Assembly (NCBI RefSeq): GCF_012844225.1
Contig: NZ_JABAGQ010000001.1
Span: 496,001-560,000, forward strand
Direction of reading: 5' to 3'
DNA from: Rhodococcus sp. 105337
GTDB taxonomy: Bacteria; Actinomycetota; Actinomycetes; Mycobacteriales; Mycobacteriaceae
Length of the DNA: 64,000 bases
Below, one piece after another: positions 1 through 64,000 of the stretch. The notes beneath the pieces were generated by a model. It ran no database searches and was not told the origin of the DNA. It saw nothing but the letters and a program-made list of their open reading frames with translations. Each line of letters starts with the position of its first letter. Positions within the stretch are counted from its first letter, which is position 1. The position numbers and the translations under genes are program-made.

Positions 1-738
1 GGACGAGAATGCCCGCGCGATCAGGAACACGAACGCAAGGCCTGCGAGGTGCGACTGCTCCGCATGCAATTCGAAGTTCGACGAGGGCGCGCGCAGGTCG
101 GTGTGGAGGACGAAGATCCGGATCAGGCCCCACAGGACCATCGCGCCGAGACACACGATGAACGCGTAGGCAGGTATCGCGAACGCCACGCCGGCTTCCC
201 GCAGTCCTCGCAGGTTGACGGCGGTGAGGATCACGATGGCAGCCGTCGCGAACAGCACCTTGTGATGGTCGATGAAGGGAACGGCCGAACCGATGTTCTG
301 TGCGGCGGACGAGATCGAGACCGCAACGGTGAGCACGTAGTCGACGATCAGCGCGCTTCCCACCGTCAGGCCGGCCGTGACCCCGAGGTTCTTCGTGGCA
401 ACCTCGTAGTCGCCGCCCCCGGAGGGATAGGCGTGCACGTTCTGCCGGTAACTGGTGACCACCACGGCCATCACGACCGCGACCGCGATGCCGATCCACG
501 ACGAGAACGCGTAGGCAGACAACCCAGCGATGGACAGGACGAGAAAGATCTCTTCCGGCGCGTACGCGACCGAGGACAATGCGTCGGAGGCGAAGACCGG
601 CAACGCAATCCGCTTGGGCAACAACGTGTGACCGAGGGCGTCGCTGCGCAGCGGCTGTCCCAGGAGTACCCGCTTGGCGGTGCCGGAGGGTGCGGCGTGG
701 AGGTTCGCGACGCTCCGCGCGTGGTCAGCCGGAGACAT
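1..738 (-). CDS. APC-family amino acid permease, N-terminal part (cut by window start)
   Basis: The 246 visible codons run from an ATG at 738 and remain open to base 1, so the C-terminal part is missing. After a polar N-terminus of about 45 residues comes FASDALSSVAYAPEEI (49-64), a block typical of a large APC-type permease family often found beside K+ transport genes, then AYPSGGGDYEVA (103-114) and repeated hydrophobic helices (about 83-97, 121-141, 161-175, 185-205, 228-242). By family it should be an inner-membrane secondary transporter of about 650 residues; its substrate cannot be read. Its start lies 14 nt inside the end of the K+ channel gene, so the two are very likely co-transcribed and translationally coupled. 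Confidence 0.85.
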   Translation of the reverse strand, partial: MSPADHARSVANLHAAPSGTAKRVLLGQPLRSDALGHTLLPKRIALPVFASDALSSVAYAPEEIFLVLSIAGLSAYAFSSWIGIAVAVVMAVVVTSYRQNVHAYPSGGGDYEVATKNLGVTAGLTVGSALIVDYVLTVAVSISSAAQNIGSAVPFIDHHKVLFATAAIVILTAVNLRGLREAGVAFAIPAYAFIVCLGAMVLWGLIRIFVLHTDLRAPSSNFELHAEQSHLAGLAFVFLIARAFSS

Positions 739-1807
739 GACGCAGATACAACAGGCGGTCGCCGCCGCGAAGGACGTCGACGTCGGCCGTGCCGACCCGC
801 AGCAGCCGCCCGTCGCGTTCGATGCCGACGACGAGGTCGGTCAGGCTACGAGGTGACACTCCCGCTTCCTCGGGCGTGATGTTCCGTTCGGCCATGGCGA
901 ATCCCTCTTCGGGTGTGAGCAGGTCGTCGATCATCTCCACCACGTTGGGGGTGGTTCTGGCGACGCCGAGCAGCCGGCCGGCGGTTTCGGCCGAGACGAC
1001 CACGGTGTCGGCGCCCGACTGCCGCAGGAGGTGGGTGTTCTCCACCTCGCGGGCCGCCACGACGATGCGCGCGGCGCCGGACAGTTGCCGGGCTGTGAGG
1101 GTGATCAGGACGGCGGTGTCGTCGCGGTCGGTCGCGATGACAACAGCCGACGCTCGCTGGACTCCCGCCAGGCGCAGCACATCCGAGCGACTCGCCGTGC
1201 CCTGGACCGTCACCAGGCCCTGTCGGCCGGCAGCATCGATCACAGAACGGGCAACGTCCACCACCACGATTTCCGACAACCCGATCCCGTCGCTGATCAT
1301 CGCGTCGACGGCTGTGCGCCCCTTGGTGCCGTAACCGACCACGACGTAGTGGTTGCGCACGCGCCGCCGCCACCGCTGGATGCGATGGACCTGACGGGAG
1401 TTCTCCGTCAGGGCCGCCAGGGTGGTGCCGACCAGGATGATGAGGAAGAGGATGCGCAGTGGTGTGATCACCAGTGCGTTGAGTGCGCGCGCACCGGGGG
1501 TGACAGGCGAGATGTCGCCGTAGCCGGTGGTCGACAGCGACACACTGGCGTAGTAGATGCAGTCCATCAACGAGAGAGGATTGCCCTGGGTGTCCCGGAA
1601 ACCGCTCCGCCCGATGTACACCACCACGACCGCCACCGTGAGCACCACGATCGCATAGGCGATCCGGCGCGCGATTTCCCACGTCGGGCTCACGAAGACG
1701 TGGGGTACGCGCACGGTACCGACCAATGTGAACGCCGGTCGCTCGGGTGTTCGTCCCGATCGGCTCGGCCGAGCACGCAGGCTTCCGGCCACTCCGGCTC
1801 CCGTCAT
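725..1807 (-). CDS. two-TM potassium channel with RCK (TrkA-N/TrkA-C) domain
   Basis: The 360-residue product has TM1 at about 44-65, a pore loop ending in the selectivity filter TTGYGD (about 92-97), and TM2 at about 112-132. The cytoplasmic RCK module begins with the nucleotide-binding VVVGYGTKG (about 155-163) and ends in a TrkA-C-like domain (about 275-358). This is a complete ligand-gated K+ channel architecture in which four subunits form the pore and the RCK ring senses NAD(H), nucleotides or cations. The first 40 residues are basic and low in complexity, so a start some codons further in is possible. It overlaps the downstream permease gene by 14 nt and is divergent from the thioesterase gene at 1891. 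Confidence 0.9.
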   Translation of the reverse strand: MTGAGVAGSLRARPSRSGRTPERPAFTLVGTVRVPHVFVSPTWEIARRIAYAIVVLTVAVVVVYIGRSGFRDTQGNPLSLMDCIYYASVSLSTTGYGDISPVTPGARALNALVITPLRILFLIILVGTTLAALTENSRQVHRIQRWRRRVRNHYVVVGYGTKGRTAVDAMISDGIGLSEIVVVDVARSVIDAAGRQGLVTVQGTASRSDVLRLAGVQRASAVVIATDRDDTAVLITLTARQLSGAARIVVAAREVENTHLLRQSGADTVVVSAETAGRLLGVARTTPNVVEMIDDLLTPEEGFAMAERNITPEEAGVSPRSLTDLVVGIERDGRLLRVGTADVDVLRGGDRLLYLRHVSG

Positions 1808-1890
1808 GTCACTCGCGCGGGGATGCAGAATTGCAGAGTACGCCCGTCCACGGACGGCGCAATAGCGTTCGACGGGGAGATGGTGGCAAT

Positions 1891-2826
1891 ATGATTCTCA
1901 TGAATGAGAATGGAATTTCTAGCGACGGTTCGTCACTGCTGGTGATGAGTCAGCACGCCTTCTCGTCCGACTTCGGCCTGCTCTCACGGCTCGTCACGAA
2001 AGAACGCGCGGTGATGCGTTCGGTCCTGACCGACAAACTGCGCTCCGATGCGGGCTCGGCATCGCTCGGAGTGCTGACGACGCTGGTCGACATCGTCACC
2101 TCGAGTCCGGCGCTTGCCGCCTGCGGGCAGGACTGGGTCGCCACCCAGGACCTCACCCTCCACGCCACCGGCCCGCTGACGGAAGGTCCCGTCGTCATCG
2201 ACGCACAGCTCGTGCGCATCGGCAAGAAGATGATCCACGTGTCGGCAGACGTGTACGACGCACGCGGCACAACCGATCTCGACGAGCTCATCGCCGCGCT
2301 CGATACCGGCGGTGAGGGCGGTCCGGTGCTCGCGGCCCGCGCGCTGGTCACGTTCGCGCGCTTGCCGCGCGCCGCCGCGCCGAGGGCGGACGAATACACG
2401 CCGGGCGAATGGGTCGGTGTGGACCGTGAGTACCCGGTCGTGCCGGTCGACGGGACGATCTACTCCCGACTCGGCATGCGCATCGTCGACCCGGACGAAG
2501 GGGTTCTCGAGCTCGACCGAACGCCCTTCGTGGCCAACATGATCGGCACCATCCAGGGCGGTGCGCAAGCCCTCCTCGCAGAGTCGGCCGCACACGCGAT
2601 GCGGCCCGATCTGGTGGCGACCGACATTCAGATGCACTTCCTGTCCCAGGTGCGCGTCGGTCCGGCACGGTCGTACGGCACGGTGGTCCGCGACGGGGCC
2701 GACCATTCGGTGATCAGCGTCCGTCTCGTCGATGCCGGCGCAGACGACCAGCTGCTCGCCCTGACCACGGTGACCCTGCAGCGTCCGCCGGCGAGGGCGG
2801 CCGACTCGGCTCAGCCCGAACTGTGA
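1891..2826 (+). CDS. double-hotdog thioesterase-like protein
   Basis: The 311-residue product reads as two hotdog folds in tandem. The first covers about 45-175, with LGVLTTLVDIVTSSPAL in the position of the central helix. The second covers about 195-305, with IQGGAQALLAESAAHAM in the equivalent place. This matches the PaaI/acyl-CoA thioesterase-like superfamily, which hydrolyses or binds acyl-CoA; no specific substrate can be named. The chosen ATG follows GGGGAGATGG with about 10 nt spacing, but an 18-bp palindrome lies over these first codons. A downstream start at GTG 1942 or ATG 1945 (MSQHAF) is a real alternative and would leave the palindrome in the promoter. The 3' end overlaps the convergent gene by 16 nt. 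Confidence 0.72.
   Translation: MILMNENGISSDGSSLLVMSQHAFSSDFGLLSRLVTKERAVMRSVLTDKLRSDAGSASLGVLTTLVDIVTSSPALAACGQDWVATQDLTLHATGPLTEGPVVIDAQLVRIGKKMIHVSADVYDARGTTDLDELIAALDTGGEGGPVLAARALVTFARLPRAAAPRADEYTPGEWVGVDREYPVVPVDGTIYSRLGMRIVDPDEGVLELDRTPFVANMIGTIQGGAQALLAESAAHAMRPDLVATDIQMHFLSQVRVGPARSYGTVVRDGADHSVISVRLVDAGADDQLLALTTVTLQRPPARAADSAQPEL
1894..1911. promoter_or_regulatory. 18-bp perfect palindrome, possible repressor operator
   Basis: ATTCTCATGAATGAGAAT has 8-bp arms around a GA centre. It is AT-rich in a GC-rich region and lies in the short divergent space between the K+ channel and thioesterase genes, over the first codons of the latter as annotated. The form suits a dimeric repressor site; the regulator is unknown. 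Confidence 0.4.
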
Positions 2827-3095
2827 GTGGCCGCGAAGACGATGAACACCACGAACAGCGCACCCGTTCCGAGCACCGTGCCCACGACGGTCTCGACGTA
2901 GTTCGTCGCGAGGCCCTTCTCGATCCTCAGAAGTCCGATCCAACCGCAGACCACGGCGAGCAGGCCGGCGGGGATGGACACGAAGTCGCCGACGACAGGA
3001 ACGAACGCAGTCAGCGCGGCAACGATGCCGGCGATCAGCGCAGTGTTTCCCAGTCCGTTGCGATCGCGGAACTCGGTGGGCGGTGTCGCCGACAT
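2811..3095 (-). CDS. small DUF4190-like membrane protein
   Basis: The 94-residue product starts at the ATG at 3095, with GGGAGTAGGC just upstream as a plausible ribosome site. A short polar head (MSATPPTEFRDRNG) is followed by two or three hydrophobic segments (about 17-33, 38-52, 70-90) with a polar RIEKGLATNYVE turn between the last two. This pattern resembles DUF4190 and other small actinobacterial membrane proteins of unknown function. It converges on the thioesterase gene, overlapping its last 16 nt. No partner or function can be inferred. Confidence 0.7.
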   Translation of the reverse strand: MSATPPTEFRDRNGLGNTALIAGIVAALTAFVPVVGDFVSIPAGLLAVVCGWIGLLRIEKGLATNYVETVVGTVLGTGALFVVFIVFAATHSSG

Positions 3096-3542
3096 GCCTA
3101 CTCCCAAGAGTTCGGCGGATGGGTATCGGTACATCCTGCACCCTCGACGGGGGTCTGTCTCGGAGGACGACGCCCGTGCTCGACGTGGGGCGCCGTCCTC
3201 TTTCGGCACTCGACCGACCGGTGAGGGTCGCACACACGCCGTTTCTCCGCCGCCGAGTCCTCGATTCACCCCCGGGTCACCTGCATTTCGCCGGCGGCGT
3301 GCCCGAAGGATGTATAGCGTGTTTCGGAGTTGCTTCTGGCAACACGCCGCACGCGCCTCCTCCCCTCCGGCGCTGCGGTCGGCCCCGTCGGCCCCTCCCC
3401 TCGAATTCGCCGACGGGGTCGCCGCCGCTCCAGGCACGCCGGACCGGCACCTCCGTCCCGTACGTCGGCACCGGCGTTTGACCCGCGGGCACGGACACGG
3501 TCGACTAGCGGTGGCCCCTCACACGAACCCGGAGACCCCGCG
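3096..3542. other. 447-bp non-coding interval with several hairpins
   Basis: No open frame here has coding character. The interval has a strong hairpin at 3163-3200 (arms GAGGACG-A-CGCCC and GGGCG-C-CGTCCTC, 12-nt loop, then TTT) and the C-rich double-hairpin element at 3317-3420. The upstream part also serves as leader for the minus-strand membrane protein at 2811-3095. Confidence 0.5.
3317..3420 (+). ncRNA. candidate structured RNA A with CCTCCCC motifs
   Basis: The 5' hairpin is GCGTGTT (3317-3323) pairing with AACACGC (3341-3347). A linker carries TCCTCCCC at 3358-3365, which may itself sit in a small hairpin (GCGCC 3353-3357 with GGCGC 3369-3373). The 3' hairpin has a 12-bp stem (3381-3392 with 3409-3420) and a 16-nt loop containing CCTCCCC. 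The G82:T419 pair in this stem is a wobble only if the plus strand is transcribed. The element at 11111-11220 has the same stem and loop lengths and compensating changes. C-rich-loop small RNAs (6C type) are known in actinobacteria, but identity with that family is not shown. A TAGCGT -10-like box at 3315-3320 is weak. Confidence 0.35.
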
Positions 3543-4217
3543 ATGACCGATGCTCTCGACGCTGCCGCCCGCCTTTTCGTCAACGACGGGCTTTCCGAAG
3601 ACGAAATCGCTCGTCAGGCCGCGTTGTACGGTCCGCTCGCCGACGATGTCCGCGCACTGATCCCGCTTGCCGTGCAGAGCCGAGCCGATGACGACGACGT
3701 GCGACGGGCCCGGGAGCACCTGGCAGCCGCGAGGGAGTTGCTCGGGCGCCGGAAGGAGGACCACCCCTTCGGTACCCGGTTCAACGACGCCGGCAACTTC
3801 CGGGTGTGGGGCAACGCCGCCATGGGACTGCGGAACGCGATCGCGCCACTGCCCCGCATCAACCAGGATCCCGACGGTCGCGTGTGGGCCGACTTCCATC
3901 TGCATGTCGGCTTCGAAGGGCCCGCGGGACATACACACGGCGGAGTCTCGGCGCTGATCCTGGACCAGCTGCTCGGTGACGCGGCCCGGGTGGGCGGCTC
4001 ACCCGGAATGACGGGCACGCTCACGCTGCGCTATCGCAGACCCACCCCTCTCGGCGATCTGCACGGGGAAGCAAAACTCGACCGGATCGAGGGGCGTAAG
4101 GGATTCGTCACCGGACACATCGCGGGGCCGCACGGGATCTGCGTCGAAGCGAAGGGCATCTTCATCAGGCCCAACTGGCCTGACGGCAACGGCCGCGACC
4201 GGCACCGCGCGGGATAA
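3543..4217 (+). CDS. PaaI-family thioesterase
   Basis: The 224-residue protein has an N-terminal helical extension of about 95 residues rich in Glu, Asp and Arg, followed by a single hotdog domain (about 105-218). Within it, GPAGHTHGGVSALILDQLLG (about 128-147) has the His-rich HGG plus Asp arrangement of PaaI/YbgC-like acyl-CoA thioesterases, and LTLRYRRPTPLGDL (about 160-173) fits the following strand. The predicted role is hydrolysis of acyl-CoA thioesters in the cytoplasm. The ATG directly follows GACCCCGCG with no clear Shine-Dalgarno sequence. It is a single-gene unit after a long non-coding leader. Confidence 0.8.
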   Translation: MTDALDAAARLFVNDGLSEDEIARQAALYGPLADDVRALIPLAVQSRADDDDVRRAREHLAAARELLGRRKEDHPFGTRFNDAGNFRVWGNAAMGLRNAIAPLPRINQDPDGRVWADFHLHVGFEGPAGHTHGGVSALILDQLLGDAARVGGSPGMTGTLTLRYRRPTPLGDLHGEAKLDRIEGRKGFVTGHIAGPHGICVEAKGIFIRPNWPDGNGRDRHRAG

Positions 4218-4555
4218 CAGCACGCCGCGCCGCGTGCCGGCCGTCGAGACCGCCGGTCGTGCCGGGAGCGACACGGCCGTGCGCCGTATTCACCCATCCT
4301 GGGCGTGACCGGGCCGAACAGTTCCGTAATACCTGTTCCGTGACGATCGTTGCTTCCGGGACAGAACGACCCTTACCACGTCGCACGACGCGTGTCTCGT
4401 CGAGCACGGAAAAATCTTTTGTCTGATTCTCCAAAAGCGAGAAGTCGGTTCCCCTCCTGTGCAAGCATCATGCCCGACACCGGCGAAGTGGGGGCTTCGG
4501 ACGCCGGGTCACCCGTTCACAGCGCTGGCCGAACGGCCCGGTGAAGGAGGCAGAC
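4218..4555. other. 338-bp non-coding interval upstream of the ABC uptake operon
   Basis: No convincing small gene is seen. The last 150 bases are less GC-rich and must contain the promoter of the ABC operon. An inverted repeat CTTTTG(N10)CAAAAG at 4416-4437 is the only notable symmetry and could be a regulator site. Confidence 0.4.
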
Positions 4556-5941
4556 GTGAAAGCACAACGGACGCTCGTCGCACTGGCGGCGATCGCCGTG
4601 CTCGCCGCAGGATGCAGCGGGCGCAGCGAAAGTGGTGGGTCCGAAGACGACGAATCGCGCGGCGGTACCGCGCAATCCGCTTCGGGCGACTTCGGCGACC
4701 TCAGCGGTCTCTGCGGGCCGGGCGACGCCACGACTGCGACCGCGCAGGGCGTGACCGCCGACGAGATCCGAGTCGGCGTCCTGTCCGATGTCGGCTTCAC
4801 CAAGAACCCCGAATTCGTCGATGCCGCACATGTGTTCACCTCATGGTGCAACGCCGCCGGCGGCATCAACGGCCGCACGCTCGTAGCCGAAACGCGCGAC
4901 GCGAAACTGATGGAAGTCCGGCAACGGATGATCGAAGCCTGCCGCGAGGACTTCGCCCTCGTCGGCGGCGGCGCTGCGCTCGACGGTCTCGGCGTCAAGG
5001 AACGGTTGTCGTGCCTGCTGCCCAGCTACCCCGCCCAGGTCTCGCAGACGCAGGCAGTGGGCGCCGATCTCGAGATCAGCGCCTCCCCCAGCCGGGTTCC
5101 GGGCTACGACCCCTACTACGGCTTCCGCGAATGGCTCATCACCGAGAAGTACCCGGAGTCCGCGGGTTCGGTGGGAATCATCAACGGTGATTCGCCTGTC
5201 ACCCGCGACCTCGGGCAACAAGCCGTCGACAGCATCACCGCAGCAGGTGGCACCCTCACCTACAACGACCTCTACCCCGCGATGGGCGTCGCCGACTGGA
5301 CCCCCTATGCACAGTCCATCAAGAGCAAAAACGTTCGCGGACTGGTCTTCTACGGTGACTTCAAGCAACTCGCCAAGCTCGAAGAAGTGCTCACGGGGAT
5401 GAACTACAAGCTCGACTGGATCGACGCCAACAACAACGCATACAACGATTCGTTCATCGAACTTCTCGGGAAGTCGGCCGAATTCCAGAACAACTACGTC
5501 GATCTGGGCGGCAGCGCTCCCTTGAGCAGCGCCGACGACGAGCCCGCCGTCCAGCAGGTCCTCGACATGTACGCCGAATACGCGCCGGATGCCGAGATCA
5601 CCTTCCCGGCGCTACGGGCGATGTCCGCGTGGGCGCTGTTCGCGAAAGCCGCGACGAGTTGCGGCGACGACCTCACCCGCTCCTGCGTCTACGAGGCTGC
5701 GCTGCAGGAAGACTCATGGACCGGCGGCGGCCTCCACGCCGCCGGCGACCTCACGAATCCTGTTCCCCCGCAACCGTGTTTCAACGTCGAGGCAGCCACA
5801 CCCGACGGTTGGGTCACGGCCGACTTCGGAGCCGACAACGGGCTCTACCGATGCAACACCCCGCCGTTCGCGTACCCCGGTGACTACGGCGTGCCGATGA
5901 CACTCGCCGACGTCGGCAAGAGCATGGGCGACATCCAGTAA
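4556..5941 (+). CDS. branched-chain-type ABC transporter substrate-binding lipoprotein
   Basis: The GTG at 4556 is preceded by AAGGAGG with 5-nt spacing, which makes it better than the in-frame GTG at 4541. The 461-residue product starts with a lipoprotein signal (KAQRTLVALAAIAVLAAGC), predicting lipidation on the Cys in LAAGC. An acidic Ser/Gly linker precedes a periplasmic-binding-protein type I fold (Peripla_BP_6 type), with ITADEIRVGVLSD-like first strand sequence around residue 62. Such receptors bind amino acids, amides or small acids outside the membrane; the ligand here is unknown. It is the first gene of a tightly packed operon: its stop codon TAA shares a base with the permease ATG. 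Confidence 0.88.
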   Translation: MKAQRTLVALAAIAVLAAGCSGRSESGGSEDDESRGGTAQSASGDFGDLSGLCGPGDATTATAQGVTADEIRVGVLSDVGFTKNPEFVDAAHVFTSWCNAAGGINGRTLVAETRDAKLMEVRQRMIEACREDFALVGGGAALDGLGVKERLSCLLPSYPAQVSQTQAVGADLEISASPSRVPGYDPYYGFREWLITEKYPESAGSVGIINGDSPVTRDLGQQAVDSITAAGGTLTYNDLYPAMGVADWTPYAQSIKSKNVRGLVFYGDFKQLAKLEEVLTGMNYKLDWIDANNNAYNDSFIELLGKSAEFQNNYVDLGGSAPLSSADDEPAVQQVLDMYAEYAPDAEITFPALRAMSAWALFAKAATSCGDDLTRSCVYEAALQEDSWTGGGLHAAGDLTNPVPPQPCFNVEAATPDGWVTADFGADNGLYRCNTPPFAYPGDYGVPMTLADVGKSMGDIQ

Positions 5942-8064
5942 TGGAACAGTTCGTCACCTTCGGGATCGTCGGCCTCAGCACCGCTGCGATCTACGCGATC
6001 ATCAGCAGCGGGCTGGTGGTGACCTACACGACCACCGGGGTGTTCAACTTCGCGCACGGCGCCACCGGAATGATGGCCGCGTTCGCGTACTGGCAACTCA
6101 GCATCGGCTGGGGCTGGCCGGTATGGCTGTCGGTGATCACGGTGCTGTTCGTGCTGGCACCGGCGTTCGGGCTACTGGTCGAGCACCTGATGCGGCCCGT
6201 ACAGCGTCTCGGGGAAGCCGAGAGGCTCGTCATGACAATCGCGATGCTCAGCGGCCTGATCGCCGTCGCCCGGTGGATCTGGGATCCCAACAAGTCCCGT
6301 TCGCTCCCGACGTTCTTCGCCGAGAAGGACTCCTTCCACATCGGCGCGGCCACGGTCTCCTGGCATCAGGCCCTGACGATGGTCGTCGCGGTCGCAGTGG
6401 CGCTCGGGCTCCGGTTGCTGATGTTCAACACCCGCACGGGCGCGGAAATGCGGGCGACGGTGGACGACCGGGCCCTCGTCGGGCTCACCGGCGCCGACCC
6501 GGTGCGCGCCAACCGCGTCGCCTGGATCCTGGGCACCACCTTGGCAGCCCTCGGCGGGATCCTCATCGCGCCGATGGTGGCGCTCGATGCCACCCAGTTG
6601 TCGCTGTTGATCGTCAGTGCTTATGCCGCAGCGATATTCGGGCGGCTGAAGAGCTTGCCGATGACCTTCGTCGGCGCGATCGTGATCGGCTGCATGGAGG
6701 CCTACCTTGCCGGTTATCTGCCGCAGAACGAGTACCTCCCGGGGTTGCGGCTGGCCGCACCCGCGATCGTGTTGCTGCTCGCGCTGCTGCTTTTCCCGCA
6801 CGGAAGGTTGCGCGGGCGAGACCGTCACCTGAGCCCGGTTCCCTTGCCGTCGGTGCGCGGAACGTTCGCGTTCGCGGGCGTCATCGTGGCGTTCGGGCTC
6901 CTCCTCGCCACCGTGCTCGGCGCGGGCGATCTCGTCACCTACGGACAGATCTTCGCCTTCGGTGTCATCGCGCTGTCGTTCGTCCCGCTCGTCGGGTACG
7001 CCGGCCAGATCTCGCTGTGCCAGCTCAGCATGGCCGGCATCGGTGCGATCGCGTGCGCACACCTCGGCGGCGACGGACAGTGGTGGGCGCTGATCGCAGC
7101 GGTGGTGGTCGCGGGCGTCGCAGGAGCCGTCGTCGCGGTACCCGCCCTCCGGCTGTCGGGGGTGTACCTGGCACTGGGCACGGCCGCGATCGCCGTCGTG
7201 CTCGACCGGTGGATCTTCTCGCTGCCGTCGTTCGAACTCTTCGGCATCGACATCGCGCTGTTCGACCAGGGGTCGGTAGAACTCGTCGGCCCGTCCCTGT
7301 TCGGGATGCAGGTCGACACCCCCGCCGAACTGACGGTGTTCTCGGCGGTCTGCCTCGCGCTGGTCACCGCGGGCATCGCGGCACTGCGCCGGGGCAGGCT
7401 CGGCAGGCGCTTGATCGCTTTGCGCGACAGCGAAGCCGCATACGCAACGCTCGGCGGCAGCCTGCTTCTGACGAAGATCGTCGTCTTCGCGATTTCCGCG
7501 GGGATCGCCGGTCTCGGCGGTGCACTGTACGGGATGCAACTGCAATCCGTCGCGGCCGACCAGTTCAATTTCGTTGCCGGACTGTCGATCTTCCTCATCG
7601 CGGTCGTAGGCGGCCTCGGGGTGGTGGGTAACGGACTGTTCACCGGGTCGATGCTCGCCGGACCGTTCAACGCGATCGTGGCACTGTGGCCCGCCGCGCA
7701 GAACCTCGTTCAGGTCGCACCGGCCGCCGCGGGTCTCGCGTACGGGTCCGGCGCGGTGGACGACGGTGTGGTCCCGTCGCTGCGGCGGCGCTGGGAACCG
7801 GTTTTCCACGATGCACTCGTGATCGCGGCCGTCGTCACCTGGGTGGTGTTGCTCTGGCTACTGCGACTGATCGACGTGATCAACGGATACGTGCTGATCG
7901 CCGGGATCGTCGCCGGAGCGCTGGCCGCACGGAGCTGGGCTGCCGCCCGCCACAGGCCGGTTCCGCACTCCGAGGAGATCCCCGTGGAGTGGTGGGGCGT
8001 GAAACGTCCCTGGACTGCGGAAGACGAGGAGGTGCTCGATCGTGCCGTCACAACTCGCAGTTGA
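5941..8064 (+). CDS. fused LivH-LivM-type ABC permease
   Basis: The 707-residue protein joins both membrane subunits of a branched-chain amino acid-type importer. Residues about 5-290 are LivH-like (IYAIISSGLVVTYTTTGVFNFAHGA near the N-terminus). Residues about 310-615 are LivM-like, with FGVIALSFVPLVGYAGQISLC-like and AGLGGALYG motifs. A further C-terminal part with two hydrophobic segments (about 620-660) and a charged tail is not part of the usual permease core. In most bacteria these are two genes; actinobacterial fusions are known. The gene starts at the ATG overlapping the receptor stop and ends 23 nt inside the first ATPase gene, indicating coupled translation. Confidence 0.9.
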   Translation: MEQFVTFGIVGLSTAAIYAIISSGLVVTYTTTGVFNFAHGATGMMAAFAYWQLSIGWGWPVWLSVITVLFVLAPAFGLLVEHLMRPVQRLGEAERLVMTIAMLSGLIAVARWIWDPNKSRSLPTFFAEKDSFHIGAATVSWHQALTMVVAVAVALGLRLLMFNTRTGAEMRATVDDRALVGLTGADPVRANRVAWILGTTLAALGGILIAPMVALDATQLSLLIVSAYAAAIFGRLKSLPMTFVGAIVIGCMEAYLAGYLPQNEYLPGLRLAAPAIVLLLALLLFPHGRLRGRDRHLSPVPLPSVRGTFAFAGVIVAFGLLLATVLGAGDLVTYGQIFAFGVIALSFVPLVGYAGQISLCQLSMAGIGAIACAHLGGDGQWWALIAAVVVAGVAGAVVAVPALRLSGVYLALGTAAIAVVLDRWIFSLPSFELFGIDIALFDQGSVELVGPSLFGMQVDTPAELTVFSAVCLALVTAGIAALRRGRLGRRLIALRDSEAAYATLGGSLLLTKIVVFAISAGIAGLGGALYGMQLQSVAADQFNFVAGLSIFLIAVVGGLGVVGNGLFTGSMLAGPFNAIVALWPAAQNLVQVAPAAAGLAYGSGAVDDGVVPSLRRRWEPVFHDALVIAAVVTWVVLLWLLRLIDVINGYVLIAGIVAGALAARSWAAARHRPVPHSEEIPVEWWGVKRPWTAEDEEVLDRAVTTRS

Positions 8065-8755
8065 CGACATCTCGGTCGCGTTCGGCGGCCACCGCGCGCT
8101 CGACGGGGTCGCGCTGACCGCGGAATGCGGAGAGGTGACCGGACTGATCGGCCCCAACGGTGCGGGCAAGAGCACTCTGTTCGACGTGGTCTCCGGACTC
8201 CGGAAACCCCTCTCTGGCACCGTGTCCCTCAACGGCCGGGACGTGACACGCGCCGGTCCGGCTCGCCGCGCACGACACGGGCTCGCCCGTACATTTCAAC
8301 GGCTCGAACTGTTCGGCCGGCTCAGCGTGCGCGACAACCTGCGCGTAGCAGCAGAATTGGGACCCGAGCGACGACACGCTGGGCGCGTCGCCGACGAGAT
8401 ACTCGCCCGACTGGGTATCGAACATCTCGCCGACACCACCGCCGACTCACTGTCCACCGGCATGGGACGCCTCGTCGAGGTGGCGCGGGCACTTGCGGTG
8501 CGTCCGTCCCTCATCCTCCTCGACGAGCCGGCTGCAGGCCAGGACGTGCAGGAGACCGAACTGTTCGCCGCGCTCCTGCGCGCGCTCGCCGCCGACGGGA
8601 CCGCCGTCCTGCTGGTCGAGCACGACATGGAACTCGTCATGAGCGTGTGCGACACGGTGTACGTGCTCGATCTCGGGAAGATCATCGCGTCCGGGCCACC
8701 GGGTGTCATCCGCAGCGACGAGACCGTGCTCGCAGCCTATCTGGGGAAGTCATGA
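8042..8755 (+). CDS. LivG-type ABC transporter ATP-binding protein
   Basis: The 237-residue protein starts with GTG inside the end of the permease gene. Walker A is GPNGAGKST (about 37-45), the ABC signature is the degenerate LSTGMGRLVE (about 137-146), Walker B is LILLDEP (about 158-164), and the switch His is in LLVEHDMELV. The usual signature is LSGGQ or LSTG-type in LivG relatives, so activity is expected. It should pair with the LivF-type ATPase encoded next to power the fused permease. The stop codon overlaps the next start in ATGA. Confidence 0.9.
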   Translation: MPSQLAVDDISVAFGGHRALDGVALTAECGEVTGLIGPNGAGKSTLFDVVSGLRKPLSGTVSLNGRDVTRAGPARRARHGLARTFQRLELFGRLSVRDNLRVAAELGPERRHAGRVADEILARLGIEHLADTTADSLSTGMGRLVEVARALAVRPSLILLDEPAAGQDVQETELFAALLRALAADGTAVLLVEHDMELVMSVCDTVYVLDLGKIIASGPPGVIRSDETVLAAYLGKS

Positions 8756-9456
8756 GCGCCATACTCGAAATGCGCGGTGTCCGAGCCGCATACGACGCCA
8801 TCACCGTTCTTCACGGAATCGACCTGCAGGTCGCTGCGGGTCGGGTGGTGGCGTTGCTCGGCCCCAACGGAGCCGGCAAGACCACCACCCTGCGGGTCGC
8901 GGCCGGCGTTCATCCCGTCTCGTCCGGGCAGCTACTACTCGGCGGCCGTGACGCCACGGGAGTCGCGCCCCGGGATCTGGCACGGGCGGGAGTGTGCCTC
9001 ATCCCCGAAGGCCGAGGGGTGTTCCCCAACATGTCGGTTCGGGACAACCTCCTGATGATGACCTTCGCCGGTCGTCCACGAGCCGAGGTCGAGGAGATCG
9101 CGTTCTCGCGCTTTCCCATTCTGGCCGAGCGAGCGGCGCAGACCGCGGGAACACTGTCCGGCGGCGAACAGCAGATGCTGGCGCTCGCCCGCGGTCTCGC
9201 CACCGACCCCGCCGTGCTCCTGCTCGACGAGCTGTCCATGGGGCTGGCACCGATGATCGTTGCCCAGCTCTACGACCACGTCTCGGAGATCGCCCGGAGC
9301 GGAGTGGCCGTGCTCGTCGTCGAGCAGTTCGCCGACGCGGTACTCGATTTCGCCGACCACGCCGCGGTGCTGGTCCGCGGGCGGATCCAGCAACAGGGAC
9401 ATCCGGAAGACCTACGCACCGAACTCGCATCCCTCTACCTAGGAAGTGCGCCATGA
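8752..9456 (+). CDS. LivF-type ABC transporter ATP-binding protein
   Basis: The 234-residue protein has Walker A GPNGAGKTT (about 37-45), signature LSGGEQQMLALARGL (about 138-152), Walker B AVLLLDELSMGL (about 157-168) and the LivF-typical IPEGRGVFPNMSV (about 86-98). It is the second nucleotide-binding subunit of the importer. Its ATG overlaps the LivG-type stop (ATGA), and its own stop overlaps the next gene's ATG. All five genes from 4556 to 9806 therefore read as one transcription unit. Confidence 0.92.
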   Translation: MSAILEMRGVRAAYDAITVLHGIDLQVAAGRVVALLGPNGAGKTTTLRVAAGVHPVSSGQLLLGGRDATGVAPRDLARAGVCLIPEGRGVFPNMSVRDNLLMMTFAGRPRAEVEEIAFSRFPILAERAAQTAGTLSGGEQQMLALARGLATDPAVLLLDELSMGLAPMIVAQLYDHVSEIARSGVAVLVVEQFADAVLDFADHAAVLVRGRIQQQGHPEDLRTELASLYLGSAP

Positions 9457-9806
9457 CCTCGACCGAAGACCGCGCCGACAGGTTCACCCGCGAACTCGCC
9501 CAACTGAAGATCCCGGATCCGGCGGCCGGGCGACACGACCTCTGGCTGCGCCTCGGCCTCATCCTGATGGTGGCAGGTCCCGTGCTCGGCGTGGCGTCGT
9601 ACTTCCTGTCGCACAACACCTCCGACGCTCTCGTGCAACGCGACGCGATCGTGCTGGCGATCGTCGGCGTTGCGGTGGCCGTGGTGGGCTCCGCTGTGTT
9701 CCTGCGGTACTCGCTCACCGGCTTTCTCCGGTTCTGGATGGCCCGCCAAGCCTTCGATCTGGCGGTTCTCTCCGACGGTCTGCCCCACCGGGACGGATCG
9801 TCCTAG
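9453..9806 (+). CDS. small two-TM membrane protein of the ABC operon
   Basis: The 117-residue product starts at an ATG overlapping the LivF stop and preceded by AGGAAG. It has an N-terminal helical, charged segment (about 1-27), two membrane spans (about 29-50 and 63-86) and a cytoplasmic tail ending PHRDGSS. No known domain is recognised. The coupling to the importer genes suggests an accessory role, such as assembly or stability of the transporter, but this is inferred only from position. Confidence 0.75.
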   Translation: MTSTEDRADRFTRELAQLKIPDPAAGRHDLWLRLGLILMVAGPVLGVASYFLSHNTSDALVQRDAIVLAIVGVAVAVVGSAVFLRYSLTGFLRFWMARQAFDLAVLSDGLPHRDGSS

Positions 9807-9941
9807 ACGACACGGTTCGCCGTAACGACTCGAGGTCGCGACCGCGTCTTCGTCACGACCACGACCACATCTCCGGTAGCGGGATTCCACTGCCGGTCGA
9901 ACAGGGTGACGGAAAACGTCCGGCACCCGGAGAGGACTCAT

Positions 9942-10466
9942 ATGCGCGTCTCGATCACCCGTCGTGCGCTCGCCGTCTGCGGTTCGATGGCCGTCGCCGC
10001 CGCAGTCGTCACAGGCTGCAGCGATTCCAGCGAAGACACGTCCGGCGACGACACCTCCACCACGTCCAGCGTCGCCACCACTACCACTGCAACTGCGGAA
10101 GCAGCCTCGGCCGACACTGCCACCACGGAGGCGGTGACCGCGTCCTATGTCACCTTCTTCGACGGGACGACCCCGGCGGCCACGCGCGCCGGCGTGGTGG
10201 AGAACGGCGAGAACTTCCTTCCCGCCCTCGAGGGCATGGCCACCGACCCCCAGGCCTCCGCGACGGCAGCAACCGTCGAGGGTGTGACGGTCGCGGATGA
10301 CGGCACCGCCACGGTCTCGTGGACGTTGCTCATGAACGGTGCCCCCGTACTTCCCGATCAGTCCGGCGAGGCGATCGAGGAGGATGGCACGTGGAAGGTC
10401 AGTGCCGCGACGTTCTGCGCGCTGCTGGCCATCCAGGGAGACGGCAGCGCCGTACCGGGCTGCTGA
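9942..10466 (+). CDS. MTB12-like secreted lipoprotein
   Basis: The 174-residue product begins with an Arg-rich lipoprotein signal ending VVTGC (Cys at about 26). A 40-residue Ser/Thr/Ala/Asp linker follows, then a compact domain (about 65-174) with YVTFFDGTTPAATRAGVVEN and GTWKVSAATFCALLAIQG. This resembles from memory the C-terminal domain of the mycobacterial low-molecular-weight antigen MTB12 (CFP-2), a small exported protein of unknown function. A Cys in SAATFC and the terminal Cys could form a disulfide. The ATG follows GGAGAGGA with suitable spacing. It is a single-gene unit after the ABC operon. Confidence 0.75.
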   Translation: MRVSITRRALAVCGSMAVAAAVVTGCSDSSEDTSGDDTSTTSSVATTTTATAEAASADTATTEAVTASYVTFFDGTTPAATRAGVVENGENFLPALEGMATDPQASATAATVEGVTVADDGTATVSWTLLMNGAPVLPDQSGEAIEEDGTWKVSAATFCALLAIQGDGSAVPGC

Positions 10467-10613
10467 CGCAGCGAATCACCGTCGCTGCCCGGACGACTCG
10501 GCGGTCGGCGCCATTCCGGTTGCTGCCGGCATGGCACCGACACGCCGTCGTTGCATCGGCAGATGCCCTCCCCAGTACAGTGGGGCACCGCCGCCGGCAA
10601 CGAGAGGGAGCCC

Positions 10614-11009
10614 ATGCAGCACGCCCTGTTCTACTCGCTCGTCGCCATGTGCTCGCTGTTCGCGGCATCGACATGGTGCCTGGCGAGGCCGCACGCCCTC
10701 TCGAGCCTTGCCGCTGCCGTAGCCGCCGCACTCTGGTTCCTCATGAACGGAATGCTGGAAGGCCGGGTGCTGTACTCCGTCACCCCCGACCACGGGCTCA
10801 CCGAAGCGGACCTGCTTTCCGCGGCGGCACTCGGCATTTCGGCCTGGGGGTTCCGGGCGACCGCCAGCAACCGGCGCAGACGCGACCGCCGGGCACGACC
10901 GGCGCCCCGCAGTATCCACGTCGACGAGACACGCGCGATGCCCCGGCAGATCCTGCCCGGGCAGCACGACGTGAGCGTACCCACGCGCGGACCTCGGAAT
11001 CAGCACTAG
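10614..11009 (+). CDS. small membrane protein, unknown function
   Basis: The ATG at 10614 follows GAGAGGGAGCCC. The 131-residue product has an N-terminal hydrophobic segment (about 5-20), a second (about 27-45) ending near FLMNGMLEGRVLYSV, and a weak third (about 60-75). A long basic tail (SNRRRRDRRARP and onward) is probably cytoplasmic. The pattern resembles small actinobacterial DUF2631-like or similar membrane proteins, but no family is confidently recognised. It stands alone, 147 nt after the MTB12-like gene, and is followed by a weak terminator-like hairpin. Confidence 0.6.
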   Translation: MQHALFYSLVAMCSLFAASTWCLARPHALSSLAAAVAAALWFLMNGMLEGRVLYSVTPDHGLTEADLLSAAALGISAWGFRATASNRRRRDRRARPAPRSIHVDETRAMPRQILPGQHDVSVPTRGPRNQH

Positions 11010-11043
11010 GCGCGGCTGCCGACCCTGCGATCCACATCCCCGC

Positions 11044-11063
11044 AACCGATTTGGGTATCGGTT
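11044..11063 (+). terminator. short terminator-like hairpin
   Basis: AACCGAT and ATCGGTT form a 7-bp stem with a TTGGGT loop, followed by TTCGTCTC. It lies 35 nt after the membrane-protein stop. The T-tract is poor, so termination strength is doubtful. Confidence 0.3.
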
Positions 11064-11099
11064 TCGTCTCGATGCTGGACCGGGTGCGCGCACCTGACC

Positions 11100-11105
11100 T
11101 AAACT
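11100..11105 (+). promoter_or_regulatory. -10 element for candidate RNA B
   Basis: TAAACT fits the actinobacterial TANNNT -10 consensus. TGGACC (11076-11081) is a 4/6 match to TTGACA at 18-nt spacing. A start near 11111 would begin exactly at the first hairpin of the candidate RNA. Confidence 0.4.
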
Positions 11106-11110
11106 CCCCG

Positions 11111-11220
11111 ACGGCCACATTCAGGTGGCCGTGTCTCCAGAAGTCCTCCCCGACACACATGGAGATACAGCGCAGGGCCCCGCCGGCTCCTCCCCCTCAT
11201 TTCGCTGGCGGGGCTTCCCT
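11111..11220 (+). ncRNA. candidate structured RNA B with CCTCCCC motifs
   Basis: The first hairpin is ACGGCCAC (11111-11118) pairing with GTGGCCGT (11125-11132) over a 6-nt loop. A linker carries TCCTCCCC at 11144-11151. The second hairpin has a 12-bp stem (11176-11187 with 11204-11215) and a 16-nt loop with CCTCCCCC. Two G:T wobbles in this stem (11185 with 11206 and 11176 with 11215) support plus-strand transcription, because they would be C:A mismatches on the other strand. The arrangement matches element A at 3317-3420. CCUCCCC could pair with purine-rich ribosome-binding sites, as C-rich-loop small RNAs do; this is inference. Confidence 0.42.
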
Positions 11221-11426
11221 GCTCACATCACTCCTGGGTTCACAGCTACTCCGACGGGCACTCGACCGCCCCGCCGGGTTCCGCAGCGACGGCGTCCGGC
11301 GTGACCCGTAGCAATACCGCACCCGCTCCCGCGGTTGCGATACCCCTCGCGCTACAACTGCCTACTTCACTTCCTCCCGCGCCCACGATAAATCTCTTTG
11401 TCCACGCTTGTGTCAGGATTCACTGA

Positions 11427-11642
11427 TCACCGCTCGTCGAATGCACGCGCACGACAGCGGTCCCCGAGCGGCGGGCTGTAGACCACGGCGTCGCACACGC
11501 GGCACGCATGTGTCCGGTGCATCACGCCGCAGTCGCATACCTGCGATCCCACCAGCGTCCGGTTCGGTCCCAGCCGGTGCCCGTTGGGGCAGCGCGCGGG
11601 AGCAGGTTCGGCCCAGCCGGACGGGATTCGATACAGCTTCAC
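11427..11642 (-). CDS. small zinc-ribbon-like protein, likely leaderless and SOS-linked
   Basis: The 71-residue product has Cys/His pairs typical of a zinc-ribbon: RCPNGH (17-22), VCDCG (35-39), HACRVC (45-50) and a final GDRCRARAF. Small actinobacterial proteins with an RCPNGHRLGP-type start exist, but I know no function for them. The only plausible start is the GTG at 11642. No Shine-Dalgarno sequence precedes it; instead a TATGAT -10 box ends 6 nt before the GTG, the geometry of leaderless mycobacterial-type transcripts. A LexA-like palindrome overlaps that -10. It may therefore be a DNA-damage-induced nucleic-acid-binding protein; the damage link rests on the box alone. Confidence 0.6.
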   Translation of the reverse strand: MKLYRIPSGWAEPAPARCPNGHRLGPNRTLVGSQVCDCGVMHRTHACRVCDAVVYSPPLGDRCRARAFDER

Positions 11643-11645
11643 CGT

Positions 11646-11661
11646 TCGATCATATGTTCGA
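11646..11661. promoter_or_regulatory. LexA-like SOS box
   Basis: TCGATCATATGTTCGA differs from the actinobacterial LexA consensus TCGAAC(N4)GTTCGA at one base. It covers TATGAT (minus strand, 11654-11649), the -10 of the 71-aa gene, and TATGTT (plus strand, 11653-11658), a possible -10 for the pentapeptide-repeat gene. One LexA dimer could thus repress both directions. Confidence 0.6.
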
Positions 11662-11769
11662 ATGCATGAGCTGTTCGACCCCTCCGGCGAGGAAAGGATC
11701 AGATCGCGGTCGCGGGGTCGCGCGGAGGGTCCGGATCTGCGCGGCACCCGTACGGGCGACACTGGTCGC

Positions 11770-12441
11770 ATGACCACTCGCGCCTCCCGGACCACCACCA
11801 AGCCCCCGAAGATCGACGGACGTCGGCCGGTCGAACTCGACGACGGGGACGCCCGCGACCTGGCGGCGCACACCACCGTCGAGCGAATGCGGTATTCGGA
11901 CGTCGACCTGTCCGGACTCGATCTCGCGGGTGTGACGCTGTCCGAGTGCGAGCTCGCCGGGGTGTCCGTCGACGGCACGGACTTCACGAGCGCACGAATG
12001 GTCGACACCCGCATCGAGCGGATGCACGCACCGAAGTTCTCCGCTTCCCGCAGCACCCTGCACAACGTGCGGATCGTCGGCAGCCGGATCGGCGCGCTCG
12101 ACCTGTACGACTCCGGACTGCGCTCGGTGGTGGTGACCGATTCGAAGATCAGCCTGATCAACCTGCGCGCAGGGAACCTGCGTGACGTGCTGTTCCGGGG
12201 ATGCATCATCGACGAACTCGACCTCGCCGAAGCGAACCTCACGCGGGTGGCGTTCGAAGACAGCCGAATCGGCGACCTCGATGTGAACCGCGCCACTCTC
12301 GCGCACGTCGACTTCCGCGGCGCGGAGATCGGAGTGATCAGAAATCTGGACGGATTGAGGGGATCTACCATCAGCGGCCATCAGGCCGTTGCACTCGCAG
12401 GCCTGTTCGCCGCACACCTCGGAATCCGGATCGACAGCTGA
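11770..12441 (+). CDS. pentapeptide-repeat protein
   Basis: The 223-residue product has a basic, Thr-rich N-terminus (1-20). From about 40 to 205 it shows five-residue periodicity with central Leu/Phe and preceding Ala/small residues (SDVDLSGLDLAGVTLSECEL, then ANLTRVAFEDSRIGDLDVNR). This predicts a right-handed quadrilateral beta-helix. Relatives include MfpA and Qnr, which mimic DNA and protect gyrase, but many pentapeptide proteins have other or unknown roles. The ATG lacks a strong ribosome site. A LexA-like box lies 108 nt upstream; qnrB in enterobacteria is SOS-controlled, so the juxtaposition is suggestive but not proof. Confidence 0.82.
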   Translation: MTTRASRTTTKPPKIDGRRPVELDDGDARDLAAHTTVERMRYSDVDLSGLDLAGVTLSECELAGVSVDGTDFTSARMVDTRIERMHAPKFSASRSTLHNVRIVGSRIGALDLYDSGLRSVVVTDSKISLINLRAGNLRDVLFRGCIIDELDLAEANLTRVAFEDSRIGDLDVNRATLAHVDFRGAEIGVIRNLDGLRGSTISGHQAVALAGLFAAHLGIRIDS

Positions 12442-12481
12442 GGTTGCCCGAAGATCGAGGAAAGATCAGTAAAGTCATCGA

Positions 12482-13807
12482 GTGCGACATTTATGGCTGA
12501 AGCGAGACGACGACCGTCCATCGACCGAACTCTCCCTCGACCTCCGCACACACACCACCGCGATCGCGGTGATCTTCGGTCTCTCGATCGCCGCGACGAT
12601 CGCCTTTCTGGTCGGTAACGACTACATCGACCTGCTGGTCTACCGCATGGGCGCACACGTGCTGCTCGACGGCGGAGACCTCTACGGTGCGATCCCTCCG
12701 GTCGTCGACGACTTCGGACTGCCGTTCACCTACCCCCCGCTCTCCGCGATCCTCTTCGTACCGCTCGCACTGATCCCCGTCACACTCTCCAAGTTCGTGT
12801 TCACCGCGGTGTCCGTCGCAGCACTCGTGGTGACAGTGCGCATGGTGCTCGGACGGGTGCGTCCCGACCTGGAGAACCGCACATCCTGGGTCGTCACAGC
12901 GGTCACCGTCGCCGTCGCACTCCAACTCGAACCCGTCCGCGAAACCATCAGCTTCGGCCAGATCAACTTGGTGCTCATGGCCTTGGTGGCCGTCGACGTA
13001 CTCGCCTCCAAACCCAAATGGCCCCGGGGTGTGCTGATCGGTCTTGCCGCCGCCATCAAGCTGACACCCGCGGGTTTCCTGCTGTTGTTCCTGCTCGCGC
13101 GCGATTGGCGGACCAGCGCACGCATCGTCGTCTCCGCACTCGGTTTCTCTGCGGCGGCGTTCGTCCTCCTGCCCGAGGCGTCCACGCGGTACTGGTTGCA
13201 CACGCTTCCGGACACCGGGCGAATCGGCTCGGCGTACTACGCGGCCAACGAATCCTTCAAGGCCGTCGTCTCGCGGTTCGCTCCGCCCGACCCGCTCGAG
13301 TCGGCGCTGTGGCTCGGTGCCGTCGCCGTCATGCTGGTTGTCGCGGTCGTCGCAATCCGCCTCGCTCTCTCGCGGGGAGACCTCGTGACGGCGCTGCTCG
13401 CCACTGCGACTGCGGTGCTTCTCGCCTCGCCGGTCTCGTGGTCGCACCACTGGGTCTGGGTCGCTCCGGCACTGATGGTGCTGACACTCGAGGTGCTGCG
13501 TGCACCCAGCCGGCGCAACGTCGCCGTTGCTGTCGCCATCGGTGCGGTCTTCCTCATCGGGCCGCACCACCTGCTGCCGGCGGGCGACGGACGCGAACTC
13601 GAGTGGGCGCTGCCGCAACACCTGGTAGGCGGCGCGTACGTGATGATCGGCGTCGGCTTCCTGATCCGGCTCGCACAGCTGCGTCAGGACACAGTGCGTC
13701 AGGACACCGCGTCCGGTGCCGAACTCGGGCGTCTTCCGGGCGCAGCTTCCGACCCGGCCCCACGGGTGGGAACGCTCTCCCCACCCGACGACACACCAGG
13801 CGTGTGA
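12482..13807 (+). CDS. GT87-family polyprenyl-phosphate mannosyltransferase-like membrane protein
   Basis: The 441-residue protein starts with GTG. It has about ten membrane spans and the N-terminal motif DLLVYRMGAHVLLDGGDLY (about 50-68) followed by FTYPPLSAILFVPLAL (about 83-98), with the early-loop Asp characteristic of GT-C glycosyltransferases. DUF2029/GT87 members in mycobacteria, such as PimE, transfer mannose from polyprenyl-phosphate-mannose to phosphatidylinositol mannosides or lipoglycans. The exact acceptor here is unknown. The C-terminal 40 residues are Arg/Gly/Pro-rich and probably cytoplasmic. It forms a plus-strand run with the Zn-binding protein and trpF. Confidence 0.85.
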   Translation: MRHLWLKRDDDRPSTELSLDLRTHTTAIAVIFGLSIAATIAFLVGNDYIDLLVYRMGAHVLLDGGDLYGAIPPVVDDFGLPFTYPPLSAILFVPLALIPVTLSKFVFTAVSVAALVVTVRMVLGRVRPDLENRTSWVVTAVTVAVALQLEPVRETISFGQINLVLMALVAVDVLASKPKWPRGVLIGLAAAIKLTPAGFLLLFLLARDWRTSARIVVSALGFSAAAFVLLPEASTRYWLHTLPDTGRIGSAYYAANESFKAVVSRFAPPDPLESALWLGAVAVMLVVAVVAIRLALSRGDLVTALLATATAVLLASPVSWSHHWVWVAPALMVLTLEVLRAPSRRNVAVAVAIGAVFLIGPHHLLPAGDGRELEWALPQHLVGGAYVMIGVGFLIRLAQLRQDTVRQDTASGAELGRLPGAASDPAPRVGTLSPPDDTPGV

Positions 13808-13905
13808 CGCAGATCTCACGTTTTCCGGCACCGAAATGGGTACCTGACGGTGGGAAGTTGCGTCCGCACCGCGCGGGACGCGCAGAAGGAGAAAGGTGCA
13901 GACCT

Positions 13906-14160
13906 GTGCGCCAGAAGGCAGATCTTCGGATGGTCACCCCGATGCAGGACATCGCCACGCAGGACGTCGCAACACGCGGCACCGAGCATTTCGGTGCCCA
14001 GCGCTGGTCGTTCCGATGCGAGCGATGTGACCACTCCTACCGGACTGTCGCACACACCTACACCGTCGCCGCTCTCGCAGCCCGCGCCAACGGCTGGGTC
14101 GTGGACCCCACCGCGCTGTGCCCCGGGTGCGCCAGCGTCGCCCTCTCCCTCGCCGCATAG
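13906..14160 (+). CDS. small CxxC zinc-binding protein, unknown function
   Basis: The 84-residue product is recognised by RWSFRCERCDHSYRTVAHTY and TALCPGCASVALSLAA, two CxxC knuckles spaced as in a zinc-ribbon. The GTG at 13906 lies downstream of AAGGAGAAAGG with rather long spacing; the ATG at 13930 has no ribosome site but would leave all conserved residues intact. No pathway is suggested by the sequence. It lies between the GT87 gene and trpF. Confidence 0.6.
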   Translation: MRQKADLRMVTPMQDIATQDVATRGTEHFGAQRWSFRCERCDHSYRTVAHTYTVAALAARANGWVVDPTALCPGCASVALSLAA

Positions 14161-14223
14161 CGGGTCGAAAAGCCTCCCTGCCGTACCCATATCCTCGTAG
14201 GGAATGAGGACGGAAGGCAGGCG

Positions 14224-14820
14224 ATGACGTTCATCAAGATGTGCGGGCTTCGAGACGAGGCCACGGTCGACCTGGCCGTCGAACTGGGTGTCGACGCGGT
14301 GGGCTTCGTCTTCGCCGACAGTCCGCGCCGGGTGTCTGCCGAAGAGGCGACGCGACTGCGGTCGCGGGTGCCCGACGGAACACTCGCGGTGGGGGTCTAC
14401 GTGAAGATGGCTCTCGACGAGATCGTCGCGACAGCCCGTGCGGCCGGCCTCGACCACGTCCAGGTGCACGACTTGCGTTCCGCGGACGATGTCCGGGTGC
14501 TCCACGAAGCGGGACTGACCGTCATCCGTGCGGTGAACAAGAGCGGCGCCGCGTCGGTGTCCGAGGATTTGGGCGCCGATCTGCTGCTCGTCGACGGTGC
14601 GGTTGCGGGCGCCGGGGTCACGTGGGACTGGCAGGATCGCAGCGCTGTCCCCGACGGGCGCTGGATCCTCGCCGGCGGCTTGACCCCGGACAATGTGGCG
14701 CGAGCGGTCGCCACGTCGGGAGCCTGGGGCGTCGACGTCTCGAGCGGCATCGAGTCCGGTCGCGGGATCAAGAGTCCGGAGTTGATGACGGCGTTCGCAC
14801 ACGCGGTGCGAGGAGCCTGA
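14224..14820 (+). CDS. trpF: phosphoribosylanthranilate isomerase (TrpF)
   Basis: The 198-residue TIM-barrel protein starts with MTFIKMCGLRDEATVDLAVE, containing the catalytic-Cys KMCG motif. It has GVDAVGFVFADSPRRV (about 23-38), the Asp in LLLVDGAVAGAG (about 121-132), and ends with WGVDVSSGIESGRGIKS (phosphate-binding, about 169-185). It isomerises phosphoribosylanthranilate to the CdRP precursor of indole-glycerol phosphate in tryptophan synthesis. Many actinobacteria lack trpF because PriA does this reaction as well as the HisA step. No other trp gene is adjacent. The ATG follows GGAAGGCAGGCG. Confidence 0.88.
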   Translation: MTFIKMCGLRDEATVDLAVELGVDAVGFVFADSPRRVSAEEATRLRSRVPDGTLAVGVYVKMALDEIVATARAAGLDHVQVHDLRSADDVRVLHEAGLTVIRAVNKSGAASVSEDLGADLLLVDGAVAGAGVTWDWQDRSAVPDGRWILAGGLTPDNVARAVATSGAWGVDVSSGIESGRGIKSPELMTAFAHAVRGA

Positions 14821-14841
14821 GCCGGCAGGCCGAAACGCGCC

Positions 14842-16374
14842 TCAGTAGGCACCGTCGCTCGCGAGGACAGCGCGCACCGTCTTCGCGACGATCAGCAGAT
14901 CCTGCACCATCGACCAGTTCGCCACATAGAACAGGTCGAGCCGAACACGGTCGGCCTCCGAGAGATTCGACCGTCCCGACACCTGCCACAGCCCGGTCAT
15001 GCCCGGGCGCACCAGCATTCGGCGGTCGACGAAGCGCGGAATCTCCCGGCCTTCCCCCACCGTGAGGGGGCGCGGACCGACCAGACTCATATCGCGCGTC
15101 AGAACGTTGAACAACTGCGGCAGTTCGTCGATGCTGGTTCGGCGAATGAATCGTCCGACCGGGGTGATCCGCGGGTCGGACGACGACTTGTAGAACACCG
15201 AGCGACTGCTGTCCGTTTCGCGTCGCATCTCATCGATCATCGTGTCCGCGTCCGTCACCATGGACCGGAACTTCCACATGCGGAAGGTCGCTCCGTTCAG
15301 CCCGACGCGTTCCTGGCGATAAAAGACGGGCCCCCGATCCTGAACTTTGATCAGAGCCGCGACACACAGCATGACGGGTGCGAAGGCGAGGAGAGCGAGA
15401 GTCGCGCTCACGAGGTCGAAGACGGTCTTGGCCATCCGGTTGGACCCGCGGTACTGGGGTTCCTCGACGTGGACGAGAGGGAGACCGCCCACCGGGTACA
15501 TCGACAGCCGGGGTGACGCGATCTCGGTGACACCCGGCGCGACCACAAGGTCCACCCGGTACGGCTCGAGGTCCCACGCGAGGTCTGCGAGATCGGAATT
15601 GCCCCACTGCGCATTCGTGGCCACCGCCACGGTGTCTGCGCCCGTGAGCTTGACGGCGTGCAGCACATCCTTCTCGCCACCGAGGACCGGAATGTCGAGC
15701 CCGCCCGCGGTGAGCGTCCGGATCTGCTCACCGGTGTATCCCGGGGTGCACACTCCCACCACCCGGTAACCGGAATCGGCGTCACGAGTGAAGGATTCGA
15801 CCATCGCCTTGACCGCCTGGTCACCGCCGATCACGAGTACCGAGGTGCGGAACTCGCCGCGTTCACGCCTGCGGCCGATCTCCCGGCGCCACCGATGCCG
15901 CCCGAGGAGAAGGCCGGCCAGCCCGAGGGGCAGGGCGACTCCGAGATAGATGCGGACCGCGTCGAGGTCGATCACGAACGACTCGATCAGGAACGACAGG
16001 ATCGCGATGAATCCGAAACACTGGAGCGTCGCCCTGGTGACCAGACGGTATTCCTCTTCGCCCCTGCCGATTACCGTGGGTTTGCGGGTGCGAGCCAGCG
16101 ACAACGCGGCGAGCCAGCAGCCGGCAACGGCGACCGCCAGCAGCATCGAGTTCGGAACACCGGCCTCCGGAACTTCACCGAAAGCGAACCGAACCCACTG
16201 TGCAAGTGCAAGAACCGCACACACGACTGCGGCGTCGGTCAGGCACAACAGCCGGGTATGGATGGTCTGCCATTGCCTGCGGGTGCCGTGCCTCTCGGTG
16301 GATTCCCGCGTCGTGTCCGGGCTCGGGGCGGGTAGGGCGCGCAGTCTTCGCGCTCGCCCGGCTTCGATGCTCAT
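14842..16374 (-). CDS. polyprenyl glycosylphosphotransferase, EPS-initiating sugar transferase
   Basis: The 510-residue protein has a cytoplasmic N-terminus, four membrane spans (about 45-150), and a nucleotide-binding-like CoA/Rossmann region (about 180-300, SVLVIGGDQAVKAMVES). A fifth hydrophobic segment (about 318-345) leads into the catalytic domain: YRQERVGLNGATFRMWKFRS, DELPQLFNVL, MSLVGPRP and RPGMTGLWQVSGRS. These are hallmarks of the WbaP/CpsE/WcaJ family, which transfers a hexose-1-phosphate from a nucleotide sugar to undecaprenyl phosphate. The sugar cannot be assigned. It opens the polysaccharide region and converges on trpF. Confidence 0.93.
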   Translation of the reverse strand: MSIEAGRARRLRALPAPSPDTTRESTERHGTRRQWQTIHTRLLCLTDAAVVCAVLALAQWVRFAFGEVPEAGVPNSMLLAVAVAGCWLAALSLARTRKPTVIGRGEEEYRLVTRATLQCFGFIAILSFLIESFVIDLDAVRIYLGVALPLGLAGLLLGRHRWRREIGRRRERGEFRTSVLVIGGDQAVKAMVESFTRDADSGYRVVGVCTPGYTGEQIRTLTAGGLDIPVLGGEKDVLHAVKLTGADTVAVATNAQWGNSDLADLAWDLEPYRVDLVVAPGVTEIASPRLSMYPVGGLPLVHVEEPQYRGSNRMAKTVFDLVSATLALLAFAPVMLCVAALIKVQDRGPVFYRQERVGLNGATFRMWKFRSMVTDADTMIDEMRRETDSSRSVFYKSSSDPRITPVGRFIRRTSIDELPQLFNVLTRDMSLVGPRPLTVGEGREIPRFVDRRMLVRPGMTGLWQVSGRSNLSEADRVRLDLFYVANWSMVQDLLIVAKTVRAVLASDGAY

Positions 16375-16892
16375 TTACGCCCCATGCTTCGGCTTACCCC
16401 TCGCCCCCCGACCGTGTGACGGCTCGGTCGGTCCCGACCGTTTCGCCCTGCCCGACTGCTATGACCGTTATGCCGCTATTACCGTTTTCCTGCCGAGAAG
16501 TGTTTCAGTGCTCTAGGTCACACCGGAACGGAAGCCTGTCCGTGCGAGAATGTCCGGCCGCGGGGTGACAGCACCGTCCGGAAGCGTGCGATCCGTTGAG
16601 TGCACGTGCGGCGTGTTTCGGCCCTCGTAACCGCGGCGACACCCGGTTCCGTCCGTAGAACGGCCGGCGACCCTACAGCCGTTCCGGTGCCAGGGGCGCA
16701 GAGGATTCGGGCGACGCCAACATCCGGAGCGGGTCCACAAGAAGGCCAACCGTCGTACCGAAGTGCATGCCGAACCCCCACTTGTCCCCCATCGAACAGG
16801 CCCGCGACCCGCGTGGAACCTACCTCAGGGCACGAAGCGAGACAAGATCGACTCAGCGAGGGCGGGAGCCGTCGTACGTCACCGTTTCCGGC
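16375..16892. other. 518-bp non-coding interval upstream of the sugar transferase
   Basis: No supported gene. The first 130 bases are the AT-richer promoter region of the sugar transferase, with direct repeats at 16458-16486 and an inverted repeat CGGTCG(GTCC)CGACCG nearby. From 16600 to 16892 only an unconvincing 39-codon minus-strand frame (16673-16792) is seen. Confidence 0.45.
16458..16486 (-). repeat. direct repeat GCTATNACCGTT x2 in the sugar transferase promoter region
   Basis: GCTATGACCGTT (16458-16469) and GCTATTACCGTT (16475-16486) recur with 17-bp periodicity, 84-112 bp upstream of the sugar transferase start. Tandem half-sites on a similar face of the helix suit a response regulator. 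Which regulator is unknown. Confidence 0.4.
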
Positions 16893-17987
16893 TCACGAGG
16901 AGACCCAGTTCCGGATGTCCGCACGGAATCTCTCCGACGACAACTCCGCCACCGAATTCCGGCCCCGTCGGGGAACCGTGTCGACGGCCGCGATGCACTC
17001 CGCGAGCGACTCCACGGAATCGTCCCGAAAGTGCAAGCCGTCCACCCCTTCCACCACGGTCTCCCCAGCTCCGCCGAGTTCGTTGACGATCACCCGCGCG
17101 CCGGCAGCGCGCGCTTCGACCGGCATGATCCCGAAGTCCTCGATCGCGGGAAAGACGTAGACATGCGCGCGCTGATACAGGGCGTACAGCATCTCGTCCG
17201 ACGGACGCGCAAGCACACGCACGGGCACACGGGCCTCGTCGGCCAGCTTCCGCAGCCGCGCTTCCTCCGGACCCGACCCCGCGACGACGACGGGCAGACC
17301 CGCGAGATCAGCGGCACGGATGACCCAGTCCAGCCGCTTGTACGGAACGAACCTCGACGCCCCGAGGACGAACGTGTCCGGAAGGCTCTCGAGGAGCGCC
17401 GATTCCGGCTCCGAGAGTTCCGCACTCCACTCCGGGACCGACGAGATCCGTGTCGTGTCGACCGGAGGAAAGATCACGCGGGCCTCCACGCCCCAGGCCC
17501 GTTCCACCCGGCGTCGAACGAAATCGCTGTTCGCAGCGAACTGTGCCCCTTCTGCCGCCCGCCGGCGGTCGAGACGCCGGAGCGGCGGCGATGCCAGTTT
17601 GACCGCCGTCGACGCACCTCGATCGTCGAGTTCGGGGTTCCACAGGTAGCGGGCGGGGGTGTGCACGTAGACGAACTTGCGGAAGTCGCGTGCGGCACCG
17701 CGGAACGACACGTGGTGGGCGAAGCAATGCGAACTGACCAGCGCGAAGTCGTAGTCCCCGGTCCTCCGCCGCCACACGTAGGGCATCGCGGGGAGCGCGA
17801 GCGCCTTGTGGCGCCGCAGGGGGGTGCGCGCAAGTCCGCTCTCGCGCACCGTCCGCGTCGGGTAACGCTCGGCGTCGTCCCACAAACAGAGGACGTCGGC
17901 ATCGGGATAGCACCGCACGAACTCGTCGAGCACCTTCTCCGAACCGCCGTCACGTGCGATCCACTCGTGCACGAGCACTCCCGGCAT
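16893..17987 (-). CDS. GT4 glycosyltransferase of the polysaccharide locus
   Basis: The 364-residue protein starts at the ATG at 17987, which has GGAGG at 7-nt spacing; a second ATG two codons upstream is too close to that site. MPGVLVHEWIARDGGSEKVL is the first strand and glycine loop of a GT-B enzyme. FVYVHTPARYLWNP, the donor-site strand VLGASRFVPYKRLDWVIRA and the E(x7)E region VYVFPAIEDFGIMPVEARAAG follow. This suits a retaining family 4 transferase, and WbaZ/mannosyltransferase relatives have similar N-termini. Donor and acceptor are unknown. It is divergent from the tandem hydrolase gene. Confidence 0.9.
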   Translation of the reverse strand: MPGVLVHEWIARDGGSEKVLDEFVRCYPDADVLCLWDDAERYPTRTVRESGLARTPLRRHKALALPAMPYVWRRRTGDYDFALVSSHCFAHHVSFRGAARDFRKFVYVHTPARYLWNPELDDRGASTAVKLASPPLRRLDRRRAAEGAQFAANSDFVRRRVERAWGVEARVIFPPVDTTRISSVPEWSAELSEPESALLESLPDTFVLGASRFVPYKRLDWVIRAADLAGLPVVVAGSGPEEARLRKLADEARVPVRVLARPSDEMLYALYQRAHVYVFPAIEDFGIMPVEARAAGARVIVNELGGAGETVVEGVDGLHFRDDSVESLAECIAAVDTVPRRGRNSVAELSSERFRADIRNWVSS

Positions 17988-18168
17988 GACCATCCCTCCG
18001 AACGCCCGAGCAGTAGGGCACGGTAGTTTATGGCACAGGTTGCGCACCGGTACCGCCGGGTGTCGACGGCCCGATTCGAATGTGTCGTAGCAACAACCCG
18101 ATTCAAGAGGTGGCGCGTGGTGCGCCGTCCGCCGCCTTGGGTCACCCGCATGATCTGGAGGTTCGAAC

Positions 18169-19905
18169 GTGGGCGTGCAGCACTCGTCGTGGTTCGGGCC
18201 CGCCGACGCACCACTCCTCGCGCACATTCACGTTCCCGACGACGGCCGGTCCCGCGGCGCCGTGGTGCTCTGTCCACCGCTGGGCAAGGAACACCTCGAC
18301 ACCTACCGCGGCATGAAAGCACTCGCCGAGCAGCTCGCGGACCGCGGCCTGACGTCGGTGCGGTTCGACTATTCCGGTGCCGGTGACTCGTCGGGCGACC
18401 AGGATTCCCCTGACGCGGTAGCGGCCTGGCAGCGCAGCGTCGTTGCGGCGACCGCGCTCGCGCGCGCATGCGGAGCAGCGCACATCACCGTGGTCGGTCT
18501 GCGCGCCGGAGCACTTCTCGCGGCCACCGCGCTTCCCGGCTGCGGACCGGTCGACGCCGTGGTGCTGTGGGATCCCCTCCTTTCCGGCCGCAGCGCCCTG
18601 CGCGAACAACGCGCCCTGTACCGGGTAACCCAGGGCACCGACGATCCGGCCGATCCCCGCATCTCGATAATCGGCGGGGCCCTCTCCCCTGACGCCGCGC
18701 ACGCGCTGAGCACGCTGCGCATCGACGCGAGTGTGTTCACCGGCATCAGGACCATGCTCGCGACGCGCCCCGCGGCGCGCGACACCCCGGCACTGTCCGC
18801 GCTCGCCGACGCGCTGGTGTGCGACGAACTGCCCCTCGTCGACCACGAGGCGTTCACCGCCCCCGCAGCTCTGTACGCCGACATCCCGTTCGGCGGTATC
18901 CGGGAGATCGCCGACTGGATCGCCGGAGGGTCGCCCACCGACACCCACGAAGTGGTGCTGTCGCTCCGGCATCGCGCGGCGGTGGCCACCACGACCGACG
19001 GCTCTCCCGTCTACGAATCGGTGGAATCGCTCGGACCCAATGCGCTGTTCGCGGTGCGGACCCATGCGGTCGAATCGGCGGGCAGCGACGATCACCGACC
19101 CACCGTGCTGTTCTTCGGGACCGCCTACGAGCACCGCATCGGCCCGAGCCGGCTCTGGGTGGAACTCGCCCGCAGCCTGGCCGCGCACGGCGTCTCCTCC
19201 GTCCGTTTCGACCGCACCGGGGTCGGAGACACCGGAACCGTGGACGCCGGCCGGCCCGCGTCGCTCTACTCCGAGGTGTCCGACCGGGACGCGATCGACG
19301 CCGCCACTGCGCTGGGGACCGAACCGGGCGACCTGATCGTGACGGGACTGTGCTCCGGTGCGTGGTACTCCTCGTACGTCGCTCTCCGGTTACGCACCCG
19401 CGCAGTGGTCCTGGTGAACATGATCCTGTGGTCCACCCACCGGCGTAAGTCTCTGCGTGAACAGCTTCGCCCGCCGGTACCTGCTGCACCCGGCGGCGGA
19501 GATCGCGAGCCGGGACCCGCCTCGGTTCCGTTGCGCGCGCGCATCAAACCGTTCGCACAGAAGCATTTGCCTTACCCCGCATGGCGATTGCTGGGCCGGC
19601 TCGGCGTCACCCAGGTCCCCGAGGTGATCCTCGAAGCGCTGCGCCGCGCAGGTGTCGATGTCACCGTCGTGCTCTCCGCACAGGACTACGCGTCGTTCCG
19701 CTACCAGCGGGGCGACGAAGGACTGCGGCGAGTCGAGCGACGAGGATTCACGGGACGCATCCGCGCCGGTGTGACCGGGGACCACGGCGCGTACCAGCGT
19801 GACGGGCGCGAGTTCCTTCGCGCCGAGATCACCGCGGCCGTGCTCTCGTCGTTCGGCCGGACCGACCCGGTACGCGAACCCGTTGCCGAGCCGGGCGTGT
19901 CATGA
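18169..19905 (+). CDS. tandem alpha/beta hydrolase, resembling fused exosortase-system hydrolases
   Basis: The 578-residue protein contains two alpha/beta-hydrolase domains. Domain 1 (about 15-260) has CPPLGKEHLDTYRGMKALAE, FDYSGAGDSSG and, at the nucleophile elbow, VVGLRAGALLA, with Arg in place of the catalytic Ser. Domain 2 (about 300-560) has FDRTGVGDTG and VTGLCSGAWYSSY, with Cys at the nucleophile position. From memory, GLRxGA and GLCxGA elbows mark the two hydrolases (types 2 and 1) that accompany exosortase/EPS clusters in Gram-negatives, where they are separate genes. The GTG follows GGAGG with 7-nt spacing. It overlaps the polymerase gene by 4 nt, so a role in polysaccharide production is likely, but the reaction is unknown. 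Confidence 0.8.
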   Translation: MGVQHSSWFGPADAPLLAHIHVPDDGRSRGAVVLCPPLGKEHLDTYRGMKALAEQLADRGLTSVRFDYSGAGDSSGDQDSPDAVAAWQRSVVAATALARACGAAHITVVGLRAGALLAATALPGCGPVDAVVLWDPLLSGRSALREQRALYRVTQGTDDPADPRISIIGGALSPDAAHALSTLRIDASVFTGIRTMLATRPAARDTPALSALADALVCDELPLVDHEAFTAPAALYADIPFGGIREIADWIAGGSPTDTHEVVLSLRHRAAVATTTDGSPVYESVESLGPNALFAVRTHAVESAGSDDHRPTVLFFGTAYEHRIGPSRLWVELARSLAAHGVSSVRFDRTGVGDTGTVDAGRPASLYSEVSDRDAIDAATALGTEPGDLIVTGLCSGAWYSSYVALRLRTRAVVLVNMILWSTHRRKSLREQLRPPVPAAPGGGDREPGPASVPLRARIKPFAQKHLPYPAWRLLGRLGVTQVPEVILEALRRAGVDVTVVLSAQDYASFRYQRGDEGLRRVERRGFTGRIRAGVTGDHGAYQRDGREFLRAEITAAVLSSFGRTDPVREPVAEPGVS

Positions 19906-21299
19906 CGGCCTTGCTCGTCCTGGCGCTGCCGTGCGCGGCCGCACTGGGTTTTGCTCTCTATCGGCGGCCGCAGCGTGGACTGCTTCTCATCGCCGCGCTC
20001 ACACCTCTGCACGGGTTGCTCGTGATCGTGCCCGGCGGTTCGGCGCTGTCCCCCTGGAAAGAGGGGGTCCTCCTGCTGACCCTGGCGGCGACCTTCGTCA
20101 GCCCTTACCGCAGACGCACTCCCGCGCCGGCGTTTCCGTGGTGGCCGGCAGTGGCGGCATGGGTGGTCCTGGGTGTCGTGTCGGCGATACTCGTGTCGGG
20201 ACCGGGAGCCGTTACCCCGCTGAAGATCACCTTCTTCTATCTCATCATTCCCGTGATCCTGTGGCGCGCACCGTTCGACGCCCGCGACCGCGACACCTTC
20301 GTCACGATCCTGATGGGCATGGGGGTGTTCACAGCGGTCGTCGGATTGGCGCAGCAGGTGATCGGTGGTGAGCGTCTCGCGGCACTCGGATACCGCTGGG
20401 ACGACCATCTCCGCACCACAGGCGGGATCCTCCGTAGCTTCAGCACCTTCACGACCCCGTTCGCATTCGGGTTGTTCGTGATGATCAGCCTCGTCGTCGG
20501 CGGCGCGATCGCCCTCGCCGATCCCACCCGGCTCCGCAACCGGTTGTTTCTCTGCGCGACACCGATCATGCTGCTGGGCATGGGCGTGACGATCGTTCGT
20601 GCCAGTTATATCGGTCTTGCGGTCGCACTGCTGTGGCTCGCTGTCCACCGCCACCGCGCGCTGCTGCTGGGATTCGGTGCCGCCGCCCTCGCCGCGCCGA
20701 TCGCTCTCCTCGTCGTACCGGGCTCGTTGCTTGCTCCGCTCTTGTCGTCGTCGAGCCTCGGTGAACGCGGCGACGGGTGGTCGGAGACCCTTGCCTCGCT
20801 GTGGGTGCATCCGTTCGGTCAGGGACTGGGCGCAACCGGTTCCGCCGCCGCCAAGGCCGCTTCCGAAACCAACCCCATGCTCTCGGAAATGTCGTTGCAG
20901 GCTGCGGTGACCTTCGGATTCATGCCGTACCAACCCGACAACTACTACATCAAACTCGCCGTCGAACTCGGACCGATCGGAGTGTGGTTGTTCGTCCTCG
21001 TTCTGGTCTGCGCCGCCGTGTCGACCCTTCGCGCCTCGCGGATCATGCGCGGCCAGGACGCCGCGCTCGCGCTCGGTGTGAGTGCGTCGGTGGTGGCGGT
21101 GGCGGTCGCGTCCACCGTGTCGACCTATCTGGAGATCTTCCCGCTCGACGTCTACTTCTGGTTACTCTTAGGGATCGTGGGATGTGCGCTCACACAGCAT
21201 CGTTCGCAGCTTCATCGACCGGATACCGAATCGGGTTCGGAGCCATGGCGCTCCGCCCTGCCGGCAGCGGAGTCCAGACCTACGCCCGTGAACTGCTGA
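19902..21299 (+). CDS. O-antigen ligase/Wzy-type polymerase membrane protein
   Basis: The 465-residue product has 11-12 predicted spans and the long extracytoplasmic loop (about 275-350) expected of the Wzy_C superfamily. That loop includes GWSETLASLWVHPFGQGLGA and PDNYYIKLAVELGPIG, the latter a well-conserved ligase/polymerase block. Members join polysaccharide units on the outer face of the membrane; in a Gram-positive setting a polymerase role is more likely than ligation to lipid A. The start codon overlaps the hydrolase stop (ATGA). The last 35 residues are polar. Confidence 0.88.
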   Translation: MTALLVLALPCAAALGFALYRRPQRGLLLIAALTPLHGLLVIVPGGSALSPWKEGVLLLTLAATFVSPYRRRTPAPAFPWWPAVAAWVVLGVVSAILVSGPGAVTPLKITFFYLIIPVILWRAPFDARDRDTFVTILMGMGVFTAVVGLAQQVIGGERLAALGYRWDDHLRTTGGILRSFSTFTTPFAFGLFVMISLVVGGAIALADPTRLRNRLFLCATPIMLLGMGVTIVRASYIGLAVALLWLAVHRHRALLLGFGAAALAAPIALLVVPGSLLAPLLSSSSLGERGDGWSETLASLWVHPFGQGLGATGSAAAKAASETNPMLSEMSLQAAVTFGFMPYQPDNYYIKLAVELGPIGVWLFVLVLVCAAVSTLRASRIMRGQDAALALGVSASVVAVAVASTVSTYLEIFPLDVYFWLLLGIVGCALTQHRSQLHRPDTESGSEPWRSALPAAESRPTPVNC

Positions 21300-22264
21300 G
21301 GGCGCTGCCCGCGCTTCTCCCCGGGACCGAGTTGTGCGCGACAGTTCAGCGCGACGCGGTGGCAGAGTTGCCACCACAGGTCTCTGCCTCGCGGCGCCCC
21401 GTGGCACGCGGTGTGCGCCGCGCCGTGTGGAACGCGGTGCCCCTCCCCTCCACAGACCTGTTCCACAGCCTCGACGTCGATCTCCCTCTCGGTCAGCGCA
21501 GCCTGACGGTGTCGACGTTTCACGATCTGGCCGTCTTCGACGCACCGTGGGCGTTCAGCCGGTTCCGGGCGACAGGGGAACGCCGGTTGCTGCGCGACGC
21601 GATGCGCCGGGCCGATGTCCTCGTGGCCGTCTCCGAGTTCACCGCCGAACGCATCCACGCGTTGTCGGGCCGCGATGCCGTTGTCACCCCACTGGCGCCG
21701 GCCCCGTGGGCCACGCCCCCGTCGCCCGGCCAGGTTGCCGAGGTGCGCGCCCGCTACGGACTGCCCGACCGCTTCGTACTGCAGGTCGGCACCGTCGAAC
21801 CGCGCAAGTCCGTCGCGCTGGTGGCCGAAGCGTGCCGGAACCTCGACGTGCCGTTCGTCCTCGCGGGCGCCGGTTCGACCGGACGCGACGCACCGTCCGG
21901 GGCCCACGGACTCGGTTATGTCGCCACCGCGGACCTGCCTGCCCTCTACGCTGCCGCGAGTGTCGTCGCATACGCCTCGCGCTACGAGGGCTTCGGTCTC
22001 CCACCCCTCGAAGCGATGGCGTGCGGCGGTGCTGTCGTCTCGAGTGCCGTCGGCGCATTGCCGGATTTCGCCGACGACGGGGCACTGCTCGTCACCGAAC
22101 ACACCGTGCCGGCATGGACGGCGGCGTTGCGCGCCACTCTCCTCGACCTCGACACCGCCCAGGCACTGAGGCGACGCGCCCCGGAGGTCGCCTCGACCCT
22201 CACGTGGACTCGGACGGCGGAACTCACCGTCGGCGCCTACCGCACCGCCGGCCTCCGACTGTGA
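21182..22264 (+). CDS. GT4 glycosyltransferase overlapping the polymerase gene
   Basis: The 360-residue GT-B protein contains YRIGFGAMALRPAGSGVQTY (about 15-34), FHDLAVFD, VSEFTAERI, FVLQVGTVEPRKSVALVAEA (donor-domain start) and ASRYEGFGLPPLEAMACGGA (E(x7)E region). The ATG at 21182 gives a 118-nt overlap with the polymerase. The later ATG at 21244 would remove the first beta strand, so the long overlap is preferred. It likely adds a sugar to the lipid-linked repeat unit. The next gene follows 12 nt after its stop. Confidence 0.86.
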   Translation: MCAHTASFAASSTGYRIGFGAMALRPAGSGVQTYARELLRALPALLPGTELCATVQRDAVAELPPQVSASRRPVARGVRRAVWNAVPLPSTDLFHSLDVDLPLGQRSLTVSTFHDLAVFDAPWAFSRFRATGERRLLRDAMRRADVLVAVSEFTAERIHALSGRDAVVTPLAPAPWATPPSPGQVAEVRARYGLPDRFVLQVGTVEPRKSVALVAEACRNLDVPFVLAGAGSTGRDAPSGAHGLGYVATADLPALYAAASVVAYASRYEGFGLPPLEAMACGGAVVSSAVGALPDFADDGALLVTEHTVPAWTAALRATLLDLDTAQALRRRAPEVASTLTWTRTAELTVGAYRTAGLRL

Positions 22265-22276
22265 AGGTGACTCCCG

Positions 22277-23968
22277 GTGGGTAGGCATTCACGTCCGGAC
22301 GACGTGGACGACGACGAGAGCACCCACATTCCCGCCGACCTCGCTCCCTCGGGTCGCCACGCGAAGATCTGGGATTCCCCGTCACTGTCGGGCTACGCGC
22401 ATCCCTCGATGACCAACACGGGGCAACTGCACATCGACCTCGTCGCCGAAACCGTCCTGATGGAACGGATCGTCGCCAAGGTCCACGAAGACCGCGACGG
22501 CACCCTGCACGAACCGCGACAGCCGCAACTGGACGGACGCGCGGCGCGGCGCAATACCGTGGCGATGCTCGGGAGCCGTCTGGCCATCGCGTCGATGGGC
22601 TGGGCCGGATCGATGATTTTGGCACGGGTGCTCGCCCCCGACGACTTCGGCAAGTTCTCGTTCGTGTTCGGTTTGCTCGGAGTGCTGTCGGTGGTCACGG
22701 ATCTGGGCGTGGGCCGCGTCGTGCTCGCCAAACTCGTCGAATGCAATCCGTGGGAGGTCTCCTACGTCACGACGGCATTCATCGCGCTGCGCGGGGTGCT
22801 CGGCTTCATCGGCTACGCCCTCGCGGTGGGATACGTGGTGCTGCTGGGCTATTCGTCGGACGTGGTGTGGGCAACGGTCGTGGCAGGGCTGGTCGTGGTG
22901 GTGGCGACCCCCAGCAACGCCTTGTCGGTGATGTACCAGAGCCGTCTGCGTATGGCGTCGGTGGCCGCGGCCGAAACACTCGGCCAGCTCGCGCAATTGG
23001 TCTGCACCATTGCGGCCGTCCTGTGGCATCCGGTCCTGCTGGTGGTCGTCGCACCCGCGGTGATCAACGAAGTCGTCGCGGCCGCACTCAAGATTCGTGG
23101 CGTCCGCGCCGGCAAAGCCGGACCGCTACCGGCCGCGCGTGCCCAGTTGTGGCGCTGGCGCGAAATGCTGATCGAGGCGGTGCCACTGACGATCGGTTTC
23201 GCGCTGCTCACCGTCCTGTCGAAAGTCGACGTGCTGATGCTCGGCCGGATGGACACCTTCGACTCCGTCGGCCTCTACACGGTGGGGTACAAATTCGCCG
23301 ACCTGTTGTCGATGGTTGCCTCCACGGTCGTCGGGCCCGTCACCACGCTGCTCGTCGCGACGTGGCCGGCGCAGAGCGAGCAGTTCCGGCAGCGGACGCG
23401 TGAAGCGGCGATGCTGCTCGCAGTCCTCGGCGCGGCGGCGACCGCCGCATTCTGGCCGACCGCGGACGGTGTGCTGGCGCTGCTCTACGGAGAGCGGTTC
23501 GCCGAAGGTGCCGATGCCTCCCGAATGCTCGTGGCCGGCAGCGCACTGTCGATGCTCACCGAACTGGGCCTGATGGTTCTCGTCGCGACCGGCCGGCACC
23601 GCGTCTACCCCTGGGTCGCGCTCGCCGCGCTCGCCGCGAACGTCGCCACGAACCTGGTGCTGATCCCCCGGATGTCGTTCGAGGGCGCGGCCCTCGCGAC
23701 GGTCCTCACCGAGGCGGTGATGGTGGTGGCGATCTGGGTCGTGGTCGCCCGGACGGTTGCGGTCCGGCGGCTGTTCCCGTTCGCCCAGGCGTCGGCCATC
23801 GCCATGCTGGGTGTAGCAGTGACCGTATGGGCGTCGCTGCTCGCCGAGCAGTTCGACGTGCCGTGGCCGATCACCGCCGTCGTTGCTCCCCTGTGTGTGT
23901 TCGCAGGTGTTCATTTCCTTCCCATCACCGGTGGGCTGGGACTCGTCGGGCTCGTGAAGTCTCGGTGA
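22277..23968 (+). CDS. Wzx-like oligosaccharide flippase (MOP superfamily)
   Basis: The 563-residue protein has a hydrophilic N-terminal extension of about 95 residues (MGRHSRPDDVDDDESTHIPA), then 12-14 membrane spans. The MOP-type start is GSRLAIASMGWAGSMILARV, LAPDDFGKFSFVFGLLGVLS and DLGVGRVVLAKL. It should translocate the undecaprenyl-linked repeat unit across the membrane. The Asp/Glu-rich extension is longer than usual and could be a regulatory tail. The start is GTG, with GAAGGTGA 6 nt upstream. It is the fourth gene of the 18169-25086 run. Confidence 0.88.
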   Translation: MGRHSRPDDVDDDESTHIPADLAPSGRHAKIWDSPSLSGYAHPSMTNTGQLHIDLVAETVLMERIVAKVHEDRDGTLHEPRQPQLDGRAARRNTVAMLGSRLAIASMGWAGSMILARVLAPDDFGKFSFVFGLLGVLSVVTDLGVGRVVLAKLVECNPWEVSYVTTAFIALRGVLGFIGYALAVGYVVLLGYSSDVVWATVVAGLVVVVATPSNALSVMYQSRLRMASVAAAETLGQLAQLVCTIAAVLWHPVLLVVVAPAVINEVVAAALKIRGVRAGKAGPLPAARAQLWRWREMLIEAVPLTIGFALLTVLSKVDVLMLGRMDTFDSVGLYTVGYKFADLLSMVASTVVGPVTTLLVATWPAQSEQFRQRTREAAMLLAVLGAAATAAFWPTADGVLALLYGERFAEGADASRMLVAGSALSMLTELGLMVLVATGRHRVYPWVALAALAANVATNLVLIPRMSFEGAALATVLTEAVMVVAIWVVVARTVAVRRLFPFAQASAIAMLGVAVTVWASLLAEQFDVPWPITAVVAPLCVFAGVHFLPITGGLGLVGLVKSR

Positions 23969-24000
23969 GTCCGCGCCGGGCACAGCAGTACGGAGAAACA

Positions 24001-25086
24001 GTGAGACGGAGAACGGTGCTACGGAGACGACTGCTGAGCGCAGTGGCGGTGCTGGTCGTGCTCGGTACAGTCGCGTGCGGAAGTACCGAGCCCGCCGGGT
24101 GCCGCACCGATCTGTCGGCCGACAGCCTCGGTGTGGCCACGGGTTCGGGGCTCGACACTCTCGGGGATGCGGATCTCGACCGGTACTTCGGCGCCGCCGC
24201 GGACAGCGGTGCGGCGTGGGTCCGGTTCGACTTCGACTGGTCGATTCTCGAGCCGAGCCGGGGAGAATTCGACTGGTCCGGAACCGACCGGGTCGTCGAT
24301 GCGGCCCGCGCGCACGGACTGCAGATCCTCGGATTGCTGACCCACACCCCGGAGTGGGCACGCGCCGGTGACGCAGACGATACGCACGGCCGGCCCGCCG
24401 ATCCGGACGAGTTCGGGCGGTTCGGCGCGGATGTCGCGCAGCGGTACCGGGACCGGGTCTCCCACTGGGAGATCTGGAACGAGCCGAACCTCGCGGTGTT
24501 CTTCGGACCGCAGCCGGACCCGGTGGCGTATGCGGCCCTACTGGAGTCCGCCTCGAGTCGTATCCGTGCGGCGGTGCCCGGCGCCGTGGTCGTGAGCGGC
24601 GGATTGTCCCCGGCGACCGACAACGGGACGGATATCGCTCCGACGACCTTCCTCTCGGAACTCTACGAACTGGGTGTGGCGGAGAGTTTCGATGTGGTGG
24701 GCATGCATCCGTACAGCTACCCCGCCTTGCCCTCCGACGCCTCGACCGAGAGCTGGAACTCCTTCTACCGGATGCGCGACATGCGCGACATCATGATCGG
24801 GCACGGTGACGACGGAAAGCCGATATGGGCAACCGAATTCGGATCTCCTACCGGAACCGGCACCGATGCGGTGGATGCGGAGCGGCAGGCAGAGATACTG
24901 CGCGACGGCATCACCGAGCAGCGGCGCCTCGGTTTCGTGGACAAGCTGTTCGTGTACAGCCTCGTCGATCGTGGCACCGACGAATCCGATCGCGAACAGA
25001 ATTTCGGTGTCGTCGACCATGCCCTTGCACCGAAACCCGCCTGGCACGTGATGCGCACGGCGGCAACGACACCCGGATGCCTCTGA
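24001..25086 (+). CDS. glycoside-hydrolase-like lipoprotein (GH39/PslG-like TIM barrel)
   Basis: The GTG at 24001 follows GGAGA with 5-nt spacing. The 361-residue product has an Arg-rich signal with lipobox LGTVAC (Cys about 23). The barrel includes WVRFDFDWSILEPSRGEFDW, LTHTPEWA, WEIWNEPNLAVFFG with the likely acid/base Glu161 in NEP, MHPYSYP, and IWATEFGSPTG with the likely nucleophile Glu279. Clan A retaining glycosidases share this layout; PslG in Pseudomonas is a GH39-type enzyme trimming EPS intermediates. Here it probably trims or releases the polymer at the cell surface. It ends one base from the convergent acetyltransferase gene. Confidence 0.85.
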   Translation: MRRRTVLRRRLLSAVAVLVVLGTVACGSTEPAGCRTDLSADSLGVATGSGLDTLGDADLDRYFGAAADSGAAWVRFDFDWSILEPSRGEFDWSGTDRVVDAARAHGLQILGLLTHTPEWARAGDADDTHGRPADPDEFGRFGADVAQRYRDRVSHWEIWNEPNLAVFFGPQPDPVAYAALLESASSRIRAAVPGAVVVSGGLSPATDNGTDIAPTTFLSELYELGVAESFDVVGMHPYSYPALPSDASTESWNSFYRMRDMRDIMIGHGDDGKPIWATEFGSPTGTGTDAVDAERQAEILRDGITEQRRLGFVDKLFVYSLVDRGTDESDREQNFGVVDHALAPKPAWHVMRTAATTPGCL

Positions 25087-26169
25087 TCAGACGGATTCAC
25101 CTGCGGGCCGGAGCACGTCGCGTGCGGCGCGACGCACCGGCCTCACCCAGTCGCTGCCGCGCTCGGCGAGCTGGAGCATCCATCGGGCGCGGCGGCGGCG
25201 GACGGGTGTGGCAACGACGGTTCCGACCCGGTATTCGCCGTTCGCCCAATGCGATTTGAATTCCGAGACGCCGACCATGTAGTCGAATCTCGCGATGCCG
25301 AGGGCGTCGTGATGGTCGGCGAGCCATCGCTGCAACAGCTGACCGGGTTGGTACCGGCGCACATCGGGATGAAAGCGGGCCATCCACATCTCGGCCACGT
25401 CGCCGGTGCGGAACATGATTTCGTGTGCGCACCACCGTGTTCCGACGACCAAGCCCACCACGAGCAGAGTTCCCGCCCGCGCTTCGGCCTCGAGCAGAGG
25501 TTTGGTGAACGCCGCGAACGACGGCCCGAAGAAATTGTCGCGGTCGGTGTGCTCGTCGGCTGCCGCTGCGACGGCGACGATGTCGTCCCAGCGTCGCTCG
25601 AGGTGTTCCGGATCGCGGATCACCTCGACTCGCGCGGGTGTACCGGCACCCTCGAGTGCTCGTTCGGCACGGCGCAGTGTCTTGAGCGTACGACTGCCGC
25701 GCAGCGTCGTCGCACCGGCGCCGCTCGGCAGATCGATGGTGAGGCATCGATCGTCCACCTCGACGCCGACGTTCCACAGCGGCGACGTACGCAACACCTC
25801 CACCAAGGGATCCGCTACGTCGATGTGGGTGAGTTGCAGCGACATCCCGGTTGCGGCGATCCCGTCCACCAACTCGGCGAGAGCGTGATCGTCGGCTGCG
25901 ACGAACGTGCCGATCGTGCCGAGGCCGTGCCCCGGAAAGCGGAGGGTCTGTACGCCGAGTCGATTGCGCCGGTGGAGCGGAGCCACCGCCACGAGTCGTC
26001 CACCGCGGCGTGCCGTACCCACTGCCAGTCGTCCCCGCCCGAGGTTCCGGTGCCAGTTCAGCGCGTACGACGGTCGCGCGGCGACACGTGTGCCCACGTG
26101 CCGCGTGAGGTCGGACCATTCCGGGACGAGGGCGTCGACTGCACTGCCCTCGACGATGTCGAAGGTCAT
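25087..26169 (-). CDS. GNAT-fold acetyltransferase, CelD/BcsL type
   Basis: The 360-residue product has VRPSYALNWHRNLGRGRL-like N-terminal sequence and the GNAT-like second half, including CAHEIMFRTGDVAEMWMARF, RRYQPGQLLQRWLADHH and FDYMVGVSEFKSHWANGE. This matches the acetyltransferase family found in cellulose/EPS clusters (Acetyltransf_6, CelD). It may acylate a sugar or lipid precursor. The ATG at 26169 precedes MTFDIVEGSAVDAL; the frame is open further upstream but that part is Arg/Pro-rich and unlikely to be translated. It has a basic C-terminal tail. Confidence 0.8.
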   Translation of the reverse strand: MTFDIVEGSAVDALVPEWSDLTRHVGTRVAARPSYALNWHRNLGRGRLAVGTARRGGRLVAVAPLHRRNRLGVQTLRFPGHGLGTIGTFVAADDHALAELVDGIAATGMSLQLTHIDVADPLVEVLRTSPLWNVGVEVDDRCLTIDLPSGAGATTLRGSRTLKTLRRAERALEGAGTPARVEVIRDPEHLERRWDDIVAVAAAADEHTDRDNFFGPSFAAFTKPLLEAEARAGTLLVVGLVVGTRWCAHEIMFRTGDVAEMWMARFHPDVRRYQPGQLLQRWLADHHDALGIARFDYMVGVSEFKSHWANGEYRVGTVVATPVRRRRARWMLQLAERGSDWVRPVRRAARDVLRPAGESV

Positions 26170-26383
26170 TGTCCGGGGCGGCGTCCGCGCTCCGGCTCGG
26201 ACCGCCGGTGCTCTGTGTGCCGGCCTCGCATGTACCCAGCTCCTTCTCGGGAGTGCGCGACGCGAAACCGGCCGCACGGGACGCGCCGTGTCGCGCCCCC
26301 CGAGAACGATCGTAGGCGGACGACTCACCGTTACGGCGTCCGCACCGAGCTACACCTCTCGGCTCCCGGCCGAGTCGACGCGT

Positions 26384-27601
26384 CTACCGGACTCGGGGCG
26401 CCGCGAACGGTGCCGCGGGTACATCGGCTCCGCTGCCGAGCGCGGAGATGACGCCCTCGAGGATCATGTCGAGAAGCTCGGCCGATGTCGCGAAGTTGAT
26501 GCGCACGTAGTTGCGGCATCCGCTGCCGAACCGCAACCCGCCCTCGACGAGGATCCTGCCGCGCTCCCGCACCCGTTCGACCGGATCATCGAATCCGAGC
26601 GGACCGACGTCGATCCAGGTGAGATACGTTCCCTCCGGGAGGTGGTGCCGCGCAGCGGGGATTCTTTCTCGAAGCACGGCGTCGACGTGCCTGCGATTCC
26701 GTTCCAGGACCTGCATGAGGTCGCGCTGCCATGCGTCACCGTGCCGCCACGCGGCGAGCGTGGCGACCACTCCGGGCACGGACACCGCGCCGTACAGGTC
26801 GAACGGTTCGGCGTCACGCCGTCTCAGCAGCCGTTCCGATCCGTAATGCACCACCGCGCACCGTAACCCGGCGAGATTGAAAGACTTTCCCGCGGATGTG
26901 ATCGTGACAGTGCGTTTCGCCGCGTCCGGGCCGAGTGATGCGAACGGGATGTGCACGTGGGGCTCGAAGACTATTTCGGCGTGGATTTCGTCGCTGACCA
27001 CCAGCAGGTCGAACCGTTCGGCGATGTCTGCGATCTGTTCGAGCTCCGCGCGGGTGTGAACACGGCCGGTGGGATTGTGCGGGTTGACGAGCACCAGTAC
27101 GCGGGGGCGGTGGCGCGCAACCCGCTGCTCGAAGGCTTCCATGTCCAGCACCCACCCGTCGCCCCGATCGACGAAGGGGAAATCGAGCTGCTGCAGGCCC
27201 ATCCGGCGGATGGAGGCGAGAAACGGCGGATAGTTCGGGGTCTGAACGACGACCGAGTCACCGCGTCGCGTGCTCAAGTGGAGGATCAGTTGCAGGGCCT
27301 GGATCAAGTCCGTTTGCTCGCGGACCGAGCCCGGGTCCGGTTCCCATCCGTACCGGTCGCGCATCCGCGTCGCGAATTCTTCACGCAGCGGGGTGCCGTG
27401 CACCCAATTCGGGTAGCCGAGGTCGGTCTCGATCTGTTCGTGGAGCGCACTGCGGATGACCGGTGCAACGGGGAAGTCCATGTCGGCGACCCACGCGGGC
27501 AACAGGCCTTCGTCGACGGCTCGAGCCCACTTCGCCCCCGCGCGAGCCGACAACTCGGCGATGTCCAGGTCGTCGAATCCTGGGAAAGAAATCCTGCTCA
27601 T
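26384..27601 (-). CDS. PLP aminotransferase-fold C-S lyase (MalY/PatB type)
   Basis: The 405-residue protein has the fold-type I pattern: WVADMDFPVAPVIRSALHEQ near residue 38, YGWEPDP, VLVNPHNPTGRVHTR (about 172-186), VVSDEIHAEIVF (about 200-211) and TITSAGKSFNLAGLRC with the PLP lysine at about 239. MalY/PatB enzymes cleave the C-S bond of cystathionine or cysteine, giving pyruvate, ammonia and a thiol. It overlaps the upstream DinB-like gene by 4 nt and is embedded between polysaccharide genes without an evident link to them. Confidence 0.9.
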   Translation of the reverse strand: MSRISFPGFDDLDIAELSARAGAKWARAVDEGLLPAWVADMDFPVAPVIRSALHEQIETDLGYPNWVHGTPLREEFATRMRDRYGWEPDPGSVREQTDLIQALQLILHLSTRRGDSVVVQTPNYPPFLASIRRMGLQQLDFPFVDRGDGWVLDMEAFEQRVARHRPRVLVLVNPHNPTGRVHTRAELEQIADIAERFDLLVVSDEIHAEIVFEPHVHIPFASLGPDAAKRTVTITSAGKSFNLAGLRCAVVHYGSERLLRRRDAEPFDLYGAVSVPGVVATLAAWRHGDAWQRDLMQVLERNRRHVDAVLRERIPAARHHLPEGTYLTWIDVGPLGFDDPVERVRERGRILVEGGLRFGSGCRNYVRINFATSAELLDMILEGVISALGSGADVPAAPFAAPRVR

Positions 27602-28062
27602 CGGGCCTCCTCGGATGCGGAGAGCAGCAGATCGCGCGTGATCTCGATCTGACCGTGATGCTGCGCAAGCTCTTCGAGGACGTGGAGCAGGACCCCGTCG
27701 ACCGACACCACGTCACCCCGGTACTTCTCCGGTACAGCATGCGCCAGCCGGGCGGCCGGGTCCACCGCAGCGAGATCCTCGGCCAGCCGGGTGCGCTGCT
27801 CGGCGACCATCCGCGCCAACTCCGCGACGGTGCCCGATGCACCGAACTCCGACTCGCGGTCGCGGTTGCTCTCACGGCCGAGGACGATGTGGCCCACCCA
27901 GAACTCGACGAGCGCGCAGCAGTGATAGGTGATCGCCCACACCGAGTTGGCGCCCGGCAGCGGCGGTGCCGTGTTCGCGCCGGCGTCGCCGAGCTTCGTC
28001 GACGCGGACAGCATCCCGTCGAAAGCACGATCGACGAAGTAGAGGTACTCGTCGGTTTTCAT
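27598..28062 (-). CDS. DinB/DUF664-like four-helix protein
   Basis: The 154-residue product starts MKTDEYLYFVDRAFDGML and has ITYHCCALVEFWVGHIVLG, with the first metal-site His, and LHVLEELAQHHGQIEITRDLLL with the HxxxH-type pair. This is the DinB/YfiT-like metal-binding four-helix bundle (mycothiol-dependent or DUF664 subfamily in actinobacteria). Some members are thiol-S-transferases, which would fit the adjacent C-S lyase, but this is inferred. Its last bases overlap the lyase start. An earlier in-frame ATG at 28110 is less likely. Confidence 0.78.
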   Translation of the reverse strand: MKTDEYLYFVDRAFDGMLSASTKLGDAGANTAPPLPGANSVWAITYHCCALVEFWVGHIVLGRESNRDRESEFGASGTVAELARMVAEQRTRLAEDLAAVDPAARLAHAVPEKYRGDVVSVDGVLLHVLEELAQHHGQIEITRDLLLSASEEAR

Positions 28063-28136
28063 CGCCCTACCGCCGTTCATCCTCATGTTCGAGTGAGCTG
28101 AGAATGACACGGTTCGGGGAAATCCGCGCGGCGAAC

Positions 28137-28790
28137 TCAGGCGACTTCCGCGGGTCTTTCGCCGGTGACGAAGAAGATGAGCCGATCGGCCACGTCGGCG
28201 GCCTGGTCTCCGAACCGCCCGTAGAAGCGCGCGACGAGAACGGTGTCCACGGCCGTCGGAACGTCACCGTCCCAGTTCTTGCCTTCGACGGTGGCGAGGA
28301 TCCGCGAGTGCACCGCGTCCAACTCGCGCTGGAGCGCACGGACACTCTGAATCGCCTCGAGGTCGAGATGAGTGAACACATCGCGCAGCACGGCTGCGAT
28401 CCGGGCTGCGACGTCAGCCATCACAGCGAGGTCGTCGTGCAGGGCACCTCGCACGAGCAGGTCCGGGAAGCGACGGCGTGCAACGCGCGCGATGTGGAGC
28501 GTGAGTTGCCCCATCCGGCTCAGATCACCGCTGATCCTGACTGCAGAGAACACGAGTCGGAGGTCCGCGGCGACAGGCCCCTGCAAGGCGAGGATCTTCA
28601 TGGCCCGATGGGCGCAGTCCGTGGTCAGCTCGTCGAGGCGGGCGTCGAGGTCGAGCGTGCTCTGCGCCGCCAGCAGGTCACCGCGGAACAGCGCCTCGGT
28701 CGCCGACGAGAGGCCCTCCGCGGCCACAGCGCCGAGTTCCCCCAGCCGTTCGAGCAGTTCGTTCAGTTCGCCCTTGAACACTTCCCTCAT
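28137..28790 (-). CDS. phoU: PhoU-family phosphate regulator
   Basis: The 217-residue all-helical protein starts MREVFKGELNELLERLGELG and has two PhoU repeats. The motifs LDARLDELTTDCAHRAMKILAL and LRLVFSAVRISGDLSRMGQL (repeat 1), and VARFYGRFGDQAADVADRLI (repeat 2), have the usual acidic and aromatic metal-cluster positions. PhoU links PstSCAB phosphate uptake to the sensor kinase and represses the Pho response. No pst genes are adjacent. The ATG follows GGAG at 6-nt spacing. Confidence 0.9.
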   Translation of the reverse strand: MREVFKGELNELLERLGELGAVAAEGLSSATEALFRGDLLAAQSTLDLDARLDELTTDCAHRAMKILALQGPVAADLRLVFSAVRISGDLSRMGQLTLHIARVARRRFPDLLVRGALHDDLAVMADVAARIAAVLRDVFTHLDLEAIQSVRALQRELDAVHSRILATVEGKNWDGDVPTAVDTVLVARFYGRFGDQAADVADRLIFFVTGERPAEVA

Positions 28791-29138
28791 GCAGCACTCC
28801 TCTCGGTAGCGCGCGGAAGTCCCATTCTGCTGCGGTGGGTGCCACCACAAGCTGAATGCCCGTCCCCCCACGTTCTACACAGGCTGATGATTCACTTCTT
28901 TGCGCTCGGTGTCACTCCGGGTGTCGGCAGGCGAGAGATCGTCCATGCGCGCAAGGTGAGCTTTGATCCATTCTGTACTTCCCGGTGTCGCGACGTGCTC
29001 ATGCGTTGTACCGGCGATGCGGGTAGTCAAGGCAGTCCTTCGAGGTAATGTGCCGACGTTGCTCGGCTCGCAGGCCACCCCACACCCCCGGAGTGACCGC
29101 CATCACTATATAGCGAGACCGCGAGGATACAACTCGGC
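28791..29138. other. 348-bp interval with one weak small minus-strand frame
   Basis: A 67-codon minus-strand frame (28875-29078) encodes TRIAGTTHEHVATPGSTEWI and DDLSPADTRSDTERKEV, but it lacks a ribosome site and a recognisable family, and codon choice is mixed. It is not called as a gene. Otherwise the interval should hold the promoter for phoU. Confidence 0.35.
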
Positions 29139-30827
29139 CTAGTCCGAAGCTCGGGGTGTGGAGTCCGGTGCAGGAGCCGAATCGCTGGACGGCGGCCGAT
29201 TTCCCTGGTCGTCTCGGTTCCGGACGATCTCCTGGGCGTACTCGCGGTTGACCGACTCGCTCACCGGAGCATATGTCTCCTCCGCATGCGGCGGGTGCCC
29301 CTGCGGCGTGTCGACCTGCCCCTCCCCGCTCCGGTAGCGGGGATGAGGGGTGTTTTCCTGGGGCTCGAAGAGCGACTTCGAGAGCGCCGCGATGGGCCGG
29401 GTCGGCGGTGCCGGATCGACGAACGGAACGGGCCCGGACGACGGGTCGCGGTCGGGCACAGGCACAGGCGTCGGCATGGGAGGCCGGCGCTGCGGGTCCA
29501 CGGGCACTTGCGAGCGCGCGTGCGGTTGTTGCGGGTGCGATTGCGGGCGCGGGTGGGGTTGCGGCTGCGGGTGCGGTTGCGGGGAGAGGGCAACACTGCT
29601 CGGCTCGGGCGCCGTCGGGGCGGCCACCGGCTCGTCCTTCTCGGGTGCCGGCGGCTTCTCGACGGACAAGACGACCAGCCTGGTGGGGACCTCGATCTCG
29701 GCCAGCGCACGAAGACTGTTCTCCACGGCGGCGCGGTCTTCGCTACCCGTCGTGACCACGATCAGGGCAAGCCCGACCTTCTCCTGACGCAGTTGCTTCC
29801 ACCATTGCTCGGTCAAGCCGCACCGGATGATGCGTTCGGCGGCGTCGTCGCCGAAGACGTCCGGGTCCGCCTCCACCCCGGAACCGTCGAGAACGAGAAT
29901 CGCTTCGCCGAGCGAGGCGCGCTGCTGCAGCATCACCACCGTGTCGAGCGGCAGGCGTGGGGTGCCGGAGGTATCGACCTGCAGGGCCGTGCGATACCGG
30001 CGGGAAGTCCGCCGCGCCCATGCCGGCGTGACGGTCCTGCCGAACCGGCCGTTGAGGGCGACCAGCAGCTCCGCGACCACGATCAGCGTGAACAGGAATG
30101 CGACCGCAGCCTCTGCCTTCGGTTTCGGCGAGACCTTCGTGCCGCTTCCGGCGGGCGCGGCCAGCACCTGGAGGTGTTCGGCACCGGCACCGGAGCGCAC
30201 GGCACGAAGCTGGTCGAGGCGGGAATCCAGTTCGGCCTGCAACACCGGGTCCGGGCTGCCGTCGTCCGTGCTGTCGTCGGCACCGGCCGCGAGTTCGGCA
30301 CGGAGACCCGCGACGATTCCGTCGAGATCCGCGATGCGCGATTCGAGTGCGGTGCGGTTCCGGGTGCCCTGAGCCTGGTCGAGCGCAGCAACGACCACCT
30401 GAGCGAGCCGGTCCGCTTCCTCCTGGGACCCGTCGCGTGCCGTCACCGTGAGCAGTGTCGGCGACGTTCCGTAGTCCACCCAGATGTTGCCGGACAACGC
30501 AGCCGGATCCTCACCGACCTCCGCCGCGATGGCGGCCACCACGCGGGAATCCTCCGACAGCGCGACGTAGGGAGCGATCAGCTGCCCGAGCGACGCGTCC
30601 GAGCCCGACACCGCTGCGCTGCTGCGAATCTCCACCACGACGGTCGACTCGTAGACGCCGGGTCCGCTGTCGCGGACGAAGAACACCGCGAGTGCCACCA
30701 CCGCCGCCGCGACGGCCGCCGGAAGCGCGACCCGCGCCAGTTCGCGAGCGTGCCCGAGGAGATCGACGGCCGGAGGGACGCCGAGTTCACGACGCAACTC
30801 GGCGTCGCGGATGTTTCCTTCAAGCAC
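29139..30827 (-). CDS. Wzz/Wzc-like polysaccharide chain-length protein without kinase motifs
   Basis: The 562-residue product has TM1 at about 31-50, an extracytoplasmic region with the Wzz-like strand GVYESTVVVEIRS, coiled-coil helices at about 150-225, and TM2 at about 243-262. The cytoplasmic part (about 280-410) has a Rossmann-like region (LGEAILVLDGSGVEA, GLALIVVTTGSEDRAA) but no Walker A, so it is not an active BY-kinase. A Pro/His/Gln repeat of PQPHP type (about 420-450) and a Pro-rich tail follow. It probably controls polymer length or export and lies with the polysaccharide genes. Confidence 0.75.
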   Translation of the reverse strand: MLEGNIRDAELRRELGVPPAVDLLGHARELARVALPAAVAAAVVALAVFFVRDSGPGVYESTVVVEIRSSAAVSGSDASLGQLIAPYVALSEDSRVVAAIAAEVGEDPAALSGNIWVDYGTSPTLLTVTARDGSQEEADRLAQVVVAALDQAQGTRNRTALESRIADLDGIVAGLRAELAAGADDSTDDGSPDPVLQAELDSRLDQLRAVRSGAGAEHLQVLAAPAGSGTKVSPKPKAEAAVAFLFTLIVVAELLVALNGRFGRTVTPAWARRTSRRYRTALQVDTSGTPRLPLDTVVMLQQRASLGEAILVLDGSGVEADPDVFGDDAAERIIRCGLTEQWWKQLRQEKVGLALIVVTTGSEDRAAVENSLRALAEIEVPTRLVVLSVEKPPAPEKDEPVAAPTAPEPSSVALSPQPHPQPQPHPRPQSHPQQPHARSQVPVDPQRRPPMPTPVPVPDRDPSSGPVPFVDPAPPTRPIAALSKSLFEPQENTPHPRYRSGEGQVDTPQGHPPHAEETYAPVSESVNREYAQEIVRNRDDQGNRPPSSDSAPAPDSTPRASD

Positions 30828-30923
30828 GTCGCGGACCCTTTCGCGGAACTGCCGTATGGGGGGAAATGTCGCTTTTAGGTCGCGAAAATCCGGCCGAACG
30901 TTACCTCACTCCGGAGCGCGCGG

Positions 30924-31697
30924 CTACACGCCGAGGAGCCAGCGAGGGCGCGACCACATCTGCCAGTTCTCGACCACCTGCGCACCGGCCGAGACATACA
31001 GCGGGGTCACCTGCGGGCTGGTGAGACCGCACATCGGCACCGGACCACGCAGTGCGAACGTGCGGGCTGCCGCCGCATCCACGAGACGCCGCGCGTAGCC
31101 ACGACGCTGCCGTCCCTTCCTCGTCCCCAGCGACCACACGGTTTCGATCTCGCCGCCGTCCGAAATCAGTGTGCAGGACTGTAAGCGAGCGTCGTCGAAG
31201 ATGCCCGTCGCCGTCAGGCCGGGTGCTTCCGGAACGGTGTCGGCGTACGCAATCGCCGCGGTCCCCGGCGACACCCCGAACGCACCCGCAGCCAGGTCGC
31301 GCGCGTCGGACATGTCCTCACGCCCCAGGACCCGCAACGCGTCGTCCTCGGGTGCGAGGACCGGAACGAACACCGTCAGGTCGAGAGCCCCCGCGCACAC
31401 CCAGCCGCGGTCGGCGAGCACCTGTGCGGCGGCGAGGCCTCGTCCGGCGAGCAACACGATCGCCGGGAAGCCGGCTGCGGTCACGATGTCGTATACGTGT
31501 TGCGCATGCGCGGTGACGTCGCCGTTGTGGACGAGCGCGAGGTTGTAGTCGGGATCCGGTGCTCCGGTGATCCCGGCCCACCATCCGTCACCGTCCAGGT
31601 ACGACCCCGCAGTGGTGAGCGGCCGCATACTGCGTCCGTAGGCGCGGCGCAGGACGTCGAGCGTCACGGTGGTACCTGAGATGGAGCCGGGTGTCAC
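30924..31697 (-). CDS. GNAT-family N-acetyltransferase
   Basis: The 257-residue product starts with GTG at 31697, preceded by AGGAGG at 7-nt spacing. The C-terminal half carries the GNAT core: VWSLGTRKGRQRRGYARRLVDAAAART, with the acetyl-CoA pyrophosphate loop RKGRQRRGYA, then a CGLTSPQVTPLYVSAGAQVV strand. The N-terminal half is a second, degenerate GNAT-like domain. Substrate unknown. It may be unrelated to polysaccharide synthesis. Confidence 0.8.
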   Translation of the reverse strand: MTPGSISGTTVTLDVLRRAYGRSMRPLTTAGSYLDGDGWWAGITGAPDPDYNLALVHNGDVTAHAQHVYDIVTAAGFPAIVLLAGRGLAAAQVLADRGWVCAGALDLTVFVPVLAPEDDALRVLGREDMSDARDLAAGAFGVSPGTAAIAYADTVPEAPGLTATGIFDDARLQSCTLISDGGEIETVWSLGTRKGRQRRGYARRLVDAAAARTFALRGPVPMCGLTSPQVTPLYVSAGAQVVENWQMWSRPRWLLGV

Positions 31698-31774
31698 TCG
31701 TGATCCTCCTGCTTCTCGGCACATCCGAGTTCGACCGGTACGAGATGAAGTTATCGTCCACTACCTCGCACACG

Positions 31775-31808
31775 CATCGGCGGCACCCCTGGAAGGGTGC
31801 CGCCGATG
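31775..31808. terminator. 14-bp hairpin, possible terminator
   Basis: CATCGGCGGCACCC pairs perfectly with GGGTGCCGCCGATG over a 6-nt loop CTGGAA. It lies just beyond the end of the possible minus-strand remnant at 31826. There is no T-tract on either side, so it may instead be a structural RNA element. Confidence 0.45.
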
Positions 31809-32096
31809 TGCGACGGAAGGGGACGTCAGGAAGGAGTGCCGATCAGGTCGCGAAGAAACTCGACGACCCCGCTGGGCAACTCGAAGCCCGGAACCGCCGG
31901 GATCGCGCCCGGTCCCGCGGTCGACCTCTGGCGCGCTCAGATCGAAGGCCTGCTGCCTCGGATCCGCCTCTGCCGGACGGTCCCGTCGGCGACGTACGCC
32001 GGAAACGGTACCGTGCCCGAGCTGTGCTGTCGCGACAACCGTTCTGGCAGAACTTGTTTCGACGTTCGGTATGCCGGAAATGCCGGCGGGAAGAGT

Positions 32097-32172
32097 GAAG
32101 CCCCGGGCGACTCTGGTGGAGTAGACCGGGGCTTCTGCGTAGGCCGGCGATGGGGGTTACCGGCCTGCGCAG
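32097..32172. other. two adjacent strong hairpins
   Basis: GAAGCCCCGG (32097-32106) pairs with CCGGGGCTTC (32126-32135) over 19 nt. Directly after, CTGCGTAGGCCGG (32135-32147) pairs with CCGGCCTGCGCAG (32160-32172) over a 12-nt loop with GGGGG. The second stem is continuous only if the T:G at 32140/32167 is a wobble, which favours a plus-strand RNA. It may be a bidirectional terminator or a small structured RNA. Confidence 0.4.
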
Positions 32173-32350
32173 TCGCCCGCACGATGGGATGTGAGGGCAA
32201 CGGAAGAGACTTTATCCCGATGCGATTGCTACTCGCGAGTACACCGGAAAAGGGCAGGAACAGCGTGTGACGGCACAGTGCCTCGTTCAGGACACGCTGC
32301 GCGAGCGCCTTCCGTGAGCCGGTACCCCTGCTCGGAGCGCCGGGCCGCAC

Positions 32351-33442
32351 TCATGCCCACAGCGCGGACGCCATGTCCGGCAGCGTTCGGTCGATATCGT
32401 GCAGTGACAAGACGCGCTGCCGGGCGATATCGGATATCTCGCGTCGCGCTACCGGGTCGTCGAGGAGGCGCGTCAGCGCCTCGGCGAGAGCCTCCGGATC
32501 ACCGGGCCGCACCAGCACACCGGCGCCGTCTGCGAGGTATTCCGCCGTGCCGCCGTGATCGGTGCCCAGTACCGGCACGCCGTGCGCCATGGCCTCCAAC
32601 ACTCCGAGGGGCCCCGCTTCCGGTGACGTGCTCGCCGAGACCAGGACGTCCCACGTATCGAGCACCTGCGCGGGAGGGACATGCCCGAGGAAAACGACGC
32701 GTCCACGCAGATCGGGCATCGCAGCACGGGTGCGCAACTCGTCGAGGAATGCCTCGTCGCCGGGAAACGGCGTGCCCGCGATATCCAGCCGGACATCGGG
32801 AATGCGGGAGACCGCTTCCAGAAGAATCCGGTGCCCCTTCCACTCGGTGATCGAGGCCAGGATGCCCACGCGCGATGCGCCTGGGCCCGCCGGGTCGCGG
32901 CGACGCTCGCCGACGGATACACCGTTACGAGCGACGACCGTGCGAAATCCCAGTGCCCGGACGGGTTCTGCCGTCGCACGCGACACGGCGACAGCGGTGC
33001 CGACGCCTGGTCGGCCGAGTCGGGCGACGAGGATCTGACGTCGAGACGACAGGGTGTCGTGTACGAGCCATGCCGCGCGTCCGGCGCGCCGGGTTCCGGC
33101 GACGGCCAGGGAGACCGCCGGCAGCGCGAACAACGAATTACACACGACTCGAGCATGTTCCGTGGACTGTGCGCGGCGGATCCGGGCTCCGGCCCTCGCC
33201 CACCTCACGGGAAGAGATGCCAGGCCGAGCACACGACGGACACCTTGCTGTCCCTGCATCCCGAGCGGCGGTACCACCAGTCGCGCCACCTCGCCGGGCA
33301 GAGCGTCGGCGAGAGGCCCGTCGGGACATGCCACGATCACGCGTCGTCCTTCGTTCCGTGCGTGGTCGATCAGCGCGAGCATGACCTTCTCCGCGCCCGA
33401 TCGCTGCCCGGTGTGTGCGACGAAAAGCAGCGGGTCGGTCAC
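32351..33442 (-). CDS. GT4 glycosyltransferase
   Basis: The 363-residue protein starts with GTG at 33442, whose GTGA overlaps the upstream glycosyltransferase stop. LLFVAHTGQRSGAEKVMLAL is the first strand and glycine loop. WLVHDTLSSRR, VAVSRATAEPVRALGF, RVGILASITEWKGHRILLEA and VSASTSPEAGPLGVLEAMAH (E(x7)E) complete a GT-B family 4 enzyme. It probably acts on the polysaccharide or a related glycolipid. The two overlapping transferases form a small operon. Confidence 0.88.
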   Translation of the reverse strand: MTDPLLFVAHTGQRSGAEKVMLALIDHARNEGRRVIVACPDGPLADALPGEVARLVVPPLGMQGQQGVRRVLGLASLPVRWARAGARIRRAQSTEHARVVCNSLFALPAVSLAVAGTRRAGRAAWLVHDTLSSRRQILVARLGRPGVGTAVAVSRATAEPVRALGFRTVVARNGVSVGERRRDPAGPGASRVGILASITEWKGHRILLEAVSRIPDVRLDIAGTPFPGDEAFLDELRTRAAMPDLRGRVVFLGHVPPAQVLDTWDVLVSASTSPEAGPLGVLEAMAHGVPVLGTDHGGTAEYLADGAGVLVRPGDPEALAEALTRLLDDPVARREISDIARQRVLSLHDIDRTLPDMASALWA

Positions 33443-34584
33443 CGCGCAGCGACCGACCCGTGCGCCTCGTACAGCAGTTCGGTCAGACGGTGGGCCGTGG
33501 TCCGGATATCGAAGTGCTCGGCGATGCGCTCGTGGGCCGAAGCGCCCATCTCGCGACGGCGGATTCCATCGGCCAGCAGCAGACGCATCGCGGCGAGGAG
33601 CGCGTCCTCGTCGTCGTGGTCGATGAGCAGGCCGGTGTCGCCGTCGACCACCATTTCCGGAATCGACCCCACCGTCGAGGCGATCACGGGCAGTCCAGCG
33701 GCGCCCGCTTCGAGAATCACGTTGGGAGCCTGATCCATTCCCGACGGGAAACACATGAGGTCGGCGTCGGCGAGGATGTCCCACAACCGGTCGTCACCGC
33801 TGGTGAGGTCGTCGATCACGGTCACGGCGCGACCGGCCGGCACGGCATCCTTGGTCACGAGAACCAGATCGCACGCGTCGGCGAGGTGCTTCTGGTGCAG
33901 GCGCAGCAGGGTGTTGCCACCCTTTCGTTCCATGCTGGTGCCGATGAAGACGATGGTCGGTCGCGCTCGCCCCGTGCGATCGGGGAGCGCTCTCTCGCCG
34001 GTGAGAAACGGCGACCAGATTCCCGGGGCCATCGTCGTGACCTTGTCGTCCGACAGGCCGTACGTCGGCCCGGTGAGCGACGCCGCGGTACGACGGCCGT
34101 TCGCGACAACGGTCAGCGCCGCGTCGAGGACGGGTTGCTCGAAACGCACCGCCGCCCGAACGGCGAGGCGGGTGAACCGGGTCGCCGCGCGGTAGGGCAG
34201 GAGGTAGGCATTGAGTTCGTTGGTGCTGTCGGTCGTGACCACAGTGGGGAGTCCACGCACCATGTCGGCAGAGCCGAGCATGCAGTTTTGTGTGTAGACG
34301 TGCAGAACATCGACGTCGCCGTCCGCAAGGCGTTCCCGCAACCGGCAGCGCAGTCCGCGCGAATGCACGAGTTGTCCCCGCAACGCCTGCAGGTCGAGAT
34401 CGAGCCGTCCGAGGCCGGGAATCGGCGCGCGCATGATCCGGCCGAGCAGAGAAGGCCCACCCGCGTCGAGGAATTCGACCTCGACATCGTCGCGCTCGGC
34501 GAAGGCACGGCGCAGGGAGTGGTGCACAGTTGCATGGCCACCGATGTTCTCGTTCACGAACAGCGCTTTCAGCGGTGCTCCCAC
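33439..34584 (-). CDS. GT4 glycosyltransferase
   Basis: The 381-residue protein starts with GTG at 34584. The motifs KALFVNENIGGHATVHHSLR (first strand), DVLHVYTQNCM, TIVFIGTSMERKGGNTLLRL (start of donor domain) and CFPSGMDQAPNVILEAGAAG (E(x7)E-like) identify family 4. GDTGLLIDHDDEDALLAAM is the usual C-terminal helix. First gene of the two-gene transferase operon. Donor and acceptor unknown. Confidence 0.88.
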   Translation of the reverse strand: MGAPLKALFVNENIGGHATVHHSLRRAFAERDDVEVEFLDAGGPSLLGRIMRAPIPGLGRLDLDLQALRGQLVHSRGLRCRLRERLADGDVDVLHVYTQNCMLGSADMVRGLPTVVTTDSTNELNAYLLPYRAATRFTRLAVRAAVRFEQPVLDAALTVVANGRRTAASLTGPTYGLSDDKVTTMAPGIWSPFLTGERALPDRTGRARPTIVFIGTSMERKGGNTLLRLHQKHLADACDLVLVTKDAVPAGRAVTVIDDLTSGDDRLWDILADADLMCFPSGMDQAPNVILEAGAAGLPVIASTVGSIPEMVVDGDTGLLIDHDDEDALLAAMRLLLADGIRRREMGASAHERIAEHFDIRTTAHRLTELLYEAHGSVAAR

Positions 34585-34755
34585 GCACTCACGACCTTCC
34601 GTTTCGTCCGTTCCCTCCCGATCGAGCCATCGAAATCGGGAGGTTGCCCGTTACAGCCGTGACATGGTGCGGCGAAGGCCGACCGCGAAGCCCGCCTCTC
34701 CGATCGCATTCCTGTCGTCCACGGGAAGCGGCGGCGTGGCGATTCCGCGCCGCGC

Positions 34756-35346
34756 TCAGCTGGGACGGGCGTCGGGATGTTCGTGAACGAAGTTCAGATA
34801 CGCCTTCGACGGCGTCGGGCCACGCTGCCCCTGATACTTGGATCCGACCTTTGCGCTGCCGTAGGGATTCTCGGCGGGGCTCGTCAAACGGAACAGGCAC
34901 AGCTGGCCGATCTTCATCCCGGGCCACAGCGTGATCGGCAGGTTCGCGACGTTCGACAGTTCGAGGGTGATGTGACCGTCGAATCCGGGGTCGATGAAGC
35001 CGGCCGTGGAGTGGGTCAGCAGCCCGAGACGCCCGAGTGACGATTTGCCCTCGAGGCGGCCCGCGAGGTCATCGGGCAGGGTGCACCGCTCCATGGTGGA
35101 TCCGAGCACGAACTCGCCGGGGTGCAGGACGAACGACTCTCCCTGCGGCACCTGCACGAGCGTCGTCAGCTCGTCCTGCTGCTTGGCGGGGTCGATGTGG
35201 GTGTAGCGGGTGTTGTTGAAGACACGGAACAGGCTGTCGAGTTTGACGTCCACACTCGACGGCTGCACGAGCTCCGGATCGTAGGGGTCGATACCGAGAT
35301 GCCCGGAGGCGACCTGGGCGCGGATGTCACGATCGGAGAGGAGCAC
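34756..35346 (-). CDS. dcd: dCTP deaminase
   Basis: The 196-residue protein starts with GTG ([20 protein letters not shown]) and has [15 protein letters not shown], the catalytic-Glu block [37 protein letters not shown] and [15 protein letters not shown]. It belongs to the trimeric dUTPase fold. It deaminates dCTP to dUTP for thymidylate synthesis; actinobacterial forms are often bifunctional dCTP deaminase/dUTPase, giving dUMP. It is housekeeping and unrelated to the neighbouring transferases. Confidence 0.95.
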
Positions 35347-35391
35347 GGGGTAAAGGTTAACAACCACCGAAGATCGGCGACGAAGACGTCG

Positions 35392-36027
35392 TCAGCTCTC
35401 CGCGTCCTGCCGGAGTTGTGCGGACATCGTGAGCAGCAGTTCGGTGCACTGCTCGACCACGTCGTCTGCGTCCAGGGGAACCGTGCCGTCGAGCCACGCG
35501 GTCATCGCCTGCGCGAGCCCCCCGACGACATAGTGCGCGGCCAGGTCGAGGCGGGGTGTGTGAGTGATCGAGTAGATGTTCTCGGCCTGGGCGGTGACGA
35601 GCCCGGCGAACATTCGCGTCGAAGCGAGGCGTCGCTTGGCGAGTTGGGGATTGGCCTGGCTCACGGAGAACAGCATCCGCCCGAGCCGCGGGTCCTCGCC
35701 GATCTCGCGGACGATGTTCTCGACGCAGGCGCGGACGATCGCGCGGTCGTCGCCGGGCTGCGCACCGACGACCGCGGCAAGAGTGCTTTCCGCGATCCGC
35801 TGCACCGCGTAGTCGTACACCGCTCCGGTGAGCTCGTCGCGGTCCGCAAAATTCTCGTAGAAGTACCGTGATGCCAAGGCCGCCCGCTTGCAGACGCCGC
35901 GGACCGACAAAACGGGTTCGCCGTCGGCTCCACCGAGGATGTCGAGCCCGGCTTCGATGAGCTGAGCCCGGCGATCGGCCTGCCGTTCCTCACCCGCGCG
36001 TCCGCCGTAGAGCCGTCCTGTTGCCAT
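35392..36027 (-). CDS. TetR-family transcriptional regulator
   Basis: The 211-residue protein has an N-terminal helix-turn-helix (about 18-65: RRAQLIEAGLDILGG, then VLSVRGVCKRAALASRYFYENFADRDEL), with FYENFADRDEL being the typical TetR end of helix 4. The C-terminal ligand domain is variable. It is divergent from the MpaB-like gene across 83 bp containing a pseudo-palindrome, so it probably controls that gene and itself. Confidence 0.9.
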   Translation of the reverse strand: MATGRLYGGRAGEERQADRRAQLIEAGLDILGGADGEPVLSVRGVCKRAALASRYFYENFADRDELTGAVYDYAVQRIAESTLAAVVGAQPGDDRAIVRACVENIVREIGEDPRLGRMLFSVSQANPQLAKRRLASTRMFAGLVTAQAENIYSITHTPRLDLAAHYVVGGLAQAMTAWLDGTVPLDADDVVEQCTELLLTMSAQLRQDAES

Positions 36028-36067
36028 GCGCCCATCTTCTCAGACCTCTTTACGCGACGCGCATATC

Positions 36068-36085
36068 TGAGTACATTCGTGTTCA
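36068..36085. promoter_or_regulatory. possible TetR operator between divergent genes
   Basis: TGAGTACATTCGTGTTCA is an imperfect palindrome (TGA..AC....GT..TCA) in the 83-bp divergent region and contains TACATT, a TANNNT -10 for the plus gene. Its form and place suit the divergently encoded TetR protein; only partial symmetry is seen. Confidence 0.35.
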
Positions 36086-36110
36086 GTTGAGTCGGCCGAC
36101 AAGGAGCACG

Positions 36111-36932
36111 ATGACGATCCTCGAGAAACCCGCAGGTCTGGACGACACCATGGACGGTCTCGGGCTCGCCGCGGGTGCGGCGAACATCATCATGCAACTC
36201 TCCTGGCCCCAGGTGGGCTACGGCGTCTTCGAGAGCCGCGTCGAATCCGGGCGGTTGTTCGATCACCCCCTCAAACGCACCCGCACCACCCTCACCTACC
36301 TGGCGGTCGCGGCACGAGGCACCGACGACGAGAAGCGGCTCTTCCGCGACGGCGTGAACAAGGCCCACGCTCAGGTCCGGTCGACCGCCGCCAGTCCCGT
36401 GAAATACAACGCCTTCGACCACGAACTGCAACTGTGGGTCGCCGCGTGCATCTACCGCGGCTTCGAAGATGTCCACCGTTCCCTCTACGGGCCGATCCCC
36501 GAGGACGCCGTCGACTACTTCTACCAGCGCGGAGCCGCCTTCGGGACCACGTTGCAGGTCCCTCAGTCCAAATGGCCGAAGGACCGCGACGCCTTCGAGC
36601 AGTACTGGAAGGAGGGACTCGAGAACGTCCGCATCGACCCGGTCGTGCGGGAGCACCTGCTGTCCATCGCGCGCATGGAATTCCTGCCCCAACCGATCCC
36701 GTTCCTGTTCGGCCGGCTCAACCTGTTCTTCACCGCGGGCTACCTGCCGCAGCGGTTCCGCGACGAGATGCTCATGGCGTGGGCGCCCCGCGATCAACGG
36801 CGCTTCGAACGGCTCATGAAGGCGCTCGGCGCGCTGAACAAGCGACTGCCGGTCGCGCTGCGCGAACTGCCGTACCGCGTCCTTCTCGCCGATACGCGCC
36901 GGCGGATCAGGAAGGGACAGACCCTCGTGTAG
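36111..36932 (+). CDS. MpaB/DUF2236-family oxygenase-like protein
   Basis: The 273-residue protein starts after AAGGAG at 5-nt spacing. It has AAGAANIIMQLSWPQVGYGV, RLFDHPLKRTRTTLTYLAVA, the His-containing NAFDHELQLWVAACIYRG and LFFTAGYLPQRFRDEMLMAW. These fit the DUF2236/'oxygenase MpaB' family, which includes heme proteins such as latex-clearing protein, although most actinobacterial members are uncharacterised. It is likely regulated by the adjacent TetR protein. The substrate could be a lipid or terpenoid; this is not readable from sequence. Confidence 0.78.
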   Translation: MTILEKPAGLDDTMDGLGLAAGAANIIMQLSWPQVGYGVFESRVESGRLFDHPLKRTRTTLTYLAVAARGTDDEKRLFRDGVNKAHAQVRSTAASPVKYNAFDHELQLWVAACIYRGFEDVHRSLYGPIPEDAVDYFYQRGAAFGTTLQVPQSKWPKDRDAFEQYWKEGLENVRIDPVVREHLLSIARMEFLPQPIPFLFGRLNLFFTAGYLPQRFRDEMLMAWAPRDQRRFERLMKALGALNKRLPVALRELPYRVLLADTRRRIRKGQTLV

Positions 36933-36957
36933 GGGTGCAGCGACCGATCGGGGAGTC

Positions 36958-36966
36958 TGCTAAAGT
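36958..36966 (+). promoter_or_regulatory. extended -10 promoter of tRNA-Gly
   Basis: TGCTAAAGT is an extended -10 (TGN TAAAGT) about 50 nt before the tRNA, placing the transcript start near 36973. No strong -35 is visible. Confidence 0.5.
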
Positions 36967-37015
36967 TTGCTCCTAGCTCGAGCGGAGCCGGTGAAAACCG
37001 GCAAAAGCCCAGCGT

Positions 37016-37086
37016 GCCGATGTAGTTCAATGGTAGAACATCAGCTTCCCAAGCTGAATACGCGGGTTCGATTCCCGTCATCGGCT
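37016..37086 (+). tRNA. tRNA-Gly (anticodon CCC)
   Basis: The acceptor stem GCCGATG pairs with CATCGGC (37079-37085), followed by T as discriminator. The D-arm contains AGTTCAATGGTAGAACA. The anticodon stem TCAGC/GCTGA encloses the loop TTCCCAA, with anticodon CCC reading GGG. The T-arm is GCGGGTTCGATTCCCGT. CCA is not encoded. A strong terminator hairpin follows. Confidence 0.95.
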
Positions 37087-37096
37087 CAGAAACGAA

Positions 37097-37128
37097 GGCC
37101 CCGGCCGACGCATCGCGTCGCCGGGGCC
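37097..37128 (+). terminator. terminator hairpin after tRNA-Gly
   Basis: GGCCCCGG and CCGGGGCC, with inner CGACG/CGTCG and loop CATCG, form a long stem interrupted only by one bulged C at 37105. GTCTTCGTC follows. It also lies beyond the convergent alcohol dehydrogenase stop and could act in both directions. Confidence 0.75.
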
Positions 37129-37184
37129 GTCTTCGTCCTCGAACCTTCAACGCTGGACCCGCTCAGCGCATGGGCAGCGCGCGG

Positions 37185-38198
37185 TCAGAACTCGAACACC
37201 ACACGAGCGGGCACGGCTCCGCTCAGCACATCGCTGATGGACTCGTTCACCGATTCCAGGGGACGCGTTTCGGAGATGACCTGGGTGCGCCCGGCTGCGT
37301 GCAGCGCGAAGACGTCGGCCAAGTCGTTGCGCGTCCCCACAATCGAGCCGATGACGGACTTTCCGCCGAGCACCGTGTCGAAGATCGGCACCGGCAGCGA
37401 CGCATCACCGGCCGGCAGCGCCACGCACACGAGTCGCCCGCCTCGACGCAGCGAGGCGTAGGCCTGCTGGAAGGACGCGGCCGAGGCCACCAGCGCAAGA
37501 GCCACATCCGCTCCACCGAGCCGGGCAATCGCCTCTACCGGATCCTCTGCCTTGGCGTTCACAACGTGGTCTGCGCCGAGACGCCGCGCCATCTCGAGCT
37601 TGTCGTCGGAGACGTCCACCGCAATCACGAAGCCACCTGCGATTCTGGCGTACTGCACCGCCAGGTGGCCCAGTCCGCCGATGCCGAAGACCGCGACGGT
37701 CTGGGCGGGACGCACCTGCGCCACCTGCACCGCTTTGTAGGTCGTGACTCCGGCGCATGTCAGCGGACCCGCATCCACGGAGGACACGCCATCGGGAACG
37801 GGGGTCGCGAAAGCAGAAGGGACAACGGCGTACTCACCGAAACTCCCGTTCACGGAGTACCCGGAATTACGCTGGTTCTCGCAGAGCGTCTCCCAGCCGG
37901 AGATGCAGTATCGGCAGGCGCCGCACGCATATCCGAGCCACGCGATAGCAACCCGGTCCCCCACCGCGCGATCGGTCACCTCCGACCCGATCGCTTCGAC
38001 ACGGCCGATGCCCTCGTGACCGGGCACGAACGGCGGCGACGGCTTGACCGGCCAATCACCGTGTGCGGCGTGGATATCGGTGTGGCAGAGACCGCTGACC
38101 TCCATCTTCACCAGCACGTCGGTGGGTCCGGGGTCGGGCACGGGCAGATCTTGGATCTCGAGCGGTGCTGTGAAATCGGTGACGACTGCTGCTTTCAT
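37185..38198 (-). CDS. zinc-dependent alcohol dehydrogenase (AdhP-like)
   Basis: The 337-residue MDR protein starts at the ATG at 38198 after AGGAGA with 7-nt spacing. The catalytic zinc site is in SGLCHTDIHAAHGDWP and GHEGIG. The structural zinc lobe CGACRYCISGWETLC is complete. Nucleotide binding is by VFGIGGLGHLAVQYARIAG, with DVSDDKLEMA following the acidic residue typical of NAD preference. It should oxidise primary alcohols or reduce aldehydes. A single-gene unit between the tRNA and the gadB block. Confidence 0.93.
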   Translation of the reverse strand: MKAAVVTDFTAPLEIQDLPVPDPGPTDVLVKMEVSGLCHTDIHAAHGDWPVKPSPPFVPGHEGIGRVEAIGSEVTDRAVGDRVAIAWLGYACGACRYCISGWETLCENQRNSGYSVNGSFGEYAVVPSAFATPVPDGVSSVDAGPLTCAGVTTYKAVQVAQVRPAQTVAVFGIGGLGHLAVQYARIAGGFVIAVDVSDDKLEMARRLGADHVVNAKAEDPVEAIARLGGADVALALVASAASFQQAYASLRRGGRLVCVALPAGDASLPVPIFDTVLGGKSVIGSIVGTRNDLADVFALHAAGRTQVISETRPLESVNESISDVLSGAVPARVVFEF

Positions 38199-38443
38199 CG
38201 CGATTCTCCTGTGGTGGGCGGGCCCGCACATCCACGAGCCGTTCGACCCCGAGAGCCCGCATGCTCCCCGAACCCGAAGAGCGTGCATCCTTCTCCCGGC
38301 GTCGTGTCTCCATCCTCGACCACGAGGTGTCGGGATATCAGGCTTCTCGGTCACGGATCGGTATGCAGTTGCTACCCGCTCCCTTCGCGAGATGTTCCGC
38401 TCAACGCCATGGTGCGTCGCTTCCGCAGCGACGAGCGGGCCGA

Positions 38444-39859
38444 CTAATGGTGGAACAGCACCGGCTGACCTTCACGTGGAATCGGAGTCTCCAGCCGATC
38501 GAGGAAGTCGACCTCGGTCTTGATCTCGGCCAGAAGCGCGGTGGCGAGGTCGTGACTCAAACCGTTGCGGACGACAATCCGCTGCACCGTGACGTCCGCG
38601 AGGTCGTCGGGCATGGGATACGCGGGTACGAGCCACCCTTTCATCCTCAACCTGTCCGACAGGTCGTAGAGGGTCCACTTGTCGGTGTAACCCTTTTTCA
38701 GCATCCACGCGAACACCGGAATGTCGGAGCCGTCGTTCCACAGTTCGAATGCCGGAAGCTTGGCTATTTCCTGCGCGAGATACTGCGCGACTGCCAGCGA
38801 CTCCTGTTGGACTCGCGTGTAACCGTCGGACCCCAGGCGAAGGAACATGTAGTACTGCAACAGCACCTGCGCGCCCGGACGTGAGAAGTTCAGCGCAAAG
38901 GTCGGCATGCTGCCGCCGAGGTAACTGACGTAGAAGATCAGTTCGTCCGGTAGCGCCGCTTTGTTCCGCCAGACCACCCAGCCCACGCCCGGATAGACGA
39001 GGCCGTACTTGTGGCCCGACGTGCTGATCGACGCCACCCGGTCGAGCCGGAAATCCCACACCAGGTCCGGCTGGCAGAAGGGCGCGATCATCGCTCCGGA
39101 CGCGCCGTCGACATGGATCGGGACATCGACGCCGGTGTCGGCGGCGATGCGATCCAGTGCCGCACTGATCTCGGCAACAGGTTCGTACGCTCCGGTATAG
39201 GTCACGCCCATGATGGCAACGACGCCGATGGTGTTCTCGTCCACATACTTGTCGAGTTCGTGCCCGTCGAGGGTTCTGTGCTCCATGGTGATGGGTACAT
39301 ACCGTGCTTCGACTTCGAAATAGTTGCAGAATTTCTCCCAGCACACCTGAACAGCGCTCGAGAGCACGAGGTTCGGCGCCTCGGTGGATTTGCCCTCGGA
39401 GCGCCGGCGCTTCTGCCACCTCCGCTTGAGTGCCAGCCCGCCGAGCATGCACGCCTCGGAGGAACCGATCGTGGACGTTCCGATGGCGTTGTCGGGATCG
39501 GCCGCGCTCCACAGATCGGCAAGCATTGTCCAGCACCGTGTTTCGATGGCCGCCGTCTGCGGATACTCGTCCTTGTCGATCATGTTCTTGTCGGCGGACT
39601 CGGTGTAGAGACGAACGGCAAAGTCGTCCATCCACGTGCCAACGAACGTGGCCAGATTCAGGCGCGCGTTGCCGTCCAGCATCGCCTCGTCGTGCACGAT
39701 TTGGTAGGCGGTGTCGGGATACGACTCCGACTGCGGCATACGGTTTTTCGGGAGTTCAGTGGCCTCTCCTGGCCGCTCGAACACCGGATTGGCCGAGATC
39801 GAATCGCTGGTGCCGACACCGCGTCCGCGGAAGTCGGTGGGATCGGCCGGTTCGGACAT
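38444..39859 (-). CDS. gadB: glutamate decarboxylase
   Basis: The 471-residue PLP-dependent group II decarboxylase has GTSTIGSSEACMLGGLALKR, VCWEKFCNYFEVEARYVPI, PIHVDGASGAMIAPFCQPD and the lysine block STSGHKYGLVYPGVGWVVWR. The length fits the GadA/GadB family. It converts glutamate to GABA and CO2, consuming a cytoplasmic proton; in many bacteria it supports acid resistance together with a GadC antiporter, which is not seen here. The ATG follows GAGGGGGAG. The preceding non-coding bases (39860-40095) are A-rich and contain repeated CCGAAAC. Confidence 0.94.
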   Translation of the reverse strand: MSEPADPTDFRGRGVGTSDSISANPVFERPGEATELPKNRMPQSESYPDTAYQIVHDEAMLDGNARLNLATFVGTWMDDFAVRLYTESADKNMIDKDEYPQTAAIETRCWTMLADLWSAADPDNAIGTSTIGSSEACMLGGLALKRRWQKRRRSEGKSTEAPNLVLSSAVQVCWEKFCNYFEVEARYVPITMEHRTLDGHELDKYVDENTIGVVAIMGVTYTGAYEPVAEISAALDRIAADTGVDVPIHVDGASGAMIAPFCQPDLVWDFRLDRVASISTSGHKYGLVYPGVGWVVWRNKAALPDELIFYVSYLGGSMPTFALNFSRPGAQVLLQYYMFLRLGSDGYTRVQQESLAVAQYLAQEIAKLPAFELWNDGSDIPVFAWMLKKGYTDKWTLYDLSDRLRMKGWLVPAYPMPDDLADVTVQRIVVRNGLSHDLATALLAEIKTEVDFLDRLETPIPREGQPVLFHH

Positions 39860-40095
39860 GACTCCCCCTCAGAATGCGGATGGGACAGTACGACCGAACC
39901 TCGACCGGACAGCCATACCTGTTCCTTACAGTTCCAGGCACCTATGGCATGCAATCGTATCGCGGCGGGAAACAGGAGAATCGGGAAAGAACCAAATCAG
40001 CAGAAACCGAAACGGACCGAAACCGGCAAAGCGTCCGCGAGACAGACGTGCACACTCTCCCGATCTACGTTGCGAACCTTCAACCCTTGGGCGGC

Positions 40096-40545
40096 TTACC
40101 AGCGGTAGTCCAGGAACTTCCCGTCGAAGGTGACAACGACGCGGTCACCGTCCGGATCGGGACGTCGCGTGATGTCGACGGTGAAGTTGATCGCGCTCAT
40201 GATGCCGTCACCGAACTCTTCGTGGATGAGCGCTTTGAGCGCCGGTCCGTACACCGAGAGCGCTTCGGAAAAGCGGTAGATCGTCGGATCGCGCATCACC
40301 TCGGGTGAGGAACCGCGGTGCGGTTGCAGTGCAAGACTTTCGGCGACGGTGTCGTTCAACTCGAGTCGTTCACACACGAGCCGCGCCTGGTCCGGGCTGA
40401 GCGGATGCTGCCCGAGGAGGGCGGCTGTCGTCCACACCAGCGGGGTGCCGAGGTGTTCGGCGAGGTCCGCCCACGTGAGTCCCTGCCGGATTCTGGCCGC
40501 GTCGACAATTGCGGCAGCGTCGGCCTTCGGAAGAATGGGGTTCAT
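40096..40545 (-). CDS. cynS: cyanate hydratase (cyanase)
   Basis: The 149-residue protein has an N-terminal helical domain (LTWADLAEHLGTPLVWTTAA, QHPLSPDQARLV) and the C-terminal catalytic part with DPTIYRFSEALSVYGPALKA and HEEFGDGIMSAINFTVDI. The expected catalytic Arg, Glu and Ser are present in YRF, HEEFG and MSAIN. It catalyses cyanate plus bicarbonate to ammonia and CO2 as a decamer. It lies 71 nt downstream of the FNT-type channel in the same direction, so the two are probably co-expressed. Confidence 0.93.
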   Translation of the reverse strand: MNPILPKADAAAIVDAARIRQGLTWADLAEHLGTPLVWTTAALLGQHPLSPDQARLVCERLELNDTVAESLALQPHRGSSPEVMRDPTIYRFSEALSVYGPALKALIHEEFGDGIMSAINFTVDITRRPDPDGDRVVVTFDGKFLDYRW

Positions 40546-40616
40546 GGGTACTCCCTGTCGATGTCGTTGTCGGAGCAGCGGGCGAACTGCCCGCTGCTGT
40601 CGGGACGGATGCCCGG

Positions 40617-41468
40617 TCAGGCCGGCGTGAGTTCCGATTCGGCGGTTTCTGTGTCGGTTCCCGCTCCCCGCTTGGGAGCGGTGCGCATGTGGGTCACGTA
40701 GATCACGGCGCCGACAAAAACGATTCCTCCCACGAGATTACCTATGACCGTGGGGATTTCGTTCCATACGAGGTAATCGCCGAGGGAGAATTCGCCGCCG
40801 AGCAGCAATCCGGAGGGGAACAGGAACATGTTGACCACCGAATGCTCGAAGCCCATGTAGAAGAACAACATGATCGGCATCCACATGACCAGGACCTTGC
40901 CCGGAACACTCTTGGACATCAGCGCGGCAACCACAGCGGTGGACACCATCCAGTTGCACAGCACGCCGCGCAGGAACAGGGTCATCATGCCTGCCGCGCC
41001 GTGCTCGGCGTAACCGACGGTGCGCGCTTCACCGATGTGCATGAGTTGCTGGGCCACATCGTTCGGCGGGATGGAATACCCGTAGGTGAGGATGTAGGTG
41101 ATCATCACGGCGACCGTGAACGCGCCCGCGAAATTACCGAGGAACACCAGACCCCAGTTGCGGAGGACCGCACCTGCCGTCACGCCGGGACGCTTGTCGA
41201 TGTAGGCGACCGGAGCAAGCGTGAATACCCCGGTGAGCAGGTCGAATCCGAGCAGATACAGCATGCAGAAGCCGACCGGGAAGAGAACCGCGCCGAGCAG
41301 TGCGTTGCCGGTCTGCACGGTGACCGTGACAGCGAAGGCGGCCGCGAGCGCGAGGATCGCACCGCCCATGTAGGAACGGATGAGCGTGTCCCGAGTGGAC
41401 ATGAGGACCTTGCTCTGGCCGGCGTCGACCATCGAGCGAGCGAGTTCGGCGGGGGGAACGTAGGACAC
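40617..41468 (-). CDS. formate/nitrite transporter (FNT) family channel
   Basis: The 283-residue protein starts with GTG at 41468 after AGGAGG with 5-nt spacing. It has the six-helix FNT pattern: FPVGFCMLYLLGFDLLTGVF (central loop), NWGLVFLGNFAGAF, FLRGVLCNWMVSTAVVAAL, and FYMGFEHSVVNMFLFPSGLL with the conserved pore His. FNT pentamers conduct small monovalent anions such as formate, nitrite, hydrosulfide or lactate. Linkage to cyanase raises cyanate as a possible substrate, by inference only. Confidence 0.9.
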   Translation of the reverse strand: MSYVPPAELARSMVDAGQSKVLMSTRDTLIRSYMGGAILALAAAFAVTVTVQTGNALLGAVLFPVGFCMLYLLGFDLLTGVFTLAPVAYIDKRPGVTAGAVLRNWGLVFLGNFAGAFTVAVMITYILTYGYSIPPNDVAQQLMHIGEARTVGYAEHGAAGMMTLFLRGVLCNWMVSTAVVAALMSKSVPGKVLVMWMPIMLFFYMGFEHSVVNMFLFPSGLLLGGEFSLGDYLVWNEIPTVIGNLVGGIVFVGAVIYVTHMRTAPKRGAGTDTETAESELTPA

Positions 41469-41601
41469 ATCAACCTCCTGGTCGGACAGTGCCGGGCAAG
41501 CGTGTCGGCAGTGTGTGTCCGGCATGGTGCCGATCGGAGAAACGCGGCGTTACGTTTTCCTCGCACGGGTGTCCGGCACAGCGTGAGCCCGTGCGTGTCC
41601 G

Positions 41602-42975
41602 CTAGCGCGGTAGGCCGGGACTACGGCCGGGTGTCGCGGGGGCGCTGTATTCGCGGTGAGGAACGAATTCGAAGGTCAGCATCGCGAACGCTGCCGGCAG
41701 GAGGTACCGCAGTTTGAACAGGACGAACCGCCGGTCCGCTCCTGCGTGGAACTTGTCCAGATACCGATACAGCGACTCGAGTGCGATGACCGAGTCTCCG
41801 AGGCGGAACACCAAGCGCACCGCCGCCCGCCACCGGCCCGTGCCGTTCGGGCCGAGCAGGTCCGGGAACGGGGCGAATGCCAGCGACACCGACGTTCCGC
41901 CGGCGCTCCGGACGTGGTCGATGACCTCGACGGCCATCCGCTCGTCTGTGCCGTTCGGTGCCCGCGGACTGCGCCACGGTACGTCCAGGCTCCATTCGTC
42001 ACCGTGATGCGCAAGGCCGTAGCGCTGAAACCCGACGGGAACCATGTCCCGGTCGCGTGCGATGACGATCATCATGTCCGGGTACGTCCCGTCGAGAAGA
42101 TGGTCGAGGATCATGGAAAACCCCCGGCGCTGGTGGCCGGAGCGAGCGTGGGACACGATCTCGAGCAGTTGACTGCGCACTTCCGGGGAGAGGTCTCTCT
42201 CCGCGACGATCTCGGTGGTGACTCCCGCGTTCTGGCTGCGGTGTACCGCTTGGCGCAGATTGCGGAAACGCCTGCCGACGAGGGAAAAGTGTCCGACGTC
42301 GACGACCACGTCGCACCCGATACACACCGACCTCAGGCGCGGGCGACCCCGACCGCCCGCCTGCCACAACCGGGCGGTGGTCTCACTGGCCCCGAGAACA
42401 GCCACCCGCCATCCCCGGTCGGCAGCGAAGTGCGAGAAATCCGACAGCAGGTTGTCGAACGCCGGCGCGTGGCCCACCGGGTCGCCCGACACCACCGCGA
42501 TGCCGGCGCGGGTCCGATACCCGATCGCGGCGGTGCGGCCGGAATTGTAGAAGTACGACTTGGTCGAATTGAGCGCGAACGGCGCCAAAGGGTCGCCGCT
42601 GGACTCCCGCACGAGCGAGGCGATCCGACCCTCCTCCTCCGGCTCCGGCTTGCTCGCCACGGGAAGCACCAGCACGGGCCCCGACACCGCGATAGCGACG
42701 AACGCGACATGACTGTGTCCCCAGGCATACGCGAGACCGGCTACCAGCAGACACAGCAAGGCCGCTGCCGCGTGCATCCGGGTCACGGGACGGCGCAGCC
42801 AGACTCCGCGTGCGACGAACGCGATCGCCACAGCGAGGGCGACGATCAGCGCTGTGCCCCTACCTGTCCGATACGCCGAGATCTCGACCAGGATCATCGC
42901 GAGTAGGTACAAGCGGAGTCCGACGCGCTGCACGCCGGGTGTCGCAGAAGAAGCGGCGGATTGCAGGGTCGTCAT
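41602..42975 (-). CDS. DUF2156 membrane protein, short MprF/lysyl-PG synthase-like
   Basis: The 457-residue protein has four or five N-terminal membrane spans (about 14-105), followed by a soluble tandem-GNAT-like DUF2156 domain. The soluble part includes FALNSTKSYFYNSGRTAAIGY, GIAVVSGDPVG, HSQRRGFSMILDHLLDGT-like sequence, and VSLAFAPFPDLLGPNG. MprF and the LysX N-terminal part share this domain and aminoacylate phosphatidylglycerol, but full MprF has about 14 spans. Here the flippase portion is much shortened. The ATG at 42975 lacks a strong ribosome site. Confidence 0.72.
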   Translation of the reverse strand: MTTLQSAASSATPGVQRVGLRLYLLAMILVEISAYRTGRGTALIVALAVAIAFVARGVWLRRPVTRMHAAAALLCLLVAGLAYAWGHSHVAFVAIAVSGPVLVLPVASKPEPEEEGRIASLVRESSGDPLAPFALNSTKSYFYNSGRTAAIGYRTRAGIAVVSGDPVGHAPAFDNLLSDFSHFAADRGWRVAVLGASETTARLWQAGGRGRPRLRSVCIGCDVVVDVGHFSLVGRRFRNLRQAVHRSQNAGVTTEIVAERDLSPEVRSQLLEIVSHARSGHQRRGFSMILDHLLDGTYPDMMIVIARDRDMVPVGFQRYGLAHHGDEWSLDVPWRSPRAPNGTDERMAVEVIDHVRSAGGTSVSLAFAPFPDLLGPNGTGRWRAAVRLVFRLGDSVIALESLYRYLDKFHAGADRRFVLFKLRYLLPAAFAMLTFEFVPHREYSAPATPGRSPGLPR

Positions 42976-43133
42976 GGGTGTCTCTCGATTCTCCGGGACA
43001 TCGGGCGCCCCTACGACCGTATGCCGGATGAATCCCCGGCTCCGCGGTTTCGGATGAAGAGGGAGCGCTCGACAGCGCCGACACGGCGTATCCGGCACGT
43101 CGCCGGGGGTTGTGCTCGCTCAGGACGGCAGCA

Positions 43134-43165
43134 GCCCGCTCGAACCGGATCCGGTTCGAGCGGGC
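43134..43165. terminator. 32-bp perfect palindrome, terminator-like
   Basis: The arms GCCCGCTCGAACCGGA and its complement form a perfect 32-bp palindrome without loop, 18 nt after the SRPBCC stop. A transcript would fold into a very stable hairpin; no T-tract follows. TCGAAC and GTTCGA occur in it, but with 8-nt spacing, so it is not a LexA box. Confidence 0.6.
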
Positions 43166-43183
43166 GCACGGCCTCCGGGTGGT

Positions 43184-43669
43184 TCAGGCAGCTATCAGAT
43201 CGTCGATCTGGCCGATCGCTGACGAGGAGCCCTCGATGATCCCCATGTCCACAACCTTCTCGAGTGCTTCCGCCGACTCGTAGGTGCTCACGTACGTCGC
43301 CCGGGTGCCTCCGTCGTGCTCGGTGAAGGTGTACACGTTCACCGACACCGGCAGGATGGGATCGGGATTGAAATCCGCGTCGGCGAATCCGTCGGAAAAG
43401 GAGAAACTCGTCGGTTCGTCGACCGCGGTGACCTCCCAGTATCCCGGGTACTTCTCCCCTTCGGGACCGGACATGAAGTAGGTGATGCGTCCCCCGGGCG
43501 AAAGGTCGTGGTCCACGAATGTCGCGGGATATTCCGGAGGCCCCCAGACCTTTTCCAGTTGACGCGGGTCCGCGTAGATCTGCCAGACGCGCTCCACCGG
43601 TGCGGCGAAGTCCGCGGTGATCGTCAGGCTCAGGTTCTCGGTGTCCTTGCGAATGTCTGTCACAGGCAT
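43184..43669 (-). CDS. SRPBCC/AHSA1-like protein
   Basis: The 161-residue protein has the START-like fold: LSLTITADFAAPVERVWQIY, ADPRQLEKVWGPPEYPATFV, GRITYFMSGPEGEKYPGYWE and the final helix SAEALEKVVDMG. The family binds hydrophobic ligands; in bacteria it is commonly paired with an ArsR-type regulator. It starts 3 nt after the regulator stop, so the two form an operon. Confidence 0.9.
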   Translation of the reverse strand: MPVTDIRKDTENLSLTITADFAAPVERVWQIYADPRQLEKVWGPPEYPATFVDHDLSPGGRITYFMSGPEGEKYPGYWEVTAVDEPTSFSFSDGFADADFNPDPILPVSVNVYTFTEHDGGTRATYVSTYESAEALEKVVDMGIIEGSSSAIGQIDDLIAA

Positions 43670-43672
43670 GAC

Positions 43673-44014
43673 TCATTCCTCCTGGGTCGAGTCGGACGCG
43701 ATCAGTTCGTCGATGCGCGCGATACGGCCACGCCAGATCTGTTCCAGCTCGGTGAGCATCGAGGCCACCGACCGCACCGCTTCCACGTCGCCTCTGGCAA
43801 GCTGCTCCCGGCCGCTGCGACGCTTGGTCAGCAGACCGGCTCTCTCCAGCACGGCGACATGCTTCTGGACCGCGGCGAAACTCATGTCGTAGTGCGCCGC
43901 GAGTGCGGAGACCGAGCGCTCTCCTGCCAGCACCCGCCGCATGATGTCGCGGCGGGTGCGGTCTGCGAGTGCGTGGAACAGGGCGTCGGCCCGGTCCTCG
44001 TCGTCTCCGTTCAC
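43673..44014 (-). CDS. ArsR-family helix-turn-helix regulator
   Basis: The 113-residue product starts with GTG at 44014. A winged helix with FHALADRTRRDIMRRVLAGE, SVSALAAHYDMSFAAVQKHV and LERAGLLTKRRSGREQL is clear. No metal-binding Cys motif is seen, so the metal-sensing role of ArsR proper is unlikely. This subgroup is typically encoded with SRPBCC proteins. A perfect inverted repeat 12 bp upstream of the start is its probable operator. Confidence 0.9.
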   Translation of the reverse strand: MNGDDEDRADALFHALADRTRRDIMRRVLAGERSVSALAAHYDMSFAAVQKHVAVLERAGLLTKRRSGREQLARGDVEAVRSVASMLTELEQIWRGRIARIDELIASDSTQEE

Positions 44015-44025
44015 GACTCTCAACG

Positions 44026-44043
44026 TACAACCATACGGTTGTA
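44026..44043. promoter_or_regulatory. operator of the ArsR/SRPBCC operon
   Basis: TACAACCATACGGTTGTA has perfect 7-bp arms around ATAC. It lies 12 bp upstream of the GTG of the ArsR-like gene, where it would block transcription. The form is consistent with a dimeric winged-helix repressor. Confidence 0.65.
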
Positions 44044-44246
44044 GGTGCAATGGTTCCGCGCGGCCTTCCTTCCGGGCGCCTCGGCGAGTTCATATGTTGC
44101 GGCAGAGAGGGATACAGGAACCCAGGGGTCGCAGCCGAAGCGCGGGGTTAGTGTGGACCTGACGACGCGCACTGCGCGGAGGCGCAACCGGCGTCTCGAT
44201 GCGCACCTCACGGCACGCCGAGCCGTCGACCGGGCAGGGGCATCCG

Positions 44247-44942
44247 ATGAACGAGTTCGATCACGACAGCCTCGGCCGCGCCATGGCCCAGTTCGCCCGT
44301 ACGCTCGATTCCCAGGGTGCCGATCTGGACAGCACGCTGAGGCATATCACCGCAGCCGCGGTGCACCTGATCCCTGGTGCGGAATGTGCCGACATCCTCA
44401 CCGTCACCGGCCGCAACAAGTTCGTATCGCATGCGGCGACCTCACAGACCCCTTCTCGGATCGATTCGCTCCAGGCGAGACTCGGGGAGGGACCGTGCAT
44501 CGACGCGGCGGAAGACGTAATCGTCACCCGCAGCAACGATCTGTCGACGGAGTCGCGGTGGCCGACGTTCTCTCCACTGGCAGTCGAGGCCGGGGTACTG
44601 AGCGTGCTGTCGTTCCAGCTCTACACCGGTGACGATCAGGTAGGGGCGTTGAATCTCTTCGCGGGACAGCCACACGTCTTCGATGCGGAGTCGTTGCATC
44701 TGGGAGAAGTACTGGCTGCGCACGCTGCCATCGCGCTCGTGGCGGCACGACGGCAACTGCAACTGCAGTCCGCAGTCGCGTCGAGGGATCTGATCGGCCA
44801 GGCCAAAGGCATGATCATGGAACGCTTTTCCGTCGACGCCGAGCGCGCGTTCGAAATGTTGGTCGCCTTGTCGCAGGAGTCCAACACGCCGGTGGCCCGG
44901 ATCGCCGGTCGGATCGTCGAACTCGGCCCCGAGGGACGTTGA
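44247..44942 (+). CDS. GAF and ANTAR domain regulator
   Basis: The 231-residue protein has a GAF domain (about 20-165) with AVHLIPGAECADILTVTGR, SLQARLGEGPCIDA and VLSVLSFQLYTGDDQVGALN, and a C-terminal ANTAR domain (about 170-225) with RDLIGQAKGMIMERFSVDAE and AFEMLVALSQESNTPVARIA. ANTAR proteins bind paired hexaloop hairpins in nascent RNA to prevent termination; the GAF domain may sense a ligand. Their targets are normally encoded elsewhere. The ATG follows CAGGGGC. Confidence 0.9.
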   Translation: MNEFDHDSLGRAMAQFARTLDSQGADLDSTLRHITAAAVHLIPGAECADILTVTGRNKFVSHAATSQTPSRIDSLQARLGEGPCIDAAEDVIVTRSNDLSTESRWPTFSPLAVEAGVLSVLSFQLYTGDDQVGALNLFAGQPHVFDAESLHLGEVLAAHAAIALVAARRQLQLQSAVASRDLIGQAKGMIMERFSVDAERAFEMLVALSQESNTPVARIAGRIVELGPEGR

Positions 44943-44985
44943 TCGACGACCCGCGCCGACGCTCCGAGAAGCGAAGGTGCTCAGG

Positions 44986-45924
44986 TCAATCGCCGAAACG
45001 TGCGACCAGGCGGCCGGACACCTCGTTGCGACGCAGCCGTTCCAGGCCCGCCCCGATCTCCTCGAACGCGATGTCCGTATAGGCCGGTTCGATTTCACGA
45101 TCGAGCAGCAGGCCGCACACCTCTTCGATGTCCTGAACCGTGCCTCCCAGCGAACCGACGAGGGTCTTGCCGAGAATCGACGCGGACTGGATGGTGAAGG
45201 TCGGGAGCCCCAGACCGACCTGGACGACCGTTCCGGTCCCTCGCTTCACGGCGTCGACAGCTTTCTGCGTAGTGTCGAAGCCCGCGTAGTCGACCACGAG
45301 ATCGAAACCCTTGCCGGCCCATTCGGAGGCATCGCCCACGACATCGGCGACGCCTGCCGCCCGGGCCAGATCCCACACGGATTCCTTGGTTTCGGCGACA
45401 TGCACCTCGGCGCCCGCGAGTACCGCAGCGCGAGTACCGATCTGGCCCAGTCCTCCGTACCCGATGACACCGACCTTCATTCCGGTGCTGGCGTGGCCGA
45501 CCTTGATCATCGCGTGATAGGACGTCATTCCCGCATCGGTCGCGAGGGCCGCCAGCGACAGGTCGAGCCCCTCCGGCACACGGGCAAGATCAAGGGCATC
45601 GGCGACGAGTTTGTCGGCGAACCCACCGGGCGTGAACATCCCGAGCGGCGGGCGCACTCCGGAGGAACAGACGCCCACGACGTCGCCGACCTTCCAGCCC
45701 TCGACCCCGTCACCGACGGCGCTGATGACCCCGGCATTCTCATGCCCCTGGGTCATCGGCAGGAACGGCATGGTCCCTTCCCCGACCTCCATGTACATGA
45801 TGTCGCTGTGGCACAAGCCCGCAGCCTTGACGTCGATGACGACCTCTCCGGCACCCGGCGTCGGTTCCGGTACCTCGTTCAATGCGATCGGTTTACCGGA
45901 TCCTTCGAACTGCCATGCCCTCAT
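44986..45924 (-). CDS. MDR-family alcohol dehydrogenase lacking the structural zinc lobe
   Basis: The 312-residue protein has the catalytic zinc residues in AAGLCHSDIMYMEVGEG and GHENAG, and a nucleotide-binding VGVIGYGGLGQIGTRAAVLA. The region normally holding four structural Cys is shortened to VGVCSSGVRPPLGMFTPGGF with only one Cys, so only the catalytic zinc is expected. It probably oxidises alcohols with NAD(P); the substrate is unknown. The start at 45924 follows AAAGGTG. It converges on the GAF-ANTAR gene. Confidence 0.88.
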   Translation of the reverse strand: MRAWQFEGSGKPIALNEVPEPTPGAGEVVIDVKAAGLCHSDIMYMEVGEGTMPFLPMTQGHENAGVISAVGDGVEGWKVGDVVGVCSSGVRPPLGMFTPGGFADKLVADALDLARVPEGLDLSLAALATDAGMTSYHAMIKVGHASTGMKVGVIGYGGLGQIGTRAAVLAGAEVHVAETKESVWDLARAAGVADVVGDASEWAGKGFDLVVDYAGFDTTQKAVDAVKRGTGTVVQVGLGLPTFTIQSASILGKTLVGSLGGTVQDIEEVCGLLLDREIEPAYTDIAFEEIGAGLERLRRNEVSGRLVARFGD

Positions 45925-46060
45925 CGCTGCACCTTTCCGTTGGATCGGGCCGAAGCCGTGCGCCCGACTTCTTTCCACCGTAGACAGCCGCTCGTTGGAG
46001 CAGGGATGTTCGCCGTGATGGCAGAGTGGACTTCGACGGTTTCATCTATGAAAGGCAACG

Positions 46061-46516
46061 ATGGCGTTCTGGGATCAACTCAAGGCCAAGACCACCGAAC
46101 TGAGCGGTCAGCTCAAGACCAAGAGCGATCAGTTCCGGAACAAGGAATTCGCGAACGCGAGCATGGCCATGTGCGCGCTGATCGCGGCTGCCGACGGCAG
46201 TATCGATCCGAGCGAGCGGCAGAAGACCGCCGCGCTCATCATGAGCAACGACGTCCTGTCGGTCTTCCCGCCCTCCGAACTTCGTGAGAAGTTCGACTGG
46301 TACTGCAGCAAGCTCGAGTCCGACTTCGACTTCGGGAAGGTGGAGGCCACAGCCACCATCGCGAAGCTCAAGGCCAAGCAGGATCAAGCGCGTGCCGTGA
46401 TCCAGATCGGAATCATCATCGGCGGTGCCGACGGATTCTTCGACGATCATGAGAAGGCCGCGGTGCGGGGCGCGGCGCATGCGGTCGGCATCAACCCGGC
46501 AGAATTCGACCTCTGA
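46061..46516 (+). CDS. TerB-family tellurite resistance-like protein
   Basis: The 151-residue helical protein has ALIAAADGSIDPSERQKTAA and IGIIIGGADGFFDDHEKAAV. These two acidic ADGxxxxxE-like motifs of the TerB family bind divalent metal. TerB links membrane stress and tellurite resistance modules in other bacteria, but single terB genes are common and their role is unclear. The ATG follows AAAGGCAACG. A strong hairpin terminator follows its stop. Confidence 0.88.
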   Translation: MAFWDQLKAKTTELSGQLKTKSDQFRNKEFANASMAMCALIAAADGSIDPSERQKTAALIMSNDVLSVFPPSELREKFDWYCSKLESDFDFGKVEATATIAKLKAKQDQARAVIQIGIIIGGADGFFDDHEKAAVRGAAHAVGINPAEFDL

Positions 46517-46568
46517 CCGCAGTACACCTGCGGATCCGCCGCCCTTCGATCCGGGCGCACGCATAAAA

Positions 46569-46605
46569 AGAACGCTCGACCGGGGCCGACCCGGTCGAGC
46601 GTTCT
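46569..46605. terminator. 16-bp perfect hairpin terminator between convergent genes
   Basis: AGAACGCTCGACCGGG pairs perfectly with CCCGGTCGAGCGTTCT over the loop GCCGA, preceded by AAAAA and followed by CGTTCG. It lies between the TerB-like stop and the DUF1206 gene stop and should work in both directions. Confidence 0.85.
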
Positions 46606-46635
46606 CGTTCGTGGCGGCTTCGGCCGCCGCACGCA

Positions 46636-47478
46636 TCACATCTTCGCGTCGCGTGCCCGGACGAAGCTGTAGATGCCGTACATGATCAGCCCGAGTCCCA
46701 CCGCGATGAGCAGGAACACCCCGAACGGCTGCGCACCCAGCGTCTTCAACGCGGCGTCGAGACCGGAAGCCTTCTCCGGATCGGCCTGGAAGACCGCGGC
46801 GATCACGAGACCGCCGATCAGCGTGACGGCGACACCCTTGGCGATGTAACCGGCCATCCCGAGTCCGCGGACGAACGAACTCGTGTTGCCCTTCAGGTCT
46901 TCGACGAACTTCTTCGTCGCGCCCTTGTAGATGTGGTAGAGGCCGACACCGATGATCACGAGAGCAGCAACGACGAGCAGGAACTTTCCGCCGCCGGACT
47001 CGAGGAGACGCGCGGTGATACCGGAGCTCTGTTCACCGCTCGACTTGCCGCTACCACGCGCATACCCGAATGCCGTGAAGGCCAGACCGAAGTACACGAG
47101 AGCGACACCGACGGCCTTGATCCGGCCGAACGTCTCGTCCTTTTTGTCCTGGCCGGCCGACGACGAGTGCGCCGCCCCGCCGAGCACACCCTCCGCAAGA
47201 CGCCAGAGGGCCAATACGAAGAGCACGACGCACAGGACGGACAGCAGGAACTTGCCGCCGGGCTTGGCCGCGATTTCGGCCAGAGCGCCCGACTGTGATG
47301 CCTCCTCGTTGCTGCCCAGGGCAACGCGGATCGCGAGGTAGCCCACCAGCAGGTGCACCAGCCCACTACCGACGTAACCCGCGCGGGCGAGTCGCTCGAA
47401 CCAATGATTCCGTGAGAGCCGCCCCGTTACCGAGGAGCCCCTCGAAGTCGAAATTTGCCCTGTCACTTGTCCACCCAT
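46636..47478 (-). CDS. DUF1206-family membrane protein
   Basis: The 280-residue protein has six membrane spans in three similar pairs, with RNHWFERLARAGYVGSGLVH near the first span and KPGGKFLLSVLCVVLFVLAL, SGGGKFLLVVAALVIIGVGL and QPFGVFLLIAVGLGLIMYGI repeated in spans 2, 4 and 6. This triplicated motif is the DUF1206 signature. The function is unknown. It is divergent from the DoxX-like gene. Confidence 0.88.
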   Translation of the reverse strand: MGGQVTGQISTSRGSSVTGRLSRNHWFERLARAGYVGSGLVHLLVGYLAIRVALGSNEEASQSGALAEIAAKPGGKFLLSVLCVVLFVLALWRLAEGVLGGAAHSSSAGQDKKDETFGRIKAVGVALVYFGLAFTAFGYARGSGKSSGEQSSGITARLLESGGGKFLLVVAALVIIGVGLYHIYKGATKKFVEDLKGNTSSFVRGLGMAGYIAKGVAVTLIGGLVIAAVFQADPEKASGLDAALKTLGAQPFGVFLLIAVGLGLIMYGIYSFVRARDAKM

Positions 47479-47638
47479 CCTCCGGCACCGCGCGGCCGGC
47501 TTCGCTCGCCCACCCGATGCTCATCAACCTGCGCTCGTTGTCCTGTCCGGTATGCCCGAAGCCTTCGGAGATCAAACGCATTCGACTCGCAGTCGGTAGA
47601 TTGGCGAGCAGCATCGAAGCCGACCACGGAGGTTCGTC

Positions 47639-48046
47639 GTGCGAATTGCTCATATCCCGCTCCGAGTTGCCACCGGTGCATTCATCCTCAACTCGGGACT
47701 GGGAAAACGGAATCTTCCCGCTGAGAATGCGGAGGCACTGCAGGGCATGGCCTCGCAGGCGTTCCCCTTCGTCAAGCAGTGGCGTCCGACAACGTTCGGT
47801 ACGGCCTTGTCGACCGCCGAAATCGGGATCGGTGCAGCGCTACTGGCACCCGTCGTTCCGTCCTTCCTGGCGGGCGCGGCGTTGACGGCCTTCGGCGGCG
47901 GCATGATGGCGATGTACTGGAAAACCCCCGGCATGCACGAGGAAGGGGACCCGCGCCCCACCCAGGACGGACTGGCGCTCGCCAAGGACGTCTGGATGCT
48001 GGGCGGCGGCTTGACCTTGATGCTCGACGGGCTCCGCAAACGCTAG
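47639..48046 (+). CDS. small DoxX-like membrane protein
   Basis: The 135-residue protein starts with GTG after GGAGG at 6-nt spacing. It has RVATGAFILNSGLGKRNLPA, a 70-99 segment with TAEIGIGAALLAPVVPSFLA and AALTAFGGGMMAMYWKTPGM, and a final span. The layout resembles DoxX/DUF4267-type four-helix membrane proteins of unknown role. It lies 60 nt before putA and could be co-transcribed. Confidence 0.7.
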   Translation: MRIAHIPLRVATGAFILNSGLGKRNLPAENAEALQGMASQAFPFVKQWRPTTFGTALSTAEIGIGAALLAPVVPSFLAGAALTAFGGGMMAMYWKTPGMHEEGDPRPTQDGLALAKDVWMLGGGLTLMLDGLRKR

Positions 48047-48106
48047 CCGTCCGGAGCCGGACCGCCCCGTGCCACCGTGGGGGCGGTCGATGATCGGAGT
48101 GCAGCC

Positions 48107-51100
48107 ATGACGGAGAGCACGCACGCACCGTATCCACCCGGGGCGATCGCAGACGATGCGGTCACGCTCGCCCGCCGTTGGATCGAAGAGTCCGCCACCT
48201 CGACTCCCGACCGGGCAGGCCGCCAGCTGGCGGGTGTGCTGAAGGATCCGCACGGCCTCGACTTCACCGTCCGTTTCGTCGACGGGGTGATCCGTCCGGA
48301 GGACCCGACGGTCGCGGCGCACAACCTGGCCGAACTCTCCCGCGAGGTACCTTCCTTCCTTCCCTCTCATCTGCGACTGGCGTTGCGTGCCGGTGGCACG
48401 CTCGGTCCCGAGTTCCCCCACCTCGTCGTACCCGTCGCGCGCCGTGCGCTGCGGGCGATGGTCGGGCACCTGCTCGTCGATGCGACCGACCGGCGGCTCG
48501 GACGTGCCCTCGCCGTGATCCGGCGCCGTCGTGTGCGGCTGAACCTCAATCTGCTCGGGGAAGCGGTGCTCGGCGACAAGGAAGCGGCCCGCCGCTTCGA
48601 AGGCACACGGACGCTGCTGGCGCGCGACGACGTGGACTACGTGTCGATCAAGGTCTCCGCCACCATCGCCCCGCACGCCGCGTGGGGGTTCGACGAGGCC
48701 GTCACCGACATCGTGGAGAGGCTCACGCCGTTGTATCGGCTCGCGGCACAGTCGGCCCCACCCAAGTTCGTCAACCTCGACATGGAGGAATACCGCGACC
48801 TCGAACCGACCATCGCGGTCTTCACGAGACTGCTGGACCTGCCCGAGTTCCTGCACCTCGAGGCCGGCATCGTCGTCCAGGCTTATCTTCCCGATGCGCT
48901 CGCCGCGTTGATCCGGCTCCAGGAATGGGCTGCCGCCCGGCGTGCCCGCGGCGGCGCTCCCGTCAAGGTGCGCGTGGTCAAGGGTGCAAATCTGCCGATG
49001 GAACGCGTCGAGGCGGCGCTGCGCGGCTGGCCGCTCGCTACCTGGAGCACGAAACAGGACACCGACACGAACTACAAGCGGTTGCTGCACTACGCGCTGA
49101 CACCCCAACGGATCGACAACGTCCGGATCGGGGTCGCCGGGCACAACCTGTTCGATATCGCCTACGCCTGGCTCCTGGCAGGCAGACACGGCGTGCGACA
49201 CGGTGTCGATTTCGAGATGCTCCTGGGCATGGCGCAGAACCAGGCCGACGTGGTGCGCCGCCACGTAGGTGGTCTGGTGCTCTACACCCCCGTCGTGCAC
49301 CCCGAGGAGTTCGACGTCGCGCTGTCGTACCTGGTGCGCAGGCTCGAAGAAGGCGCGGGCCAGGACAACTACATGTCGGCCGTGTTCGATCTGCGCGAGG
49401 ATCCGTCGCTGTTCGAGCGGGAAGCGCAGCGATTCCGGGATTCGGTCGCTGCGCTCGACGAACGAGTCCCTGAGCCGAATCGGCGACAGGACCGCCACGA
49501 GGTTCCGGACGCCGCGGACGGCGAGGGCTTCTTCAACACCGCGGACACCGACCCGTCGCTGCCCCGGAATCTGGCCTGGGGGCGGGCGATCCTCGAACGG
49601 GTTCCCTCCTCCCGCCTCGGCTCGGACCTCGTTCGCGCGCACACGGTGACGTCGTCCGACCGGCTCGACGCCATCGTGGCGGCAGCGTCGGACGCAGGGC
49701 GGGGCTGGGGGGCGCGCAGTGCCGCGGACCGGGCTACGGTGCTCGAACGGGTCGCGCGGAGACTCGAGGCGCGTCGCGCCGACCTGTTGGAGATCATGGC
49801 GGCCGAGGGCGGCAAGACTCTCGACGAATCCGACCCGGAGGTCTCCGAGGCGATCGACTTCGCCCGCTACTACACCGACCGGGCACGCGATCTCGCAGCC
49901 GTGGACGGAGCCCGCTTCGTGCCCTCGGCGCTCACCGTGGTCACGCCGCCGTGGAATTTTCCGGTAGCGATCCCGGCAGGGTCGACGCTGGCGGCGCTGG
50001 CATCGGGGTCGGCGGTCGTGCTCAAGCCCGCCGCCCTGACCGCACGCTGCGGTTCCGTACTCGCCGAGGCAATGTGGGAAGCCGGGGTGCCGCGCGACGT
50101 GCTCCACCTCGTCCACCTGGGAGAACGCTCGCTGGGCACGCAACTGATCTCGGATCCTCGCGTCGACCGGGTCGTGCTCACCGGTGCCTACGAGACCGCA
50201 GAGCGATTTCGATCGTTCCGCCCGGGACTTCGGCTCATGGCCGAGACCAGCGGCAAGAACGCGATCGTGATGACACCGAGCGCCGATCCCGACGCCGCGG
50301 TGCGCGACATCGTGCAGTCGGCGTTCGGCCATGCGGGGCAGAAGTGCTCGGCTGCGTCGCTCGTCGTCCTCGTCGGGTCGGTGGCATCGTCACGGCGGTT
50401 CCGGGACCAGCTCGTCGACGCCGTCACGTCGCTCACTGTCGGGCCGGCGCACGACCCGCGTACCCGGATGGGGCCGCTCGTCGAACCTGCGCACGGGAAG
50501 CTGCTCGACGCCCTCACCACACTGGAACCGGGCGAATCGTGGTTGACGGCACCGCGTCGGCTCGACGACGAGGGCAGGTTGTGGACTCCGGGCGTGCGAG
50601 AGGGCGTGCAACGCGGGTCGCGCACGCATCTGGTCGAGTTCTTCGGTCCTGTGCTGGGAATCATGACCGCGGCGGACCTCGATGAGGCGATCGACATCCA
50701 GAACGAAGTCGACTACGGGCTCACCGCCGGTCTGCATTCGCTCGACACCGCGGAGATCGCCCGCTGGCTGGGCCGCGTCGAGGCCGGGAACGTGTACGTC
50801 AATCGCGGGATCACGGGTGCTGTGGTGCGCAGGCAACCGTTCGGCGGCTGGAAGAAGTCGTCGGTCGGCGCGGGATTCAAGGCGGGCGGTCCCCAGTACC
50901 TCTTCGGGTTCGGTTCATGGGAGTCGCTGCCGCACAAGGCCGTCGACGCCGTTGCTGCCGACGGAGCCACCGAGGCGGTCGTCGGCCGTCTCCTGACTGC
51001 GTCCCGAGAATGGACCGGCACCGATTCGGGGATGCTGCGCCGGGCGTTCGCCGATGACGCCCGCGTATGGCGTTCGGAGTTCGGCGTCCCGAAGGATGTC

Positions 51101-51550
51101 AGCCGCCTCGTCGTGGAGCGGAACCTCTTCCGTTATCTCCCGGCGCGGGTGTGCGTCCGACTCGGCGAGGACGGAAACCCGGTAGATTTCGTGAGGGTAC
51201 TCGGCGCGGCGGCACGCACCGGTGCGCAAGTGGAAGTGTCTTCCGCTCTTGAGATTCCACGCGCCGTCCTGTCGGCAACCGGGCAGATGATCGACACGAG
51301 CGTCACCGAAACCGACGCGGAGTGGCTGGATCGGATCTGCTCCGGCGACTCGGTGCGCGTCCGGATGATCGGTGGAGAGCCCCGCACTGTCGCAGAGCGC
51401 CTCGGTGGCCGTTGCGACGTGCCGGTCTGGGATCACCCTGTGACCGAGTCCGGTCGGGTGGAGATGCTGCCCTTCCTTCTCGAACAATCGGTATCGATCA
51501 CGGCACACCGGTTCGGCACCCTCCACCACCTCACCGACGAGATCATCTGA
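48107..51550 (+). CDS. putA: bifunctional proline dehydrogenase / P5C dehydrogenase
   Basis: The 1147-residue protein has a proline dehydrogenase TIM barrel (about 70-450: VSIKVSATIAPHAAWGFDEA, VRVVKGANLPME, ALTPQRIDNVRIGVAGHNLF) and an aldehyde dehydrogenase domain (about 500-990: VTPPWNFPVAIPAGSTLAAL, LMAETSGKNAIVMTPSADPD, FGHAGQKCSAASLVVLVG with the catalytic Cys at about 747). A C-terminal domain of about 150 residues follows. It oxidises proline to glutamate with FAD and NAD. It has no N-terminal DNA-binding helix. The ATG at 48107 has CGGAG at 7-nt spacing; a GTG ten codons upstream is less likely. Confidence 0.95.
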   Translation: MTESTHAPYPPGAIADDAVTLARRWIEESATSTPDRAGRQLAGVLKDPHGLDFTVRFVDGVIRPEDPTVAAHNLAELSREVPSFLPSHLRLALRAGGTLGPEFPHLVVPVARRALRAMVGHLLVDATDRRLGRALAVIRRRRVRLNLNLLGEAVLGDKEAARRFEGTRTLLARDDVDYVSIKVSATIAPHAAWGFDEAVTDIVERLTPLYRLAAQSAPPKFVNLDMEEYRDLEPTIAVFTRLLDLPEFLHLEAGIVVQAYLPDALAALIRLQEWAAARRARGGAPVKVRVVKGANLPMERVEAALRGWPLATWSTKQDTDTNYKRLLHYALTPQRIDNVRIGVAGHNLFDIAYAWLLAGRHGVRHGVDFEMLLGMAQNQADVVRRHVGGLVLYTPVVHPEEFDVALSYLVRRLEEGAGQDNYMSAVFDLREDPSLFEREAQRFRDSVAALDERVPEPNRRQDRHEVPDAADGEGFFNTADTDPSLPRNLAWGRAILERVPSSRLGSDLVRAHTVTSSDRLDAIVAAASDAGRGWGARSAADRATVLERVARRLEARRADLLEIMAAEGGKTLDESDPEVSEAIDFARYYTDRARDLAAVDGARFVPSALTVVTPPWNFPVAIPAGSTLAALASGSAVVLKPAALTARCGSVLAEAMWEAGVPRDVLHLVHLGERSLGTQLISDPRVDRVVLTGAYETAERFRSFRPGLRLMAETSGKNAIVMTPSADPDAAVRDIVQSAFGHAGQKCSAASLVVLVGSVASSRRFRDQLVDAVTSLTVGPAHDPRTRMGPLVEPAHGKLLDALTTLEPGESWLTAPRRLDDEGRLWTPGVREGVQRGSRTHLVEFFGPVLGIMTAADLDEAIDIQNEVDYGLTAGLHSLDTAEIARWLGRVEAGNVYVNRGITGAVVRRQPFGGWKKSSVGAGFKAGGPQYLFGFGSWESLPHKAVDAVAADGATEAVVGRLLTASREWTGTDSGMLRRAFADDARVWRSEFGVPKDVSRLVVERNLFRYLPARVCVRLGEDGNPVDFVRVLGAAARTGAQVEVSSALEIPRAVLSATGQMIDTSVTETDAEWLDRICSGDSVRVRMIGGEPRTVAERLGGRCDVPVWDHPVTESGRVEMLPFLLEQSVSITAHRFGTLHHLTDEII

Positions 51551-51613
51551 GTTCGCCCCGTCCGATTGACCGGAAGCCCTGTGGAACGAATGGATCTGAG
51601 GTGCAATAGGAGC

Positions 51614-51994
51614 ATGGATATCGCCACGACACCCCCCACCGAACGCCGGAAATTGGCGTTGGCGGCTGTGAAGGAATTAGGTCCCAATCGCACGGAAAAG
51701 GCGGCATTGAAGGTTCGGTGTCCCGCCGGCCACACCATCGCGGCCGTGTACGAGACTTCCGCGGGCCCGGTGGTCGTGTCCAAGAGCGGACCGGGCGGGC
51801 GTGGCAACCGCGACCGTGAAGCGACCGGTCACCACGGCGACAAGCTCCATTCCGAGTTCGTCGACACGCTCGAGGCGACGCAGTTCGAGGACGACGGCAT
51901 TCCGTCCGGATGCGCGTGCGGACCGAAAGGGCTGTCCCGCAAAAAGTTACAGGCCGCCTTCGCGGCACAGGAACATGTAGTGAACCTGACCTGA
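51614..51994 (+). CDS. unknown small protein with Cys/His motifs
   Basis: The 126-residue product (from ATG 51614) has KVRCPAGHTIAAVYETSAGP, VSKSGPGGRGNRDREATGHH and GIPSGCACGPKGLSRKKLQA. CPxGH and CxC could form a zinc site like that in other small actinobacterial ribbon proteins. Starts at GTG 51581 or ATG 51590 are possible, since the ribosome site before 51614 is too close. It follows putA by 60 nt and converges on the SGNH hydrolase. No family is recognised. Confidence 0.6.
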   Translation: MDIATTPPTERRKLALAAVKELGPNRTEKAALKVRCPAGHTIAAVYETSAGPVVVSKSGPGGRGNRDREATGHHGDKLHSEFVDTLEATQFEDDGIPSGCACGPKGLSRKKLQAAFAAQEHVVNLT

Positions 51995-51998
51995 CCGG

Positions 51999-53588
51999 TC
52001 AGATCCCCAGGTTCCACCGAATCCGGAACAGATCGAGAACCTGGTCCGCCCAACCGAGCACCGACAGCGACGAGTCGACATTCTGCGGAGGCGCCTGCAC
52101 CAGGGTGTCGTTGCGGAGCAACCGGGCGAAATCCACTTCGACGCGACCCTCGCGCACCGCACCGCGGGGATGCCGGAACTCCACGCCGGCTCGCACCATG
52201 ATGTCGACGATCTCCTGCGCGAGGATGCCGTAGCCGACAGTCGTCGGATGCACGCCGTCCAAGGAGAACACGCCGCCCGTGGCGCGTCCGCCGTTCCCGT
52301 CCGCGGACAGGAACCGGGTGTCCGGGACGGGCATGAGAGCGGCGAGCAGCGGCGGCAGCGGATACGGAGTCCACCACTCCGGACGCGCCGCGAGATCATC
52401 GACGTAGCGGCGCGCGGCCAGACGGTCGAGGATTCCCGCAGAGTCGAGCAGGTACCAGTCGAGACCGTCCCGGCGAGCATCGGCGACTGCCTCCGTGATG
52501 GTGATGTTGTAGAGGTCGATCGCGGTGTCGACCGCGTACGCCTGCGCACCCGTGAGGTGCTCGTCGCGAGCAGGGTCGAAGCGGCCTTCGTCGATCCAGG
52601 GCCGGGTGTAGTACGGAAAGTACGGTGACCCTGACTTCGTGCCGATCCCCCGGGCTATCGGCGCGATGGTGACGTGCGGGACGGTGCACAGGATGATGTG
52701 ACGAGCCTCGACCGTCCGGAGTCGCGCCACGACCTCGGCGAATTCGGCGTCGAAGTGCTCCGGTGTCCAGATCGTGGCGTCGCGGGTGCGCTCGAGTTGC
52801 CGGAAGTCCTCACCGCTCCACACGACCCGCAGTTCGGTGGCGGCGCGCAAAGCGTTGTTGGCGCCCAGGAAGACCACCAGCGTCTCGATACCGGCATCGG
52901 TGCCGTCGTCGTGCTCGGCACCGAGCGCCCGCGCGGCGTCGAACACGGTCTCGTGACGACGCTGCTCGTCCCAGCGCGGATAGACCCTGAGAGCGGCGCG
53001 CTCCGCATTGTTCTCGACGATTTGGTCGACGAGGTTGTCCCGCGGGGTCGCGAGCGCACGTTCGCAGTGTGCCGCGGTCTTCTCCAGCGCGTCCCGCAGA
53101 TCCCAGCCGTAGCAGGAGAGATTGTGGTTGTAGCCGGCCACGATCGGCGCCTCGGCACCCGGGCCGCGCTCCCAGTAGTCCTCGACCTCGTCCATGAACC
53201 CGCGCACAGCGAACAAGGCCGTCGGAAGTTCCCACACGTCGAGACGGCCCCCGTATCGATCCTCGAGCCGGCGCAACAACAATTCGACGTTGAGTGGCAG
53301 CCCCCCGGGTCCTCCGAAGCGGGGATACCGGAAGGCCGCAAGGATGCCCAGTTCGTAGGCGACGATCGCGGGTACCGACACCTCCGTCCGGTAGATCGCA
53401 CCGCTCTGGAATCCCTGGAGAAGCGAGTCGCCGACGGCGACGAGCCGATGGGGCGGAACCCCGCGCGGGGTCGGGCGGTCGACGGCGATACCGGCGGTCG
53501 GATCGAAGACCGGCGGGCGGGGAGCGCGCTGGGCCTGTGCCACGACAGAGTCCGGGGTTCCCTCCGGCAACGCGGCCTGTGCGGACAC
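51999..53588 (-). CDS. SGNH/GDSL hydrolase
   Basis: The 529-residue protein starts with GTG (VSAQAALPEGTPDSVVAQAQ). It has block I LVAVGDSLLQGFQSGAIY (Ser nucleophile, about 51-68), the Asn block LVVFLGANNALRA, and block V FSLDGVHPTTVGYGILAQEI with the Asp/His pair. It has no signal peptide and is larger than most SGNH lipases, with a long central insertion (about 90-230). A cytoplasmic esterase or acyl-hydrolase is likely; the substrate is unknown. It is a single-gene unit. Confidence 0.85.
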   Translation of the reverse strand: MSAQAALPEGTPDSVVAQAQRAPRPPVFDPTAGIAVDRPTPRGVPPHRLVAVGDSLLQGFQSGAIYRTEVSVPAIVAYELGILAAFRYPRFGGPGGLPLNVELLLRRLEDRYGGRLDVWELPTALFAVRGFMDEVEDYWERGPGAEAPIVAGYNHNLSCYGWDLRDALEKTAAHCERALATPRDNLVDQIVENNAERAALRVYPRWDEQRRHETVFDAARALGAEHDDGTDAGIETLVVFLGANNALRAATELRVVWSGEDFRQLERTRDATIWTPEHFDAEFAEVVARLRTVEARHIILCTVPHVTIAPIARGIGTKSGSPYFPYYTRPWIDEGRFDPARDEHLTGAQAYAVDTAIDLYNITITEAVADARRDGLDWYLLDSAGILDRLAARRYVDDLAARPEWWTPYPLPPLLAALMPVPDTRFLSADGNGGRATGGVFSLDGVHPTTVGYGILAQEIVDIMVRAGVEFRHPRGAVREGRVEVDFARLLRNDTLVQAPPQNVDSSLSVLGWADQVLDLFRIRWNLGI

Positions 53589-53744
53589 GGGGCCACCCCC
53601 TCGGTGTGTCGTCCGTCGAGCGTGGGCCGCGTGCGTGAGGTCTGTCAAGGGTGCGGTGAGGTGTCGCCGGTGCGCGAGAATATGCAGACTGGACGGGACC
53701 ATCGTGGCCGTACGGCCACCGAACACGGAGAAGCAGGAGGGTGG

Positions 53745-54068
53745 ATGACGAGCGCCGACTTCGCCCACACCGACCGCGCCGAGAAGAATCGCCGGGAGAA
53801 GGCGGTGGGCCTCGCCCGCTACACCTGGAACCGCGGTGTCTCCGGCGCGGAGTTGCTGGCCATGTCCGACGACACGCGCAGGCGGCTGGCACGAGCCGCA
53901 GACGCCCACCCGCCGCGCACGATGGAAACGTGGGCGCTCGTGGCGCAGTTGCTCGACGAGAAGACCGCATGGGCGCACGAGCACCCGGATCATCCTTCGG
54001 CCACGCGCACCCACCCCGACGAGAAGATCATGTGGGTCAAGCCGCCGGTCAGGTCCTGGCTCGACTGA
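53745..54068 (+). CDS. small unknown protein
   Basis: The 107-residue product starts at the ATG after AGGAGG with 4-nt spacing. It is highly charged and helical (DRAEKNRREKAVGLARYTWN, AELLAMSDDTRRRLARAADA) and ends EKIMWVKPPVRSWLD. It may be nucleic-acid-binding, but no known domain is recognised. It lies 35 nt upstream of the TetR gene and may be co-transcribed with it. Confidence 0.6.
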   Translation: MTSADFAHTDRAEKNRREKAVGLARYTWNRGVSGAELLAMSDDTRRRLARAADAHPPRTMETWALVAQLLDEKTAWAHEHPDHPSATRTHPDEKIMWVKPPVRSWLD

Positions 54069-54103
54069 CGCGAGGGTGCGACTGCGGGGCGGAGGTGGTA
54101 GAA

Positions 54104-56424
<2,321 letters not shown>

Positions 56425-56540
56425 CGGCCGGTTCCGCACGCCAGGGACCGAGAGGTCCGGCGCAGCGCGCGGAACCTCACGTGATCGAATGGACGCCCAG
56501 AGGCGACATGCCGCGGCGGGCAGGCAACGGGAGGCGACAC

Positions 56541-57314
56541 ATGGGTCGGAGCATCACACCGGTCCGCGTCAAGGACGTGACGATCGGCGAGGGCACACCC
56601 AAGATCATCGTGCCCGTCACCGGCCGGACCCCGGACGAGCTGCACGCGCAGGTCGAGGCACTGTCCGGGCAGGTCGCCGATGTCGTGGAGTGGCGGGTCG
56701 ACTTCTTCGGCACCCTCGAGGACACCGCGTCGGTGGTCGCCCAGGCGCACGCGCTCGCCGGCGCCCTCGGTGCCACGCCGCTGCTCGCGACCTGCCGGAC
56801 CGCGCACGAGGGCGGACAGGCCACCTCCGGCGACGACGCGTACGCCGAGCTGGCGATCGCGCTCGCGGAGAGCGGTGTCGTGGATCTGATCGACGTGGAG
56901 TACCGGCGCGAGAGCCGCGCGGTGAAGCGGATCGTCGCGTCCGCCCATGCTCGGAACGTCGCGGTGGTCGCGTCCAACCACGATTTCGATGCCACGCCCT
57001 CGAAAGACGAGATCGTCTCGCGGTTGCGTGCGATGCAGGCACTCGGAGCGGACATCTGCAAGATCGCGGTGATGCCCCGGTCCGCTGTCGACGTGCTCAC
57101 CCTGCTCGATGCGACACGCATCATGCACGAGGAGTACGCGGATCGCCCGCTGATCACCATGTCGATGGGTGGCCTGGGGGTGGTCTCCCGGCTCGCCGGT
57201 CAGGTGTTCGGTTCCGCCGCGACCTTCGGGATGGTGGGCACGGCATCGGCACCCGGGCAGGTCGACGCCTCGGAACTGCGCGCGCTGCTCGACGTCCTCG
57301 AGCGGTCGCGGTAG
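56541..57314 (+). CDS. aroD: type I 3-dehydroquinate dehydratase
   Basis: The 257-residue TIM-barrel protein has KIIVPVTGRTPDELHAQVEA, VVEWRVDFFG, LIDVEYRRES, VASNHDFDATPSKDEIVSRL (catalytic His region), ICKIAVMPRSAVDVLTLL with the Schiff-base Lys, and TMSMGGLGVVSRLAGQVFGS. It dehydrates 3-dehydroquinate to 3-dehydroshikimate by the covalent type I mechanism. Actinobacteria more often use the unrelated type II enzyme. The ATG follows GGGAGG with 7-nt spacing. It lies 117 nt after the exporter in the same direction. Confidence 0.92.
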   Translation: MGRSITPVRVKDVTIGEGTPKIIVPVTGRTPDELHAQVEALSGQVADVVEWRVDFFGTLEDTASVVAQAHALAGALGATPLLATCRTAHEGGQATSGDDAYAELAIALAESGVVDLIDVEYRRESRAVKRIVASAHARNVAVVASNHDFDATPSKDEIVSRLRAMQALGADICKIAVMPRSAVDVLTLLDATRIMHEEYADRPLITMSMGGLGVVSRLAGQVFGSAATFGMVGTASAPGQVDASELRALLDVLERSR

Positions 57315-57315
57315 G

Positions 57316-57343
57316 CGCCGTCCGGCACCTCTACCGGCCGGCG
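57316..57343. terminator. hairpin between convergent aroD and hydrolase genes
   Basis: CGCCGTCCGG and CCGGCCGGCG form a 10-bp stem with one mismatch and an 8-nt loop in the 16-nt space between the convergent stops and the first codons of the hydrolase end. There is no T-tract. Confidence 0.4.
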
Positions 57344-58254
57344 TCCGCGTCGTCCCACAGTTTCATCAGCGTCGTGAGAATCTCCTGGGCGGCACCGAGA
57401 CCGGCGAGATGACTCTCACCCGGCAGATGATGGAACTCCGCGTCGGGCAGCAGATCCACCATGTGCAGGCCGTGTTCGAACGGAATGATGTGGTCGCTGT
57501 CGCCGTGCCACCAGCGGACCGGCACCTTCACGTCCGACACGCGAAAGCCCCAGTCGCGGGTGAACACCACGATGTCGGCGAACGGCGCGGAGATGCGGTG
57601 CCGGCTGCCGTTGAGCAGGTCGTCGAGGAACATCGCCTTGAACTCCGGCCTCGCGAGCAGACGGCGGTCGGCCTCCGGCGAGAGTCGTCCGTAGAGGTCG
57701 ATGATCGGCGACCCCAAGGGCCGGACCAGCCGGATACCGGCGCTCAGTGCGGTACCGATGGGGGCGCCCGCCACCTGAAGGACCGGCGCGACGAACGTTC
57801 CCAGTCGCATCAGCGCACTGCTGATCGCCTCCGGACCGACCACCGGGGCGACACCGCCGAGCACTGCGGCCGCCACCACCCGATCCTGCAGCGCGTACGC
57901 GGACGCCAGCGTGAAGGGACCGCCGCCGGAGAGGCCGACAACCGCCATCCGATCGACGCCCAGGGTGTCGGCGATGATCTCCAGGTCGTCGGTGAAGGCC
58001 AGGACGTTCTCGTACAGGTGCGGGGTCGACGACCCGATCCCCGGACGGTCGATCCCGATCAGCCGGATGTTCTCCCGTTCGGCGAAGGCGCGGGCTTCGA
58101 CGGGGATCTGGCGGCGCGCTCCCGGGGTGCCGTGCAGCCAGAACACCGCGCGTCCCTGCGCGGAGCCGAATTCGGCGAAACCGAGACGGCGACCGTTTCC
58201 GACCGCGACCGTACCTTCGAGCTTCGGTCGTTCGACGTCCATGCGCGTCAGCAT
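57331..58254 (-). CDS. alpha/beta hydrolase
   Basis: The 307-residue protein has VFWLHGTPGARRQIPVEARA (oxyanion HGTPG), LIGIDRPGIGSSTPH, the nucleophile elbow VVGLSGGGPFTLASAYAL (Ser at about 108), the acid near WWHGDSDHIIPFEHG and His in LPGESHLAG. All of the triad is present. It may be an epoxide hydrolase, esterase or lipase. An ATG four codons inside (MDVERPKL) could be the true start. It is divergent from the SDR gene. Confidence 0.88.
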   Translation of the reverse strand: MLTRMDVERPKLEGTVAVGNGRRLGFAEFGSAQGRAVFWLHGTPGARRQIPVEARAFAERENIRLIGIDRPGIGSSTPHLYENVLAFTDDLEIIADTLGVDRMAVVGLSGGGPFTLASAYALQDRVVAAAVLGGVAPVVGPEAISSALMRLGTFVAPVLQVAGAPIGTALSAGIRLVRPLGSPIIDLYGRLSPEADRRLLARPEFKAMFLDDLLNGSRHRISAPFADIVVFTRDWGFRVSDVKVPVRWWHGDSDHIIPFEHGLHMVDLLPDAEFHHLPGESHLAGLGAAQEILTTLMKLWDDADAGR

Positions 58255-58369
58255 GGCATGTGTCGGCGGTCACGTACATCTCCGCGACGTGCTTCGGCCG
58301 GGCGATTTCGCAGACCCCGGCGCCCGGACGGTGGTCTGATGGAAGCGTCACCCACGAAGGGACCGATTC

Positions 58370-59104
58370 ATGACCGAATCCTCGAACTCGGGCCGCGTGG
58401 CGGTGGTAACCGGCGCGTCGTCCGGCATCGGTGCCGCGACCGCACGTGCCCTCGCGGGCGCGGGCTTCCGCGTCGCGCTGCTCGCACGTCGCCTCGCCCG
58501 GATCGAAGCTCTCGCGGCCGACCTGGGCAGCGGTGCGCTCGCGATCCGGGCCGACGTGACCGACCGCGATTCCCTCGTCGCCGCTGCTCAGCGGGTGCAG
58601 GACGCGTTCGGCGGAGCGGACGTCCTGATCAACAACGCGGGCGTCATGCTGCTCGGACCGTTCTCGCCGAAGTTTCACGACGACTACCGCAGGATGATCG
58701 AGGTCAACCTGCTCGGGGCCATCACGACCACCGAGGTCTTCCTCGAGCAGCTTCGGGACGGTGGCGGGGACCTCGTCAACATCTCCTCGGTTGCCGGACG
58801 TACCGCCCGGCCCACCAACGGTGTCTATGCCGCCACGAAGTGGGGAATCAACGGCTGGTCCGAGTCACTGCGCCAGGAACTGCACCCCGACGTGCGCGTG
58901 ATGCTCATCGAGCCCGGAATCGTCGACACCGAGTTGCCGACGCACATCACCGACAACGCGACCCGGCAGGTCGTGCAACAGGGTTACGACGCCTCCACGG
59001 TGGAGCCACCCGACATCGCGGACGTGATCGTCTTCGCGCTGACCCGTCCCCGTCATCTGACCATCAACGAGATCCTTCTCCGCCCCTCCGACCAGGCCGG
59101 CTGA
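58370..59104 (+). CDS. short-chain dehydrogenase/reductase
   Basis: The 244-residue Rossmann protein has VVTGASSGIGAATARALAGA, DVLINNAGVMLLG, the catalytic Ser in NISSVAGRTARP and YAATKWGINGWSESL with the YxxxK pair. LLARRLARIEALAADLG with Arg after the second strand favours NADP(H). It probably reduces a ketone or oxidises a secondary alcohol. It lies 122 nt upstream of the P450 gene in the same direction, so it may act on the same compound. Confidence 0.92.
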   Translation: MTESSNSGRVAVVTGASSGIGAATARALAGAGFRVALLARRLARIEALAADLGSGALAIRADVTDRDSLVAAAQRVQDAFGGADVLINNAGVMLLGPFSPKFHDDYRRMIEVNLLGAITTTEVFLEQLRDGGGDLVNISSVAGRTARPTNGVYAATKWGINGWSESLRQELHPDVRVMLIEPGIVDTELPTHITDNATRQVVQQGYDASTVEPPDIADVIVFALTRPRHLTINEILLRPSDQAG

Positions 59105-59226
59105 GCGTGCCCGGAGTACTGCGGTCGCACGCGGATGTCGATCGAACGCCACACTCGGTGTGATGCGGGTTACAGTAATCTGACCACAGCCAGAGTCAGA
59201 TCCCGATCCGACGGGAGATGTACCCC

Positions 59227-60573
59227 GTGACGAAGATGCTCGCTCCCCCGCCGCCCGGTCTCGAGCCCGTCCCCGGCGACAGCGGACTCCCGTACATCGG
59301 CTACGCGCTGGACTACATGCGGGACCCGATCAAGGCCTACGACAAGCGTTTCCACCGGCACGGCCCCGTGTCGTGGTTCCGGTTCGCCGGGCGCCCGTGG
59401 GTCGTGCTCATCGGGCCCGACGCCGTGGGGGCGGCATTGCAGAACCGCGACCGCGCCCTGCAGAGCGGCCCGGGATGGCGCGCGTTGATCGGCCCCTTCT
59501 TCGACCGCGGACTGATGCTCATGGACGGCGACGAGCACACCGCGCATCGCCGGATCATGGCGAAAGCCTTCACGCGCGACCGCCTCGCGCTCTACACCGA
59601 CGCGATGCATCCGTCGATCGAACGCACGCTCGACACCTGGGTCCCCGGTGACGGCTTCCGGGCCTACCCCGCGCTCAAGGAACTCACCCTGAGTCTGGCC
59701 ACCGAAATCTTCATGGGCGGCGCCGAGGGCTCGTCGGACCAGGAGATGCAGGAGGTCAACCGCGCCTTCATCGGGTGCGTACAGGCGGCGACCGCGATCG
59801 TCCGCTATCCGTTGCCCGGCAGCAGGTGGCGCAAGGGCATCCAGGGACGCAAGCGGCTCGAGGCGTTCTTCCGCCGCTACCTGCCCGCACGGCGCGCAGC
59901 CGAGGGCAACGACATCTTCTCGGTCTTCTGCCACGTGGAGTCCGAGGACGGGGAACGGTTCTCGGACGACGACGTCGTCAACCACATGATCTTCCTGATG
60001 ATGGCAGCACACGACACCTCCACCATCACGCTCTCGACGGCGATGCAATACCTCGGCCAGTACCCCGAGTGGCAGGAGCGGTGCCGCGAGGAATCCGAAG
60101 CGCTCGGCACCGCGACGCCCGGCTTCGCGCAACTCGACGACCTCACCGCGCTCGATCTGGTGATCAAGGAGTGCCAGCGCCTGGTCACGCCGGTACCCGG
60201 CGTCGTGCGCCGGGCAGGGGCCGACACCGAGATCCTGGGGCATTTCATTCCCAAGGGCACGCTCGTCAACGTCGGTGTCCACTACAGCCACCACATGGCC
60301 GAATTGTGGCCGGATCCCGAACGTTTCGACCCCGAGCGGTTCGCTCCCGAACGGCGGGAGGACCGCGTCCATCCCCACGCGTGGACGCCTTTCGGCGGTG
60401 GCGTGCACCGCTGTCTCGGGCAGCACTTCTCGGGCGCCGAGATCAAGTCGGTGCTGCACCACCTGCTGCTCCGGTACGAGTGGGACGTACCCGCCGACTA
60501 CGTCGCACCGATGAACTTCACGTCGCTGCCGTTTCCCGACGACGGAGGGCCGATCAACCTCCGCGCCAGGTGA
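59227..60573 (+). CDS. cytochrome P450
   Basis: The GTG at 59227 is preferred because GGGAG lies 9 nt upstream; the ATG at 59218 abuts that site. The 448-residue product has the I-helix MMAAHDTSTITLSTAM (acid-alcohol pair DT), the K-helix ExxR in VIKECQRLVTP, ERFAPERREDRVHPHAWTPF, and the heme loop FGGGVHRCLGQHFSGAE with the Cys ligand. It is a soluble class I-type bacterial P450. No ferredoxin gene is adjacent. The N-terminus is Pro-rich (APPPPGLEPVPGD). Substrate unknown. Confidence 0.93.
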   Translation: MTKMLAPPPPGLEPVPGDSGLPYIGYALDYMRDPIKAYDKRFHRHGPVSWFRFAGRPWVVLIGPDAVGAALQNRDRALQSGPGWRALIGPFFDRGLMLMDGDEHTAHRRIMAKAFTRDRLALYTDAMHPSIERTLDTWVPGDGFRAYPALKELTLSLATEIFMGGAEGSSDQEMQEVNRAFIGCVQAATAIVRYPLPGSRWRKGIQGRKRLEAFFRRYLPARRAAEGNDIFSVFCHVESEDGERFSDDDVVNHMIFLMMAAHDTSTITLSTAMQYLGQYPEWQERCREESEALGTATPGFAQLDDLTALDLVIKECQRLVTPVPGVVRRAGADTEILGHFIPKGTLVNVGVHYSHHMAELWPDPERFDPERFAPERREDRVHPHAWTPFGGGVHRCLGQHFSGAEIKSVLHHLLLRYEWDVPADYVAPMNFTSLPFPDDGGPINLRAR

Positions 60574-60583
60574 CCGCTCCGCT

Positions 60584-61303
60584 TCAGCACGCCGAGAGAA
60601 CGCGGGCCATGGCGTCGCGCTCTTCCGGGGTGACCCACAGCCGGTACTCGACCTTCACCTCGACCTGGCGCGCCACGTAGTCGCAGTGGTAACCCGCGTT
60701 GGGTGGCAGCCAGGCGGAAGCGTCGGAGTCGCCTTTGGACTGGTTGGTACGGCCGTCGACCGCCTGCAGATTGCGCGGATCGTTGGCCAGGTTGCGACGC
60801 GCCTGGTCGTCGAGGTGGCGCGCACCCTTCTTCCACGCGTCGGACAATGCCACGATGTGGTCGATCTGCACCGCGGAGGACGTGTCGGTACCGCGTCGGA
60901 AGAAGATCTCCAGGTTCGTGTACGTATCCCGCAGGGTGCCGGTCCGGACCGTGCAGTCCTTCGTGGCGGGCTCGAGCGAGATGTCGACGAGGTCGCGCTT
61001 GAGAATGTCGTTGCGGGTGTCGCAGCCGTTGCGGCCGAACCCGACCGTGACGTTGTCGGTCCAGGCGGGCCCGAAGAGCTCACGGCTGTAGCCGTCCTGA
61101 GGATCGGCGGCGCGTACCGGCAGCGCCGAGAGCGCCGCGAGGACCGCCGTGGGGTCGCCTCCCGTGGCAATCCCCACCGGCGGCTCCGCTGCCCCCGACT
61201 CGTCGGTGACGACGGGTTCGAGGACGACGACCGCGATCGAGACCGCGATGAAGCACAGAATCCACAGCCATCGAGGAATCGACGGCTGTCCTGTACGGGC
61301 CAT
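60584..61303 (-). CDS. secreted HNH-type endonuclease (DUF1524)
   Basis: The 239-residue protein has an N-terminal membrane/signal segment (PRWLWILCFIAVSIAVVVLE, 10-29). The exported domain has RNGCDTRNDILKRDLVDISL, VQIDHIVALSDAWKKGARHL (DH with a metal His) and LANDPRNLQAVDGRTNQSKG (N..N/H pattern), then WLPPNAGYHCDYVARQVEVK. This matches secreted actinobacterial HNH nucleases, thought to degrade extracellular DNA. The last Cys pair may form a disulfide. It ends 10 nt from the P450 gene. Confidence 0.88.
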   Translation of the reverse strand: MARTGQPSIPRWLWILCFIAVSIAVVVLEPVVTDESGAAEPPVGIATGGDPTAVLAALSALPVRAADPQDGYSRELFGPAWTDNVTVGFGRNGCDTRNDILKRDLVDISLEPATKDCTVRTGTLRDTYTNLEIFFRRGTDTSSAVQIDHIVALSDAWKKGARHLDDQARRNLANDPRNLQAVDGRTNQSKGDSDASAWLPPNAGYHCDYVARQVEVKVEYRLWVTPEERDAMARVLSAC

Positions 61304-61306
61304 GTA

Positions 61307-62329
61307 CTACTGCGCCAGCGGAGGCATCTTCACGATCTGGCCGGCGTAGGACAGGCCGGCACCGAACGCGAGGAGAAGGGCAGTGCTGCCCGCCTCGACC
61401 TGACCGGTGCGCAGCATCTTCTCCATCGCCAGCGGGATCGACGCGGCAGAGGTGTTGCCGGTCTCGATGATGTCGTCGGCCACCTGCACGGACTCGGGAA
61501 GCTCGAGCTGCTTGACGATGACGTCGTTGATCCGCAGGTTCGCCTGGTGCGGCACGAATGCGTCGAGGTCGGCGAGAGCGACCCCGGACTTGTCGGCGAT
61601 CTGGCGGGCGTACTTGCTCATCTCGAAGGCTGCCCAGCGGAACACCGCGGTGCCTTCCATGATGATCCAGGGACGCTTCTGCTGCGGGTTCTGGGCGAAG
61701 TCGACCCAGTCGGGCTCCTGGCGGATGGCGTTGCCCTGCGAGCCGTCCGATCCCCACACCGTGGGGCCGACACCGACCTCGTCGGAGGCACCGACGACGA
61801 CCGCGCCCGCACCGTCACCGAAGATGAATCGCACGGAGCGGTCGGTGGGTTCGGTGGCGTCGCTCATTCGCTCGACGCCGACGACGAGCACCTTCTCCGC
61901 GGTCCCGGCGCGCACCAGGTCGGATGCGACACCCAACGCGTAACAGAAGCCTGCGCAACCGGCCTGGATGTCGAGGGCGGCGGCGCCGCCGGTACCGAGG
62001 CGGTCCGCGACGAGCGCGGCGGCCTGCGGCGTCTGGAAGCCGTAGGTGGAGGTCGCGATGATGACGGTGTCGATCTGCGGGCCGCTCAGTCCGGCTGCGT
62101 CGAGCGCCTTCGAGGCGGCATCGACCGACATGTCCACGATCGTCTCTTCGGGGTGCGCCTTCGCGAAACGGCGTTCCTTGATTCCGGATCGCGACTGGAT
62201 CCACTCGTCGCTGGAATCGATCTGTTCACAGATCTCCGCGTTGGTGACGACCCGCTCGGGCCTGTGCACACCCAACCCGAGAAGCGCGCTGTTCCTCAGC
62301 GTGGCGGGGACGGCGATCTGTGCACCCAT
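61307..62329 (-). CDS. fabH: beta-ketoacyl-ACP synthase III (FabH)
   Basis: The 340-residue protein starts at the ATG at 62329 after AGGAGGAG with 8-nt spacing. It contains RPERVVTNAEICEQIDSSDE, DIQAGCAGFCYALGVASDLV with the active-site Cys, FIFGDGAGAVVVGASDE, FAQNPQQKRPWIIMEGTAVF, VPHQANLRINDV with His and IETGNTSAASIPLAM with Asn. It closely follows the mycobacterial FabH pattern, which condenses acyl-CoA with malonyl-AcpM and connects FAS-I to FAS-II for mycolic acids. That agrees with a mycolate-containing host. The HNH nuclease gene follows 4 nt after its stop in the same direction. Confidence 0.93.
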   Translation of the reverse strand: MGAQIAVPATLRNSALLGLGVHRPERVVTNAEICEQIDSSDEWIQSRSGIKERRFAKAHPEETIVDMSVDAASKALDAAGLSGPQIDTVIIATSTYGFQTPQAAALVADRLGTGGAAALDIQAGCAGFCYALGVASDLVRAGTAEKVLVVGVERMSDATEPTDRSVRFIFGDGAGAVVVGASDEVGVGPTVWGSDGSQGNAIRQEPDWVDFAQNPQQKRPWIIMEGTAVFRWAAFEMSKYARQIADKSGVALADLDAFVPHQANLRINDVIVKQLELPESVQVADDIIETGNTSAASIPLAMEKMLRTGQVEAGSTALLLAFGAGLSYAGQIVKMPPLAQ

Positions 62330-62479
62330 CAGGCGAACTCCTCCTCCTCGGGCACTGCTCATCAGTGCGCCGCATCGAGACACGGTAGCGCGGGTTACGA
62401 AAATGTCACAGCACGGGGTCCGGGCAGGCCGCGCCCAGTGGTATCGCACCTCGTCGGAGCCGGTATCGCGCCCGGTCGC

Positions 62480-62485
62480 TACCGT
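62480..62485 (+). promoter_or_regulatory. -10 of a leaderless promoter
   Basis: TACCGT fits TANNNT and ends 6 nt before the ATG at 62492. No ribosome site is present between them, so the transcript probably begins at the start codon. Confidence 0.5.
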
Positions 62486-62491
62486 GCCGGT

Positions 62492-63100
62492 ATGGACGCA
62501 CAGGACTGGGACGACCGGTACGAATCCTCGGAACTGGTGTGGGGCGCTCCGCCCAACCCGGTGGTGGTGGAGTTCGCGACGTCGCTGCCGCACGGGCGCG
62601 CGCTCGATCTCGGCTGCGGGGAGGGCCGCCACTCGTTGTGGCTCGCGACGCGCGGCTGGGAGGTGGTCGGCACCGACTTCTCGGCCGTGGCGCTGGACAA
62701 GGCCCGCCGAATCGCTGCGCAGGCGCCCAAGAGATCGCGCGACCGGTTGCGATATCAGCTCTCCGATGTGATTTCCGACACCTTCGACGGCACGTATGAC
62801 TTGATCCTCTCGGTATTCCTGCATTTCCCTCCGTCGCAACGGAAAGCACTCGTCGACAAAGCCATCAGTTCGCTGAAACCTGACGGAATCCTCATATTTC
62901 TCGGCCACGACTCGACAAATCTCCAGCACGGAGTCGGAGGCCCCAAGGATGCCGAGATCCTCTACACACCAACAGATGTCGTGAACGACATCGACGGCCG
63001 ACTCGATATCGAGGTTGCCGAACGCAGGCACCGCGAAACGGAAGCGGGAACTGCCGTCGATGCCTTGGTGGTGGCACGCAAAGTCAGTCTTGGAAGTTAG
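62492..63100 (+). CDS. class I SAM-dependent methyltransferase
   Basis: The 202-residue protein has WDDRYESSELVWGAPPNPVV, motif I ALDLGCGEGRHSLWLATRGW, VVGTDFSAVALDKARR (acidic end of strand 2) and YDLILSVFLHFPPSQRKALV. The N-terminal WDxRY resembles the thiopurine/tellurite-type methyltransferases (TehB-like). It transfers a methyl group to an unknown small molecule. The likely leaderless start makes it independent of a Shine-Dalgarno sequence. It lies divergent to fabH. Confidence 0.9.
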   Translation: MDAQDWDDRYESSELVWGAPPNPVVVEFATSLPHGRALDLGCGEGRHSLWLATRGWEVVGTDFSAVALDKARRIAAQAPKRSRDRLRYQLSDVISDTFDGTYDLILSVFLHFPPSQRKALVDKAISSLKPDGILIFLGHDSTNLQHGVGGPKDAEILYTPTDVVNDIDGRLDIEVAERRHRETEAGTAVDALVVARKVSLGS

Positions 63101-63104
63101 TTGC

Positions 63105-63139
63105 CCGACGAGTAACATAGAGATGTTACCGACGAGTAA
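63105..63139 (+). promoter_or_regulatory. repeat cluster upstream of fadE5-like gene
   Basis: CCGACGAGTAA occurs twice (63105-63115 and 63129-63139) at 24-bp spacing. Between and across them GTAACAT(AGAG)ATGTTAC (63112-63129) is a perfect 7-bp-arm inverted repeat. The combination, 60-95 bp before the ATG, is likely a regulator-binding promoter element; TetR-type fatty acid regulators commonly use such palindromes. Confidence 0.55.
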
Positions 63140-63198
63140 TAAGCTTGGGCGGTACTTGATCCAACTGGACCGCACCACACCCCCGGGAGACATCAGAC

Positions 63199-64000
63199 AT
63201 GGGCCATTACAAGAGCAACCTCCGCGACCTCGAGTTCAATCTCTTCGAGTTCCTGCAGATTCAGAAGGTCCTCGAAACAGGTGCGTTCGGCGACCTCGAC
63301 GAGGAGACCTCGCGCGGCATCCTTTCCGAGGTCAAGGCGCTCGCCGAGGGTCCCGCTGCCGAGGCCTTCGCGGAAACCGACCGCACTCCCCCGGTCTTCG
63401 ACCCGGAGACCCACTCGGTGTCCATCCCCGAGGGCTTCAAGAAGGCGTTCCGGGCGTGGTGGGATGCCGGCTACTGGTCCATGGGCATCCCTGAGGAGCT
63501 CGGCGGCACCGAGTCGCCGCGCGCGCTCCTGTGGGCGGTCAACGAGATGATGCTCGGCGCGCAGCCCGCCGCATTCATGTACGCAGCAGGTCCCGCCTTC
63601 GCCGGCGTGCTGTTCGAGAACGGCACCGACGAGCAGAAGCAGTGGGCCGCCACCTGTGTCGAACGCGGCTGGGGCGCCACCATGGTGCTCACCGAGCCCG
63701 ACGCCGGATCCGACGTGGGCGCGGGCCGCACCAAGGCGATCAAGCAGGACGACGGCTCGTGGCACATCGAGGGCGTCAAGCGCTTCATCACCTCGGCCGA
63801 CTCCGACGACCTGTTCGAGAACATCTTCCACCTCGTCCTCGCCCGCCCCGAGGGCGCCGGCCCCGGCACCAAGGGCCTGTCGCTCTTCTTCGTCCCGAAG
63901 TTCCACTTCGACTTCGAGAAGGGCGAGATGGGCGACCGCAACGGCGTGTTCGTCACCAACGTCGAGCACAAGATGGGTCTGAAGGCCTCCGCGACCTGCG
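63199..64000 (+). CDS. acyl-CoA dehydrogenase, FadE5-like (3' end beyond window)
   Basis: The visible 267 codons start at an ATG preceded by [34 protein letters not shown] is the characteristic long N-terminus of the mycobacterial FadE5 subgroup. [80 protein letters not shown] (flavin region) and [10 protein letters not shown] follow. It performs the first oxidation step of beta-oxidation with FAD. The catalytic Glu lies beyond the window. The palindromic upstream region suggests regulation by fatty acids. Confidence 0.92.

Follow-up and report, generated by a model that had tools for sequence, protein, structure and literature searches.

Within the window, the whole 64,000-nucleotide stretch of Rhodococcus DNA analyzed here, an initial annotation had noticed two C-rich stem-loops and had taken them for copies of one RNA family. 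The question is whether these loci, named A and B, hold related small RNA genes and what such RNAs might do. Both 12-bp stems with 16-nt loops were confirmed, at 3381-3420 and 11176-11215. In A, GGCCCCGTCGGC (3381-3392) pairs with GCCGACGGGGTC (3409-3420) around the loop CCCTCCCCTCGAATTC, and in B, GGCCCCGCCGGC (11176-11187) pairs with GCTGGCGGGGCT (11204-11215) around TCCTCCCCCTCATTTC. The sequence also bore out the differences described between them: at the fifth pair from the loop, one has T:A and the other C:G, and at pairs 3, 11, and 12 a G:C in one is replaced by a G:T in the other. A degenerate pattern of the stem-loop had exactly two matches in the window and none in 100 shuffles. Plus-strand folding was far better than that of shuffled sequences (z -4.68 and -5.85 for the two loci), and on the minus strand the difference was less marked (z -2.84 and -2.03).

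The annotation had further described each element as a double hairpin with a CCTCCCC linker. The element stood, but the linker did not: when the transcript alone was folded, this segment was the loop of a middle hairpin, and the element thus has three hairpins rather than two (Table 1). In a wider fold of A (3310-3432), the lowest-energy structure lacked the middle hairpin, and hairpins 1 and 3 were extended instead.

Table 1. Position of the predicted small RNAs A and B, their parts, and neighboring features in the window.
Feature	Position	Strand	Basis and remarks
RNA A, predicted three-hairpin small RNA	3326..3421	+	R2 match and fold; ends estimated
A direct repeat TCACC-N6-TCACC, possible regulator site	3266..3281	+	Upstream of RNA A, by eye
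A -10-like box TAGCGT	3315..3320	+	By eye in upstream alignment
A hairpin 1, GTTGC-TTCTG-GCAAC	3329..3343	+	Loop UUCUG, not C-rich
A hairpin 2, 11 pairs and one bulge, loop TCCTCCCCTCC	3346..3379	+	Fold; holds the former "linker"
A hairpin 3, terminator-like, loop CCCTCCCCTCGAATTC	3380..3421	+	Fold
PaaI-like 4HBT thioesterase gene	3543..4217	+	Pfam PF03061, 28.1 bits; conserved neighbor downstream of A
RNA B, predicted three-hairpin small RNA	11110..11216	+	R1 match and folds; ends estimated
B -35-like CTGGAC	11075..11080	+	By eye; 19 nt before the -10 box
B -10 box TAAACT	11100..11105	+	By eye
B hairpin 1, GGCCAC/GTGGCC	11113..11130	+	Covariation
B hairpin 2, inner GUC-CUCCCC-GAC at 11143-11154	11131..11168	+	Alignment and folds
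B hairpin 3, terminator-like, loop TCCTCCCCCTCATTTC	11175..11216	+	Alignment and folds

Occurrence in the Genus Rhodococcus

Two models were used, R1 made from B-type sequences alone (14 B and three second copies) and R2 from nine A and six C sequences, type C being a third type. Among the 18 Rhodococcus genomes examined, type B, recovered by R1, was present in 15, type A in nine, and type C in six; type C was not found in the window's genome. The homologous stems to be expected of an RNA family with at least two copies are therefore present in related genomes. In the window's genome, R2 matched A (G000:C1:499323-499425, 73.6 bits, E 9.8e-9) and R1 matched B (G000:C1:507101-507226, 119.7 bits, E 1.8e-21), each sequence being itself in the training set. 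The alignments left out three matches outside the genus that were judged chance (L009, L011, L012), the terminator-like L013/L019 of G007, and L051, the G009 copy of B, which was found after alignment A1 had been made.

R1 also recovered A and C loci, which lay outside its training. Such a likeness between A and B could be due to convergence rather than to paralogy, which we regard as unlikely. In the window's genome the cross-model matches are weak, with E 0.0015 for A under R1 and E 0.0079 for B under R2, but they are stronger in sister genomes, where R2 reached E 3.8e-4 on B of G016 and E 9.4e-7 on the second B copy of G005, and R1 reached E 1.3e-10 on C and E 4.4e-7 on A of G012, the E-values of the R1 cross-matches being rough. 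Similarly, hairpins 1 of A and B differ, but their hairpin 3 sequences are very alike, and in G004, G008, and G012 both types lie within one gene block.

A scan of 84,980 species for the stem-loop pattern matched only Rhodococcus (11 stretches from six Rhodococcus records); this collection is incomplete for the purpose, since pattern-bearing genomes of the genus, such as G004, were not among its matches. An order-wide R2 search of 397 genomes at E up to 0.01 returned only the window's genome, which is weak evidence of absence because nine candidates per genome were scored under strict filters; G013, which belongs to the genus, has an E-value of 0.0139 and so exceeds this limit. Plasmid searches with a single query of each of types B and C gave no match, viral contigs gave no pattern match, and one weak R1 match from beyond the genus (L125, G437) proved to be a plain, perfect hairpin when folded.

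Covariation of Stems and Conservation of Loops

The alignments revealed the covariation that the annotation had proposed from two sequences. In A and C, 20 double-change cells were counted compared to 7.5 in shuffles, and in B, 19 compared to 4.6; none of 500 shuffles reached the observed value in either case, and slid structures had lower covariation scores for both. The further pair types of B were not in excess (14, and 15.9 in shuffles). Hairpin 3 of A/C was paired in 100% of cells, with double changes in 5 of 13 pairs, and hairpin 2 in 71-86% of cells (MAFFT alignment), with double changes in 3 of 6 pairs. Among the 16 distinct B sequences, double changes occurred in 4 of the 8 aligned pairs of hairpin 1 and in 2 of the 12 pairs of hairpin 3 (99.5% of cells paired), while the inner stem of hairpin 2 was invariant (16/16) and its outer stem (87.2% of cells paired) had one-sided changes and no double changes. 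Hairpin 1 of A/C, in which GTTG pairs with CAAC in 15/15 sequences, was invariant and hence without covariation. Covariation thus gives no support to this helix or to the outer stem of B hairpin 2, and conserved secondary structure with covariation was found for the whole structures, not for each helix alone.

Pair 96-118 of B was GC in nine cases and GU in seven. As the annotation had argued for its wobbles, changes from G-C to G-U pair only as plus-strand RNA, and a plus-strand product therefore fits. While the stems varied, the CCTCCCC or CTCCCC columns of the loops stayed invariant or nearly so: those of the A/C hairpin 2 loop were identical in 15/15 sequences, and the CUCCCC of the B hairpin 2 loop differed by one base in 1 of 17 rows. 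The loop of hairpin 1 is C-rich in C and in six of the nine A loci, and not in B or in the window's A. When 16 sequences of types A, B, and C were folded singly, hairpin 3 was formed in all and the expected middle hairpin in 15, the C of G008 being different.

Flanking Regions of the Two Loci

A sigma-70 consensus scan found no promoter in the A or B region, and a terminator scan, which admits loops of 3-8 nt only, found no terminator at hairpin 3 of A or B; the T tracts 3' of this hairpin are weak. Judged from sequence, A and B each look like a unit that is preceded by a TAnnnT box of the -10 type and ends in a hairpin resembling a terminator, both predicted. By eye, the box of A was TAGCGT in seven of the nine A loci, TAACGT in G014, and TACCGT in G012; in B, TAnnnT occupied the -10 position of 18/18 promoters, and TGGAC the -35-like position of 15 (not G007, G009, and G013).

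These observations bear on the reading that hairpin 3 alone matters, as an intrinsic terminator of upstream genes with a C-rich loop due to chance or composition. Hairpin 3 is indeed terminator-like and the best-paired part, and the weak match outside the genus is a plain hairpin. Yet double changes were also found in hairpin 1 of B and hairpin 2 of A/C, the hairpin 2 loops are near-invariant, the -10-like boxes are conserved, and the C-rich-loop pattern is restricted to Rhodococcus in the scanned collection, all of which renders the terminator reading very improbable.

Upstream of A, the repeat TCACC...TCAYC was seen by eye in 9/9 A loci. Read as TTCACCC...TCACCC, it first suggested a PHO box and control by RegX3. 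An excerpt of PMC4415409 describes the PHO box as direct repeat units of 11 nt, of the GTTCACC type. The 11-nt pattern occurred in one of the nine A loci, that of the window; in the other eight the repeat has a period of 12, which led to the rejection of the PHO-box reading.

Downstream of A, the thioesterase gene is matched (tblastn) directly behind the RNA in the eight other A loci as well. With A directly upstream of this gene in 9/9 loci, A might be the 5' leader of a gene lying about 120 nt downstream, a cis-acting element with hairpin 3 as attenuator, but we consider this improbable. B and C share the layout, yet the coding-like frames downstream of B lie on the plus strand in three cases (the window, G016, and G007) and on the minus strand in two (G004 and G011), and a convergent frame follows four of the five C loci inspected, so that neither type looks like a leader. 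Moreover, G011 has the thioesterase gene, a hypothetical gene, and B, yet no A was found there, and a TTTGAC-N18-TCGACT-like sequence, seen by eye between A and the thioesterase gene, may provide this gene with its own promoter.

Comparison With Known RNA Families

Neither A nor B matched any Rfam family at gathering score, in agreement with the surmise of a possibly new family. The 6C RNAs resemble A and B in being actinobacterial and in having C-rich loops. According to an excerpt of PMC10470900, the loops of B11, the 6C RNA of M. abscessus, repress through ribosome sites; 6C is described there with two loops carrying strings of C, whereas A and B have three hairpins and mixed CUCC loops. 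The comparison with 6C (RF01066, cut-off 47 bits) that the annotation had proposed spoke against membership: A and B had no match at gathering score or at E up to 10, and they are not 6C, since the genome has a true 6C gene elsewhere (G000:C4:125649-125724, 77.4 bits).

Closest in layout was alpha-r14 (RF02344), the family of NfeR1 of Sinorhizobium meliloti. According to PMC10746234, NfeR1 is an Hfq-independent RNA of three hairpins, each with an unpaired anti-Shine-Dalgarno motif CCUCCUCCC and with stems that differ; a section of PMC3927594 gives a similar rhizobial model, SmelA075. Set against this layout, A and B had three hairpins in single folds, and the loops of hairpins 2 and 3 carried CUCCUCCCC or CUCCCC. 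They differ from alpha-r14 in these loop sequences, and that family is known from alphaproteobacteria. The family model gave 17.0 bits (E 0.54) on B, below its gathering score of 58.8, and no match to A at E up to 10. CcsR1 (RF02791), of alphaproteobacterial origin and similar by name of the CCUCCUCCC motif, was weak on A (12.6 bits, E 1.9; gathering score 65.3). All low-score Rfam matches (gut-2, ar14, CcsR1, BLV_package, and others) were under their cut-offs, and A and B are not members of these families. No description of a three-hairpin C-rich architecture in Rhodococcus was found in the literature searched, and A and B apparently belong to a conserved small-RNA family that is uncatalogued. 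To our knowledge, few base-pairing small RNAs have been defined in actinobacteria outside mycobacteria.

Type C and DosR

A palindrome resembling the DosR box was found upstream of all six C loci and in none of 200 shuffles. The box of the DosR regulon, located upstream of its genes, is TTSGGGACTWWAGTCCCSAA in an excerpt of PMC2275270; of this 20-base consensus two core patterns were scored, and the degenerate core GGGACTWWRGKCCY was present in 6/6 loci and the strict core GGGACTWWAGTCCC in 2/6. The palindrome at all six loci suggests that one paralog answers hypoxia or nitric oxide, and type C of the sister species is probably responsive to DosR. MTS1338 (DrrS) of M. tuberculosis is under DosR control and would be alike in this link, the two being set side by side by description only. 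As types A, B, and C have different promoters, they probably respond to different signals.

Proposed Function and Candidate Targets

Conservation and covariation, the strand, the fold into three hairpins, the near-invariance of the loops, the promoter-like boxes, and the DosR-like palindrome led us to propose, with a probability of roughly two in three, that A and B are related genes for trans-acting plus-strand small RNAs whose C-rich loops would cover ribosome sites and lower translation. From these features we infer transcription, termination, mRNA pairing, repression, and the regulators. Each gene would give a plus-strand RNA of about 95-110 nt with three hairpins, the third of which would serve also as terminator. 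Hairpins 2 and 3, together with hairpin 1 in C and in six of the nine A loci, would expose the loops CUCCCC and CUCCUCCCC, which we take to resemble the 16S anti-Shine-Dalgarno sequence. Being complementary to G-rich Shine-Dalgarno sites, the exposed loops could pair with mRNAs at ribosome sites and thereby reduce translation, the mode of action reported for mycobacterial B11 (6C) and rhizobial NfeR1. Repeated like loops would also be compatible with RNAs that bind protein instead of mRNA, such as a sponge for a C-rich-RNA-binding protein; we hold this to be quite improbable, as the loops match the Shine-Dalgarno complement, as in B11 and NfeR1.

Beyond the proposed pairing of A and B with mRNAs, we tentatively suggest, with more doubt than confidence, that Rhodococcus has several paralogous anti-Shine-Dalgarno RNAs of its own, with three such loops and similar to alpha-r14 by convergence. 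Each paralog would be under a different stress regulator, DosR being one of them, and hypoxia and other stresses would thereby mute the same class of strong-Shine-Dalgarno messages through interchangeable loops. If true, this would apparently be an independent invention of the alpha-r14 design, and a family of this kind with a DosR-marked type would supply small RNAs open to direct test in industrial and environmental bacteria.

The target pattern AGGGGAGGA-N3-9-RTG had six, four, and seven sites in the window's genome, G016, and G004, respectively, compared to three, three, and four for the reversed pattern, counts that are near background; one of the six sites in the window's genome coincides with RNA A, read on the opposite strand. 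Among the gene starts inspected, one gene, called TetR-like by eye, carries a site both in the window's genome and in its near sister G016.

Fold and distribution of the predicted RNAs

Sequence inspection showed both stem-loops of the initial annotation, together with the pair swaps listed for them, at the positions claimed. A degenerate sequence pattern describing the stem with its C-rich loop matched twice in the window and never in 100 shuffles. The plus-strand folding energy of the two loci, A (3326-3421) and B (11110-11216), was far below that of shuffles (z -4.68 and -5.85), and minus-strand folds were weaker (z -2.84 and -2.03). In 16 transcripts folded singly (6 A, 6 B and 4 of C, a third type from sister species), hairpin 3 formed in every case and the middle hairpin had its expected form in 15, the exception being C of genome G008. 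These folds also revealed that the CCTCCCC element initially described as a linker is really the loop of hairpin 2. Counter to the three-hairpin fold, the middle hairpin of A was absent when the wider stretch 3310-3432 was folded.

Coordinates of the predicted RNA features, neighbouring frames and shorter C-rich-loop elements
Feature	Position	Strand	Detail	Basis
A -10-like box	3315-3320	+	TAGCGT	by eye
A hairpin 1	3329-3343	+		fold
A hairpin 2	3346-3379	+	loop TCCTCCCCTCC	fold
A hairpin 3	3380-3421	+		fold
B -10-like box	11100-11105	+	TAAACT	by eye
B hairpin 1	11113-11130	+		fold
B hairpin 2	11131-11168	+	inner GUC-CUCCCC-GAC	fold
B hairpin 3	11175-11216	+		fold
Leftward frame beside A	2811-3098	-	no Pfam hit	
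PaaI-like thioesterase gene, other side of A	3543-4217	+		Pfam
G007 shorter element, L063	G007:C231:16244			
G007 shorter element, L102/L019	G007:C182:62083			
G007 shorter element, third copy	G007:C231:17291			

Searched at the DNA level, 41 relatives gave matches to B in 14 genomes, every one within the genus, and to A in 13, of which three lie outside the genus and were judged to be chance. Covariance model R1, trained on 17 B-type sequences alone, had hits in 15 of the 18 genomes of the genus and also recovered the A loci and type C, neither being in its training set; model R2, trained on 9 A and 6 C sequences, likewise matched 15 of 18 and cross-matched B. Sorted by hand, these matches placed B in 15 genomes, A in nine and C in six, with no match at E up to 0.1 in G003, G010 and G015. 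Three genomes (G001, G005, G011) carry a second B copy. These B-like copies (L054, L052 and L053, respectively) occupy a separate locus and differ from B in hairpin 1 and in promoter.

Beyond the genus, the pattern scan of genome contigs from 84,980 species returned 11 stretches, all titled Rhodococcus, a list that misses some pattern-bearing genus genomes, and the scan of viral contigs gave no matches. R2, run under strict filters over 397 genomes of the order, matched only the window's own genome, and R1, applied to 41 family genomes, gave clear matches in that genome and G013 and weak ones in two others. One of the weak matches, L125 (E 0.029), is simply a perfect hairpin. Another, L126 (G429:C1:991324-991362, other genus of the family; E 0.092), is a strong GC hairpin with the C-rich loop CTCCCCCCT and may represent either a terminator or a distant RNA of the C-rich-loop kind; similar elements are therefore possible outside the genus.

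Covariation

Cells paired at 94.6% in the A + C alignment (90.4 shuffled) and at 94.6% in that of B (91.6% shuffled). Double-change cells numbered 20 versus 7.5 shuffled in A + C, which 0 of 500 shuffles reached, and 19 versus 4.6 in B, shuffle counts that cannot serve as probabilities because the aligned sequences are related. The covariation scores were 0.191 (0.117 shuffled; slid structures at most 0.082) and 0.193 (0.135 shuffled; slid structures at most 0.101), respectively; further pair types in B were not above shuffles (14 vs 15.9). Support came from double changes in hairpin 3, where 5 of 13 A + C pairs and 2 of 12 B pairs carry them, in the first hairpin of B (4 of 8 pairs) and in the middle hairpin of A + C, where they affect a single cell in each of 3 pairs out of 6 and 71-86% of cells pair. 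Two other helices lack covariation support: in A + C, all but one pair of hairpin 1 are invariant, and in B, the changes in hairpin 2 are confined to one side. The loop columns of hairpin 2, CCTCCCC in A + C and CTCCCC in B, are invariant or nearly so. Changes from G-C to G-U are consistent with the plus-strand RNA originally claimed.

Comparison with known C-rich-loop RNAs

M. abscessus B11 (6C) is described as repressing through C-rich loops that pair with ribosome sites (PMC10470900), and rhizobial alpha-r14/NfeR1 as silencing through three redundant CCUCCUCCC motifs (PMC10746234; compare PMC3927594). A, B and C are predicted to have the layout of alpha-r14/NfeR1, and their loops are similar. 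Nevertheless, membership failed for both: the ar14 model scored 17.0 bits on B against a cut-off of 58.8, and 6C gave no score on A or B. The comparison with 6C proposed in the initial annotation thus ended negatively, the 6C gene of this genome sitting elsewhere (C4:125649). A, B and C were therefore placed as a new family, and the earlier suggestion of a possibly new RNA family was upheld by these failures, the relatives in the genus and the covariation. By analogy, the family's mode of action is probably that of alpha-r14 and 6C. An initial search for targets by ribosome-site pattern in three genomes (G000, the window's own, G016 and G004) remained near background. Searches of the literature on Rhodococcus small RNAs (including PMC10986025 and PMC10386958) turned up no account of the family; the novel sRNAs of Rhodococcus sp. 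P14 could include a member.

Predicted promoters and gene neighbourhood

A TAnnnT box lies 7-8 nt upstream of hairpin 1 in both A and B and was seen by eye at the same place in 9/9 A and 18/18 B promoters; a sigma-70 scan of the A and B regions found no promoter. GGGACTWWRGKCCY occurs upstream of all six C loci (0 in 200 shuffles), its start lying about 55 nt ahead of the first position in the C transcript stretch used, and two of the six contain the strict core of the consensus for DosR (PMC2275270). By eye, C promoters have no clear -35 box, which would fit an activated promoter. The A loci have a direct repeat of TCACC in common, with a period of 12 (11 in the window); a PHO box was rejected on the period of 12 versus the 11-nt PHO box (PMC4415409 and PMC6754071). 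Most B loci have a conserved upstream block. In the window, CCGAT-N6-ATCGG (11046-11061) is followed by CTGGAC (11075-11080), and related GTATCG...TGGAC blocks lie upstream of most other B loci; 11046-11080 is a possible regulator site.

The PaaI-like thioesterase gene lies just downstream of A in the window and at each of the other eight A loci, a linkage on which A could be read as a cis-acting leader of that gene. Such linkage is missing for B, whose downstream frames lie on either strand, and for C, where a convergent frame comes next in four of five loci examined. B is preceded by a short hypothetical gene in the window, where that gene ends at 11009, and in G008, G004, G011, G012 and G016; in G011 the thioesterase/hypothetical-gene block is present and A was not detected. 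The A-B distance in G016 is similar to that in the window, and in G004 and G008 it is only ~2.5 kb. The A-B interval of the window contains a block at 4541-9456 that resembles, by eye, a branched-chain amino-acid-type ABC transporter.

Other C-rich-loop candidates

L065 (G009:C43:66896-67021, minus) and L089 (G013:C1:40081-40194, plus) hold a further candidate RNA of three hairpins, whose loops are of the CCCCCC type. In each genome ACTCGCGAGT stands upstream of it, and B is less than 5 kb away. Both loci are weak R2 matches (E 0.014-0.03), and the single 6C match of each genome lies away from them. A shorter element that has CCCC and CCCCCC loops is present three times in G007, on two contigs. 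Finally, the target-pattern search returned an inverted pair in G004 (L137/L139, C1:4696421-4696470), with AGGGGAGGATATGTG on both strands inside 50 bases.
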